The notes beneath the pieces were generated by a model. The model ran no database searches and was not told the DNA's origin. It saw only the letters and a list, made by a program, of their open reading frames with translations. Shown one piece after another: positions 1 through 37,602 of a stretch of DNA of 37,602 bases. The DNA is from a virus: IMG/VR virus record IMGVR_UViG_3300048930_000206, positions 1 through 37,602 of that record. One strand, 5' to 3'. The translations under genes were made by a program, and so were the position numbers. How positions within the stretch are numbered: the stretch's first letter is position 1; each line of letters begins with the position of its first letter.

Positions 1-162
1 ATGGAGCTCGCGCTTGGCCACCTCCGGATGGCTCCGGCCACCTTTTGGCGATATAGCGTCAAGGAGTGGCTCGCGGCCGTTGATGGATACATGGAGAGCA
101 TCGGGGCCGATGAGGCGGCGGAGCCCTTCACCAAAGACGATCTCGCGGCCTTGATGGAGGAG
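1..162. repeat. Left copy of terminal direct repeat
   Basis: Bases 1-162 match 37441-37602 with one difference: G at 36 versus C at 37476. Both codons (ccg, ccc) encode proline in the tail chaperone frame. The simplest reading is that this is the overlap of a circular or circularly permuted genome, giving a unique length near 37440 bp. A true terminal redundancy in the virion is possible but cannot be told apart from sequence alone. Confidence 0.9.
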
Positions 163-177
163 CATCCAGACCAATGA
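1..177 (+). CDS. Tail assembly chaperone, second frame (C-terminal part)
   Basis: This 58-codon stretch is the 3' part of the second tail chaperone frame; its upstream part lies at the right end of the window. The peptide has the motif ALGHLRMAPATFWRYSVKEW, which resembles the small TAC proteins of GTA-like and HK97-like phages (PF09550-type, 'PxxFWxxTxxEL'). It stops at 175-177, and the stop overlaps the tape measure start by ATGA, as expected for the gene just upstream of a tape measure gene. It may be translated as a -1 frameshift fusion with the 37049 gene (slippery site at 37357) or from the ATG at position 1. The chaperone coats the tape measure protein during tail-tube assembly. Confidence 0.8.
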   Translation: MELALGHLRMAPATFWRYSVKEWLAAVDGYMESIGADEAAEPFTKDDLAALMEEHPDQ

Positions 178-2684
178 TCGGCACCCTACTTGAAAAGCTC
201 TTTGTGTCGGTGGGTGTGGACCTCTCCGGCTTCGGCTCGGAGCTGGATCGCACCACCCAAGAGGTGGACAGCGCCGCCAATGATATGAAGCGTTCCTTTG
301 CGGACGTGGGCAAGAGCTGGCAGCAAACCGGCACCAACATGATGAAGGCCGGAGCGGTGATGACGGGTGCCGTCACCGCTCCGCTTGTGCTTTTCGGGAA
401 GCACGCGGCTCAAGCGGCCATTGACGCAGAGGAGATGCAATCCGCGTTCAATGTGGTGTTTGGCGATATGGCCGCCGATATGAACAAATGGAGCGAGGCC
501 ACCGGCAACGCCATGGGCCGTTCCACCCAAGAGATGCAGCGCGGCGCGCTCGCGTTTCAGGAGCTTTTTGGCAAGGCCCTTGATCCTCGCCAAGCGGCGG
601 AGATGAGCAAGCAATTTGCCGTGCTCACGCAAGACCTCGCGAGCTTCAAAAACCTCTCCAATGAGGTGGCTCAACAAAAGCTCTTTTCCGGCCTCACCGG
701 CGAGGCGGAGCCGCTCCGCGCCGTGGGCGTGTTTCTCAATGATGCGGCCATTGAGGCCAAGCTCCTTGAGATGGGCATCGCCAAGGTAAATGGGAAATTC
801 ACGGATCAGCAAAAGATTTTGGGCCGCGCCGCGCTGATCCGCGAGCAGCTCAAGCAAGCGGATGGCGACGTGATGCGGACGGCCGACAGCACGGCCAACC
901 GCATCCGTGCGAGCCAATCCGCCTATGAGGAGCTCTCCATCACGGTGGGCACGATGCTCATCCCGGCGCTCACGCCATTGATCGGAATGGTGAGCGATCT
1001 CCTCACCGGCTTCAATCAACTTGATCCGGGGGTGCAAACCTTCATCGTGGGCTCCATGGCGGCGGCCGCCGCGCTTGGGCCGATCATCACCGTGATTGGC
1101 GGGCTGGTGACGGCCGCCGGGGCGCTCATCCCGCTTTTGGGCACCGCCGGAGCCGGAGGGGCCTTTGCGGCCCTTGGTGCGGCCGTGCTCCCCGTCACCG
1201 CCGTGGTGGCCGGGCTGGTGGCCGCCTGGATGCTCTTTGGCGACAAGATCGGCCCGGTGCTCTCCGATCTCTGGAGCAAGGTGCAAGAGGTGCTTGGGCC
1301 TAAACTCATGGCGTTGGTGGAGACGGTAAAGGGCGGCCTCACTTCATTGTGGCAAGGGCCTTTCGGTGGCGCGATCCGGATGGTGATCGCGATCCTGGGA
1401 GAGTTCGGCGCGGCTTACACCTCCGTGATGGGCGAGGCGCTCATCCGCATCATCTCGGCGGCCGTGGATTTGATCTCCAGTGCCTTCACCACGATTGTGA
1501 ACGCGATCAAGCTGGTGGTGGCGGTGCTCACCGGCGATTGGGCTGGAGCATGGGAGGCCACCAAGGCGCTGGTTTCCGGCGTTGTCACCACGCTCCTCAA
1601 CGTGATCAATAGCCTCGCGCCGGGCGCAACCGCCGCGATGAAGGCGCTCTATGATGGCGTGAAAACGTGGGTTTGGGATCGGCTCAACGCGATTTGGGAT
1701 GGCGTCAAAGCCAAGATCGAAACCGTGAAAGGCTGGTTTTTCGGCCTCTATGATGCGGTGGTGGGGCACTCTTATATCCCGGATATGGTGGACGAAATCG
1801 GGCAGAATATGGCCCGGCTTCAATCGCTCATGGTGGACCCGGCGAGGGCCGCCACCACCTCCACGCGCGAGGCTTTCCGCAATCTCGCGGGCGATGTTTC
1901 CGGCGTGCTGGATCGTCTCTTTCCGCTCCAAGCGCAGCTCCGGAGCGTGCTCGCGGATATGGCCACGCTGGAGGCCGCGCGCGCGGCTGGCCAGATTGAC
2001 GCGGCCACCTATGAAGCGGCGCGCGGCAAGCTCAATTCGGAGCGGTCGGATGTGCAAAATCAGATCACTCCTCCCGCGTTTCTCCAGTGGATGGAGGAAA
2101 TCAAGCCGCTCACCGTGGAGCTTGGCGATCTCTCCGCGATCCTTGGAGAGCTCCCTCACATCGCGAGCGAGGCGGAGGTCGCGCTCCAAGACTTTGGCGA
2201 GCGCCTTGGTGATGGGATCATGGGCGCGCTCCGCGATGTGCTCTCCGGCAAGGGCAGCATCAAGGATGTGGCGCGCGATATGCTCTCGCGCTTCTTTGAG
2301 CGCACGATCACCGATGCCCTCAAATCGCTGGAAACCTCCATCTTTGGCGAGGGCGGCCTTGGCGGTTTCCTTGGCGGGCTTTTCTCCTCCGTGATCTCCG
2401 GCCGCGCGGTGGGTGGGCCGGTGGTGCCTGGCCGGGCTTATACCGTGGGCGCGGGTGAGAAATTCGTGCCCTCGCAAACCGGCCGCGTGCTCTCGCGGAG
2501 CGATGCCATGGCCGCGCTTGGCGGCTCCTCCGGAGGCATCGGCCGGATCGCGGTGACGGTAAACGGCGCGCGCGGAAATCAGGAAATCATGGAGATGGTG
2601 CGCCAAGGCGTGCAAGAGGGGATCGGCCAATATGATCGCGTTGTGGGCGATCGGGTGGATAACAGCTTCAAGAGGCGCGCATGA
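174..2684 (+). CDS. Tail tape measure protein
   Basis: 836 aa, by far the longest tail gene, located directly after the chaperone frames and before the distal-tail genes. The N-terminus (SVGVDLSGFGSELDRTTQEVDSAANDMKRSF) has the heptad-rich opening typical of phage tape measure proteins. Long hydrophobic, Ala/Gly-rich segments lie at about residues 290-355 and 395-520, and a coiled-coil region at about 545-640. The Gly-rich C-terminal part (GGPVVPGRAYTVGAGEKFVP, about 745-765) is common to lambda-like tail length proteins. The protein sets tail length and is ejected with the DNA. The ATG start overlaps the preceding stop. Identification rests on position, length and composition rather than on a catalytic motif. 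Confidence 0.93.
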   Translation: MIGTLLEKLFVSVGVDLSGFGSELDRTTQEVDSAANDMKRSFADVGKSWQQTGTNMMKAGAVMTGAVTAPLVLFGKHAAQAAIDAEEMQSAFNVVFGDMAADMNKWSEATGNAMGRSTQEMQRGALAFQELFGKALDPRQAAEMSKQFAVLTQDLASFKNLSNEVAQQKLFSGLTGEAEPLRAVGVFLNDAAIEAKLLEMGIAKVNGKFTDQQKILGRAALIREQLKQADGDVMRTADSTANRIRASQSAYEELSITVGTMLIPALTPLIGMVSDLLTGFNQLDPGVQTFIVGSMAAAAALGPIITVIGGLVTAAGALIPLLGTAGAGGAFAALGAAVLPVTAVVAGLVAAWMLFGDKIGPVLSDLWSKVQEVLGPKLMALVETVKGGLTSLWQGPFGGAIRMVIAILGEFGAAYTSVMGEALIRIISAAVDLISSAFTTIVNAIKLVVAVLTGDWAGAWEATKALVSGVVTTLLNVINSLAPGATAAMKALYDGVKTWVWDRLNAIWDGVKAKIETVKGWFFGLYDAVVGHSYIPDMVDEIGQNMARLQSLMVDPARAATTSTREAFRNLAGDVSGVLDRLFPLQAQLRSVLADMATLEAARAAGQIDAATYEAARGKLNSERSDVQNQITPPAFLQWMEEIKPLTVELGDLSAILGELPHIASEAEVALQDFGERLGDGIMGALRDVLSGKGSIKDVARDMLSRFFERTITDALKSLETSIFGEGGLGGFLGGLFSSVISGRAVGGPVVPGRAYTVGAGEKFVPSQTGRVLSRSDAMAALGGSSGGIGRIAVTVNGARGNQEIMEMVRQGVQEGIGQYDRVVGDRVDNSFKRRA

Positions 2685-3367
2685 TCATTGAATGGCCCAC
2701 CGGGCTCTCACCTCGCATCATCAATCTCCGGCTGATCAACAAGACGCGATCCGCCGGGGAGAGCATCACCGGCTTTGAGCAAGTGGCCGGATCGCTCGCC
2801 ACGCGGTGGGCCTTCTCGCTGGAGTTCAACAATCTCAAGCGGCACCTCATCCCGGCCTATCGCGCGATGGTGGCCTCGCTGGAGGGCCGCGCCAATGCCC
2901 TCCGCGTGCCGGTGTTTGATCCGCAATTCTGGCCATCGGATGCGGTGATCGGGATCGCATCGGTGCCGCATAGCGACGGCACGCCACTCTCCGATGGGAG
3001 CGAGTATCTCACCACCGATGTGGATGGGATCACCGCCACCGGCCTCAAGGGAGCCAAGGTGCTCACCGTGGATTTCGGAGCCTATGGCCCAATCTTTGAT
3101 GGCGGCCTCTATTTCGGAGTGGAGGAGGAAACCTATCTCTCCACCTCCGTGCAATGGGCCGGGAGCGTGGCCACGATCCGCTTTCAACCGGGCCTCCGGC
3201 AAGATCACACCGCCGCGCAATTCCGGCTCCGGCCGCGCCTCCTCATGCGCCTGGTGGATGATCAGGGGGGCGAGCTCGCCCTTGAGCGCGGCATCATCGG
3301 AGCGCCCTCTCTGGAGCTGGTGGAAATCCTCCCGGATGAGCTCTCCTTGCTGGAGGGCGGCGCGTGA
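2681..3367 (+). CDS. Distal tail / tail-tip assembly protein
   Basis: 228 aa, starting four bases inside the tape measure gene (ATGA). It is mainly beta-strand in character and opens MIIEWPTGLSPRIINLRLIN, followed by an aromatic stretch with WAFSLEFNNL. In siphoviruses the first gene after the tape measure is usually the distal tail protein, which joins the tube end to the baseplate or tip. I base the call on that position plus the absence of enzyme motifs. An alternative is a minor tail protein of the lambda M type. Confidence 0.65.
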   Translation: MIIEWPTGLSPRIINLRLINKTRSAGESITGFEQVAGSLATRWAFSLEFNNLKRHLIPAYRAMVASLEGRANALRVPVFDPQFWPSDAVIGIASVPHSDGTPLSDGSEYLTTDVDGITATGLKGAKVLTVDFGAYGPIFDGGLYFGVEEETYLSTSVQWAGSVATIRFQPGLRQDHTAAQFRLRPRLLMRLVDDQGGELALERGIIGAPSLELVEILPDELSLLEGGA

Positions 3368-3945
3368 GCCTCTTTCCCGAAACGATCAAGGCGGCGCTTG
3401 GCGGCCGCACGGTGCGCGCGAGCTTCTTGGTGCTCTTGGACTTCACCACGCAACCCATGCGCATTTGGACCGGCTCCGGCAAGATCACGGCCGGGGGGCA
3501 TGATTGGTATGGCCTTGGCCAGCTCGGCAGCATCTCCGGCCTTGAGCAAGCGGTGAATGGCGAGGCACCGGAAACCACCTTCATCCTCTCCGGCATCAAC
3601 TCCGAAATTGTGAGCCTTGCGCGCGATGAGTGGGCGGATGAGGGCCGGGATCGGCTAGTGAAAGTGCTCCTCCAGTTCCACAATTTTGAGGATGATCGCC
3701 CGCTTGAGCTCTTTGATGAGCCCTATGCGATTTGGGCCGGGCGGATGCAAACGCCTCGCTTTGAGCTCCAAGGCCCCACCACCCGCAAGATCACCGTGAG
3801 CGCGGAGAGCCTCTTTGCCCTCCGCTCTCGCCCGGCCTTCTCGCAATACACCGATGCCGATCAAAAGAGCCGCTTTGCCGGTGATCGCGGATTTGAGTTT
3901 GTGCCGGGCCTGGTTAACAAGATCGTCACGTGGCCGGATTTCTGA
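3364..3945 (+). CDS. Minor tail / tip protein
   Basis: 193 aa with a GTG start overlapping the preceding stop (GTGA). The sequence (FLVLLDFTTQPMRIWTGSGKI, then GLGQLGSISGLEQAVNG, then IWAGRMQTPRFE) is beta-rich and resembles the lambda L-like or DUF2163-like tail-tip proteins that precede an NlpC/P60-type gene. That order (tip protein, peptidase-like protein, central tip protein) is conserved in many siphoviruses and is seen here. No catalytic motif is visible, so a structural role at the tail tip is inferred. Confidence 0.6.
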   Translation: MSLFPETIKAALGGRTVRASFLVLLDFTTQPMRIWTGSGKITAGGHDWYGLGQLGSISGLEQAVNGEAPETTFILSGINSEIVSLARDEWADEGRDRLVKVLLQFHNFEDDRPLELFDEPYAIWAGRMQTPRFELQGPTTRKITVSAESLFALRSRPAFSQYTDADQKSRFAGDRGFEFVPGLVNKIVTWPDF

Positions 3946-4379
3946 CACCGGAAGGCGAGGCGATCCTCGCGCGCACAATCCGCGAGTGGGCGGGCTCCGG
4001 TTGCGATCCTTATCCGTGCGGGCTGGAGGTGTGGCGCTATGCCAACGCGATCTCCGGCCGCGATCCGGAACCTCTCCCGGATCACACCTCGCGCAAGGCC
4101 ATGGTGGAGCTCCTCCAGCACGAGGGCGGCCTTGAGCAATATGCCCGGCGGCTTATGCTCTCCATCGGTTGGAAAGAGGTGCCCGATCCGGCGCGCGGAG
4201 ATGTGGCCGTGGTGGATTTGCCGGGCATGGGCCTCACGTGCTCCATCTCGCTTGGCTCCAAGTGGATGGCGAAAGGGCCGCACCGTGTGCTAACCGTTGC
4301 CGCGCCGCACGTTGCGGCCTGGAGGTTGAGCGGATGCCACAAGCCATTGCCGGACTCATTGTTGCCGCCATCGGGCTGA
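3930..4379 (+). CDS. DUF6950-like (NlpC/P60-related) tail protein
   Basis: 149 aa from a GTG start that overlaps the previous gene by 16 bases. Cys30 lies in DPYPCGLEVWRYANAISGRDP, followed by a helical stretch (GGLEQYARRLMLSIG) and the strand motif PARGDVAVVDLPGMG, ending near HVAAWRL. This is the pattern of the phage DUF6950 family, which occupies the slot of NlpC/P60 or lambda K-type tail peptidases. The usual second-strand histidine of active NlpC/P60 enzymes is not apparent (LTCSISLG at that place), so activity is uncertain. It could help local cell-wall penetration or be purely structural. Confidence 0.6.
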   Translation: MAGFLTPEGEAILARTIREWAGSGCDPYPCGLEVWRYANAISGRDPEPLPDHTSRKAMVELLQHEGGLEQYARRLMLSIGWKEVPDPARGDVAVVDLPGMGLTCSISLGSKWMAKGPHRVLTVAAPHVAAWRLSGCHKPLPDSLLPPSG

Positions 4380-6232
4380 CCGGAACAGCGGCGGCCATTG
4401 CCACGGCGGTGATCGCTCTCGCGGTGACGGTGGGCCTCAACTATATTGCGATGCAAATCTTTGGCGGTGTAGGCGTGGGCAAGCCCTCCGATGGCCAACG
4501 GGTGATCCGCGTCAACGTGGGATCGCGCATCCGCCATTATGGCAAGGTGCGGGTGGGTGGCCAGCTCACCTTTTATGAGAGCCGCAACGGCACGCTCTAT
4601 TCCCTCGTTACCACCTCCCAAGGCAAGCTCTCCGCCGTTGTGGAGGTGCTCCTCAATGGGAAATTGGTGACCGTTGACGGTTCGGGAAACGTCACCTCTA
4701 TTGTTGCGCCGGGCTCAATCTTTAATGGCTCATCCTATCCCGTGAAGGTCCACCATCGCTTGGGTGAGGATGATCAAACGGCATATACGCAGCTCACCAG
4801 CGTTTTCAGCGAGTGGACCACCGATCACCGGCAACGCGGGTGCGGCTCCGTGCTTGTGATCAGCTATGGCGTGAAATCGGAGGATTTCGCCAAGGTCTAT
4901 GAGGGCAACCGCGAGCCGGAACCCACCATCACCTATGAAACCACCGCCGTCTATGATCCGCGCAAGGATAGCACGGCGGTGATCGGCTATGATGAGGCGG
5001 GCGATCCTATCATGGGCTCCGGCTCCCACCGGCTGGCAACGCCAAGCACGTGGGAATATTCTGACAATTGGGCCTTGTGCTTTGCCGACTATCTCGCCCA
5101 CCCGGATGGCTATGGCATGGGCTATGATGCCATCAATTGGGTAAATATCGCGGAGGAGGCCGCGATTTGCGATCTCACCGTGGAGACAGTGGACGCGCGC
5201 ACCATTCCGCAATGGCGCGTGGCGGGCTCCTACAAGATGGCCGATGATGAGCGCCGGGCGGTGGTCAAGGAGTTCCTCAAGGCTGGTGATGGCTTCATGT
5301 TTCAGGATGCAGATGGCCTGGCCAATATCCGGTGCGGCCGCTGGATCGCGCCCACCGTACACATCCCGGAAAAGCACATCATCGGATGCACCGCTAGCCT
5401 TGGCACAGATGCCCAAGATCGCGCAAATGAGGTGCGCGTGATCTACATGGAGCCCCGCTTTGACTACACCGAAACGGAGGCCGCTCCATTGGTGGATGTG
5501 CCCGCCCGGCTGGCCTTGGGCCGGGGCGAGGTTTCGCGCTTCGATTGCTATTTTTGCCCGGATCACAATCAAGCGCAGCGCATCGGCAAGCGCATCCTCA
5601 AGCGCCTGGGTGAGCGGTGGGCGCTCACGATCACCACCAACCTCTATGGCCTCAACGCGATTGGCGAGCGTTTTATCACGGTGACGATTGCGGAGCTCGG
5701 CATCACGGCCCTTTCCTTTGAGGTGACTTCGATCAAGATTGATCCGGCGCGGCTGAATGTCTCCATCGGCTTGCTGGAGGCCAAGGAGGAGGATTTCAGC
5801 TTTGACGCGGCGGAGGAGGAGGGCGATCCGCCGGGCGATGTGCCGTCAACCTCCGTGGCCATCGTGATTGAGGAGGTGGCAAACCTTACGCTCGCTGCGG
5901 TGGATGTGGCGCTTGGTGGTGCTAGTGGCATTGGCATCCGCGCAACATGGGATGCCCCCACCCGCACCGGATTGGCGGCGCAAGTTCAATATAGGGCATC
6001 GGGCGATAGCGAGTGGCAAGAGATGATCGTTTCCCAAGATGATCGGATCGCCACAACCGGCATCATCTCAACCGGGAGCACCTATGAGGTGCGAGCGCGC
6101 CACATCACCGTGAGCGGGAGGCCAAGCGCCTGGAGCGCAACGGAGACAATCGCCTTAACGGCTGGTGTTTATCTTGCCGACACCACGGCGCTTAGGGCAG
6201 ACAATGCCACAATAACGGCGGATGCCGGATAG
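4334..6232 (+). CDS. Central tail tip / host-specificity protein (lambda J-like)
   Basis: 632 aa from the ATG at 4334, chosen because GGAGG lies about eight bases upstream; a longer reading frame from 4169 only shadows the preceding gene. The N-terminus has a hydrophobic helix (about residues 5-45, IAGLIVAAIGLTGTAAAIATAVIALAV), as in many J-like proteins. Beta-rich hub domains follow, then an acidic linker (about 480-500), and finally a fibronectin type III-like domain (LAAVDVALGGASGIGIRATWDAP ... YEVRARHITVSGRPSAWSAT). It overlaps the upstream gene by 46 bases. It is expected to form the tail tip that leads to receptor contact. Confidence 0.8.
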   Translation: MPQAIAGLIVAAIGLTGTAAAIATAVIALAVTVGLNYIAMQIFGGVGVGKPSDGQRVIRVNVGSRIRHYGKVRVGGQLTFYESRNGTLYSLVTTSQGKLSAVVEVLLNGKLVTVDGSGNVTSIVAPGSIFNGSSYPVKVHHRLGEDDQTAYTQLTSVFSEWTTDHRQRGCGSVLVISYGVKSEDFAKVYEGNREPEPTITYETTAVYDPRKDSTAVIGYDEAGDPIMGSGSHRLATPSTWEYSDNWALCFADYLAHPDGYGMGYDAINWVNIAEEAAICDLTVETVDARTIPQWRVAGSYKMADDERRAVVKEFLKAGDGFMFQDADGLANIRCGRWIAPTVHIPEKHIIGCTASLGTDAQDRANEVRVIYMEPRFDYTETEAAPLVDVPARLALGRGEVSRFDCYFCPDHNQAQRIGKRILKRLGERWALTITTNLYGLNAIGERFITVTIAELGITALSFEVTSIKIDPARLNVSIGLLEAKEEDFSFDAAEEEGDPPGDVPSTSVAIVIEEVANLTLAAVDVALGGASGIGIRATWDAPTRTGLAAQVQYRASGDSEWQEMIVSQDDRIATTGIISTGSTYEVRARHITVSGRPSAWSATETIALTAGVYLADTTALRADNATITADAG

Positions 6233-6241
6233 GAGTTCATG

Positions 6242-6733
6242 ATGGCACAACAAATTATTGGCATCGGCTCAAGTGCGAATGACGGGACGGGCGATCCGCT
6301 CCGGACGGCCTTTGACAAGATCAATGACAATTTCACGGAGCTTTATGCGGCCATTGCCGCGCTTGAGGCGATGCCGGACGTTTCCACGGGGGCCTATGCT
6401 CCAACCGTCTCAAACACCTCAAACCTTGATAGCAATCCGACAATTTCGGGCGGCCGTTATATTCGCATCGGCAATGACGTGTGGGTAGCCTTCACCTTCA
6501 ATGCGGATGCCACGGCGAGCGGCGACACTATGTTTCAGCTCTCCTTGCCGGTGGCCTCCAATCTTGCAGCCACCTCCGATCTCTCCGGCAATGCCGTGGC
6601 CTATATCAGCGGTGCGATCAGTGGCGGAGCGATCATTGGAGACACCGCAAATGATACGGCGCAAGTTCGCATCAATGCGGGAAGCACCTCCGCTCGCGAC
6701 TACACCGCATTTTTCCGCTACGTGGTGCAATAA
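6242..6733 (+). CDS. Short tail fibre-like protein
   Basis: 163 aa if the second of two adjacent ATGs is used (6242; six bases after GGAG). The ATG at 6239 would add one residue. The N-terminus IGIGSSANDGTGDPLRTAFDKINDNFTELY is a module widely seen at the start of phage tail fibre or virion appendage proteins. The remainder is Gly/Ser/Thr-rich beta structure (PTVSNTSNLDSNPTISGGRYIRIGNDVWVAFTF), consistent with a small trimeric knob. Its stop codon is inside the 8-bp target site of the downstream insertion element, but the protein is not altered. Confidence 0.65.
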   Translation: MAQQIIGIGSSANDGTGDPLRTAFDKINDNFTELYAAIAALEAMPDVSTGAYAPTVSNTSNLDSNPTISGGRYIRIGNDVWVAFTFNADATASGDTMFQLSLPVASNLAATSDLSGNAVAYISGAISGGAIIGDTANDTAQVRINAGSTSARDYTAFFRYVVQ

Positions 6734-6737
6734 TTTT
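6730..6737. repeat. Left target-site duplication of IS element
   Basis: ATAATTTT occurs here and again at 8363-8370, immediately outside the terminal inverted repeats. Eight bases is the duplication length known for the IS1595 family. It includes the TAA stop of the fibre gene. Confidence 0.9.
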
Positions 6738-6831
6738 GGGAATTATATACTTGACTCCCTAGATGGCATCGGGTAGTTATCTTCTCACAGGGCGCGCCTC
6801 GGCCCTTTCGGAACGGGGGCGGAGAACGGAA

Positions 6832-7086
6832 ATGAGCAACATCGGACGCGAAATCCTCTCGAACGGCCGGATCATCGGAACGGTTGTCGAGGACATGGGC
6901 AAGAAACTCCGCATCCGCCTTGCCGATGGCGAAAAGCGCAACCCGGTCCTGGGTGATTTCTCGATTGTCCCGACGAAGATGGTTGAGTTCGCCGACGAGG
7001 CCCGTCTCGGCTTTGCCGCTGCCGACCCCCGCCGTGAAGCCGAACTGCGCCGCGCCGGCGGCGATGCCACCCTGCTGCGCCGCTAA
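6832..7086 (+). CDS. IS passenger ORF 1, hypothetical
   Basis: 84 aa (MSNIGREILSNGRIIGTVVEDMGKKLRI...), the first reading frame of the insertion element, with GGAG about nine bases upstream. It looks like a small beta-barrel-type protein (IGTVVEDMGKKLRIRLADG) with a charged helical tail (DPRREAELRRAGG). I do not recognise a named family. Its codon use matches the transposase and not the phage, so it travels with the element. A role in transposition control or host interaction is only a guess. Confidence 0.6.
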   Translation: MSNIGREILSNGRIIGTVVEDMGKKLRIRLADGEKRNPVLGDFSIVPTKMVEFADEARLGFAAADPRREAELRRAGGDATLLRR

Positions 7087-7099
7087 GGGAGATCGAGAC

Positions 7100-7300
7100 A
7101 TGGCGAACCATCCGAACCGCAACCGCTTCACCCGCTGGCTCAACCAGCGCGATGGGCTGTCCGACGATCCCCTGCGCCGTGCGGCGCAGATCGCGCTCTC
7201 AGCGATCAACGAAATCGACTTCGGCGAGCTAACCGACGACACCGGTCTGACCGTCGCATACGAGGCTCTGATCGCAGTTCTTTCGGAGGACGGCGAATGA
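7100..7300 (+). CDS. IS passenger ORF 2, hypothetical
   Basis: 66 aa (MANHPNRNRFTRWLNQRDGLSDDPLRRAAQIALSAIN...), mostly helical, with a good ribosome site (AAGGGAGATCGAGAC then ATG). Its stop overlaps the transposase ATG by four bases (ATGA), so the two are probably translationally coupled. No family recognised. Coupling to the transposase suggests a regulatory or accessory part, which is inference. Confidence 0.6.
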   Translation: MANHPNRNRFTRWLNQRDGLSDDPLRRAAQIALSAINEIDFGELTDDTGLTVAYEALIAVLSEDGE

Positions 7301-8217
7301 GCAAGTCCACCATCAGCACCTTCGAACTGTTCCAGATGTTCCCCGATCAGGAGAGCGCTCGCACCTACCTTGAGGCACAGCGATGGCCTGACGGGGCCAT
7401 CTGCCCGGCCTGCGGGGAAGCCGAACGGATCGGCACCCGCAAGGGTGGTTTCTACCGCTGCAACGCCTGCCTGCTGGACTTCACCGTCCGCACCGGCACG
7501 ATCTTCGAGAAGTCGAAGGTTCCGCTCAATAAATGGCTCTACGCCATGTATCTGCTCGTGACGGCCCGGAAGGGCATCAGCAGCCTGCAACTGGCGAAGC
7601 AGATCGGGGTCACTCAGAAAACCGCGTGGTTTATGCTCCAGCGGCTCCGTGAAGCCTGCGGCAACGATCCGACCGAGCTGGCCGGCGTCGTCGAAATCGA
7701 CGAATGCTACATCGGCGGAAAAGAGGCGGCGAAGCACGAGGTCAAGCGCAAGAAACTCGGTCGCGGCGGCGTCGGCAAGACGGCTGTTATCGCGGGCCGT
7801 GAGCGCGAAACCGGCCACGTCAAGGCGGAGGTGCGCGCCAACGTCACCGGGCGCAACGCAGTCGGCTTCGCCAATCGTCACGTTCAGGTCGGTTCGACTA
7901 TCCACACGGACGAGAGCGCGATCTACAACCGCGTCGGCGGACTGCTCTACAAGCACGAGAGTATCAACCATAGCGCGGGCGAGTATGTGCGCGGCGACGT
8001 GACGACGAACGGTATCGAGAGTGTGTTCGCCGTCCTCAAGCGCGGCATCCATGGTGTCTATCACCACGCCTCGCCGAAGCATCTGCACCGCTACGTTGGC
8101 GAGTTTGCCTTCCGGCTCGGAGAAGGCGACGTGAGCCGCCACACGCTTGACCGGCTCGCCAGCCTTTTCAGCGCCGCGCTGGGTCGCCGTCTCACGTACA
8201 AGGACTTGATCGCATGA
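7297..8217 (+). CDS. IS1595-family transposase
   Basis: 306 aa. An N-terminal zinc ribbon (CPAC at 36-39, CNAC at 55-58) is followed by a helix-turn-helix-like segment (SSLQLAKQIGVTQKTAWFMLQRLREA, about 95-120). Then comes the catalytic ISXO2-like DDE/N domain: EIDECYIGG (Asp135), IHTDESAIY (Asp205) and NGIESVFAVLKRG (Asn238/Glu241), ending with the family-typical HLHRYVGEFAFR. Length and motif order fit intact IS1595 transposases, so the element should be active or recently active. It overlaps the passenger frames on both sides by ATGA. Confidence 0.95.
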   Translation: MSKSTISTFELFQMFPDQESARTYLEAQRWPDGAICPACGEAERIGTRKGGFYRCNACLLDFTVRTGTIFEKSKVPLNKWLYAMYLLVTARKGISSLQLAKQIGVTQKTAWFMLQRLREACGNDPTELAGVVEIDECYIGGKEAAKHEVKRKKLGRGGVGKTAVIAGRERETGHVKAEVRANVTGRNAVGFANRHVQVGSTIHTDESAIYNRVGGLLYKHESINHSAGEYVRGDVTTNGIESVFAVLKRGIHGVYHHASPKHLHRYVGEFAFRLGEGDVSRHTLDRLASLFSAALGRRLTYKDLIA

Positions 8218-8357
8218 CCGAGAAAATCCGCACCATCCTGGACGCTGTGACCGCCCGCGTGTTTGCCTACCAGCCCACCGATAAAGCGAAGTGGGCGAAG
8301 TCGGCAAAGGCAAAGCCGCCGAAGGAAGATCAAGATGATAGTAAGTCATCTATATAA
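8214..8357 (+). CDS. IS passenger ORF 3, small basic/acidic-tail protein
   Basis: 47 aa (MTEKIRTILDAVTARVFAYQPTDKAKWAKSAKAKPPKEDQDDSKSSI). The start overlaps the transposase stop by ATGA and the frame ends inside the right inverted repeat. It has a short helix followed by a Lys-rich then Asp-rich tail. No family recognised. Position and coupling support it being expressed with the transposase. Confidence 0.5.
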   Translation: MTEKIRTILDAVTARVFAYQPTDKAKWAKSAKAKPPKEDQDDSKSSI

Positions 8358-8362
8358 TAGCC

Positions 8363-8370
8363 ATAATTTT
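8363..8370. repeat. Right target-site duplication of IS element
   Basis: ATAATTTT, identical to 6730-6737. Removing the element and one copy rebuilds a short gap in which AGAAAGGGG serves as the ribosome site of the 8388 fibre gene. Confidence 0.9.
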
Positions 8371-8387
8371 AGAGAAAGGGGCTCATC

Positions 8388-10829
8388 ATGGGCACGATTG
8401 CTGATCAATTCGACAATGCGTTTCGGGATTTTGAAACCGATGGCGTGGCCTCCAGCGGGCCGCATGATGTGGTGAAATCGCAAGTGCGCGCCATCGGCGG
8501 CATGATTGAAACGGCTTTGGCGAATGTCGGCTTGGGGGCGCTTGTGGGCGTTGCTTATGGAAGCCGCGCGGAGCTTGAGGCCGATCTTGCCCATGCGGCT
8601 GACACGGTGGGGCTCGTCTATAGCGATGTGACGCCAACCAATAACGATCTTTATGTGAAGGCGGGTGCCTCTGGAGCCGGATCATGGACCAAAACTGACG
8701 CGCTTTCCGATCTTGTTGAGAACCTGATCGGCACAGGCGTGGTGGACGCAATCACCGTCTATTCTGAAACCGATGTTGCGCCGGTAACTGGTGGCTATTA
8801 CTCGCGCACCACCGGCGTGCTCACCGTCAATGCGGGCTATAAAACGATCACCTATGATGTTGTGGGTGACGAAATAGGCTTCAAGGCGTCCGGCCGCCTT
8901 GGCGGCTCTGGCACTTGCCTTGCCGCCTATTTTGATGGGCCGGGAGCAACCGGAACCTTTCTCGGCTATCAGGTGCTTGGTGACAGCGCCACTCATACCA
9001 ACATCGCGCTTGTCCTGCCATCGGGCACTCAAAGCATTGGCATCTCCGGACAAAATGCCTATCCGATCTCGCTCAAGATTGGGGCCTATGCCGATTTTGG
9101 CGAGGTTTCGGAGCGCGTTCAAGCATCATTCCGGGCTCAAACTCGCACCGATCTTGAGAACGCGGGGACGATCCCGGCGGCCTATGGCGATGTGGCGGAA
9201 GTTTTTGGCCATAGCGCATCCGGTGACAGTTTCGCCCGCTATGTGCGGGGCGGTGGCGTCTATCCAACCTCCAATGGATGGGGCCTTGATGCCGCAACAG
9301 CGACAAGCCCAATGGCTCTTGGCTTGGCGTCCACCCTGGATGAGGATGCAAATTCAATCTTTGCGGTGCCGAAATACAAAACGCCGGTTTTCCCCAAAGA
9401 TGCCGCGATCTTGCCGGAGGAATATGTGGCGCTCACCGGCGGGGGCGTTTATGCGCCGCGCGTCGATAAGTGGCGGCAACTGATTTGGGTGGACACCGCC
9501 GCCGGGCAAATCCGCGAGATTGATTGCGGGCACCTCCCTCTCAACCGCCCTTTCCGGATCGCGCATCGGGCGGAGGCCCATGATGGCAAGGTGATCCTTG
9601 ATGCCGGTTTTGGCTCAACGTGGCTGGATTTTGGTGAGCGTTTTCTTGTGCTCCCCACCGGATTGCGCGTCACCTTTGAGCGGATCAACTCAACCCAATT
9701 CATCGTCACCAATGCCTCATCCGTGAGCGCCAATGTGCTCTCCTCACTTGCGGAAGGCGAATATTCGCCAATCGTGCGCGCGGCCTCTTTCGTCTTTGCT
9801 GGCCAATCGCTCATGGATCAAGGCTTTGGGCGCGGCGGCTCCTTTGGAGCGTTCATGGAGCGGCTGGATGATGTGGGAGGCCCGGCATCGGTTTATGGCA
9901 TTGATGCGGCCTATGGCGGCTCCGGCATTTGCGAGCGAGACGTTGATCCGGCCTCACCCAATAATTATTGGGTGGATATGACCGATCCGGAGAGCCCGGC
10001 CGATGGGCCTAATCTCACGGCGGCCATCGCTGAAATAACAGCAATGGGCGGCGATCTCACTCAACCGGCCATCGCCTTCATCCTTTGGGATCAGGGGCAG
10101 CAATCAAGCTCCTTTGTTGACAGCCCGGAAAATCCCAACGCCAATTTCACGGCGGCTATGTATGAGGATGCCACCGCCTATGCGTGGAGCCGTTTGCGGA
10201 CGGCTTGCGGAGATGCCAGCTTGCCGATTGGCGTCCAGCCCATCGGGCGGCGCACCTCCGTTTCCTCCACGGCCCTTGGCCGGATGCAAGTGATCCGTGA
10301 GGCGCAATTGAGCCTCATCGCTGGAGATGCAAATAGCTTTGCCCTTGGGGAAACCTATGATGTGGCATTGCGCGACACCGTTCATCCGGATGATTTCGGC
10401 TACATGGTGGCGGGCCGCCGGGCCGCCGATGCGGTGGCGGAGTTCGTCTATAGCGTGGCCGATCTCCCGCAACATCCCTATGTTTCATCGGCCACCGTCA
10501 ACACCACTCGCAATTCCATTGATGTTGTGATCCGCGTCAATGGCGCGACAACTCCGCGCATCCTCCGCGTTTCATCTCCGTGGGGTTTCAGGGTGACGGA
10601 TGCCGGTGGCGATGAGATGACTATCGCGGCCGCGCATTGGACCGCCGTTAATTCCTCAAATCCGGGATATTTCCTTGCCACCGTGAGGCTCTACGTTGAC
10701 GGCGATCCAACCGGCGGCGATCTCTATGTGTGTTGGGATTACGGCCCGGATTTTGATGTGCAACGCGCCATCCGCACGTGGACCGCGCAAGAGGCCAAGC
10801 CGGTTAGATCGGGGAAAATTTCGCTATGA
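8388..10829 (+). CDS. Tail fibre/tailspike with SASA-type SGNH esterase domain
   Basis: 813 aa. The first ~115 residues are helical with a virion-attachment-like character (DNAFRDFETDGVASSGPHDVVKSQVRAIGGMIE). A beta-rich middle follows (about 120-460), then an esterase domain starting near FVFAGQSLMDQGF, with the nucleophile Ser474 in the sialate-acetylesterase-like GQS motif. ILWDQGQQSS (about 566-575) fits the next block, and RDTVHPDDFGY gives the Asp663/His666 pair. A C-terminal beta domain (700-813) may bind ligand. Such proteins deacetylate surface polysaccharide during adsorption. The ribosome site AAAGGGG survived the IS insertion upstream, but transcription may now be altered. Confidence 0.75.
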   Translation: MGTIADQFDNAFRDFETDGVASSGPHDVVKSQVRAIGGMIETALANVGLGALVGVAYGSRAELEADLAHAADTVGLVYSDVTPTNNDLYVKAGASGAGSWTKTDALSDLVENLIGTGVVDAITVYSETDVAPVTGGYYSRTTGVLTVNAGYKTITYDVVGDEIGFKASGRLGGSGTCLAAYFDGPGATGTFLGYQVLGDSATHTNIALVLPSGTQSIGISGQNAYPISLKIGAYADFGEVSERVQASFRAQTRTDLENAGTIPAAYGDVAEVFGHSASGDSFARYVRGGGVYPTSNGWGLDAATATSPMALGLASTLDEDANSIFAVPKYKTPVFPKDAAILPEEYVALTGGGVYAPRVDKWRQLIWVDTAAGQIREIDCGHLPLNRPFRIAHRAEAHDGKVILDAGFGSTWLDFGERFLVLPTGLRVTFERINSTQFIVTNASSVSANVLSSLAEGEYSPIVRAASFVFAGQSLMDQGFGRGGSFGAFMERLDDVGGPASVYGIDAAYGGSGICERDVDPASPNNYWVDMTDPESPADGPNLTAAIAEITAMGGDLTQPAIAFILWDQGQQSSSFVDSPENPNANFTAAMYEDATAYAWSRLRTACGDASLPIGVQPIGRRTSVSSTALGRMQVIREAQLSLIAGDANSFALGETYDVALRDTVHPDDFGYMVAGRRAADAVAEFVYSVADLPQHPYVSSATVNTTRNSIDVVIRVNGATTPRILRVSSPWGFRVTDAGGDEMTIAAAHWTAVNSSNPGYFLATVRLYVDGDPTGGDLYVCWDYGPDFDVQRAIRTWTAQEAKPVRSGKISL

Positions 10830-10990
10830 TGATTTCCGAAAAGTTCGCCGGAAAGATTGATCCCAATCAACTCCGCGAGTGCTCCGATTGCGGGCGGCTC
10901 TTGATCGCTGGAGATGAGCATGATGAGCACGATTGCGATGGATCGGAAATCCTTGATCCAGAATATTTTGAGGAGAAAGCCGATGGTTGA
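10826..10990 (+). CDS. Small Cys/His protein, hypothetical
   Basis: 54 aa, overlapping the fibre stop (ATGA) and the endolysin start by eight bases. The sequence has ECSDCGRLLIAGDEHDEHDC, where two CxxC cysteines, two histidines and a further cysteine could bind zinc. No family recognised. Its tight coupling to the endolysin suggests co-expression late in infection. Confidence 0.6.
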   Translation: MMISEKFAGKIDPNQLRECSDCGRLLIAGDEHDEHDCDGSEILDPEYFEEKADG

Positions 10991-11753
10991 TTCCCTTGCG
11001 ATCCAATCCGCACTCAAAGCCGCCGGGCACTATTCCGGCGAGCTGGATGGCATCTTTGGGCCTCGCTCGCGTGCGGCCGTGGATGCCGCCCTCAAGGAGG
11101 CTGGAGTGCCGTTCGCCGCGTGGCCGCACTCGCGCCGGATGGTGGCTATCCGCCAATGGGTGCTTAAGGGCGCTGGCTTTGATCCCGGCGCGATTGATGG
11201 ACAGGAAGGACCAAAGACGCGGGCCGCGCTCTATGCCTTCTCCAAACCGGCCGGGGCGGCTCTGCCTTGGATCAAGGAGGCGGAGGCGGTGATGGGCCTC
11301 CATGAGGTGGTGGACGGTGAGGAGCTCCGCGCGTGGCTCCGCAAGGATGGTGCCACCCTTGGCGATCCGGCCAAGCTCCCATGGTGCGGCGATTTCGTGG
11401 AGACGGCCATCAAGCTCGCGCTCCCCAAGGAGAAAGTGCCCGCCAATCCCTATCTCGCTCGCAATTGGGCCGATTGGGGCGAGGATGCCACCCGGCGCTA
11501 TGGGGCGGTGATCGTCTTTTGGCGCGGCACCAAGAAGGGCACCCAGGGTCACGTGGGCTTTGCCACCGCGATTGATGAAGCGCGCGGCCTGGTGGAGGTG
11601 CTTGGCGGAAACCAAGGCAATGAGGTAAGCCTGGCATGGCTCGGCATGGATCGCATCCTCGCTTGGCGCGCACCCAAGGGGTGGGCATCCAAGATGCCGA
11701 TCATCGGAGATCGCTCCAGCGGTTCGGCGGCGATCTCCACGAATGAGGCTTAA
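10983..11753 (+). CDS. Endolysin: PG-binding repeats plus CHAP-like (TIGR02594) peptidase
   Basis: 256 aa from the ATG at 10983, preceded by GAGGAG. Two short peptidoglycan-binding-like repeats lie at 5-40 (IQSALKAAGHYSGELDGIFGPRSRAAV) and about 52-86 (VLKGAGFDPGAIDGQEGPKTRAAL). The catalytic part has Cys135 in LPWCGDFVE and His190 in GTQGHVGFATA, with GGNQGNEV after it, as in the TIGR02594/CHAP-like amidase or endopeptidase group. There is no signal peptide, so release would need a holin. A membrane-protein and spanin gene set follows, which supports the lysis role. Confidence 0.88.
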   Translation: MVDSLAIQSALKAAGHYSGELDGIFGPRSRAAVDAALKEAGVPFAAWPHSRRMVAIRQWVLKGAGFDPGAIDGQEGPKTRAALYAFSKPAGAALPWIKEAEAVMGLHEVVDGEELRAWLRKDGATLGDPAKLPWCGDFVETAIKLALPKEKVPANPYLARNWADWGEDATRRYGAVIVFWRGTKKGTQGHVGFATAIDEARGLVEVLGGNQGNEVSLAWLGMDRILAWRAPKGWASKMPIIGDRSSGSAAISTNEA

Positions 11754-12117
11754 AGGGGCGCGGGACGTGAAGGCGGAAGATTTCATCCTTTGGGTTTTGA
11801 GCCTTGCCGGTGGGCTCGCCCTTTGCGGAGCTCGGCTCGGCTGGCTCCTCTTTGGCGTGGCACCGGAACCGCCTTCGGACGTTGGATCCTTCAAGCTCTG
11901 GCAACGCAAGCGGAGGTGGCTCATCCTTTCGGAGCTTTCCGCTCTCCCTGCCTTCGCCACCATCTCCGTGCTGGTGGGAAGGCTCCGCGAGTGGCCCATG
12001 GAGGGGGTGATCCTCCTCTCCATGGTGCTCGGCGCTCTTGGCTTCGCTTTCTTCTTGGATGCACTGCAAACCATCGTGAGGAAGCGGATCGGCACGGATG
12101 GAGGCTCCAATGCCTGA
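11743..12117 (+). CDS. Membrane protein, holin candidate
   Basis: 124 aa from ATG 11743 (overlapping the endolysin end), or 116 aa from GTG 11767, which has GGGG about eight bases upstream. Hydrophobic segments lie near residues 14-37 (ILWVLSLAGGLALCGARLGWLLFG), about 60-77 and 87-110 (GVILLSMVLGALGFAFFLDAL), suggesting three membrane passes. Placement directly after the endolysin is typical for a holin. The gene at 12278 is a competing candidate. Confidence 0.55.
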   Translation: MRLKGARDVKAEDFILWVLSLAGGLALCGARLGWLLFGVAPEPPSDVGSFKLWQRKRRWLILSELSALPAFATISVLVGRLREWPMEGVILLSMVLGALGFAFFLDALQTIVRKRIGTDGGSNA

Positions 12118-12259
12118 AATCCTTTTCGCTCTTGTTCTCATCTCCAGCATCGTGGCCGTGTGGGCGTTTCGCCGCGCGCTCAAGCTCCACCACCGGATTG
12201 AGGATCATCATCCGGGCTTCAATGAGTTCATGCGGAAAGGCTGGAAGCGCCGGCCCTAA
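12110..12259 (+). CDS. Small membrane protein
   Basis: 49 aa with one N-terminal hydrophobic helix (ILFALVLISSIVAVWAF, residues 3-19) followed by a basic tail rich in His, Lys and Arg (HHRIEDHHPGFNEFMRKGWKRRP). It is preceded by GGAGG and overlaps the end of the holin candidate. This could be a small holin partner or antiholin. No family recognised. Confidence 0.6.
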   Translation: MPEILFALVLISSIVAVWAFRRALKLHHRIEDHHPGFNEFMRKGWKRRP

Positions 12260-12277
12260 ATGGGCTATGGAGCGCGC

Positions 12278-12643
12278 ATGGCGCTTCCCAAGATCACCCT
12301 TCCCGAATGGCCGCCACACGATTGGCGCGCGTGGGCCGCTCTCGCATCCGGCATCGCCGGGGGAGCGGCCCTCACTGTTTTTGCGGCCTGGGTGGTGTGG
12401 ATCATCGCCTTTTCCGATGCTTGGACCGTGGCGAGCGAGGCCGCCCGCATCCGCATCCTTGGCCGCGCCCTCACCCTCTTGCTGGTGGGCGTGATTGCGG
12501 TGCTCCTCGCGCAAGGTTTCGCCATCAACCGCCGCAAGATTTCCATCGGCAAGGATGGCATCCACATGGAGGGCGGTGGCTCCGATGCCATTGACCGGGC
12601 CGCCAAGGCGGTTGAGGCCCTCCCCACCAAGGAGAGCGAATGA
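12278..12643 (+). CDS. Membrane protein in lysis block, holin candidate
   Basis: 121 aa from ATG 12278, which has GGAG five to six bases upstream; an in-frame ATG at 12260 would add six residues. Two membrane helices are evident: about 24-46 (ASGIAGGAALTVFAAWVVWIIAF) and 63-82 (LGRALTLLLVGVIAVLLAQGF). A C-terminal cytoplasmic tail (KISIGKDGIHMEGGGSDAIDRAAKAVEALP) follows. It lies between the endolysin and the spanins. It could be the holin itself or an accessory lysis protein. Confidence 0.6.
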   Translation: MALPKITLPEWPPHDWRAWAALASGIAGGAALTVFAAWVVWIIAFSDAWTVASEAARIRILGRALTLLLVGVIAVLLAQGFAINRRKISIGKDGIHMEGGGSDAIDRAAKAVEALPTKESE

Positions 12644-13047
12644 TGTTTGGCCTCAAGGATCGGGTGCTCGCCATGATCGGCGGCGGCCTCTCAATTCTCC
12701 TCGCGGCTGCGCTGGCCTATGTGTGGATCACAAGCGGAGCCACGATCCGCGAGGTGCGAGGCCAGCTCACCACCGCGCAAGCCGATCTCAAGGCAGCGCG
12801 CGACGATCTCACCCAATGCCGGGTAAACCGGATCACGCTGGAGGAAGCCAACCGGCTTCGCAATGACGCGGTGGAGAAGGCGCGCACCGAAAGCGCCGGG
12901 CGGATCGCGGAGCTCCAGCGCTCGGCCGCGCGAGCGGAGGCAACCGCCACGGAGGCCCGGCGCGCGGCGGATCGCATCCTCGCGGCCAAGGGCACCGGCA
13001 ATGTGTGCGCGGATGCGGACGCCCTGATCTTGGGAGAGGTGAAATGA
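12640..13047 (+). CDS. Inner-membrane spanin (Rz-like)
   Basis: 135 aa. The N-terminal membrane anchor (MIGGGLSILLAAALAYVWITSG, about 12-33) is followed by a long periplasmic coiled coil (REVRGQLTTAQADLKAARDDL ... AAARAEATATEARRAADRI, about 37-115). This is the layout of i-spanins. The next gene, overlapping by ATGA, encodes a small lipoprotein, completing a two-component spanin pair that would disrupt the outer membrane. ATG is doubled (12640 and 12643), and either may serve as start. Confidence 0.82.
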   Translation: MMFGLKDRVLAMIGGGLSILLAAALAYVWITSGATIREVRGQLTTAQADLKAARDDLTQCRVNRITLEEANRLRNDAVEKARTESAGRIAELQRSAARAEATATEARRAADRILAAKGTGNVCADADALILGEVK

Positions 13048-13355
13048 AGCTGATCGCAACCCTTGCCGCGTGCCTGGCCTTGGCCGCGTGCGGCACCACC
13101 CGGATTGAGCGGCCGGAGCCGATCATCCGCACCGTGGAGGTGAAAGTGCCGGTGGATGATCCGGCGTGCGCGCGTGAGGCGGTGGCGCGGCTTGGCGAGG
13201 CTCCAGCCTATCCGGACACTCCGGAGGCGATCCGCGCGGCCCCCAATCTCTTTGAGCGCGTGAAGCTCCTCCTTGCCGGGCGTGAGATCCGGATCGCGCG
13301 GGAGGCGGCCTTGGCCGATGCGCTCAAGGCGTGTGCGGATCAGCCCGGCGCTTGA
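13044..13355 (+). CDS. Outer-membrane spanin lipoprotein (Rz1-like)
   Basis: 103 aa starting at the ATG that overlaps the i-spanin stop. A clear lipoprotein signal (MKLIATLAACLALAAC then G) places the lipidated cysteine at residue 16. The mature part is short, with TTRIERPEPIIRTVEVKVPVDDPAC and then helices. It lies fully downstream of the inner-membrane partner instead of being embedded in it. With the partner it should span the periplasm and fuse membranes at the end of lysis. This is the last gene of the rightward late block. Confidence 0.82.
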   Translation: MKLIATLAACLALAACGTTRIERPEPIIRTVEVKVPVDDPACAREAVARLGEAPAYPDTPEAIRAAPNLFERVKLLLAGREIRIAREAALADALKACADQPGA

Positions 13356-13518
13356 GCGCCTTCCATATCCGATCATAAGCATCCGGGCGGAGCGGCGATC
13401 CAAAGCGCCGCTCTTGCCTTTTGTGGCGATGCCACACCCGGCGCTCATCCTTGGTGAGGAGGCTCCAACGGCAACCCTCTGCCAGAAGGCATCGGCTTTC
13501 ATTGCTCCGCCGCTCCAT
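13324..13518 (-). CDS. Small basic hypothetical protein
   Basis: 64 aa, last frame of the leftward early operon, overlapping the end of the upstream gene by 20 bases and the spanin lipoprotein 3' end convergently by 32 bases. The sequence is strongly basic (DERRVWHRHKRQERRFGSPLRPDAYDRIWKALKRR). No strong ribosome site is seen, so translation would depend on coupling. A DNA- or RNA-binding role is conceivable but unproven, and the frame could be fortuitous. Confidence 0.5.
   Translation of the reverse strand: MERRSNESRCLLAEGCRWSLLTKDERRVWHRHKRQERRFGSPLRPDAYDRIWKALKRRADPHTP
13347..13360 (+). other. Short GC hairpin at spanin stop
   Basis: GGCGC (13347-13351) and GCGCC (13356-13360) form a 5-bp stem with loop TTGA across the stop codon of the lipoprotein gene. 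No T-run follows, so it may only protect the 3' end or assist the hairpin at 13391. Confidence 0.4.
13391..13422 (+). terminator. Possible terminator of the late transcript
   Basis: AGCGGCG (13391-13397) pairs with CGCCGCT (13406-13412) around an 8-base loop, followed by CTTGCCTTTTG. This is a perfect 7-bp stem with a weak T-rich tail, placed where rightward late transcription meets the leftward early operon. It lies inside the small leftward frame at 13324-13518, so coding constraint could also explain it. Confidence 0.45.
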
Positions 13519-13762
13519 CCGGGAAAAGATCGGTGGGCGCGGGGGCCGGGACCGGCTCCGCCTTGCCCAAGATCGGTTTGGTGGGGAAAGTGGGATTGGC
13601 CCAAGAGACGCTATCCACGATCACGCGGCTCCAGCCCTCGCCGCTCTTGTCGGGCACCTTCACCTCATCGCCGGGCGCGAGCGGCTCGCCATCCCAATGA
13701 TAGGTGTAGGACCGGCGATCACCGGGGCGGAATTTGCACGCTACAAATTGACGATTGCTCAT
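13499..13762 (-). CDS. Conserved small beta-rich hypothetical protein
   Basis: 87 aa starting at 13762, because GGAGAGCTGACA precedes this ATG; an upstream ATG at 13813 lies inside the ribosome-site region and is rejected. The protein (MSNRQFVACKFRPGDRRSYTYHWDGEPLAPGDEVKVPD...) looks like a small SH3-like barrel with a Pro-rich tail (EPVPAPAPTDLFPD). Similar short proteins sit in recombination or replication operons of many phages. Function unknown. Confidence 0.75.
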   Translation of the reverse strand: MSNRQFVACKFRPGDRRSYTYHWDGEPLAPGDEVKVPDKSGEGWSRVIVDSVSWANPTFPTKPILGKAEPVPAPAPTDLFPDGAAEQ

Positions 13763-13822
13763 TGTCAGCTCTCCTTGCTTGAGGTGCCGGTGATTGAACG
13801 GCCACCGGCGCACCGCATCGGC

Positions 13823-14605
13823 TCATCCAACCTTGGAGGCCAAATCCTTATTCTGATCGTGCCAGCTCATCCCGTTCCCGGCCTTGTTATAGGCGAGGAA
13901 ACCGCGCTGATCCGCCGGGAGGCCCTTGAACCATTCGGCATAGGTATCCAGCCCATCGGCGGCGCGCTGGCGGCCTTCATTCACCAACGTGCGCTCATCG
14001 CCGGTGAGGGCGTCATAGGGATCGGCCGGGGTGCCACCGCCCGCCTGGCCATCATCATCCTCCGCGAGGCCGCGAGCGATGAGGTTGAGCATGGCCATGG
14101 CGGCATAGCGTTTGCCGTAGCTCACCGATGAGCCCACCGCTTGCACGTCATTCCGTCCCTTGCCCACATCGGCCGGGAGCACGATGGCGGAGCCGCGCTC
14201 CTCCCATCCGTGGCCGGAGAGGATCGGTGCCACGGAGACGCGCGGCCCTTCGTGGCCAATGTCGAAATTGAGCACCAAGCCATGGCGCATGAGCACCGGC
14301 GTGATGATCGGTTGCATCCGCTCCCACGTGGCATAGGCATTGCCAGTGTGGGTGTTTTTCCCATCCTTGCCGATGTGCGGCATCTCCGAAATCGCGCGGA
14401 CCTTGGCAGCGATGAAGGCGGCGCGCGCATCGCGATCCTCCAGCTTGAACATGAGTTCGGCCATGGCCACGGCCTTCTCCGGTTGCACGTCCGGATTGGT
14501 GAGGGCCTCGCGGAGAAGCTGGAGGCGCTGGTGGACCGCGATCCCGCGCTCCTCTTGTGGAGCGAGCTCGCGGCCGGGCTCGCCGGTGGTGATTTCTTGG
14601 GACAT
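13823..14605 (-). CDS. erf: ERF-family single-strand annealing recombinase
   Basis: 260 aa from the ATG at 14605, which has AAGGAGCTGAAA just upstream; a 10-residue longer reading from 14635 would include the ribosome site itself. Typical ERF features are present: KAVAMAELMFKLEDRDARAAFIAA, the NTHTGNAYATWERMQPIITPVLMRHGLVLNF core, and the VGSSVSYGKRYAAMAMLNL motif with an Asp-rich AEDDDGQ after it. ERF proteins anneal complementary strands in phage recombination. The upstream exonuclease genes in the same operon would generate the single-stranded substrate. Confidence 0.9.
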   Translation of the reverse strand: MSQEITTGEPGRELAPQEERGIAVHQRLQLLREALTNPDVQPEKAVAMAELMFKLEDRDARAAFIAAKVRAISEMPHIGKDGKNTHTGNAYATWERMQPIITPVLMRHGLVLNFDIGHEGPRVSVAPILSGHGWEERGSAIVLPADVGKGRNDVQAVGSSVSYGKRYAAMAMLNLIARGLAEDDDGQAGGGTPADPYDALTGDERTLVNEGRQRAADGLDTYAEWFKGLPADQRGFLAYNKAGNGMSWHDQNKDLASKVG

Positions 14606-14624
14606 TTTCAGCTCCTTTTGTGGA

Positions 14625-14654
14625 GCTCCCACCATATCAAACTATGATGGGAGC
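14625..14654 (-). promoter_or_regulatory. Hairpin and weak operator-like site upstream of erf
   Basis: GCTCCCACCAT and ATGATGGGAGC form an 11-bp stem with one mismatch and an 8-base loop. Overlapping this on the minus strand, CCCATCATAGTTTG (14651-14638) partly matches the CACAW-N4-WTGTG palindrome seen at other early promoters. It stands 11 bases before GCTCC, the same spacing as at the 17974 and 23581 sites. GCTCC can also pair with GGAGC of the erf ribosome site. Confidence 0.45.
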
Positions 14655-14672
14655 GCCATGAAATATTGCGGC

Positions 14673-15383
14673 TTATGCGCCGCGCTCATCAAGTGCGCGG
14701 GAAGCGTTCCACTTTAGATCGGCCTCCATATCTGCCTGATTGAGCATCCACCGGAGAAAGCCGGTTTCCACCTCGCTCCACGGCTTGTTGCGAAATTTTC
14801 CGATTGGGCAACGCGGGAGGAGCCGTGGCTCTCGCGTCCACTTGATCATCGCCCGGCCCGTCACTCCATCATCAAATAGAGCGCGGAGAATGTGCGCCGT
14901 GGCGAAGGCATCCGGCAAGGCGCGGTGCGAAGGCATCGCAAGAGCTGGATTGAAAGATGCCTTTCCAGCATCCTCCAGCCAATAAAGGAGGCCAAACACG
15001 CTATGGCTTGGAGCCTCCGGCCAAGTTCGGAGCGCGGCCTTATATGTGCACACAAAGGGCAAAACCCCCTCCAGCGCGCGGCCGATCCACATCCCCTCAA
15101 ACTCGGCTTGATGAGCTGCAATCATTGCGATCTCATCCTTGAGCGCGAGCTCCACCACGGCCTCCGGATCAAAAGCGGCGCGGCCATGCACATCGCTCGC
15201 GCGGATGTGATGCACCATCCTTGCCTCCGGCGGAATTGAGGAGGCTCCGCAAAGATAGCTATCCGCGCGTGCCGTGAGAACCTCACGGCTCTCCACGTCA
15301 AAATCGCAATAGCCAACCTCAACCACCTCCGCAGGGCGCTCCATGCCGGTGGTTTCAAAATCTATCACGCGGATGATCGCCAT
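14673..15383 (-). CDS. DnaQ/ExoX-like DEDDh 3'-5' exonuclease
   Basis: 236 aa. Motif I is VIDFETTG (Asp8, Glu10), the middle motif is AAHQAEFEGMW (about 90-98), and motif III is HRALPDAFATA (His153, Asp158). A C-terminal segment PIGKFRNKPWSEVETGFLRWMLN resembles the small accessory domain of ExoX-like proteins. In the middle motif the usual catalytic Asp (xFD) reads Glu96 (EFE), a conservative but unusual change. It lies between the RecE-like nuclease and ERF genes. A role in trimming DNA ends for recombination, or in degrading host DNA, is inferred. Confidence 0.85.
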   Translation of the reverse strand: MAIIRVIDFETTGMERPAEVVEVGYCDFDVESREVLTARADSYLCGASSIPPEARMVHHIRASDVHGRAAFDPEAVVELALKDEIAMIAAHQAEFEGMWIGRALEGVLPFVCTYKAALRTWPEAPSHSVFGLLYWLEDAGKASFNPALAMPSHRALPDAFATAHILRALFDDGVTGRAMIKWTREPRLLPRCPIGKFRNKPWSEVETGFLRWMLNQADMEADLKWNASRALDERGA

Positions 15384-16543
15384 TAGATCGCCTCCTCAAG
15401 GAAATATTGCGAGAAATCATCATCCGTGATCTCGCCGGAAGGATTGAACGGGAGCCACGGCTCGCCGCGCTCATAGATTTCCGAATAGGCGAGGAAATCC
15501 CGCTTAGCCGCAGCGATCTCCATCCGGCCCTTGGTGTGGATTACGGTGCGGCGGCGCGCGCTTTTGGCAACCTCCTTGGCCCGCCTGGCTCGCTCAAGGC
15601 GCTCCTCGGTGGCGCCATCCCGTTCCAGCTCACGGATTGCCTCATCCGATGGCGTGGGCTCAAAGAACCGCCAAGAGCGCTCTAGGATGTTTGGCACGCC
15701 TCCTTTCTGCTGAAAAACAAAGTTGCACTCCAGCGGATCGGCGCGGAGCTGGATTTCCTCAATCAACTCGCGCTCGGAAGCGGTGGCCTCATCCATGATC
15801 CCGACGCACCCGGAGCGGATGGCCTCCGCCGCCTCCATGTAGGCCGCCGCGTCGATGTAATAGCGGTTAAAACGGATGGCATCGGTGATGCACTGCGACA
15901 GGTTCTTGCCATTCGGATTGGCAAAGGTTTTCACTTCAACCCACCGATCCGGCTTGAGGTAGTCAAAACGCGCCTTCATGGGGATGCCGGTTTCCTGGCA
16001 CGTCCAGAAAACCGAAACCTCCGCCGCGCCGTCGCTCAACAAGGCGTTGATTGCTGGCACGGAGCGGATGCGTGCCATATCGGCCGTTATCTCATCATAG
16101 AGTTCCGCCGATATGGCAATCTGGCCGGGCTGGATCGCGGCGGCCCACTCGGCAAGCGCGCAGTGCCAGACCTTCGCCGGATCAAATCCAGCCTCGGCAA
16201 GCCGCGCGGCTTGCTCTGCCACGGAGCCGGTTTTCTTCTCGCCCATTTCGGCAAGCGTAGCGCCCATTTCGGTGCCGGTGAAAAGCGTTCCCGGTGGCAT
16301 CTCGGCTTTGGAAAGCTCTCGGACATAGACGCGCCTAAAACGATCCGGCTCAAGCCGCGCGCAGTGGTATGCTCTCCCGGCGATGAGCGCCGCCGTGTCG
16401 CGCTCTTTCCTGGCCGTATTCATCGGGCTATCGGCCCAATAGTCGGCGGGGCTTATTCTAAGTTTCTTTATACCTGATTTGGAAAGGCGATCCTCCGCAA
16501 GATAATCCGCTTCGGAAAGATTGAAATAAATACCATCACGCAT
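15383..16543 (-). CDS. RecE-like PD-(D/E)XK exonuclease
   Basis: 386 aa from ATG 16543, preceded by AGAGGAG; a further-upstream ATG at 16576 has no such site. Family marks: LSKSGIKKLRISPADYW near the start, LIAGRAYHCARLEPDRF with a conserved His60, and the core GIPMKARFDYLKPDRWVEVKTF with Asp194/Asp199 and Glu203-Val-Lys205. The motif AAAYMEAAEAI lies downstream. This is the DUF3799/RecE C-terminal nuclease group, which resects DNA 5' to 3'. It pairs naturally with the ERF annealing protein in the same operon. It shares its last and first bases with its neighbours. Confidence 0.85.
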   Translation of the reverse strand: MRDGIYFNLSEADYLAEDRLSKSGIKKLRISPADYWADSPMNTARKERDTAALIAGRAYHCARLEPDRFRRVYVRELSKAEMPPGTLFTGTEMGATLAEMGEKKTGSVAEQAARLAEAGFDPAKVWHCALAEWAAAIQPGQIAISAELYDEITADMARIRSVPAINALLSDGAAEVSVFWTCQETGIPMKARFDYLKPDRWVEVKTFANPNGKNLSQCITDAIRFNRYYIDAAAYMEAAEAIRSGCVGIMDEATASERELIEEIQLRADPLECNFVFQQKGGVPNILERSWRFFEPTPSDEAIRELERDGATEERLERARRAKEVAKSARRRTVIHTKGRMEIAAAKRDFLAYSEIYERGEPWLPFNPSGEITDDDFSQYFLEEAI

Positions 16544-16961
16544 GAGCCTTACTCCTCTTGTTGCGATACATATCAATGAGGTTTTCAGAGCGAGTGCCCC
16601 ACCTCAAGTTTTCAAGGTGATTGTGAGATTTCACGTCATCGAAATGCAGAGCTTCTTTTCCATCCGGGCAAGGCCCAATGAACGCCTCAAGCACAAGGCG
16701 ATGGACAAGCCGGGGAGCGCCACGACCAAGCATCACAAGAGAGTGACCGGAGCTGGAGGTGCCGGGGGAAATCAATTTCCCCTTGAGGCGCACTATCGCG
16801 CCGCGCGGTTGCATATTTGACGGGCGGCGCTTGATGGTGCGATCCAAACTCCGCACGCGGCCAAGGCTGCTCACCTCATAGCCGTCATGCCCGGCTACCG
16901 GCTTCCAAATTTCGGAGGTTGCGCGACAAGCGCACTTTGAATTATCTGCCTTCATCGGCAT
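16536..16961 (-). CDS. Free-standing HNH endonuclease (NUMOD4 plus HNH)
   Basis: 141 aa. NUMOD4 is seen at about 17-43 (EIWKPVAGHDGYEVSSLGRVRSLDR), and an HNH_3-type core at about 85-130 (VHRLVLEAFIGPCPDGKEALHFDDVKSHNHLENLRWGTRSENLID). The normal asparagine-histidine pair is represented by LHFDD and NHLENL. Such genes are typical homing endonucleases that spread between phages. Here it overlaps the RecE-like gene start by eight bases and follows a strong hairpin (16982-17013). The start may be ATG 16961 (AAAGGA upstream) or 16955. Confidence 0.88.
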   Translation of the reverse strand: MPMKADNSKCACRATSEIWKPVAGHDGYEVSSLGRVRSLDRTIKRRPSNMQPRGAIVRLKGKLISPGTSSSGHSLVMLGRGAPRLVHRLVLEAFIGPCPDGKEALHFDDVKSHNHLENLRWGTRSENLIDMYRNKRSKAHA

Positions 16962-16981
16962 GGCGGTCCTTTCGCTATGTC

Positions 16982-17013
16982 TGGCCGGGCGCTCACCACA
17001 AGCGGCCCGGCCA
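16982..17013 (-). other. Strong intercistronic hairpin upstream of HNH gene
   Basis: TGGCCGGGC (16982-16990) and GCCCGGCCA (17005-17013) form a perfect 9-bp stem, extended by GCT/AGC with a bulge. In the leftward transcript no T-run follows; on the other strand AACTTTTATG follows. It fills the gap between the 17299 gene and the HNH gene. It may stabilise or partly terminate the transcript, or mark the edge of the homing-gene insert. Confidence 0.6.
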
Positions 17014-17029
17014 AACTTTTATGCACTCA

Positions 17030-17299
17030 TCATCCCGTTTCGGCAACATCCGCCATCGGAGCAAGCGCATCCAGCTCCGGCCCGGCCGGGGGAAACCGCT
17101 CGGAATTGAGATTGGCGATGGCCGATGTGATCGCATCGGTGACCGTGGTGGCGGAATTGTCGCATGACCCACACCCTCCATCGGCATGGGCATAGGAGCC
17201 GATCCAGAATGAGCCATCCGCCCGGCGATAGAGATTGATGGAAAGGGAGGTGAGATTATGCACCTCCGCGATCCGCGCGAGTTGTTCTTCAAGTGTCAT
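17030..17299 (-). CDS. Hypothetical protein
   Basis: 89 aa from ATG 17299, chosen because GGAGCTGGGCA precedes it; longer readings shadow the upstream gene. The sequence (MTLEEQLARIAEVHNLTSLSINLYRRADGSFWIGSYAHADGGCGSCDNSATTVTDAITSAIANLNSERF) has an N-terminal helix and then strands. It also has a CGSC motif and a helix that resembles small phage beta-alpha proteins of unknown function. It overlaps the preceding gene. Confidence 0.7.
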   Translation of the reverse strand: MTLEEQLARIAEVHNLTSLSINLYRRADGSFWIGSYAHADGGCGSCDNSATTVTDAITSAIANLNSERFPPAGPELDALAPMADVAETG

Positions 17300-17423
17300 T
17301 GCCCAGCTCCTCCATGAGCTCCTTGATGCGAGGCCATGCCTCACGGATGGTGTGGATGATGCTCCACACCGCGAAAATGCCAGCGCCGACAAAGAAGGCG
17401 CGGGCGATGAAATCCCACGGCAT
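17289..17423 (-). CDS. Small single-pass membrane protein
   Basis: 44 aa from ATG 17423 (MPWDFIARAFFVGAGIFAVWSIIHTIREAWPRIKELMEELGNDT). A hydrophobic helix at about 5-24 is followed by an amphipathic charged helix. Its start shares one base with the stop of the upstream gene (TGATG) and its end overlaps the next gene. An early-expressed membrane peptide could alter host physiology or exclude other phages, but nothing specific can be claimed. Confidence 0.65.
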   Translation of the reverse strand: MPWDFIARAFFVGAGIFAVWSIIHTIREAWPRIKELMEELGNDT

Positions 17424-17668
17424 CACCGATCTCCCAACGGTTGCGCGAAGTGCTCGCCAATCGGGCGGCCGTTGATCGTGATTGGCGCATCCGCCGGGGC
17501 GATGATCAGCCGATAGGTGGTAGGATCGCCCGCAAGCTGCACTCGCGCTTGGTGGACGCCATAGGAGCCATTGCACTGGTGATTATCCACCGTGATCCGC
17601 TCCGTGGAGGGCGGCTCCTTGCGAGCCCAATCCCTGATCTTGGAGACGATGAAGCCCGGATAAATCAT
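17423..17668 (-). CDS. Hypothetical protein
   Basis: 81 aa (MIYPGFIVSKIRDWARKEPPSTERITVDNHQCNGSYGVHQARVQLAGDPTTYRLIIAPADAPITINGRPIGEHFAQPLGDR), probably beta-rich. It overlaps the genes on both sides by one to four bases, so it is translated within the leftward early operon. No family recognised. Confidence 0.7.
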   Translation of the reverse strand: MIYPGFIVSKIRDWARKEPPSTERITVDNHQCNGSYGVHQARVQLAGDPTTYRLIIAPADAPITINGRPIGEHFAQPLGDR

Positions 17669-17937
17669 GCCGCCTCCTCCAGCTCGCGCGCCACATCAAA
17701 CATGGCATCGCCCGGCCCCCATAGGTGCTCACAATTCTTGGGGATCGCGATGAAGGGGCGGCCGCCCTCTGCCTTGGCGCGGAGCCGGGCAAAGGTGCGC
17801 CAATAGAGGCGCTTGCGCTCGCTGGAGTAGCGGCACACGGCCACGAAACCTTGCGGATCATAGAAGCCGTGAGGCGTGCGGATCGGCGGCATAACGCGAT
17901 CCACAATGCGCGCCGCGCGCTGGTGATATGTGCTCAT
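17665..17937 (-). CDS. First gene of leftward early operon, hypothetical
   Basis: 90 aa (MSTYHQRAARIVDRVMPPIRTPHGFYDPQGFVAVCRYSSERKRLYWRTFARLRAKAEGGRPFIAIPKNCEHLWGPGDAMFDVARELEEAA), basic in its middle. The ribosome site GGGAGCTGAAACCC precedes ATG 17937. It is the promoter-proximal gene of the recombination operon and faces the small regulator at 18081 across a 143-bp control region. The fold is not recognised. First genes of early operons are often host-takeover proteins, which is only context. Confidence 0.7.
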   Translation of the reverse strand: MSTYHQRAARIVDRVMPPIRTPHGFYDPQGFVAVCRYSSERKRLYWRTFARLRAKAEGGRPFIAIPKNCEHLWGPGDAMFDVARELEEAA

Positions 17938-18080
17938 TGGGTTTCAGCTCCCTATGTGGAGCACGATCCTTGCCACATCATTATGTGTGAATCAAGCGCC
18001 AATGAGATAAAAAAGAGGGATTGCCGAAACATCATTATGTGTGGCAATGATGCGCCTCCAGTCACAAGCGGAGCCACATC
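17938..18080. promoter_or_regulatory. Divergent early control region with two palindromic operators
   Basis: Two near-identical 14-bp palindromes lie 54 bp apart: CACATCATTATGTG (17974-17987) and AACATCATTATGTG (18028-18041). Each sits between a -35-like TTG element and a -10-like element of a promoter reading away from the centre. Leftward: TTGATT at 17995-17990, then CAAGGA after the site. Rightward: TTGCCG at 18021-18026, then CAATGA at 18045-18050. The leftward leader contains GCTCC-N6-GGAGC, which can cover the ribosome site of the 17937 gene. The small XRE-type protein encoded at 18081 is the obvious candidate ligand. Confidence 0.7.
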
Positions 18081-18284
18081 ATGGATGACAAGAAGCCGCG
18101 CCACCCGGATGAGGTGCGCGATGCGATCACACGGAGCGCGATCACAAAGACGGAGCTCGCGCGCCGCGCGGGCGTGCACGCCAACACCCTGGCCAATGTC
18201 GAAAGCGAGGAGTGGAGCCCGCGTTGGAAAACGCTGGAGGCCCTTTGCAAGGCCGCCGATGCGATCCGGGCGGAGCGCGCTTGA
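18081..18284 (+). CDS. Small XRE/Cro-type helix-turn-helix regulator
   Basis: 67 aa (MDDKKPRHPDEVRDAITRSAITKTELARRAGVHANTLANVESEEWSPRWKTLEALCKAADAIRAERA). The helix-turn-helix is at about 22-45 (TKTELARRAGVHANTLANVE), followed by the typical TLEALCKAADAI helix. There is no cleavage or oligomerisation domain, so it is Cro-sized rather than CI-sized. It is the first rightward early gene, divergent from the recombination operon and preceded by paired palindromes. It likely binds these and represses its own and other early promoters. A GCGGAG ribosome site lies upstream. Confidence 0.85.
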   Translation: MDDKKPRHPDEVRDAITRSAITKTELARRAGVHANTLANVESEEWSPRWKTLEALCKAADAIRAERA

Positions 18285-18496
18285 TGGCAGACATTGCCGA
18301 CCGGGTGCGCGAGCACGCGGAAAAGATCATGAAGGCGGCGGGCTCCAGCCTCCGCCATTATGAGACGCGATCCAAAGCGGACATTCTGGCCGCCGTGATG
18401 GATTGCTTTGAGGAAGCCTATCGCGCCGGTGCCGACAAGGCGGCCGATTTGATCCTCACCTCCAAGGCCAGCAAGGAGAAACCCGATGGCGAATGA
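18284..18496 (+). CDS. Hypothetical helical protein
   Basis: 70 aa from the ATG that overlaps the regulator stop (TGATG). It is all-helical and charged (MADIADRVREHAEKIMKAAGSSLRHYETRSKADILAAVMDCFEEAYRAGADKAADLILTSK). It ends overlapping the next gene by 11 bases. No family recognised. Co-transcription with the regulator suggests an early function. Confidence 0.7.
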   Translation: MADIADRVREHAEKIMKAAGSSLRHYETRSKADILAAVMDCFEEAYRAGADKAADLILTSKASKEKPDGE

Positions 18497-19094
18497 AACC
18501 GCACCCGAAACCAAGCCGGTGAGCGCACCGGAAACCAAGCCCGCGAGCCCGCCCGAAACCAAGGGCAAGCCGGGCGACAATGGCCCGCCCGCTCCAGACT
18601 TTGAGGCGGCCGCCAAGATCATCAAGGGCATCAACGCCAACGCGGAGAAGCGCGCCAAGCTCAACGGCGATCTCTCCGCCGAATGGAAGCGCGTGGAGGA
18701 GGCGTGCCACGTCGACAAGAAGGCGGCCAAGGATGCCCGCGCGATCTCGCAAATGAGCGATGAGACGCAAAGCAATTATCTCCGCTCGCTCTTTGGCCTC
18801 ATGAGCGTTCTGGATATTGGCATCCGGCGCGATCTTGTGGACCTTGCGGAGGGCGCGGCCGGGCTCTCCATTCCGCTCAAGGATGCGCCGGTGAGCGAGC
18901 TTGAGGGCGGCTCCACGGTGGTGGCCGCGATGCGCGAGACGGCCAAGGCAGACAAGGCCGCCAAGCCGGTGCCACCCGCTCACCCGGCCGATGATAGCGA
19001 TCTTGCCGACGCTGGAGAGGTTGCGGATGCCGGTGAGGTTGCGCGCCGCGCCGCCTTGGCGGATGCCGCCATTGACGGCCTCACCAAGCAATGA
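18486..19094 (+). CDS. Hypothetical helical early protein with PETK repeats
   Basis: 202 aa. The N-terminus carries three PETK repeats in a Pro-rich linker (about residues 7-27). A helical core follows (about 40-110: FEAAAKIIKGINANAEKRAKLNGDLSAEWKRVEEACHVDKKAAKDARAISQMSDETQSNYLRSLFGLM), then an Ala/Asp-rich tail. The core pattern of a long helix, KKAAKDA, and a terminal YLRSLFGLM is reminiscent of DUF2312/GapR-like DNA-associated proteins common in alphaproteobacterial phages. This resemblance is weak and unverified. Confidence 0.65.
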   Translation: MANETAPETKPVSAPETKPASPPETKGKPGDNGPPAPDFEAAAKIIKGINANAEKRAKLNGDLSAEWKRVEEACHVDKKAAKDARAISQMSDETQSNYLRSLFGLMSVLDIGIRRDLVDLAEGAAGLSIPLKDAPVSELEGGSTVVAAMRETAKADKAAKPVPPAHPADDSDLADAGEVADAGEVARRAALADAAIDGLTKQ

Positions 19095-19279
19095 GGCGCT
19101 TTCCCGTCAATGAAAGCCATAAAGTGGATTGCGGCTCATGCTACGGCATGGGCTGTATTTCATGCTCCGGCCGGGGATGGCATGAGACAGATGAGGGCCG
19201 GGAGGAGCGCGAGCAAGCGGAGGATGATCGCGCGGATGCGGAGCTTGAGGAGCGCGCGCTCCGGAGGTTTGAGGAGTGA
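19091..19279 (+). CDS. Small zinc-ribbon-like protein
   Basis: 62 aa (MRRFPVNESHKVDCGSCYGMGCISCSGRGWHETDEG...). The spacing CGSCYGMGCISCSGRG matches a DnaJ-type CxxCxGxG zinc module (two CxxC pairs), followed by an acidic/arginine-rich helix. It overlaps its neighbours by ATGA and GTGA. It may bind nucleic acid or a protein partner. One of several small Cys-rich proteins of this phage. Confidence 0.72.
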   Translation: MRRFPVNESHKVDCGSCYGMGCISCSGRGWHETDEGREEREQAEDDRADAELEERALRRFEE

Positions 19280-19806
19280 GGCGCTTCCTCGCCTTGGATC
19301 AATCGCTCTCATCCACCGGCTTTGCCGTGTGGGATGAGGGCGATGCCCTGCCGCGCTCCGGCTCTTGGCCTCTATGCGATGGGATCAAGAGCCGCCCGCT
19401 CGCTTTCGTGGGCATCCATCAACAGATTGGCGCGATCCACCGCGAGCGAGCGATCTCCGCCATCGCCTATGAGCAACCGATCAAGACGCCATCGGACAAG
19501 GTGGAGAAGCTCATCGGGCTCTATGGCCTCGCGGCCCATATCGAGAGCATCGCGCACGTGAAGCTCATCCCGTTTGAGGTGATCTCCGCGCGGAGCTGGC
19601 GCTCAACCTTCATCGGCAAGGAGGCCCATGGCGTGGGCGCGGATCGCGTGAAGCGCATGGCCGTGGAGCGGTGCCGCCACTTTGGGATGGACCCGCTCAC
19701 CCACGATGAAGCGGAGGCCATCGGCATCCTTGATCACTATCTCCACACCCTCAAGATCGTGCCGCCTTGGCGAGAGGCCCATCCATTCTTGCTGCCTTGC
19801 GCTTGA
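19276..19806 (+). CDS. RuvC-like Holliday junction resolvase
   Basis: 176 aa from a GTG start overlapping the previous stop (GGAGG about nine bases upstream). The RNase H-like acid set is visible: Asp8 in FLALDQSLSSTGFAVWD, Glu66 in SAIAYEQP, and His143-Asp144-Glu145 plus Asp153 in THDEAEAIGILDHYLH. Length fits RuvC (about 170-180 aa). It would cut branched DNA made by the recombination and replication genes and debranch DNA before packaging. It is followed by a hairpin at 19842. Confidence 0.88.
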   Translation: MRRFLALDQSLSSTGFAVWDEGDALPRSGSWPLCDGIKSRPLAFVGIHQQIGAIHRERAISAIAYEQPIKTPSDKVEKLIGLYGLAAHIESIAHVKLIPFEVISARSWRSTFIGKEAHGVGADRVKRMAVERCRHFGMDPLTHDEAEAIGILDHYLHTLKIVPPWREAHPFLLPCA

Positions 19807-19841
19807 GCTGAATTTCCGGTGGATGTGTGGGTGCAAAGAGA

Positions 19842-19876
19842 AGGGCCGGGCCTCCCATGACAGGAAACCCGGCCCT
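19842..19876 (+). other. Perfect 9-bp hairpin after the resolvase gene
   Basis: AGGGCCGGG (19842-19850) pairs with CCCGGCCCT (19868-19876) around a 17-base loop. No T-run follows (AAGCGCGGG), so it is not a standard terminator. It may attenuate transcription or protect the upstream mRNA. Confidence 0.6.
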
Positions 19877-19919
19877 AAGCGCGGGAGCTGAAGCCACGCA
19901 CTCAAGAAGGGGAAACAAC

Positions 19920-20213
19920 TTGAGCGAGATGATTACTATCAAGCTGCCGGTGGGCGACAAGTGCCAAATCGCCTTGGACACCTATCACGCCATCAAGCGC
20001 GCATTGCCGATCTATGCGGACGATTGGCGCGTGATCCGCTACGCGAGCGCACCTCATGAGAGAATTGAGCCGGAGGTGGTCGCAGCAATCCGCCGCAAGA
20101 TGATCCGGCGCGGTGAGCTCTCGGCTCGCGCCTTCTCACGGCGGAGTGAAGAAAAGGCCGCACCTGGCCGCTCTTGGCGCGCTTCGCTTGCGGATGCGAA
20201 AAATGGAGCTTAG
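19920..20213 (+). CDS. Hypothetical basic protein, possible TTG start
   Basis: 97 aa if read from TTG 19920, which has AAGAAGGGG seven bases upstream; ATG 19929 would give 94 aa but its spacing is poor. The sequence (MITIKLPVGDKCQIALDTYHAIKRALPIYADDWRVIRYASAPHERIEPEVVAAIRRKMIRRGELSARAFSRR...) has a compact N-terminal domain and a very basic tail. It is bracketed by two hairpins (19842-19876 and 20221-20259), so it may be regulated separately from its neighbours. Function unknown. Confidence 0.68.
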   Translation: MSEMITIKLPVGDKCQIALDTYHAIKRALPIYADDWRVIRYASAPHERIEPEVVAAIRRKMIRRGELSARAFSRRSEEKAAPGRSWRASLADAKNGA

Positions 20214-20220
20214 GAGGGGT

Positions 20221-20259
20221 GGGTGGGCGATCCAACGTGGCTGGAGGATCAACCCACCC
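20221..20259 (+). other. Long hairpin between 20213 and 20289 genes
   Basis: GGGTGGG (20221-20227) and GATCC (20229-20233) pair with GGATC (20246-20250) and CCCACCC (20253-20259), giving 12 base pairs with a small internal loop and a 12-base terminal loop. No T-run follows. It lies in the gap between two early genes. Confidence 0.6.
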
Positions 20260-20288
20260 GATCAACAGCCTTATAGGGAGGCCGCGAC

Positions 20289-20549
20289 ATGAAAGCCTTT
20301 ACCGGCACCAATCCCGATGTGCAACTCTACAACATCGGGCAACCCACTCCAGAAGATGCTTCAACGGAGATTGCCACCCTCCATTGGGCGGTGCGCGCCA
20401 TGAAGCCGACGCACCCGGCTTTTCCGCTTATGGTGGGCGTGCTCCGCCATGCCGTTGAATTTGGATATTGCACAAATTATCAGCTCGGATCGGCTGGACG
20501 CGTAGTTCGGCGGCTCCGCGCGGAGATGGCGGCGGAGTTTGGCGAATGA
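20289..20549 (+). CDS. Hypothetical protein upstream of replication initiator
   Basis: 86 aa from ATG 20289 (AGGGAGG eight bases upstream). The sequence is MKAFTGTNPDVQLYNIGQPTPEDASTEIATLHWAVRAMKPTHPAFPLMVGVLRHAVEFGYCTNYQLGSAGRVVRRLRAEMAAEFGE. It is helical and overlaps the initiator start by ATGA, so it is probably co-translated with it. No family recognised. Confidence 0.7.
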   Translation: MKAFTGTNPDVQLYNIGQPTPEDASTEIATLHWAVRAMKPTHPAFPLMVGVLRHAVEFGYCTNYQLGSAGRVVRRLRAEMAAEFGE

Positions 20550-21292
20550 GTTGGAAGGCGCTCGCATGGGCATCTGATCAAAAATGCGAGAAGGCGGCGG
20601 ATAAGCTGATCTTGCTGGCCCTCGCGGAGCGCCACAATACGGAGAGCCGCGTGGCCTACCCATCCACGGCGTGGCTTGTCGAGTTCTCCAGCCTTGACCG
20701 CAAAACCGTGCTGAAATCACTGGAGCGCCTCCAAGAGCAAGGGCTCATCATCGACAGTAGTATTCGCATGGGATCAACCGGAGGCGTTAAGGCGTGGCGG
20801 CTGGCCTATGACGGGGAAGCGGTCCCAAAAACGGGACAGCTCAAGCGGTCCCAAAATTCCCATGAAGCGGTCCCGTTTTTCCCGGAAGCGGTCCCAAAAA
20901 CGGGACAACTAAGCGGTCCCAAAAACGGGATACGGAACCGGGATATAAGAACCGGGATGAACCGGGATATAACCGGGGACGCGCGCGAGCAGAAAAAACG
21001 CTCCGCCCTGCCCAAGAATTTCAAGCCGGAGCTGACGGGTAAGGCCGCAGAAATTGCCGCAGGCTGGCACTCATCACGATTGGCGCATGAGTTGGATGCC
21101 TTCCGAAACTATCACCTCGCCAAAGGCTCGCTCATGGCTGACTGGCAAGCGGCGTTCCGGACATGGATCGGCAACGCGGAAAAGTGGAGTAAGTCGAATG
21201 GGAACGGAAATCGCGACAATCGCGGATCGGGAAATGGCCTCCTTGATGCCACTCTTGATGAAATGCGAGAGCGAGGCCAGTTTGTCCGATGA
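20546..21292 (+). CDS. Replication initiator (lambda O-like, winged-helix N-terminus)
   Basis: 248 aa from ATG 20546. The N-terminus (about 1-90) is a winged helix of the HTH_36/replication type: KADKLILLALAERHN, then YPSTAWLVEFSSLDRKTVLKSLERLQEQGLI. Residues about 91-145 are low-complexity (EAVPKTGQL twice, NRDI-type repeats) because they are encoded by a DNA repeat array (20817-20978). The C-terminal part (about 150-248, ALPKNFKPELTGKAAEIAAGWHSSRLAHELDAFRNYHLAKGS) resembles the C-terminal domain of phage initiators that contact the helicase loader. The layout of initiator with internal iterons followed by a loader gene matches lambda O/P. Confidence 0.82.
   Translation: MSWKALAWASDQKCEKAADKLILLALAERHNTESRVAYPSTAWLVEFSSLDRKTVLKSLERLQEQGLIIDSSIRMGSTGGVKAWRLAYDGEAVPKTGQLKRSQNSHEAVPFFPEAVPKTGQLSGPKNGIRNRDIRTGMNRDITGDAREQKKRSALPKNFKPELTGKAAEIAAGWHSSRLAHELDAFRNYHLAKGSLMADWQAAFRTWIGNAEKWSKSNGNGNRDNRGSGNGLLDATLDEMRERGQFVR
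20817..20978 (+). other. Putative replication origin: iterons inside initiator gene
   Basis: Five copies of AAGCGGTCCC begin at 20817, 20843, 20865, 20886 and 20911, spaced 21-26 bp (about two helical turns). Three continue as AAAAACGGGA(C), making each an inverted repeat GTCCC-N6-GGGAC. The third copy continues as GTTTTTCCCGG. Downstream, AACCGGGAT occurs three times (20936, 20950, 20960), twice extended by ATAA, forming a more AT-rich stretch. An iteron array inside the initiator gene next to an AT-richer segment is the hallmark of lambda-type origins. Confidence 0.82.
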
Positions 21293-21965
21293 GCAATTTG
21301 CTCCCATTGCACGGTTTGCCGCCGCGCCACCTCCAGCTCTGCCCACCGCAACGGAGGAGGATGTGCGAAAGCTCATCGGCACCATGGCCGGAACGCTCAA
21401 GGCCGCTCGCACCTCCACCGATGAGGGAAGGCTCAAGCTCGCCGTTTACAAGCGGATGCTTGGGCACCTCCCGCTTGCGGCCCTCCAGCACGCCACACAT
21501 CGCGCCCTTGCCACCTTGGAGTGGATGCCCACTCCGGCGGAAATCCTCAAACTCGCGGAGGGCTATTGTGGGCCGGAGAGGCTCGCCTATTCGCGAGCTC
21601 AACGCCTCGCAAGGGATCGGAGGCAACGGCTATTTGATGAACGGTGCAAGGCGATCCGCTCACGCGCCATCCCGGCCGATGAGCTCCACACTCTCACGGA
21701 GCAGGAAATCCGCCATGGCCTCGCCCATCGCGCACTCCTCCGCGAGCTGGATGGCACTGTGATCCTTTGGACCCTTGAGGATGAAAAGCGCATCATCACG
21801 GAGCGAATGGCCCAATTGAGTTTGGAAGGGCCTCACGTCTCTCCCATGGATGAGCGGGACAAACGCGCGGAGGATGCTCCGGATCGTGTGAAATCGAGTG
21901 GATCGGTGGGCGATCTTGCCGCCGGGCTCATGGCAGGGATGGAGGTTGATGATGGCAAGGCGTGA
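21198..21965 (+). CDS. Probable helicase loader (lambda P-position protein)
   Basis: 255 aa from ATG 21198, inside the 3' end of the initiator gene; GGAG lies eight bases upstream. A conserved helical core is seen at about 50-125: TEEDVRKLIGTMAGTLKAARTSTDEGRLKLAVYKRMLGHLPLAALQHATHRALATLEWMPTPAEILKLAEGY. This matches phage proteins that follow the initiator and resemble lambda P or DnaT-like loaders. A charged helical stretch follows. There are no Walker motifs, so it is not a DnaC-type ATPase. It probably brings host DnaB to the origin. Confidence 0.65.
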   Translation: MGTEIATIADREMASLMPLLMKCESEASLSDEQFAPIARFAAAPPPALPTATEEDVRKLIGTMAGTLKAARTSTDEGRLKLAVYKRMLGHLPLAALQHATHRALATLEWMPTPAEILKLAEGYCGPERLAYSRAQRLARDRRQRLFDERCKAIRSRAIPADELHTLTEQEIRHGLAHRALLRELDGTVILWTLEDEKRIITERMAQLSLEGPHVSPMDERDKRAEDAPDRVKSSGSVGDLAAGLMAGMEVDDGKA

Positions 21966-22209
21966 GCCCGCGTGGGCGCGGCCGATGTGCAAGGATTGCG
22001 GGAAGCGGACGCGGGAGCATGGCTCCAGCCGATGCGCGACGTGTGCCCGCAAGGAGCCGGTATGCCCGGTGTGCCATTGCCGCAAGGGCCTGAATTTCGA
22101 GAATTGCCGCGCGTGTGATCTCACGGTGCGGATAGCCATCATGCGGACGCGCCTCCGCGTGCAATGGCTCCAGCTCAAGGGCGCGATCAAGGAGATGTTT
22201 CGTGGCTGA
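21952..22209 (+). CDS. Small multi-zinc-ribbon protein
   Basis: 85 aa from ATG 21952 (GGAGG six bases upstream; ATG 21949 adjoins). It has four CxxC-type pairs: CKDC, CATC, CPVCHC, CRAC (about residues 13-56), then a basic helix (VRIAIMRTRLRVQWLQLKGAIKEMFRG). The arrangement suggests two zinc ribbons. It overlaps the loader gene end by 14 bases. It may act in DNA metabolism or transcription. No family name assigned. Confidence 0.72.
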   Translation: MARREPAWARPMCKDCGKRTREHGSSRCATCARKEPVCPVCHCRKGLNFENCRACDLTVRIAIMRTRLRVQWLQLKGAIKEMFRG

Positions 22210-22738
22210 TCGGATTGTGGACTTGCTCACACTCGCGGGCGTGCTGGCCTTGGTGGCCTTGCCGGTGGCGGTGCTGGTGATCGGTGTGCTGGTGTGGATC
22301 AACCGGAGGCGCGCTCGCGCGATTAAGGATTGGGCCGCGCGGCATGGCGATCTCAAGCGGCGGCTTGCCGATGTGGAGGCGTTGCGCCGGGCGGAGCAAG
22401 GCAAGCTCCAGCGCGAGCCCGTCAACCTCGCGGAGCATCCGGATCACGCGGCGATCCGCTATCTGGAGGAGCTCCGCCTTGGCGAGGGCGACAGCGTAAC
22501 GATCCTTTGCGATGATCCGGAGGCGGAGAGCACCGCCAAGCGGATGGCCATCGTGTGCAATGGTGCATGGACCCAATGGCAGGATCGCCGCTTCTATGGC
22601 GAGAGCATCGTGCAATGCCTAGCCAAGGGTGTGGGCGCGATGAGGATCGCGCCGGTGGATCGCACGCTCACCGCTCCGGTGCCCTCCATGATCCGGGAGC
22701 ACGTGGGTGATCCACCCTTTGGCAGCGAGCCCGCGTGA
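22202..22738 (+). CDS. Membrane-anchored hypothetical protein
   Basis: 178 aa from a GTG start eight bases inside the previous gene. One strong membrane helix (about 7-33, LLTLAGVLALVALPVAVLVIGVLVWI) is followed by a basic coiled segment (NRRRARAIKDWAARHGDLKRRLADVEALRRAEQ). A soluble C-terminal domain follows (EGDSVTILCDDPEAESTAKRMAIVCNGAWTQWQDRRFYGESIVQCLAKGVGAM). Orientation is probably N-out, C-in. No family recognised. An early membrane protein might affect the host envelope or entry of other phages. Confidence 0.68.
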   Translation: MADRIVDLLTLAGVLALVALPVAVLVIGVLVWINRRRARAIKDWAARHGDLKRRLADVEALRRAEQGKLQREPVNLAEHPDHAAIRYLEELRLGEGDSVTILCDDPEAESTAKRMAIVCNGAWTQWQDRRFYGESIVQCLAKGVGAMRIAPVDRTLTAPVPSMIREHVGDPPFGSEPA

Positions 22739-22935
22739 TGGCCGCGCCGCGATGGAGGGAAAACACCGGGCGCATCCCCCGCTCGCTGGATCGCAAGGGG
22801 GCGCGCGTCTATGTGCGCCTCCGTAACGGATCGGAGCCCAAGGAGACGTGGGCCGCGCAAACCACGCGATGGACCCTCACCACCGGCCCATCATCCGCCT
22901 TTGACGTGATCGCCTATCGTGCGGAGGCGGAGTGA
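22735..22935 (+). CDS. Hypothetical protein
   Basis: 66 aa from GTG 22735 or 65 from ATG 22738 (MAAPRWRENTGRIPRSLDRKGARVYVRLRNGSEPKETWAAQTTRWTLTTGPSSAFDVIAYRAEAE). It is probably a small beta protein. It overlaps its neighbours by a few bases and is co-translated. Function unknown. Confidence 0.65.
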   Translation: MMAAPRWRENTGRIPRSLDRKGARVYVRLRNGSEPKETWAAQTTRWTLTTGPSSAFDVIAYRAEAE

Positions 22936-23144
22936 TGTGGGAGTGGATCGCGGCCGCATGGGTGGCGCTATCGTTTCCCCTTGGTGTGCTCACCGGCAAA
23001 TGGATCAAAGGGCGGTGGCGCTCAACACCGGCGAGTGGAAGGCTTGATCGCACAAAAGATTGTGGCATAGTGCGGCCGCCAATCACAAGCAAAGGAGCGA
23101 AACATGGCAACGCAAGCGGAGCGCCTGGAGGCGCTGGAAACTGA
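22932..23144 (+). CDS. Small membrane protein
   Basis: 70 aa from GTG 22932 or 69 from ATG 22935. An N-terminal hydrophobic helix (WEWIAAAWVALSFPLGVLTG) is followed by a basic tail. Its 3' half runs over the promoter at 23044-23071 and into the next gene, so the last ~35 residues may be unconstrained. Moderately supported. Confidence 0.5.
   Translation: MMWEWIAAAWVALSFPLGVLTGKWIKGRWRSTPASGRLDRTKDCGIVRPPITSKGAKHGNASGAPGGAGN
23044..23071 (+). promoter_or_regulatory. Early promoter with palindromic operator
   Basis: TTGATC (23044-23049) and CATAGT (23066-23071) flank CACAAAAGATTGTG (23051-23064), a CACAW-N4-WTGTG palindrome. Same architecture as the sites at 17974, 18028, 23581 and 30362. It drives the 23104 gene. 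Confidence 0.65.
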
Positions 23145-23517
23145 AATCGGCGGCATCAAGGCGATGCTGGAGAAAGTGATGCCCTACCTTGAGGGCGCGG
23201 CCAATGGCGAGCCGGTCAAGGTGACGGTGGAGGGCATGGACCTCCTTATCAGCCGGGTGGATGATTTGGAAAAGCTCCTCAAGGATGGCGAGACGATGGA
23301 TGAGCTCCGCTCGCTGGTGGCCAAGGCCGCTCCTCTTTCCGATTTCGAGACGCTCACGGAGCGTGTGGATAAGCTGGAGGTTGACGAGATGCCCGGTAGT
23401 GGTGAGCTCATCGCGGCGGAGCTGGTTGAGGGCTATGATCCGCGCGGCGAGGTGCTCAAGGCGTTTCGCCAGATTGAGGCCATCGCCAATCACATCAACG
23501 TCAAGCTCCCGGCGTAA
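23104..23517 (+). CDS. Coiled-coil hypothetical protein
   Basis: 137 aa with AAAGGAGCGAAAC upstream of the ATG. Two heptad-rich segments (MATQAERLEALETEIGGIKAMLEKVMPYLE and ISRVDDLEKLLKDGETMDELRSLVAKA ... LTERVDKLEVDE) predict a coiled coil. It has its own promoter with operator and is followed by an intrinsic terminator, so it forms a single-gene transcription unit. Function unknown. Confidence 0.75.
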   Translation: MATQAERLEALETEIGGIKAMLEKVMPYLEGAANGEPVKVTVEGMDLLISRVDDLEKLLKDGETMDELRSLVAKAAPLSDFETLTERVDKLEVDEMPGSGELIAAELVEGYDPRGEVLKAFRQIEAIANHINVKLPA

Positions 23518-23537
23518 GGCGGCCGCTTCCCGAAAGG

Positions 23538-23567
23538 AGGGCGGGGTTTTCGGGCTCCGCCCTTTTT
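23538..23567 (+). terminator. Intrinsic terminator after 23104 gene
   Basis: AGGGCGGGG (23538-23546) pairs with CTCCGCCCT (23555-23563), including one G-T pair, around an 8-base loop. TTTTT follows directly (23563-23567). Confidence 0.88.
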
Positions 23568-23572
23568 GCGTC

Positions 23573-23622
23573 TTGAGTGGCACATTATCTTGTGATAGCC
23601 CAAGAGCTCCTCAACGGGAGCT
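23573..23622 (+). promoter_or_regulatory. Early promoter, operator and RBS-covering hairpin
   Basis: TTGAGT (23573-23578), operator CACATTATCTTGTG (23581-23594) and -10-like ATAGCC (23595-23600) are followed by AGCTCC (23605-23610). This can pair with GGAGCT (23617-23622), the ribosome site of the 23629 gene. The same arrangement precedes 17937 and 30407. Confidence 0.65.
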
Positions 23623-23628
23623 GAAACG

Positions 23629-23922
23629 ATGATTGAATTTGAGATGACGGTGAGCCAATTGGATAGGCTCTTGAGTGCTTGCCGCCCGGTTGCGATGATA
23701 GCCCTTCAATGCGGCGCACCTCGCTCCCCCCAAGAAAACGCAAATGAGGCGTGGAAGGCGCTGGCAAAGGAGCTCGGCTTTGTGTGGGATACGGCAAAGC
23801 CCTCGCCAAAGGGCGAGAGGTTTTTCACCGCGATCCCCGCGCCTCGCCAATGCCCTCACGGTGAGCCGCTGGCCGGTGGGTGCCGGGATTGCGACCGCGA
23901 GCACCGCGAGGCCACGGCATGA
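23629..23922 (+). CDS. Small Cys-rich hypothetical protein
   Basis: 97 aa (MIEFEMTVSQLDRLLSACRPVAMIALQCGAPRSPQENANEAWKALAKELGFVWDTAKPSPKGERFFTAIPAPRQCPHGEPLAGGCRDCDREHREATA). The C-terminus has CPHG...CRDC, a possible zinc site. The ribosome site GGGAGCTGAAACG may be masked by an upstream complementary GCTCC. First gene of a short early cluster leading to the tRNA. Related-looking short phage proteins exist but their function is unknown to me. Confidence 0.75.
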   Translation: MIEFEMTVSQLDRLLSACRPVAMIALQCGAPRSPQENANEAWKALAKELGFVWDTAKPSPKGERFFTAIPAPRQCPHGEPLAGGCRDCDREHREATA

Positions 23923-24269
23923 TTGGGGATCGCTTCTATCGCGAGCCCGATCCCATCGGCATTGGCTCTATCGTGATCCGCTTCTCCATGGATGGGCAGG
24001 GGATCGACATTGGCCAGATCGTGGGTGCGGATGAGAGCCTCCGCGCACGCGCCCGCTGGATCGTCTTTGCCAACGGCCGCACGCAACGGTGGCACTCCGC
24101 CACGATCACCCGCAAGCTCAAGGATTGGGAGGAGGCCGCTTTCGTGCGCGGCGCGGCGGCGGCCGTGATGGAAATGGTGCTTTCCGCTCCGGAGCCGGTT
24201 GTGCAGGATTTCCAATCCTCCGCGCGCAAGGCGTTGGAGATGATCGGCAACGGGAGGCTAAAACCATGA
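23919..24269 (+). CDS. Hypothetical protein
   Basis: 116 aa from the ATG overlapping the previous stop (ATGA). The sequence (MIGDRFYREPDPIGIGSIVIRFSMDGQGIDIGQIVGADESLRARARWIVFANGRTQRWHSATITRKLKDWEEAAFVRGAAAAVMEMVL...) suggests an N-terminal beta part and a C-terminal helix. No family recognised. Confidence 0.7.
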   Translation: MIGDRFYREPDPIGIGSIVIRFSMDGQGIDIGQIVGADESLRARARWIVFANGRTQRWHSATITRKLKDWEEAAFVRGAAAAVMEMVLSAPEPVVQDFQSSARKALEMIGNGRLKP

Positions 24270-24325
24270 GCTGCATGGTTCTCACCACCGATATTTGCGA
24301 CAATTGCAAGGATGATTGCTGGTGA
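24266..24325 (+). CDS. 19-residue Cys-rich peptide
   Basis: MSCMVLTTDICDNCKDDCW, with GGGAGG about eight bases before the ATG and ATGA/GTGA overlaps on both sides. Four cysteines in 19 residues (CDNCKDDCW) could bind a metal. Support is the strong ribosome site and the perfect overlap chain. It could instead be only a translational bridge to the next frame. Confidence 0.5.
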   Translation: MSCMVLTTDICDNCKDDCW

Positions 24326-24468
24326 GCTGGCCTTGCCCGGATCGCGTGCGCCTCGCGCTCAAAGGCCCATCCGGAGAGGTGCTCCGGCTCATCGCCCTCC
24401 AGCCCTATCGCGGAGCAACCGCCAAGCACCTCATCACTCCGGAGCCCATCCCGGTGCATCGCCGGTGA
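24322..24468 (+). CDS. Hypothetical small protein
   Basis: 48 aa from GTG 24322, overlapping the micropeptide stop (VSWPCPDRVRLALKGPSGEVLRLIALQPYRGATAKHLITPEPIPVHRR). It ends six bases before the tRNA. It has no own ribosome site and depends on coupling. Function unknown. Confidence 0.5.
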   Translation: MSWPCPDRVRLALKGPSGEVLRLIALQPYRGATAKHLITPEPIPVHRR

Positions 24469-24473
24469 GCCGC

Positions 24474-24547
24474 TCGCGCGTCGTCTAATGGCAGGATACC
24501 GGATTTTGGCTCCGGAAATGGAGGTTCGACCCCTCCCGCGCGATCCA
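24474..24547 (+). tRNA. tRNA-Gln (anticodon UUG)
   Basis: 74 nt with encoded CCA. Acceptor TCGCGCG (24474-24480) pairs with CGCGCGA (24537-24543). The anticodon stem is CCGGA/TCCGG with 7-base loop TTTTGGC, giving anticodon TTG. The T arm is GGAGG-TTCGACC-CCTCC, and CCA is at 24545-24547. It reads CAA, the glutamine codon this phage favours (CAA clearly outnumbers CAG in the tape measure gene), whereas the IS passenger and many GC-rich hosts favour CAG. It may supply the codon the host reads poorly. Confidence 0.95.
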
Positions 24548-24549
24548 GC

Positions 24550-24678
24550 TCACCGCCATCTCCGATCCAGAGAGCGCCGGGCCTCCGTGCGCTTGCGCTC
24601 CAGCCGGAGCAAATCCTCCCGCGCCGCGCAATGATGGCAATGATCGCGCTCAAAATAGGCGCGCTCTGCATAGCTCAT
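24550..24678 (-). CDS. Small zinc-finger-like hypothetical protein
   Basis: 42 aa (MSYAERAYFERDHCHHCAAREDLLRLERKRTEARRSLDRRWR) with a perfect GGAGGTGTTTC before ATG 24678. The CHHC pair suggests metal binding. It is the only leftward gene between the tRNA and the terminase region, and it diverges from the 24778 gene. Confidence 0.65.
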   Translation of the reverse strand: MSYAERAYFERDHCHHCAAREDLLRLERKRTEARRSLDRRWR

Positions 24679-24777
24679 GAAACACCTCCGCCGCCTTCAT
24701 CGCACACTGACCTTTCCGGGATGTTGCGAGGGGTGGTTAATCCGGTGTAAGCGAGGGGCTCACCGGCGGAGGCAAAC
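24679..24777. promoter_or_regulatory. Divergent promoter region before 24778 gene
   Basis: The gap between the leftward 42-aa gene and the rightward 24778 gene holds TTGCGA-N17-GTAAGC (24724-24752), a possible rightward promoter, and GGAGG before ATG 24778. No copy of the CACAW-N4-WTGTG palindrome is present. Confidence 0.4.
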
Positions 24778-25050
24778 ATGGCGAATGAAATTGAGCTTGA
24801 GGAAAACCCTGGCGGCCGCAAAGGGCTTCGCGGCCTCGCCCATGCTCGCCAAACCCTCTCTATTGGCGGAGCGGCGTCCAGCGCGTTCAACGCTTCCACG
24901 CGGTCAATCGCGGTGCGGACGTCGACCGATTGCAAGGTTGAGATTGGAGCAAACCCCAATGGCTCCGGGCTCACCACGCCGATCTATGCCGATGATGGGT
25001 GGCGTGACTTCCCGGTCGCGGCGGGCCTGAAATTGATCGCGATTGCCTAA
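24778..25050 (+). CDS. Small putative structural protein
   Basis: 90 aa with GGCGGAGGCAAAC before the ATG. The C-terminal half (STRSIAVRTSTDCKVEIGANPNGSGLTTPIYADDGWRDFPVAAGLKLIAIA) has the pattern of small phage beta-sandwich proteins found next to SGNH-containing virion genes. It overlaps the next gene by TAATG. Codon use begins to shift to the foreign type near 24890. Function as a virion decoration is inferred from neighbours. Confidence 0.6.
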   Translation: MANEIELEENPGGRKGLRGLAHARQTLSIGGAASSAFNASTRSIAVRTSTDCKVEIGANPNGSGLTTPIYADDGWRDFPVAAGLKLIAIA

Positions 25051-26330
25051 TGAGCGGCTATGGTTATGGCTACGGCTACAAATATTGGCGCGCACGCCGA
25101 TCCGCGCCGGTAAAGTCATGGCAGATCATTGACGCATATAACGACACCGGCTTTGCCGCGCAGAGCTCGAACGCAAGTAGCGTTCAGGTTGTCACCCGCA
25201 AGCGCGACATCCCGAACATTGATCTTGAAGCGGTCCGTTCGCTGGAGCAGACTTTCTTTGTCGGGGCGAGCAGCGGCGGCGTGGACACCACCATCACGAA
25301 CGTGGTCAACATCGAGCATAAGCTGTCCAACGCCTCGACGCAGCTTGCCATTTCCCCGTCGCCGGTCGCGGTCCCTGCCTTCGAGGGTGCTTACCAGATA
25401 CTTGAATATACCGGCGCTATCCCGGCAGGCACGACGCTCTATCTCGACAAGAAGGCGACCGTCCCCACGTCTGGCCAGAACACCGGGCCGCAGACGCTCA
25501 TCTATTCGTCGCAGGGTGCGGCATCGGCAGTCGGGCGCAAAGCTGGCTCGACGGTGACGTTCGATACAACGGGCCTGTCAACCGGCACCGGCTCCCTGCT
25601 CTGCCCGATCACGATAGGCTATGGCGTCCACCTGTACCCGACATTCGGGGCCATCGGTGACAGCATCATATCGTCAAACGGCGAGACCTACGATGGTGAT
25701 GGCGGCGCGGTAGGTGTCGAGGGCCGCACCCGTCAGGGTGGCGCGTTGATGCGGCGGGCAATCTATCTCGCCCAAGTATCGGCTGGCCGCACTGTTCCCC
25801 TTCGATTGCTCAGCCGTCCGTCCGCCCAGATGACGGGTATGCGCTCATCGTCCGGTGCCGGTGGTGCCAAGCGCCGCGCCAGCTACCCATATTTCAACCA
25901 CCTCATCATTCAGATGGGGACGAACGATCTGGGCAACAGCCGCACCGCTGCGCAGCTAAAGGCAGACATAGAGGCGGAGATTGTTGCCTATCGTGCCGCA
26001 TGGACCGCTGCCAATCCTACGCTGCCCTGCTATGTCATCGTCTGCACGATCCTGCCGCGCGTCGGTAGCCACGCCAGCACCACAAGGCTGGCCTATGCGG
26101 GTGAGATTGAGACTCACAATTATAACGTCCGTCATGGCCTCATCGTCGGCAGCGACGGCTATCTGGACCCCAATCTGGCAGTTCGTTCGGTCGCCGACGA
26201 AACGCTATGGCTGGATAGCGCCGATGAGGCCGATGGCCTTCATCCTACACCGGCAGGCTACGCCAAGATAGCCGCCGAGGTGGCTCCATATCTGGCCCTC
26301 AACAGCTCCCCTTGGCACACGTTCCTGTGA
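25050..26330 (+). CDS. SGNH/GDSL hydrolase-domain protein, probably acquired
   Basis: 426 aa. A Tyr/Gly N-terminus (SGYGYGYGYKYWRARR) is followed by a beta-rich part (30-190) and an SGNH hydrolase domain. Block I is FGAIGDSIISS (Ser205), a block-III-like motif is IIQMGTNDLG (Asn292), and the last block is DEADGLHPTPAGY (Asp395/His398). Such enzymes deacetylate or cleave esters on cell-surface glycans and are common in virion proteins. Asp codons are about 10 GAC to 8 GAT, versus 3 to 24 in the neighbouring terminase, so it was likely acquired recently. It lies far from the other fibre genes. Confidence 0.78.
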   Translation: MSGYGYGYGYKYWRARRSAPVKSWQIIDAYNDTGFAAQSSNASSVQVVTRKRDIPNIDLEAVRSLEQTFFVGASSGGVDTTITNVVNIEHKLSNASTQLAISPSPVAVPAFEGAYQILEYTGAIPAGTTLYLDKKATVPTSGQNTGPQTLIYSSQGAASAVGRKAGSTVTFDTTGLSTGTGSLLCPITIGYGVHLYPTFGAIGDSIISSNGETYDGDGGAVGVEGRTRQGGALMRRAIYLAQVSAGRTVPLRLLSRPSAQMTGMRSSSGAGGAKRRASYPYFNHLIIQMGTNDLGNSRTAAQLKADIEAEIVAYRAAWTAANPTLPCYVIVCTILPRVGSHASTTRLAYAGEIETHNYNVRHGLIVGSDGYLDPNLAVRSVADETLWLDSADEADGLHPTPAGYAKIAAEVAPYLALNSSPWHTFL

Positions 26331-26346
26331 CCGCCTCCAGCCACGA

Positions 26347-26375
26347 TTGCAGATAGCGCCTCATCGACGTATATC
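26347..26375 (+). promoter_or_regulatory. Strong sigma70-like promoter before terminase genes
   Basis: TTGCAG (26347-26352), 17-bp spacer, TATATC (26370-26375). The predicted start of transcription falls at or next to ATG 26382, and no ribosome site is seen, so the small terminase mRNA may be leaderless. Confidence 0.55.
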
Positions 26376-26381
26376 ATCGGC

Positions 26382-26822
26382 ATGGGCGATCATCCGAACA
26401 AAGACGACGCGCGCGGCGCACCCAAGGGAAGCCTGGGCAACGTGGCGCATGAGCGGAGCGAGGAGGCGGCCACGCTGATCCGCGAGCTCTCCGGCTATGG
26501 GATGCCTCAAGAGGAAATCTCGCGCGTGCTCAACGCCACCTATGGCGGCGGCTATTCGGTGGACACACTGGATCGCCACTATCGCGCGGAGCTGGATGCG
26601 GCCTTGGCCTCGCGCAAGAGCGAGCTCCTCCGCCGGGCTCACAAGATCGCGATGGGAGAGGAGGTGCCGGAGAAGGTTTCGCCGGATGCCGCCTATCGCG
26701 AGGGCGCGGCTCAACTCCGGTGGCTCCTTGGCGCGGTGCACCGCGTGCGCGACGGCATGGAGCATGATTTCGGAGCGGGCACCATCAATGTGAGCATCTC
26801 CGCCGATGATGCGGAGCTCTAG
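26382..26822 (+). CDS. terS: Terminase small subunit
   Basis: 146 aa. A helix-turn-helix region is evident at about 25-65 (SEEAATLIRELSGYGMPQEEISRVLNATYGGGYSVDTLDRHYRAELDAALA), followed by a long helix (AALASRKSELLRRAHKIAMGEEVPEKVSPDAAYREGAAQLRWLL) for oligomerisation. It lies directly upstream of the large subunit. The subunit recognises the packaging site and stimulates the large subunit. No ribosome site is visible before the ATG; the promoter at 26347 suggests leaderless translation or a missed upstream signal. Confidence 0.85.
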   Translation: MGDHPNKDDARGAPKGSLGNVAHERSEEAATLIRELSGYGMPQEEISRVLNATYGGGYSVDTLDRHYRAELDAALASRKSELLRRAHKIAMGEEVPEKVSPDAAYREGAAQLRWLLGAVHRVRDGMEHDFGAGTINVSISADDAEL

Positions 26823-26830
26823 GCTCTCCC

Positions 26831-28096
26831 ATGGCCGTGGCGCTCACCAAGGCGCAGCGCCGGGCAAATAAGCTCATCGCCCGGCACCGCATGGCTCTCC
26901 TCCGTGGGGGCTCGCGATCCGGCAAGACGTTCCTCCTTTGCCGCGCCGTGGCCACCCGCGCGATCCGCGCGCCGGGCACAAATCATTGCATCTTTCGTCT
27001 CCGCCGGAACGCCATCAAGGGCACCGTGTGGAAAACGCTCAAGGATGTGATGGCCAAGTGCTTCCCCGGCGTGCCGTTCAAGGAGAGCATCTCCGATCTC
27101 ACCATCACCTTGCCCAATGGCTCCGTGATCATGGCCGCCGGGCTGGATGATGCGGATCGCGTGGATAAGATTTTGGGCATGGAGTTTTCCACCGTCTATT
27201 TCAACGAGTGCACCCAAATCCCATGGGCATCGGTGGAAACCGCGCTCTCGCGCCTCGCGGAAAAGAGCGAGCTCAAGCTCCGTGCCTATTTCGACTGCAA
27301 CCCCACCACCAAGCTCCATTGGACGTATCACCTATTCGTGAAGAAGCTCAAACCCGGCACGCGCGAGCCGTGGGCGGAGCCCTCCGAATTGGCGGAGATG
27401 CAAATCAACCCGGATGACAACCGGGAGCACATCTCCGATGATTATTTCAAGGTGCTGGAGGGCATGAGCGCGGCCAAGCGCAAGCGTTTCCGTGATGGCG
27501 AGTGGGCGGAGGATACGGAGGGCGCGCTTTGGACGCTGGAGGGCCTTGATCGCCACCGGATCGCCATGGGCCGGGTGCCTGATCTTGTGCGCATCGTCGT
27601 GGCGGTGGACCCCTCCGGCACGGCCGGGAAGGGCGAGGGCGCGGGCGATGATGTGGGGATCGTGGTGGCTGGCCTGGGTGTGGATGGCCGCTATCACGTG
27701 CTCGCGGATCATTCGTGCAACCTCTCTCCGGCCGGATGGGGCCGCCGGGCGGTGGATGCCTATCGCGAGTGGGGCGCGGATCGGATCGTGGCGGAAACCA
27801 ATTTCGGCGGCGCGATGGTCAAGCACGTGATCAAGAGCGTGGATGCCTCCGTGCCGTTCAAGGAGGTGAAGGCCAGCCGGGGCAAGATCGCACGTGCGGA
27901 GCCGATCTCCGCGCTCTATGAGGAGGGCAAGGTGAGCCACGTGGGCACCCACCCGGATTTGGAGGATCAAATGTGCGCCATGACGCCCTCCGGCTTCATC
28001 GGTGAGGGCTCTCCAGATCGTGCGGATGCTTTGGTGTGGGCGATCACGGAGCTTTCCGGTAAGACGCGGCGAGAGCCCGGCGTGAGGAGGTTGTGA
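26831..28096 (+). CDS. terL: Terminase large subunit
   Basis: 421 aa. The ATPase domain has Walker A GGSRSGKT (26-33) and Walker B FSTVYFNECT with Glu126. The nuclease domain (about 250-410) has AVDPSGT (Asp260), AETNFGG (Glu322) and DRADALVWA (Asp399), the RNase H-like set of acids. It is complete. It translocates DNA into the prohead and cuts concatemers. Glutamine and aspartate codons are strongly CAA and GAT here, representative of the phage core. Confidence 0.96.
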   Translation: MAVALTKAQRRANKLIARHRMALLRGGSRSGKTFLLCRAVATRAIRAPGTNHCIFRLRRNAIKGTVWKTLKDVMAKCFPGVPFKESISDLTITLPNGSVIMAAGLDDADRVDKILGMEFSTVYFNECTQIPWASVETALSRLAEKSELKLRAYFDCNPTTKLHWTYHLFVKKLKPGTREPWAEPSELAEMQINPDDNREHISDDYFKVLEGMSAAKRKRFRDGEWAEDTEGALWTLEGLDRHRIAMGRVPDLVRIVVAVDPSGTAGKGEGAGDDVGIVVAGLGVDGRYHVLADHSCNLSPAGWGRRAVDAYREWGADRIVAETNFGGAMVKHVIKSVDASVPFKEVKASRGKIARAEPISALYEEGKVSHVGTHPDLEDQMCAMTPSGFIGEGSPDRADALVWAITELSGKTRREPGVRRL

Positions 28097-28098
28097 GC

Positions 28099-29364
28099 AT
28101 GGGATGGATGGATCGGATCAAGGGGGCGCTCTCGCGCAAGGATAGCGCGGTGGCTCCGATGATCGCCATGCGCAACTTGGGCCGCCCGGTGTGGACCTCG
28201 CGGAATTATCGGGCCTTCGCCAAAGAGGGCTATTCGCAAAACGTGGTGGCCTATCGGTGCATCCGCATGATCGCGGAGAGCGCGGCCGCCGTTCCCCTCC
28301 TCGCCTATGAGGGCGATGCGGAGCTTTCGGAGCACCCTTTCCTCAAGGTGCTGGCACGGCCCAATCCGTGGCAATCCGGCGCGGAGCTGGTGGATGCGCT
28401 GGTTTCCTATTTCAAGCTCTCCGGCAATGGCTTCTTGGAGGCAGTGAGCCTGGATGATGAAATCCGCGAGCTCTACGCTCTCCGGCCGGATCGCATGAAG
28501 GCCATCGCCGGGCGGCGCGGCTATCCGATGGCGTGGGAGTATTCGGTGGACGGCACCGCCAAGCACCGCTTTGATATGGACCTCATGCCGGATCAACAAT
28601 TGCCGATCCTCCACGTGCGCGAGTTCAATCCGCTGGATGATTGGAGCGGGCTCTCGCCGGTGGAGGCGGCCGCCTTCGCAATCGACGTGCACAACGCGGC
28701 CGGAGGTTACAACAAGGCGCTCTTGGACAACTCCGCCGCACCCTCCGGCGCGCTGGTGTTTGAGGGCGGCGAGGATAGCGATGGCGCGCTCTCCGATGAT
28801 CAGTTTTCCCGGCTCAAGGCGCAATTCTCCGAAAAGCACACCGGCCCGGCCAACGCTGGCAAGCCGCTGATCTTGGAGGGCGGCCTCAAGTGGCAAGCCA
28901 TGGGCATGAGCCCCAAGGATTTGGAATTTGTGAGCGGCAAACGCGAGGCCGCGCGCGAGATTGCCCTCGCTTTCGGTGTGCCTCCGATGCTCTTGGGCAT
29001 CCCCGGCGATAACACCTATTCCAACTATCAGGAGGCGCGCGCCGCGCTCTATGAGGAGACGGTGCTCCCGCTGGTGGACAAGGTTTGCGAGGCCATCTCC
29101 AATTGGGTGCAACCCACCTATGCCGGGCTCCGGATCGGCTATGATGTGGATGCGATTGAGGCTCTCTCGCCGCGCCGCGCCGCCATTTGGGATCGCGTGC
29201 AAAAGGCCGATTTCATCACCACCGATGAGAAGCGCGAGGCGGTGGGATATGGGCCTTACAAGCCAAGCGACACTCCCGGCGGCACGATCCTTGTGGGCGG
29301 CGCGATGATGCCGCTTGATGAGGTGGGCTTTACGCCGGGAGGAGCCGCTCCCAATGGCGAGTGA
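28099..29364 (+). CDS. Portal protein (HK97 family)
   Basis: 421 aa from ATG 28099, with GAGGAGG eight bases upstream; a GTG at 28093 would add two residues but is too near the ribosome site. Typical HK97-portal segments are seen: YSQNVVAYRCIRMIAESAAAVPLLAYEG, HPFLKVLARPNPWQSGAELVDALVSYFKLSGNGFLEAV, LYALRPDRMKAIAGRRGYPMAWEY and LGIPGDNTYSNYQEARAALYEETVLPLVD. It forms the dodecameric vertex for packaging and tail attachment. It directly follows the large terminase. Confidence 0.95.
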   Translation: MGWMDRIKGALSRKDSAVAPMIAMRNLGRPVWTSRNYRAFAKEGYSQNVVAYRCIRMIAESAAAVPLLAYEGDAELSEHPFLKVLARPNPWQSGAELVDALVSYFKLSGNGFLEAVSLDDEIRELYALRPDRMKAIAGRRGYPMAWEYSVDGTAKHRFDMDLMPDQQLPILHVREFNPLDDWSGLSPVEAAAFAIDVHNAAGGYNKALLDNSAAPSGALVFEGGEDSDGALSDDQFSRLKAQFSEKHTGPANAGKPLILEGGLKWQAMGMSPKDLEFVSGKREAAREIALAFGVPPMLLGIPGDNTYSNYQEARAALYEETVLPLVDKVCEAISNWVQPTYAGLRIGYDVDAIEALSPRRAAIWDRVQKADFITTDEKREAVGYGPYKPSDTPGGTILVGGAMMPLDEVGFTPGGAAPNGE

Positions 29365-29524
29365 TGAGGTGCGCCTCCACGGCGTGACAGTGGGCCGGGT
29401 GAGCGTGGAGATGGGCGGCCGCCGCTCCGGCAAGACGGTGCGCGCCTCGCTCAAGTTCAAGCCGGATCAAATCGGGATCATGCACGCGGCCGCGCGATCC
29501 TTGAACAAGGGCGAGGATCGGTGA
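29354..29524 (+). CDS. Small head-region hypothetical protein
   Basis: 56 aa from ATG 29354, inside the portal end (MASDEVRLHGVTVGRVSVEMGGRRSGKTVRASLKFKPDQIGIMHAAARSLNKGEDR). It is beta-rich and basic, and it overlaps the next gene by GTGA. No family recognised. The GRRSGKT string is not a convincing P-loop in such a short protein. Confidence 0.65.
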   Translation: MASDEVRLHGVTVGRVSVEMGGRRSGKTVRASLKFKPDQIGIMHAAARSLNKGEDR

Positions 29525-30351
29525 GCACCCGGCGGCAACGCGAGCTCCTCAAGCAAAACCGGCTCCTTGTGCGGCAAGAGAGCTTGGCGGAGCGCGACAT
29601 AAAAGCCCACCTTTTGAGTTGCTACCTCGCAGTGGCGGAGCATTACACCATCGCATCTCCGGATATGGCTTTGGAGGTATTTCGTGAGCGCAACGGGGAC
29701 TTGGAGGCGATCCTCAAAAAGCGACTTCTCCAAACCGCACTGATCTTTGGAGGCCGCACATTGGAGCGCATCTCCGCCAATCTGCCCAAGAGTTACTATG
29801 CGGGGCTTGTGCCTGGCACCGGCCCGGTGCGCGGCCGGGATGATCCGGGAATAGAGCAAAAACTAGAGGGTGATCGCTTCTATCAGGAAATAGGCCGGTG
29901 GATCGCCTATTGGGGGGTTGAAAAAGCCGTTACGATTTCAGCGGGGCAAATCCTCCAAGTGCGCCAGCTAATTCTTGACACCCTTCCGCAAGGATTGAGC
30001 GAGGCAATGCTCCGCGACATGATCAAGGCAAAGGCGCGCCACCTTGCACCTTGGCAGGCGGCTCGCATCGCGCGCACGGAGGTGCACACGGCATCGGTGA
30101 TTGGAGCAGATACCGCAGCGCGATCCACTGGCCTCACTATGGTTAAGGAATGGCTCGCGGCGGAGGATAAGCGGACGCGCGAAAGCCACGCGGAAGCGGA
30201 CGGCCAAGAAGTGGCTCTTGATGAGAGCTTTGAGGTGGGCGGCGTGATGCTGGAATTTCCCGGCGACCCTAAAGGCCCGGCTCGCGAAATTATTAACTGC
30301 CGATGCGCCATTTTGCACCATCCCGTGATTGGCGGCGAGGTGATAAAATAG
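29521..30351 (+). CDS. Minor head / capsid morphogenesis protein (Mu F/SPP1 gp7-like)
   Basis: 276 aa from a GTG start. The C-terminal half shows the family motif ARIARTEVHTASVIGADTAARS, followed by KEWLAAEDKRTRESHAEADGQEVALDESFEVGGVMLEFPGDPKGPAREIINCRCAI. This is the signature of the Mu gpF/SPP1 gp7 minor head group. It is placed between portal and protease as usual. The base composition is slightly lower in GC than its neighbours. It ends two bases before the accessory promoter at 30354. Confidence 0.88.
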   Translation: MSTRRQRELLKQNRLLVRQESLAERDIKAHLLSCYLAVAEHYTIASPDMALEVFRERNGDLEAILKKRLLQTALIFGGRTLERISANLPKSYYAGLVPGTGPVRGRDDPGIEQKLEGDRFYQEIGRWIAYWGVEKAVTISAGQILQVRQLILDTLPQGLSEAMLRDMIKAKARHLAPWQAARIARTEVHTASVIGADTAARSTGLTMVKEWLAAEDKRTRESHAEADGQEVALDESFEVGGVMLEFPGDPKGPAREIINCRCAILHHPVIGGEVIK

Positions 30352-30353
30352 GC

Positions 30354-30401
30354 TTGCTACCAACATTATTTTGTGACAATAAGGCTCCAAGCAAAGGAGC
30401 T
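30354..30401 (+). promoter_or_regulatory. Promoter-operator inside the head operon
   Basis: TTGCTA (30354-30359), operator AACATTATTTTGTG (30362-30375) and -10-like CAATAA (30377-30382) match the early-control cassette of 17974 and 23581. GCTCC (30384-30388) can pair with GGAGC of the ribosome site of the 30407 gene. This is the only such site among the late genes. Confidence 0.65.
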
Positions 30402-30406
30402 GACCA

Positions 30407-30619
30407 ATGCCTGCATATAGCTTTTACGTTGATGGGTTTTCCGGGATCGTCTCATCGCTCGATGAGCTCAAGGCTCGCATTTGTGAGCTTAAGGGCCGCT
30501 ACCCCGATTTGATCGGCAAGGATTGCCAGATCATGAAGGGTGAGGCGATGCGGGATGGTTCTGGCTATTATTTCCCCGGCGAAGCGCGCCTCCGCATCAC
30601 GCGCACCATCACCGCCTAA
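30407..30619 (+). CDS. Accessory (moron-like) hypothetical protein
   Basis: 70 aa (MPAYSFYVDGFSGIVSSLDELKARICELKGRYPDLIGKDCQIMKGEAMRDGSGYYFPGEARLRITRTITA), an alpha/beta domain. The ribosome site is AAAGGAGCTGACCA. It has its own early-type promoter and operator within the head genes, so it is probably controlled independently of virion production. No family recognised. Its leader resembles that of the following gene (GGAGCTGACC-AATG), suggesting they were gained together. Confidence 0.7.
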   Translation: MPAYSFYVDGFSGIVSSLDELKARICELKGRYPDLIGKDCQIMKGEAMRDGSGYYFPGEARLRITRTITA

Positions 30620-30643
30620 ATCTCAACAAAGGGAGCTGACCCA

Positions 30644-31378
30644 ATGACCTATCCTTACACCCTTTCGCTCGCTGGCGTTCGCGCGCTCAAGCCCTGTGAT
30701 CCTGCAATGGAGCGCCTCGCGGACGTTCTGCCCAAGCGCGGCAAGATCGACGCGGCCAAAGCCCGCGCGCTCGGGTGCACCTATGATGATATTATCTGGA
30801 GCGCCTCCGTTATTGCGATGGATGATGAGAGCCTCGCCAAGCGGCTAACTGGCTATCTGAACGACAACGCAAAGCGCGTGCTCCACATTTTCGAGGAAGC
30901 GGCACCGAATGATGATCGGGTGCGCAAGTGCATTGAGGCCACTGATAATTGGCTTGCTGGTCTGATCACGGAGCAAGAATGGAAAGTGGCCGCGAGGGCC
31001 TCGTGGGACGCGAGGACCGCGTGGGCCGCGAGGGATGCGTGGGCCGCGAGGGATGCGTGGGCCGCGAGGGATGCGTGGGCCGCGAGGACCGCGTGGGCCG
31101 CGTGGGCCGCGAGGGATGCGTGGGCCGCGTGGGCCGCGAGGGATGCGTGGGCCGCGAGGACCGCGAGGGATGCGTGGGCCGCGAGGACCGCGAGGGATGC
31201 GTGGGCCGCGAGGGCCGCGAGGGCCGCGTGGGCCGCGAGGACCGCGAGGGATGCGTGGGCCGCGAGGGCCTCGTGGGACGCTGAATTTCATGCTTGGCAG
31301 TTTGATCGCCTTGTCTACTGGCTTTGTGAGGCGGCTATTCCGCGTGCGCGCGCAACCGCTATCCGGAGGTGCCGGTGA
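30644..31378 (+). CDS. Imm5-like protein with expanded Ala-Trp-Arg repeat
   Basis: 244 aa from ATG 30644 (GGGAGCTGACCCA upstream). The N-terminal ~105 residues (LKPCDPAMERLADVL ... GYLNDNAKRVLHIFEEAAPNDDRVRKCIEATDNWLAGLITEQEWKVAARA) match the layout of 'putative immunity protein' (Imm5-like) sequences. These typically run 'AxxVLPIFEKxxPxDxRPRxAIEAxxxWLxG' and then an alanine-rich helix. That helix is here a repeat of AARDAW and AART units (about residues 115-213), encoded by tandem DNA repeats. The C-terminus (EFHAWQFDRLVYWLCEAAIPRARA) resumes non-repeat sequence. Function is unknown. Toxin immunity or an anti-host role is only suggested by the family name. Confidence 0.7.
   Translation: MTYPYTLSLAGVRALKPCDPAMERLADVLPKRGKIDAAKARALGCTYDDIIWSASVIAMDDESLAKRLTGYLNDNAKRVLHIFEEAAPNDDRVRKCIEATDNWLAGLITEQEWKVAARASWDARTAWAARDAWAARDAWAARDAWAARTAWAAWAARDAWAAWAARDAWAARTARDAWAARTARDAWAARAARAAWAARTARDAWAARASWDAEFHAWQFDRLVYWLCEAAIPRARATAIRRCR
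30988..31281 (+). repeat. Tandem coding repeat bounded by 24-bp direct repeats
   Basis: Nine-base modules GCGAGGRYY and GCGTGGGCC are concatenated. The 18-mer GCGAGGGATGCGTGGGCC occurs eight times. Identical 24-bp direct repeats lie at 30988-31011 and 31258-31281, offset by exactly 270 bp (90 codons). Slippage or recombination would therefore stay in frame. Confidence 0.92.
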
Positions 31379-31437
31379 TGGCGTGGATCGGGCATCGCAT
31401 CCAGATTATGGAGCAAATCCTCCGCGCTTGCCGATGA
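31378..31437 (+). CDS. 19-residue peptide after repeat protein
   Basis: MAWIGHRIQIMEQILRACR, with GGAGGTGCCGGTG before the ATG and start overlapping the previous stop. An ATGA overlap leads into a 41-codon frame (31434-31559) that mostly shadows the protease gene. The strong ribosome site is the only support. This may be a decayed reading frame. Confidence 0.35.
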   Translation: MAWIGHRIQIMEQILRACR

Positions 31438-31488
31438 GCGCCATTTGCCGCTATATCGCCTCACGGTTTTCTAGTGCGAGGCGGGCGA

Positions 31489-32190
31489 ATGAACGGCACC
31501 AAATTCCAGCTCAAGAGCGATCCGGCGGTGGACACCAAGGCCGGAGCGGTGCCGCTTGATCTCAAGGCGGTGGCGGAGGATGGCGAATTTGAGGGCTATC
31601 TCTCCACCTTCGGCAACGTGGATCGCGGCATGGATATGGTGATGCCCGGCGCGTTCCGCCGCACGCTCAAGGAGCGCAAGCTCTCCTCCATCAAGCTCCT
31701 CCGCGATCATGACACCCGCAAGGTGATCGGCAAGTGGCTCTCCATGGAGGAGGATGATCGCGGCCTCAAGGTGCGCGGCAAGCTCTTTGCGGGCACCGTC
31801 CAGCTCGCCACCGAAACCCTCGCCCTCATGCGCGAGGGCGCGCTTGATGCCATGAGCATCGGCTATCGCACGATCAAGGCCCAATGGGATGAGGAACAAG
31901 GGGTGCGAAAGCTCCTTGATCTTGATCTTTGGGAGGGCTCTATCGTCACTTTTCCGATGAATGAGATGGCCACCGTTGACGCGGTGAAAAACGATCTCAC
32001 CATCACCGATGTTGAGCGCATACTCCGTGAGGGAGGTGCGCCCGGCGCGTTCGCAAAGCTGGTGGCAATCCACGGCTTTGAGGGCGCAACAAAGCGGCTT
32101 GGATCACGCCGGGAGGGCGGTGAAAGCGGCAAATCCATTGCGGAGATGATCCGCGAAACCTCTGCCAACATGAAGGGAATGGCAAAATGA
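31489..32190 (+). CDS. Prohead protease (HK97 family, S78)
   Basis: 233 aa from ATG 31489 (GAGGCGGG upstream); a GTG at 31474 is possible but less well placed. EGYLSTFGNVDRGMDMVMPGAF near the start, His74 in LLRDHD and Ser123 in DAMSIGY fit the catalytic pair of HK97-type proteases. YRTIKAQWDEEQGVRKLLDLDLWEGSIVTFPMN follows as usual. It cleaves the delta domain of the capsid protein during maturation and overlaps the capsid gene start by ATGA. Confidence 0.93.
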   Translation: MNGTKFQLKSDPAVDTKAGAVPLDLKAVAEDGEFEGYLSTFGNVDRGMDMVMPGAFRRTLKERKLSSIKLLRDHDTRKVIGKWLSMEEDDRGLKVRGKLFAGTVQLATETLALMREGALDAMSIGYRTIKAQWDEEQGVRKLLDLDLWEGSIVTFPMNEMATVDAVKNDLTITDVERILREGGAPGAFAKLVAIHGFEGATKRLGSRREGGESGKSIAEMIRETSANMKGMAK

Positions 32191-33518
32191 GCAAGCACAC
32201 GATTGACGCCCTCCGCACCGCCGGGATCACCGGCCCGGCTCTGGAGCGCAAGGATGCCACCGGCGGCAACGGCGGCGGCGATACCGCCGAAATCAAGGCC
32301 GCCTTGGATGATCTCCAGCGCACGGCCAAGGAGCACCGCGAGGCGGTGGATGCGGATCTCAAGGCTCTCAAGGAGAAGGGTGCGGCCGATCCGGTGCTCA
32401 CGGAGCGCGTGGGCAAGCTGGATAGCGCGCTCACCGATATGGGCAAGAAGCTGGATGCGCTCCGCCTCAAGGATCGCCGTCCGGAAACCACCGGCGCGGA
32501 TGGCATCAAGCGCGAGATGACGGAGGCGGAGCTCAAGCACCGCGAGGCCGCCCTCAAGTTCATCCGCAAGGGCGATGCCACCGGCTATGAGGTGGATGAG
32601 CTCAAGGCTCTTTCGGCCGGGACCGATCCGGATGGCGGCTACATGATCACGCCGGAGATGGATCGCAATATCTCGCGCGTGGTGAGCGAGGTGAGCCCGA
32701 TCCGGGCCATCGCCAACGTGATCACCACCTCCAGCTCCGCCGTGAAACGCCTCATCAACGTGGGCGGCACCGGCTCCGGGTGGGTGGGTGAAACGGAGGC
32801 GCGGCCGCAGACTGACACCGCGAGCCTCCGTGAGCGCACCTATCCGGTGATGGAGCTCTATGCCATGCCGGCCGCCACGCAAACCTTGCTGGATGATGCC
32901 GCGTTTGACGTGGAAGCCTGGCTCGCGGATGAGGTGCAAATCGAGTTCGCGGAGCAGGAAGGCGCGGCCTTCGTCATGGGCGATGGCGTGGCCAAGCCTC
33001 GCGGCTTCATCGGCGGCTATACGCCGGTGATCAATTCCGGTTTCACGGAGGCCGGTGGTGCGCCGGGCTATGTGAAAACCGGGGCGGCGGCCAATTTCCT
33101 TTCGGTTGCCGATGGCGATGAGGAAAACAACCTCATTGACCTGATCACCGCGCTCAAGACGGCCTATCGCTCCAACGCGCGGTTTGTCATGAACCGCTCC
33201 ACGGTGGGCAAGGTGCGCAAGTTCCGCGATGCGGATGGCCGGGCGTTCTGGCAGCAATCGACGGTGGCGGGCCAGCCTTCCACCCTCCTTGGCTATCCGG
33301 TGGTGGAGGCGGAGGATATGCCCGACGTGGCCGCCAACGCCTTCCCGGTGGCGTTCGGTGATTTCAATCGCGGCTATCAGATCGTGGATCGCTTCGGCAC
33401 CCGCATCCTCCGCGATCCCTTCACCGCCAAGCCGTTCATCCTGTTTTACACCACCAAGCGCGTGGGCGGCGGAATCCGGATGGCGGAGGCGATCAAGCTC
33501 CTCAAGATGGAAGCCTAA
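32187..33518 (+). CDS. Major capsid protein (HK97 fold)
   Basis: 443 aa. The first ~130 residues form a charged coiled coil (AALDDLQRTAKEHREAVDADLKALKEKGAADP ... LTERVGKLDSALTDMGKKLDALRLKD), which is the scaffold-like delta domain removed by the protease. The mature part starts around ALSAGTDPDGGYMITPEMDRNISRVVSEVSPIRAIANVITTSS. It continues with GWVGETEARPQTDT and ends with the P-loop-like DRFGTRILRDPFTAKPFILFYTTKRVGGGI. A hairpin at 33527 follows the stop. Confidence 0.95.
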   Translation: MSKHTIDALRTAGITGPALERKDATGGNGGGDTAEIKAALDDLQRTAKEHREAVDADLKALKEKGAADPVLTERVGKLDSALTDMGKKLDALRLKDRRPETTGADGIKREMTEAELKHREAALKFIRKGDATGYEVDELKALSAGTDPDGGYMITPEMDRNISRVVSEVSPIRAIANVITTSSSAVKRLINVGGTGSGWVGETEARPQTDTASLRERTYPVMELYAMPAATQTLLDDAAFDVEAWLADEVQIEFAEQEGAAFVMGDGVAKPRGFIGGYTPVINSGFTEAGGAPGYVKTGAAANFLSVADGDEENNLIDLITALKTAYRSNARFVMNRSTVGKVRKFRDADGRAFWQQSTVAGQPSTLLGYPVVEAEDMPDVAANAFPVAFGDFNRGYQIVDRFGTRILRDPFTAKPFILFYTTKRVGGGIRMAEAIKLLKMEA

Positions 33519-33526
33519 GCGGAGCC

Positions 33527-33550
33527 GGGGGAGGGGTGATCTCCTCCCCC
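33527..33550 (+). terminator. Hairpin after capsid gene (possible attenuator)
   Basis: GGGGGAGG (33527-33534) pairs with CCTCCCCC (33543-33550) around an 8-base loop, followed by ACCTTTAGGG, a poor T-run. It may partly terminate or stabilise the abundant capsid mRNA. Confidence 0.55.
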
Positions 33551-33605
33551 ACCTTTAGGGGGCGTGCTCCAGCTCCCACAATTCTGGCCACGAAAGGGCA
33601 AGACT

Positions 33606-34028
33606 ATGATGTTTGATCTCATGAACCGGCTCGCCATCAAGCGCGCGATCTCTCCGGTTTCGATTGCCGACAACACGGCGGCGGTTTCGCAAATTCTGGA
33701 TATGCAAGGCCAGATGGCCGCGTGCCTGGTGATCGCCACCGGCTCCATCGCGGATGCGGATGCCACCTTCACCGTGCTGCTGGAGGAAAGCGATGCCTCC
33801 AATATGGCCGGTGCAACGGCCGTGGCGGATGCCGATCTCATCGGCACGGAGGCCCTCGCGGGCTTCCAGTTCGATGATGATAACGAGTGCCGCAAGCTCG
33901 GTTACAAGGGCTCCTCGCGCTACATCCGCGCGACGATCACGCCCGCGAACAACGCGAGCGCGGCCCTCCTCGCGGCGGTGTGGCTCACCACTCCGCAGGA
34001 TCAGCCCGCACCCAATCCTCCGGCGTAA
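33606..34028 (+). CDS. Putative head decoration protein
   Basis: 140 aa from ATG 33606 (GAAAGGG upstream; ATG 33609 adjoins). The sequence (MFDLMNRLAIKRAISPVSIADNTAAVSQILDMQGQMAACLVIATGSIADADATFTVLLEESDASNMAGATAVADADLIGTEALAGFQFDDDNECRKLGYKGSSRYIRATITPANNASAALLAAVWLTTP) is a compact beta protein. It is widely found directly after capsid genes in proteobacterial phages. Role on the capsid exterior is inferred from place and fold. Confidence 0.65.
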   Translation: MMFDLMNRLAIKRAISPVSIADNTAAVSQILDMQGQMAACLVIATGSIADADATFTVLLEESDASNMAGATAVADADLIGTEALAGFQFDDDNECRKLGYKGSSRYIRATITPANNASAALLAAVWLTTPQDQPAPNPPA

Positions 34029-34163
34029 CGTGATCGGGGCGGCTCGATCCTCCCGCGTTGCCCGGCCTGGGTAAAGGGAAGGTGGGCTCGCCCTGATTGC
34101 CACGGCTCTAATTCGGGGAGCCGCTCCGTGGACATGGACACCGAAAAGGGCGAGAGACGGCAG
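34029..34163 (+). other. Noncoding stretch with nested inverted repeat
   Basis: The 216-bp gap before the connector gene begins here. CCACGG (34100-34105) and CCGTGG (34126-34131) enclose a smaller GGCT/AGCC pair. No convincing gene is seen; an in-frame upstream extension of the connector (34128) crosses the terminator and is rejected. Confidence 0.5.
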
Positions 34164-34195
34164 GGGCCGGGGGGAAACCTCCGGCCCTTTTCTTT
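34164..34195 (+). terminator. Intrinsic terminator after head genes
   Basis: GGGCCGGGGG (34164-34173) pairs with CCTCCGGCCC (34178-34187), one G-T pair, closing a GAAA tetraloop. TTTTCTTT follows. Confidence 0.92.
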
Positions 34196-34244
34196 GCCCG
34201 GTTTCCGGCTTTGGGATATGAACGCGCGAGCAAGGAGGCACGCG

Positions 34245-34874
34245 ATGGGTGATGTGATGATTACGGGACCGGCGGAGGAGCCGGTGAGCGTGGCGGAGCT
34301 CCGCTCCTATCTCCGCGATCCGGCCGATGCCGATAGCGTGCTCACGCGCCTGATCAAGGCCGCGCGCGAGTATGTGGAGGAGGCCACCGGGCTCATCATG
34401 GTGAGCCAAGTGCGCGAGCTCACGCTTGATGCTTGGCCGGGCGGAGGTGATGGCCTTGGATGGTGGGATGGCGTGCAAGAGGGCGCGCTCATCGGCCGGG
34501 CTCCGCGCTATGTGGAGCTCCCTCGCGGCCCGCTGATCTCCATCACCTCCGTGAAAACCTATGACACCGGCAACAATGCCAGCACGTGGGAGGCCGGGAA
34601 TTACTTTGCGGACACCGGCACCCGGCCGGGCCGCCTCGCGCTCCTTGATGGCGCGGTGTGGCCGGTGCCCACGCGCGCGGCCTCCGGAATCGCGATCCGC
34701 TACGTGGCCGGGCACGCCAACGCGGCGGCCGTGCCCAATGCCTTGTGCATGGCGATCCTCCAGATTGCCGCGCACTGGTATGAAAACCGCGAGCTCGCGA
34801 GCCTGGATGCCGTCAACAAGGTGCCCATGCAAGCCGGGCGCATCCTCTCCAAGTTCCGGATCGCCAAGCTATGA
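34245..34874 (+). CDS. Head-tail connector (phiE125 gp8 / HK97 gp6-like)
   Basis: 209 aa from ATG 34245 (AAGGAGG six bases upstream). The opening GPAEEPVSVAELRSYLRDPADADSVLTRLIKAAREYVEEATGLIMVSQVRELTLDAWP is the signature of the phiE125 gp8 family of adaptors. YVAGHANAAAVPNALCMAILQIAAHWYENRE near the end is also typical. It forms the ring below the portal and links it to the stopper protein encoded next. It overlaps the next gene by ATGA. Confidence 0.88.
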   Translation: MGDVMITGPAEEPVSVAELRSYLRDPADADSVLTRLIKAAREYVEEATGLIMVSQVRELTLDAWPGGGDGLGWWDGVQEGALIGRAPRYVELPRGPLISITSVKTYDTGNNASTWEAGNYFADTGTRPGRLALLDGAVWPVPTRAASGIAIRYVAGHANAAAVPNALCMAILQIAAHWYENRELASLDAVNKVPMQAGRILSKFRIAKL

Positions 34875-35263
34875 GCGCGCGCCGGAACCTTGGCCGGATT
34901 CGCCACCGGATCACGATCATGGGCGTGGTGCGCGTGCCCGATGAGGGCGGCGGCTATGAGCGCGCGGATGCCGTGATCGGCACGGTGTGGGGCCGGATCG
35001 CGACGGTGGGCGCGCTGGAGGCTAACACCTATTCGCAGCTCCAAGAGCGAGTGACCCACAAGGCGCTCATCCGCCACCGCACCGATGTGGATCAAGGCTC
35101 CACCGTCTATTGGCTCAACGCCGGTGCGGAGGAGCCGGAGGTGGCCAGCACGGAGGCTCCCGATGGCCTCACGCTCTACGTGGTGACGGCGGTGGATGCC
35201 GATCCCGATGGGCGGCCGGGCGAGTTCATGGAGCTTACCCTCCGGCAAGGCGGCAACCTATGA
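34871..35263 (+). CDS. Head closure / stopper protein (SPP1 gp16-like)
   Basis: 130 aa. RIRHRITIMGVVRVPDEGGGYERADAVIGTVWGRIATVGALEANTYSQLQERVTHKALIRHRTDVDQGSTVYW is the standard pattern of phage head-tail joining proteins (PF05521): an arginine-rich start, W-GRI, and an H-K-IRHR strand. It sits between the adaptor and the gp10-like gene, as in HK97-type phages. It closes the portal after packaging. Confidence 0.88.
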   Translation: MSARRNLGRIRHRITIMGVVRVPDEGGGYERADAVIGTVWGRIATVGALEANTYSQLQERVTHKALIRHRTDVDQGSTVYWLNAGAEEPEVASTEAPDGLTLYVVTAVDADPDGRPGEFMELTLRQGGNL

Positions 35264-35706
35264 GAAATCCCATCACCGTGCGCGTGCGCCGCGAGGAGAT
35301 TAATGGCGGTTTTGCGGCCGTGGAGCCCAAGGTGCGCGCCGGTGCGATTGACGGCCTCAACGCGGTGGGCCTAGCCATGCTCAACGCGGCCAAGCGCCGC
35401 ATCCAGCGAGGCCCGGCAAGCGGCCGCGTCTATCAGAAATATGGGCCGCGCCGCACTCACCAAGCATCGGCTCCCGGCGAGAGCCCGGCCACCGACACCG
35501 GCGGCCTTGTCAATTCCGGTTTCCATGAGCTGGATGAGCCCGCGCTTGAGGTGAGCATCGGCTTTGCCAAATTCTATGCGGCTTTCCTTGAGTATGGCAC
35601 CCGGCTCATGGCAAAGCGGCCGTTCCTCCTCCCCACGGTTGAGGAGTGGCGGAGCAAGATCGCGCGGGTGATCAAGGCCGCGATCCAAGCGAGGTTGAGC
35701 AAATGA
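35260..35706 (+). CDS. Neck / tail-completion protein (HK97 gp10-like)
   Basis: 148 aa from ATG 35260, overlapping the previous stop. The sequence (VEPKVRAGAIDGLNAVGLAMLNAAKRRIQRGPASGRVYQKYGPRRTHQASAPGESPATDTGGLVNSGFHELDEPALEVSIGFAKFYAAFLEYGTRLMAKRPFLLPTVEEWRSKI) matches the HK97 gp10-like group. Its landmarks are APGEsPATDTG, aAFLEYGT and ..RPFLlPt. It joins head and tail. Complete and in the expected order. Confidence 0.88.
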   Translation: MRNPITVRVRREEINGGFAAVEPKVRAGAIDGLNAVGLAMLNAAKRRIQRGPASGRVYQKYGPRRTHQASAPGESPATDTGGLVNSGFHELDEPALEVSIGFAKFYAAFLEYGTRLMAKRPFLLPTVEEWRSKIARVIKAAIQARLSK

Positions 35707-36128
35707 GCGATCCGGGATTTGAGCTCCAAAAGGCGATGCGCGCCGCGATCCTCTCCGATGCCACGCTCAAGGCTTTGATGGGCGATCCGGTGGCGCTCTA
35801 TGACCTTGTGCCGGAAAACGCGCCCATGCCCTACATCGCCCACGATGAGCCTGGCACGGCGGAGTGGGATGTGACACCCACGGAAACCGATGATGGCTTT
35901 GGCCATGAGCACACCCTCATGCTCCACGTCTGGAGCGCCTATGAGGGCAAGAAAGAGGTGGGCGCGATCCTCTATCGGCTTGAGCAGATTTTCCGCGATT
36001 GGAGCGTTTCATTGACCGGGCATCGGCTTGTGAATATACGCTACCAATTCAGTGACAGGCTCCGCGATCCCGATGGCCAAGCCTTTCACGGAGTGATCCA
36101 GTTTCGGGCGGTGACGGAGGAAATTTGA
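35703..36128 (+). CDS. Tail terminator / completion protein (DUF3168-like)
   Basis: 141 aa from ATG 35703 (overlap ATGA). The sequence ELQKAMRAAILSDATLKALMGDPVALYDLVPENAPMPYIAHDEPGTAEWD ... HEHTLMLHVWSAYEGKKEVGAILYRLEQIF is characteristic of DUF3168 tail completion proteins. These cap the tube. It precedes the major tail protein, as in HK97-type gene order. Confidence 0.87.
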   Translation: MSDPGFELQKAMRAAILSDATLKALMGDPVALYDLVPENAPMPYIAHDEPGTAEWDVTPTETDDGFGHEHTLMLHVWSAYEGKKEVGAILYRLEQIFRDWSVSLTGHRLVNIRYQFSDRLRDPDGQAFHGVIQFRAVTEEI

Positions 36129-36129
36129 G

Positions 36130-36543
36130 ATGGCGGCGCAAAAGGGCAAGGCAATCCTCATCAAGGTGGACACCAACGGCGCGGGCGTCTTTGGCACCAT
36201 CGGCGGGATGCGCTCCAAGAGCATCTCGCTCAACAAGGAAACGGTGGACGTTACCGATAGCGATAGCGTGGATCAGTGGCGCGAGCTTCTCTCCGGCGCT
36301 GGCGTGAAATCGTGCTCCATCTCCGGCTCCGGCGTTTTCAAAGACAGCACCAATGAGGCGCTGATCAAGACCAATTTCATGACGGATGTGATTGCGGATT
36401 ATCAATTCGTGATCCCCGATTTCGGCACCTTTGAGGGGCCTTTTGACATCACCTCGCTGGAGTATTCCGGCGAGTATAATGGCGAGGCTCAATTTTCCAT
36501 GAGCTTTGAGAGCGCCGGTGTGCTGGCGTTCACCGCCGCGTAA
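36130..36543 (+). CDS. Major tail (tube) protein
   Basis: 137 aa with GAGGAAATT upstream. The beta-rich sequence (AAQKGKAILIKVDTNGAGVFGTIGGMRSKSISLNKETVDVTDSDSVDQWRELLSGAGVKSCSISGSGVFKDSTNEALIK ... FEGPFDITSLEYSGEYNGEAQFSMSFESAGVLAF) is typical of TP901-1/GTA-type tube proteins. It forms hexameric rings that stack along the tape measure protein. Located upstream of the chaperone genes, as expected. Confidence 0.93.
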   Translation: MAAQKGKAILIKVDTNGAGVFGTIGGMRSKSISLNKETVDVTDSDSVDQWRELLSGAGVKSCSISGSGVFKDSTNEALIKTNFMTDVIADYQFVIPDFGTFEGPFDITSLEYSGEYNGEAQFSMSFESAGVLAFTAA

Positions 36544-36558
36544 CAAGGGAGCACACCA

Positions 36559-36969
36559 ATGGCCGATCTCACCATCACCGCCGCAAACGTCTTGGCTGGA
36601 GCCGGTGCCGCCGTCTCTCGCGGTGTGGCCGGTGCCACCGTCACCGCCGGGCAATCCGTCTATCTCGACACCGCCGATGGCAAGTGGAAGCTCGCGGACA
36701 ACAACAGCGCGACGGCCGCCGTTCGCACGCCGGGCGGCATCGCTCTCAACGGTGCCTCCAATGGCCAGCCTCTCGCGGTGCTCACGGAGGGGCCTATCAC
36801 CATCGGCGCGGCTCTCACCGCCGGTGTGGCCTATTACCTCTCCGATACGCCGGGCGGCATTTGCCCGGTGGCCGATCTTGGCGCTGGCGAATATCCCACC
36901 GTGATCGGGATCGCCTCCAGCGCCACCGTGCTCAAGGTGGCGATCAATTCGGCGGGCGTGGCGCTCTAG
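36559..36969 (+). CDS. Virion decoration-like protein
   Basis: 136 aa (MADLTITAANVLAGAGAAVSRGVAGATVTAGQSVYLDTADGKWKLADNNSATAAVRTPGGIALNGASNGQPLAVLTEGPITIGAALTAGVAYYLSDTPGGICPVADLGAGEYPTVIGIASSATVLKVAINSAGVAL). This small beta barrel family occurs near capsid or tail-tube genes in many phages (DUF2190-like cement proteins show a similar pattern). Being next to the tube gene and followed by a terminator suggests strong expression. Capsid or tail decoration is inferred. Confidence 0.65.
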   Translation: MADLTITAANVLAGAGAAVSRGVAGATVTAGQSVYLDTADGKWKLADNNSATAAVRTPGGIALNGASNGQPLAVLTEGPITIGAALTAGVAYYLSDTPGGICPVADLGAGEYPTVIGIASSATVLKVAINSAGVAL

Positions 36970-36997
36970 CCGCTCTCACCATCAACCGCTATGACAG

Positions 36998-37035
36998 GGG
37001 CGCGGGGCAATTGGGCCTCGCGCCCTTTTCTTTTG
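36998..37035 (+). terminator. Intrinsic terminator after decoration gene
   Basis: GGGCGCGGGGC (36998-37008) pairs with GCCTCGCGCCC (37015-37025), with one G-T pair and a 6-base loop. TTTTCTTTT follows. Confidence 0.92.
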
Positions 37036-37048
37036 TGGAGCTCTGACA

Positions 37049-37414
37049 ATGGCAAATCGTGCACGTGGCGAAACGGTGATCAATGTGCCGGATGTGGGCG
37101 AGGTGACGCTTTGCCTCACCATGGCCGGAATGGCGGCGCTGGAGGATGCCTTCTCCGTTGAGAACCTCCAAGAGGCGGTGATGAAGGTGGGCGAAAATCC
37201 CTCCTCCAAGAACATGGCCACGGTGATCCATGCGCTCATGATGGGCGGCGCGCAGGATGGCCAATATGGCGTGGAGGAAATCCGCCGGTGGAAGGTGACG
37301 CCCGGCGCGATCCGCGAGGCCATGGCGGCCATGAATGCCACCAATGAGGATGGGGAGGGAAACGCATCCGCCGGAAACCGCGCGGAGAGGCGAGCGGCGG
37401 CCAAGAAGGCATAG
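37049..37414 (+). CDS. Tail assembly chaperone, first frame
   Basis: 121 aa with GTGGAGCTCTGACA before the ATG. The sequence (INVPDVGEVTLCLTMAGMAALEDAFSVENLQEAVMKVGENPSSKNMATVIHALMMGGAQDGQYGVEEIRRWKVTPGAIREAMAAMNATNED) fits the GTA/HK97-type chaperone group (TAC_11-like). A zero-frame heptamer G-GGA-AAC at 37357-37363 would allow a -1 shift. A continuation with no stop then leads through the second frame, crossing the contig end, to the stop at 175-177. The fusion would be about 189 aa. Confidence 0.85.
   Translation: MANRARGETVINVPDVGEVTLCLTMAGMAALEDAFSVENLQEAVMKVGENPSSKNMATVIHALMMGGAQDGQYGVEEIRRWKVTPGAIREAMAAMNATNEDGEGNASAGNRAERRAAAKKA
37357..37363 (+). promoter_or_regulatory. Predicted -1 programmed ribosomal frameshift site
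   Basis: GGGAAAC with zero-frame codons gga (37358-37360) and aac (37361-37363) is a canonical X-XXY-YYZ slippery heptamer, of the same type as lambda gpG/gpGT. After the slip the -1 frame is open from 37363 through 37602 and on to 177. Confidence 0.8.
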
Positions 37415-37440
37415 ACCCTCCCACACCATGGCGGAGGTGG

Positions 37441-37602
37441 ATGGAGCTCGCGCTTGGCCACCTCCGGATGGCTCCCGCCACCTTTTGGCGATATAGCGTC
37501 AAGGAGTGGCTCGCGGCCGTTGATGGATACATGGAGAGCATCGGGGCCGATGAGGCGGCGGAGCCCTTCACCAAAGACGATCTCGCGGCCTTGATGGAGG
37601 AG
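37441..37602 (+). CDS. Tail assembly chaperone, second frame (cut by contig end)
   Basis: This is the other copy of the second chaperone frame, truncated after 54 codons by the end of the window and completed by bases 163-177 at the left end. The ATG at 37441 lacks a good ribosome site. The open frame also extends upstream to 37363, which favours production by frameshifting from the 37049 gene. The peptide MELALGHLRMAPATFWRYSV is identical to that at the left end despite the base difference at 37476. Confidence 0.75.
   Translation, partial: MELALGHLRMAPATFWRYSVKEWLAAVDGYMESIGADEAAEPFTKDDLAALMEE
37441..37602. repeat. Right copy of terminal direct repeat
   Basis: Matches 1-162 except C at 37476 versus G at 36. 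See the left copy. Confidence 0.9.

Follow-up and report, generated by a model that had tools for sequence, protein, structure and literature searches.

Among the described systems closest to the locus presented here, phage 434, with its Cro/CI-type regulation, has operators of 14 bp, and the operators of phiC31 and of phage 16-3 were also considered as comparisons. The controller proteins (C proteins) of restriction-modification systems are small helix-turn-helix (HTH) proteins that act as activators or repressors. Sites dispersed over a phage genome are described in Cluster A mycobacteriophages, in which the stoperators of phage L5 are asymmetric, number up to about 30 per genome and lie mostly away from promoters (PMC6550527). 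In Cluster K mycobacteriophages, the ESAS consist of imperfect inverted repeats of 17 bp whose spacer varies, and these papers name no binder (PMC3203893, PMC12699233).

The window, i.e., the whole stretch of viral DNA analyzed here (37,602 nucleotides, IMG/VR record IMGVR_UViG_3300048930_000206), found no nucleotide match among cultured phages. Its two ends are neighbours, by synteny, in the related contig G013, and the window is therefore nearly a whole genome. The five 14-bp palindromes announced by the original prediction, with the consensus CACAW-N4-WTGTG, were all found in place, and a decayed sixth copy was added to them:

17974..17987, minus strand: operator site 1, CACATAATGATGTG on the minus strand, 21.2 bits, in the spacer of the leftward promoter
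18028..18041, plus strand: operator site 2, AACATCATTATGTG, TTG at 18021-18023, within the XRE gene's own promoter
23051..23064, plus strand: operator site 3, CACAAAAGATTGTG, TTG at 23044-23046
23581..23594, plus strand: operator site 4, CACATTATCTTGTG, TTG at 23573-23575
30362..30375, plus strand: operator site 5, AACATTATTTTGTG, TTG at 30354-30356, lying in an accessory slot flanked by head morphogenesis and protease genes
19814..19827, plus strand: decayed sixth site, TTCCGGTGGATGTG

Intact counterparts of the decayed site occur at the equivalent position in three related loci, L005 (150), L002 (6325) and L001 (2705). The number of palindromes was far above chance: the pattern MACAWNNNNWTGTG had 8 strand-matches (5 places) in the window against 0.24 expected in shuffles, none of which reached 8. 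When the window was scored with a matrix drawn from the sites of related phage contigs alone, its own sites being excluded, the top five positions were the five sites, with 17.5-21.2 bits, while the fifth-best score did not exceed 11.5 in any of 60 dinucleotide shuffles. The next position in the window reached only 9.9 bits and, because of this gap, the matrix scan that had been proposed as a check revealed no comparable match in coding DNA, let alone many equally good ones. The only other exact CACA-N6-TGTG in the window, at 26316, has a GC-rich core and scored 8.9 bits.

The five sites share a promoter-like layout. A TTG starts 7 or 8 bases 5' of the site in all five cases, as predicted (chance about 4% per strand), and an ATG start codon follows each site 31-43 nt downstream. 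For site 1, this geometry fits the minus strand only, with the TTG (17995-17993) at -8 and the start codon at 17937, 36 nt downstream; on the plus strand, a TTG lies only 4 bases before the site. The -10-like hexamers placed by the original prediction 1-3 bases after each site proved to be weak. Instead, the bases following the site recurrently read [G/A]CA..., usually GCA or ACA, which makes a poor -10 element when judged against E. coli, and no promoter was found when 17900-18120 and 22900-23700 were scanned strictly for sigma-70. Hence, we infer the promoters from their conserved layout. Several cassettes run on into a short 5' hairpin of the GCTCC-loop-GGAGC type, which contains the Shine-Dalgarno sequence, has the leader consensus GGGAGCTGA and ends in GCTGA a few bases 5' of the ATG:

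17947..17962, minus strand: leader hairpin of site 1, GCTCC-ACATAG-GGAGC, Shine-Dalgarno in the 3' arm, before the ATG at 17937, -9.6 kcal/mol
23605..23622, plus strand: leader hairpin of site 4, AGCTCC-TCAACG-GGAGCT, -10.6 kcal/mol
30383..30401, plus strand: leader hairpin of site 5, -9.0 kcal/mol

Besides, a leader motif, GGAGCTGA, lies a few bases before start codons at 17944-17951, 14608-14615, 23617-23624, 30396-30403 and 30632-30639, often in a hairpin. It also precedes genes that have no operator, and is similar to start-associated sequences of Cluster K mycobacteriophages.

The genes that follow the sites, together with the candidate binder encoded behind site 2, are as follows:

17665..17937, minus strand: first gene of the leftward operon (site 1), 90 aa, no family, with an ortholog carrying the same site in G002
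18081..18284, plus strand: XRE/HTH protein, candidate binder, 67 aa, Pfam HTH_31 (4.5e-08)
23104..23517, plus strand: gene downstream of site 3, 137 aa, no family
23629..23922, plus strand: accessory gene downstream of site 4, 97 aa
30407..30619, plus strand: accessory gene downstream of site 5, 70 aa

The leftward operon continues downstream of the 90-aa gene with exonuclease and Erf genes. Since site 5 sits in the head-gene cluster, the term "early" that had been applied to these promoters is too broad. Downstream of the 70-aa gene, positions 30644-31378 encode a 244-aa protein with WAARDAW-type tandem repeats and no family, and a tRNA-Gln (TTG) gene lies at 24474-24547.

A weaker version of the palindrome had also been proposed before erf (14651-14638). 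This site was rejected as an operator, as CACA..TGTG is not conserved in the relative G002, with which the window shares an inverted repeat there instead (GCTCCCA..TGGGAGC in the erf leader, window 14590-14660, minus strand; GCGCTCACC..GGGTGAGCGC at the equivalent place in G002). The arms of this repeat differ between the two phages yet still pair, and it is possible that the repeat forms a separate RNA or DNA element.

The 67-aa protein matches HTH_31/HTH_26 in Pfam, and its predicted model (mean pLDDT 84) has an XRE fold with a long C-terminal helix. Its Foldseek neighbours are generic small XRE regulators with C proteins at the top, none of them at E 0.001. Significant sequence matches were found neither among solved structures nor among cultured phages, and a first scan of genome contigs found no relative. 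As in Cro-type systems, a small HTH protein has operators at divergent early promoters, one of which is its own. An integrase, an opposing CI-type repressor or a lysogeny module was not found among the about 38 window proteins scanned. Because a nearly whole genome thus holds no integrase or CI-type gene, the XRE protein seems to serve as a Cro-type limiter of expression and not as a lysogeny repressor, as far as gene content can indicate. A plasmid-like temperate state of the phage may nevertheless exist.

Related phage contigs were then compared. Three were obtained by a search with the XRE protein and more by terminase and Erf searches, and G013 was added by scanning 2.9 million viral contigs for site plus leader at the DNA level. 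Although picked by its DNA cassette alone, G013 has a gene for the XRE protein (E 1.6e-27), and here too a site occupies the divergent region between the XRE gene and the leftward genes. The succession of a TTG at -7/-8, the site, the hairpin/Shine-Dalgarno leader and a start codon 31-43 nt on recurs in six related contigs. In total, about 16 sites with a common geometry were collected from the window and these contigs (five XRE sequences, seven contigs), and several of the comparisons between them involve orthologous sites and are thus not independent. All five contigs bearing the XRE gene (window, G001, G002, G003 and G013) have sites, located at this gene in the window, G003 and G013 and beside it in G002. 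Conversely, the cassette is absent from large or related contigs lacking the XRE gene, with the exception of short fragments that do not reach its position; thus G009, whose Erf is 57% identical, has neither XRE gene nor sites. Within 3.15 Mb of fetched loci, including 80 loci from alphaproteobacterial genomes, the whole cassette was limited to this phage clade. The promoter geometry was missing at most of 60 pattern matches in viral contigs, and two contigs retrieved by the cassette pattern, G010 and G012, were set aside as chance or another system since they have no XRE gene and no TTG at -7/-8.

Site 3 is kept before an orthologous gene in G001, G002 and G013. Where the window has sites 4 and 5, the small genes behind the cassette in relatives are unrelated: a 58-aa gene behind the site 4 cassette in G006/L009, and other genes in exchange for the 70-aa gene of site 5 in G001, G005 and G006. 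With unrelated genes following it at these positions, the promoter-operator-leader cassette acts like a module and may be a plug-in unit for accessory genes.

Among cellular proteins, the XRE protein is closest to the HTH at the N-terminus of a riboflavin enzyme, the chromosomal XRE-RibB-RibA (HTH-RibBA) of Sphingomonadales. In profile searches, 254 of 399 Sphingomonadales genomes gave this HTH-RibBA-type N-terminus as the top cellular match, and no such match was found in two other orders (0/81 and 0/80 genomes, i.e., 0/161). The matched host proteins are mostly about 420-440 aa long, and all four of those submitted to Pfam contain RibB and RibA (PF00926, E about 1e-83; PF00925). Phage XRE and host HTH were aligned by hhalign at 98.9% (E 1.4e-17), and among 36,418 open frames of the fetched loci, the profiles of both matched these two families only (E 0.01). 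Their common signature is L-A-R-x-A-x-[LVI]-H-x-N-[TS]-L followed by W-[NS]-P, with H-x-N-[TS]-L as the core of the recognition helix. The phage gene stops after 67 codons without fused RibB/RibA domains, and its relatives are of similar length. Judged by homology, the phage protein is therefore a stand-alone member of the HTH-RibBA subfamily of HTH domains; one reading is that it derived from the host module. From terminase and HTH homology only, the hosts of the phage are probably sphingomonad bacteria.

The host gene also shares the operator. The sequence ATCACATTnnAATGTGAT lies upstream of the HTH-RibBA gene, mostly 12-16 nt before the ATG and often with a TTG at -8. In 19 of 19 host loci chosen by protein alone (a further protein-selected locus, L280, was left out owing to its uncertain start codon), the top score of the phage-only matrix in the 3-kb locus fell within the 100 bp preceding the gene, with 12.7-21.5 bits. 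Hence, a CACAW-N4-WTGTG operator at the regulator's own promoter is found in the host (19/19) as in the phage. In 199 genomes, the TTG-spaced site was counted 48 times, against about 19 for a reversed-pattern control, and at least 16 of the 48 stand directly before HTH-RibBA by coordinates, with three more recognized by reading the loci. Reciprocally, a matrix from host sites only ranked 17974, 23581 and 18028 first in the phage window, the erf position 14638 at a weak sixth place (7.7 bits), 30362 eighth and 23051 outside the top nine. The phage and host specificities are thus related and not identical, because the host matrix scores sites 3 and 5 low. Host sites have conserved AT flanks (ATCACAT..ATGTGAT) that are missing at the phage sites. 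An FMN riboswitch was not found at the 19 loci. No paper on HTH-RibBA was found in the literature searched, which does not prove its absence from the literature, and the combination of an HTH fused to RibBA with a promoter palindrome looks like an undescribed autoregulation of riboflavin synthesis. Several loci (among L268-L287) have an extra half-site, AATGTGAT, upstream. Separately, a second host site, situated about 11 kb away from HTH-RibBA in L308, L309 and L310 (G062, G126 and G149), is part of a longer conserved palindrome, TTGCA..CACAA..TTGTGCAA, which precedes a 155-aa gene and probably belongs to a different regulator.

Taken together, these comparisons make it likely that the XRE protein is an autoregulated repressor acting in promoter spacers at the five operators of one phage regulon. 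A putative dimer of the 67-aa protein would bind CACAW-N4-WTGTG. As the 14-bp site would take up most of the distance from the -35-like TTG to the -10-like element, dimer and RNA polymerase would be mutually exclusive. The protein would repress its own rightward operon through site 2, the divergent recombination operon through site 1 and three accessory-gene promoters through sites 3-5. Such repression would be Cro-type and self-limiting; we infer repression rather than activation, as well as its timing. The small regulon envisaged by the original prediction, in which a Cro-sized regulator acts in the absence of a CI-type repressor, is supported by the co-occurrence of XRE gene and sites, the scan of about 38 proteins and the palindrome of the host homologue.

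The most serious competitor of this repressor is the host protein. HTH-RibBA could be the main binder, or both could compete; the phage would then have put its promoters under a riboflavin-linked regulator of the host, with its own XRE protein as a truncated competitor. The 14-bp core of the host ribBA operators is indeed identical, with a TTG often at -8 too, and the scores of host sites under the phage matrix (12.7-21.5 bits) overlap those of the phage's own sites (17.5-21.2 bits). However, the AT flanks occur only at host sites, two of the five phage sites are poor by the host matrix, the sites track the phage XRE gene and the host assignment of the phage is itself only probable, so that we regard this alternative as unlikely. 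It is still less likely that the XRE protein activates the five promoters or acts on them as a dual regulator. The weak -10 elements resemble those of activated promoters, and C proteins are the top structural neighbours, though with no match at E 0.001; against this, all five promoters have the site within the spacer, where a bound protein normally blocks the polymerase. One site per promoter and a site before the gene's own start also fit autorepression.

Two further explanations dispense with the phage protein altogether. The palindrome could be a host regulon site acquired with the promoters, and the motif does occur in host genomes upstream of one gene; yet the 48 TTG-spaced sites in 199 genomes (control about 19), of which at least 16 precede HTH-RibBA, do not amount to a host-wide regulon, and contigs lacking the XRE gene also lack the cassette, save for the short fragments mentioned above. 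We therefore hold this to be very improbable. Chance palindromes, which a short motif and AT-rich promoter spacers might favour, have a negligible probability, since the observed count was not reached in shuffles and the geometry is conserved in six related contigs. The autoregulated repressor is thus retained as the preferred explanation.

A broader idea, which we put forward tentatively, is that homologous DNA-binding modules give phage and host a common operator code, the host's module being autoregulating and carried on RibBA, the phage's standing alone. If this were true, host ribBA might be silenced by the phage protein during infection, or the host enzyme-regulator might make phage promoters respond to flavin status. 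In either case, the phage and host flavin synthesis might be linked at the level of regulation. The binder of dispersed phage operators is normally unknown, whereas here a candidate is named from an independent cellular family having the same operator. Sphingomonads are thereby indicated as hosts of this uncultivated phage group. Control of riboflavin genes by an enzyme-fused HTH, with a promoter palindrome and no FMN riboswitch at the 19 loci, would itself be apparently undescribed, as far as the literature searched shows.

Compared with known systems, the phage regulon resembles the L5 repressor and its stoperators in having one phage regulator for many dispersed sites (PMC6550527), but its sites are palindromic, few and all placed in promoter-like cassettes, unlike the L5 type. 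With the Cluster K SAS/ESAS, it has in common a start-codon repeat and an upstream inverted repeat before genes of different families (PMC3203893, PMC12699233). The Cluster K signature of GGGATAGGAGCCC with 17-bp inverted repeats is however replaced here by the leader consensus given above and a 14-bp palindrome, to which are added a candidate binder and a promoter geometry. As in the lambdoid Cro/CI system of phage 434, a small HTH protein is paired with a short palindromic operator over divergent promoters and over its own gene; unlike there, each promoter has one spacer site, the sites are spread over several kilobases, a CI-type partner and a tripartite operator were not found, and the HTH subfamily is allied to HTH-RibBA. 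Compared with the host HTH-RibBA, the phage protein has no enzyme domains and five sites instead of one, and its operators have no AT flanks and vary more at bases five and six, while the HTH subfamily, the 14-bp operator core and, in many loci, the TTG at -8 are those of the host XRE-RibB-RibA system.

Follow-up and report, generated by a model that had tools for sequence, protein, structure and literature searches.

Two types of short repeat lie within a putative replication initiator gene of the viral genome analysed here, raising the question of whether this stretch serves as an origin of replication and, if so, what each repeat contributes. The analysed stretch of DNA (the window), 37,602 bp long, corresponds to an entire IMG/VR virus record and includes genes for tape-measure, portal, terminase and major head proteins. 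A first-pass annotation had read the repeats as a lambda-type origin within the initiator gene. The comparisons reported here suggest that they probably do constitute a replication origin in the initiator's own gene, at which iteron-bound dimers would melt an adjoining array of GAACC units (Table 1).

Table 1. Positions of the replication-associated features in the window
Feature	Positions	Strand	Basis or description
Initiator gene	20546..21292	+	248 aa; HTH_36 and PHROG 1032 matches, structure model
Iteron unit 1, AAGCGGTCCC	20817..20826	+	exact-match search
Iteron unit 2, AAGCGGTCCC	20843..20852	+	exact-match search
Iteron unit 3, AAGCGGTCCC	20865..20874	+	exact-match search
Iteron unit 4, AAGCGGTCCC	20886..20895	+	exact-match search
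Iteron unit 5, AAGCGGTCCC	20911..20920	+	exact-match search
Perfect palindrome, GTCCCAAAAACGGGAC	20822..20837	.	palindrome search
Perfect palindrome, GTCCCAAAAACGGGAC	20891..20906	.	palindrome search
Last palindrome, GTCCCAAAAACGGGAT, one mismatch (ends GGGAT)	20916..20931	.	palindrome search
5-bp junction, core of last palindrome (TNCC-N6-GGNA) to first AACC	20931..20935	+	conserved gap in relatives
Phased GAACC-type array, proposed unwinding element on coding strand	20935..20978	+	AACC at 20936, 20950, 20960 and 20971
Next gene, candidate partner of the initiator (helicase loader or other)	21198..21965	+	255 aa; gene order

The N-terminal domain of the initiator was matched by HTH_36 (PF13730; E 8.5e-9, 35.5 bits against a curated cut-off of 25), and residues 1-219 matched PHROG 1032, a family of replication initiation proteins (E 2.2e-27). 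A DnaT-type domain (PF17948) in residues 174-218 scored under its curated cut-off (E 0.003; 17.6 bits against 25), while Phage_rep_O (PF04492), the lambda O family, gave no match to the initiator up to an E value of 1. The structure model predicted a confident winged helix-turn-helix at approximately residues 1-90 and a helical C-terminal part at approximately residues 150-220. Residues 94-142 were modelled as unstructured, mostly below a pLDDT of 50, and the repeat units fall in this stretch, in agreement with the earlier description of a low-complexity linker. The winged-helix model resembled many unrelated winged helices (best Z of ~9), and a Foldseek search with the initiator model returned nothing at an E value of 0.001 or below. 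GC skew along the window displayed no clear switch at the repeat site. A gene for a RuvC-like Holliday junction resolvase (19276-19806; PHROG 159, E 3.7e-13) is located just upstream of the replication genes.

The five iteron units that had been reported at intervals of 21-26 bp were recovered as five exact copies of AAGCGGTCCC, spaced by 26, 22, 21 and 25 bp, and the rest of the window contained no further copy. Three of the units had also been described as extended to GTCCC-N6-GGGAC inverted repeats; two of these are perfect, and the third holds only with one mismatch. When one mismatch is allowed, 15 of 100 shuffles reach three such palindromes, so that their number is not rare in itself, and the distinctive feature is the set of five exact 10-mers rather than the palindrome count. 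The AAGCGGTCCC units occupy all three codon phases (1, 0, 1, 1 and 2, respectively), and none of 5000 synonymous-codon shuffles reached five copies (maximum three). Selection therefore acts on the DNA at this locus.

The second repeat type was likewise confirmed, with three exact AACCGGGAT units, a number that none of 100 shuffles reached, followed by a fourth AACC; the AACC run of the window reads GAACCGGGATATAAGAACCGGGATGAACCGGGATATAACC. Runs of at least three AACC units spaced by 9-15 bp occur only once in the whole window, namely at this array, and are absent from the minus strand. Within the initiator gene, duplex stability is lowest in the 50-bp stretches that start at 20921-20922.

With the full-length initiator as the query, only one relative was found in IMG/VR, and relatives were therefore gathered by tblastn searches with the HTH segment alone, together with searches of whole genomes. 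The tblastn search yielded 295 phage records, of which a spread was sampled, and profile searches covered 274 genomes (the class of a Thioalkalivibrio genome), 194 genomes (the phylum of an Opitutales genome) and three further collections of 398, 296 and 296 genomes. Removal of near-duplicates left 109 initiator-like genes, 35 in set 1 and 74 in set 2. Palindromes of the type TNCC-N6-GGNA (TNCC-N-WWWW-N-GGNA) were present in the own gene of 12 of the 14 initiators with the recognition helix [DNE][RKIVA]KT[VI] and in none of the 95 with other recognition helices (Fisher P 2.9e-14, treating genes as independent of shared ancestry). Both the motif and the helix class were defined on set 1, and the out-of-sample cases comprise L231, L243 and L249 (3/3). 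Other helices were paired with other palindromes, among them GTGCA-N5-TGCAC, GGACA-N3-TGTCC and TGACA-N3-TGTCA.

Scanning IMG/VR at the DNA level for two neighbouring iteron-type sites retrieved 18 loci, 14 of which lie in HTH-encoding ORFs as judged by a profile built partly from these same loci; Pfam HTH_36 independently matched 15 of the 16 proteins of alignment A3, six of them from iteron-scan loci. Among the remaining loci, L008 resembles a cut example, and L015, L016 and L017 do not represent genes of this kind. A control pattern with changed half-sites found two loci, neither in an HTH ORF. The same iteron pattern gave 13 loci in the cellular genome collection, one of them in an HTH ORF, and simple arithmetic predicts about 13 chance matches in its 257 billion bases. 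On the viral contig L017, iteron-type palindromes are present on both strands at 6517-6665, in a region devoid of an HTH ORF.

Runs of AACC were found to adjoin the iterons of relatives irrespective of the iteron sequence, as exemplified by GAACCAGTCATATAACCAGTCATATAACC in phiV10 and GAACCAGTCAAAGAACCAGTCAATGAATC in ST64B. An array was defined as at least three AACC spaced by 9-15 bp and located 3' of the HTH-encoding region. Set 1 is exploratory, as the idea of an array arose from reading relatives, and set 2, retrieved later, is confirmatory. Arrays were detected in 15 of the 35 set 1 genes, compared with 0/35 reverse strands, 0/202 further ORFs (150 aa or longer) from the same loci and 2.68 expected from synonymous-codon shuffles. 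Set 2, which includes weak HTH matches that lower its array rate, displayed arrays in 27 of 74 genes, as against 2/74 reverse strands, 1/259 other ORFs and a shuffle expectation of 3.46. The units of a single array occupied more than one codon phase in 13/15 (set 1) and 22/27 (set 2) cases. Divided by search group, set 2 arrays were observed in 20/41 genes from Pseudomonadota, 6/22 from Actinomycetota and 1/11 from Bacteroidota, phylum names that we presume from the titles of the centre genomes and general knowledge; an array was also identified in a Thermus phage and in an Opitutales (Verrucomicrobia) locus. Strong, full-length initiators carried a strict array in 39 of 80 cases, or in 45 of 80 when looser units were accepted. 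A strict array is thus lacking from about half of the HTH proteins sampled, which counts against the proposed origin mechanism. Unit spacing averaged 11.67 bp (sd 1.02; range 9-15 bp), and the consensus approximates GAACC(A/G)TCAAA, being weak past GAACC.

A plain scan for four GAACC units was rejected as an array detector: in-frame EPxx repeats in proteins dominated its output of at least 120 loci, of which 80 were analysed (11 in HTH ORFs and 69 outside). The pattern GAACCNTCANNGAACCNTCAN{2,3}GAACC was adjusted to the consensus units obtained earlier, and its 11-bp step is out of register with the reading frame; it identified 76 loci in IMG/VR, with the array located within an HTH ORF in 67. 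All 67 arrays were on the coding strand, distributed over the three frames as 35, 19 and 13, and represented 46 non-redundant genes, and a control scan with the reversed string found six loci, none in an HTH ORF. Several of the nine non-HTH loci begin within ~250 bp of the end of the retrieved sequence and resemble cut initiators. This does not account for L324, L325 and L348, and the GAACC arrays of L325 (at 6826) and L348 (at 8121) are not contained in an ORF recognisable as an initiator.

The distance between iterons and array was nearly fixed. Among 14 RKT-class initiators found protein-first (window included), the junction measured 5 bp in 11 and 4 bp in two, with none in one; the corresponding numbers for 14 genes found DNA-first were eight, two and four. 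For all 42 arrays, whatever their iteron, a palindrome family was recognised in 26, while 16 gave no family. The gaps in these 26 were 4-5 bp in 12, 1, 3 or 6 bp in four and 9-78 bp in 10, measured from 5-bp half-sites and thus up to 1 bp shorter than those of the RKT-class test. The junction is less uniform with iterons other than those of the RKT class. The arrays were also easily opened, being 0.20 kcal/mol per step less stable than their own genes (median 97th percentile), and 37 of the 42 ranked at or above the 90th percentile of instability in the own gene. Relative to the gene mean (42 genes; positive values being more easily melted), stability amounted to +0.21, +0.16 and -0.10 kcal/mol per step at 0-20, 20-40 and 40-60 bp, respectively. 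AACC composition alone was rejected as the cause, as isolated AACC elsewhere gave only +0.01 kcal/mol per step.

The second repeat is the new part of the finding, a conserved, strand-oriented and phased GAACC element. The first-pass annotation had offered it as an unwinding region or a second binding site, a suggestion that gains support and proves general. The palindromic iterons vary with the recognition helix and the array does not. In the simplest account, dimers would read the palindromes and the array, lying against the last iteron, would act as the unwinding element and carry a strand-specific signal. Comparison of relatives renders a putative iteron-type origin inside the initiator gene well supported.

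The next gene overlaps the end of the initiator gene by 95 bp, such that 21198-21292 encodes both the end of the initiator and the start of its putative partner. Its product had no Pfam or NCBIfam match, matched a PHROG of unknown function (PHROG 9804, E 5e-5) and yielded a poor structure model (pLDDT 55), too weak for a structure search. A blastp comparison with 284 ORFs near initiator ends gave a best E value of 0.1 (the DUF6475 gene of Bcep176), and the only close relative (46%) was found in L311. The survey of gene order drew on named phages with an initiator of this kind (23 retrieved, one of them unannotated, leaving 22); the gene after the initiator was named replication P in five (phiV10, Edno5, phi2, Y8A and RothD) and a DnaB-type or other helicase in four (MD-2021a, AB1, Lalka27b and ZF40). 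Gene order makes it plausible that the next gene of the window encodes a helicase loader or similar partner. At L311 1852-3178, the relative of the next gene again overlaps an initiator-like gene, which has a different N-terminal part, no Pfam match and no recognisable HTH_36 domain, an arrangement in which initiator swapping with a constant partner is possible.

In the mechanism that we infer, winged-helix initiator dimers would bind the GTCCC-N6-GGGAC iterons, the recognition helix determining which palindrome is read. Bound copies would accumulate as far as the last iteron and open the phased GAACC array 5 bp beyond it, where the gene is predicted to melt most readily. With a unit every 11-12 bases, the coding strand of this array could then be kept single-stranded by the initiator or by a partner, which would allow the C-terminal part of the initiator and the product of the next gene to bring in a DnaB-type helicase.

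The array might alternatively consist of duplex binding sites for the initiator or a partner, one per helical turn, with opening taking place elsewhere. Its mean spacing is near one helical turn, and each AACCGGGAT unit of the window also contains the iteron half-site CGGGAT, such that these units could be extra iteron half-sites, in the window phage alone. However, the array is constant while iterons and recognition helices change, and the recognition helix is therefore unlikely to read it; the breadth of the spacing range and the position of the array in the least stable stretch also argue against duplex sites, an explanation that we consider unlikely, albeit deserving of some weight.

Action of the repeats in RNA or as operators, e.g. 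in the termination of transcription, in translation or in the autoregulation of the initiator operon, would accord with the constant coding-strand orientation of the array and with a next gene that begins within the initiator gene, but it is improbable given that the iterons are palindromic and go with a DNA-reading helix, that the array adjoins the last iteron with an almost constant gap and that RNA would not need an unstable duplex. A recombination joint, kept for swapping initiator C-terminal and partner modules, would require neither phased repeats nor strand bias, low stability or a fixed iteron gap, and appears slightly more improbable again, even though the array does lie between the conserved N-terminal and variable C-terminal parts of the initiator and the relative of the next gene follows an initiator-like gene without recognisable HTH_36. 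It is scarcely credible that the repeats are a protein feature, arising from the chance recurrence of codons in a repetitive, disordered linker. The encoded linker is indeed modelled with low confidence and is probably disordered, and EPxx repeats in many other phage proteins yield in-frame GAACC repeats, yet most set 2 arrays combine different codon phases inside one gene, all three frames are used across phages and synonymous shuffles destroy the repeats.

Melting of the GAACC array by iteron-bound initiator, the preferred reading, invites comparison with known origins. Lambda ori likewise lies within the initiator gene (gene O) with the partner gene directly downstream, contains inverted-repeat iterons (CCCTC-AAAAC-GAGGG, compared with GTCCC-AAAAAC-GGGAC in the window) and has its easily opened region on the 3' side of the iterons; as stated in a passage of PMC5043065, lambda O opens a neighbouring 40-bp A+T-rich region. 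The layout of the proposed lambda-type origin, with inverted-repeat iterons in the gene and an easily opened region adjoining, was therefore upheld, whereas the protein family was not, the window initiator belonging with HTH_36 rather than Phage_rep_O. Lambda O and P22 gp18 were without matches to the HTH profiles used, and a comparison set for PF04492 held one gene in 185 genomes, too few. Lambda further differs in an opening region that is A-rich and has no AACC run (longest run 1), and the distance between the half-sites is not the same. The annotated P22 origin is similarly inside gene 18, but its longest AACC run is 2, with no run of three. The system of the window accordingly appears like lambda ori in layout and working, with proteins and an opening signal that are not those of lambda. 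The last lambda iteron (L103) is followed by GGGGGACACAAAAGACAC, close to GGGACACAGAACC of the relatives studied here, and in the P22 origin (L312 4841-4985) GAATCAGTCAAA stands beside ACAAAAGACAATAT repeats; GGGGGACACAAAAGACAC and GAATCAGTCAAA are perhaps a degenerate form of the GAACC element.

DnaA-trio elements beside DnaA boxes consist of 3-base units that are read by an AAA+ protein and guide single-strand engagement. They resemble the present array as short repeats beside duplex initiator sites, but their sequence is unrelated to GAACC. Plasmid winged-helix Rep proteins are described in PMC4081077 as binding one strand of the unwinding element, TrfA holding one DUE strand via repeated 13-mers, all four of which are needed. 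RK2 oriV and TrfA, as portrayed there, thus share with the window a winged-helix initiator, duplex iterons and strand-specific short repeats in the unwinding element; they differ in that the plasmid 13-mers have the consensus TAAACnTTnTTTT, whereas the window has intragenic GAACC units for which we infer single-strand binding. The closest counterparts are HTH_36 phages such as phiV10, AB1, Edno5 and Bcep176, whose initiators, annotated as primosomal protein or O-like, share the N-terminal domain of the window protein. They carry linker palindromes of their own, usually with a GAACC-like array 4-5 bp further on, but differ in iteron copies, C-terminal parts and next genes, and the examined stretches of these phages had no origin annotation. 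No description of a GAACC array in phage origins was found in the literature, which was covered mostly as titles and openings of abstracts, with subscription papers largely outside.

To our knowledge, few phage origins have been mapped. If the array is the unwinding signal, sequence would allow the origins of a large phage and prophage group to be located with base-pair precision, the target of an initiator could be guessed from its recognition helix, and a simple motif in many hosts would be available for how non-DnaA initiators open DNA. We would give an even chance to the broader proposal that HTH_36 initiators of phages and prophages in several bacterial phyla use one undescribed origin code, consisting of a swappable palindrome and a constant array captured single-stranded. 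The layout of this code, a GAACC(N)TCA-like coding-strand unit every 11-12 bases, beginning 4-5 bp past the palindrome, is put forward with equally balanced expectations. If such a code is true, initiators whose iterons are unrelated would share a single conserved single-strand signal, and sequence alone would suffice to locate the origin of a phage and to predict its iteron in part. The seemingly low-complexity linkers of these initiators, of the SPKNGT, VPKTG and SQKRD types, would be explained as the shadow of DNA sites. Elsewhere in the window, a 27-bp unit (GGCCGCGAGGGCCGCGAGGGATGCGTG) is repeated in tandem about eleven times at positions 30988-31281, within an ORF (30644-31378) that has no PHROG match and sits between the portal and major head genes.
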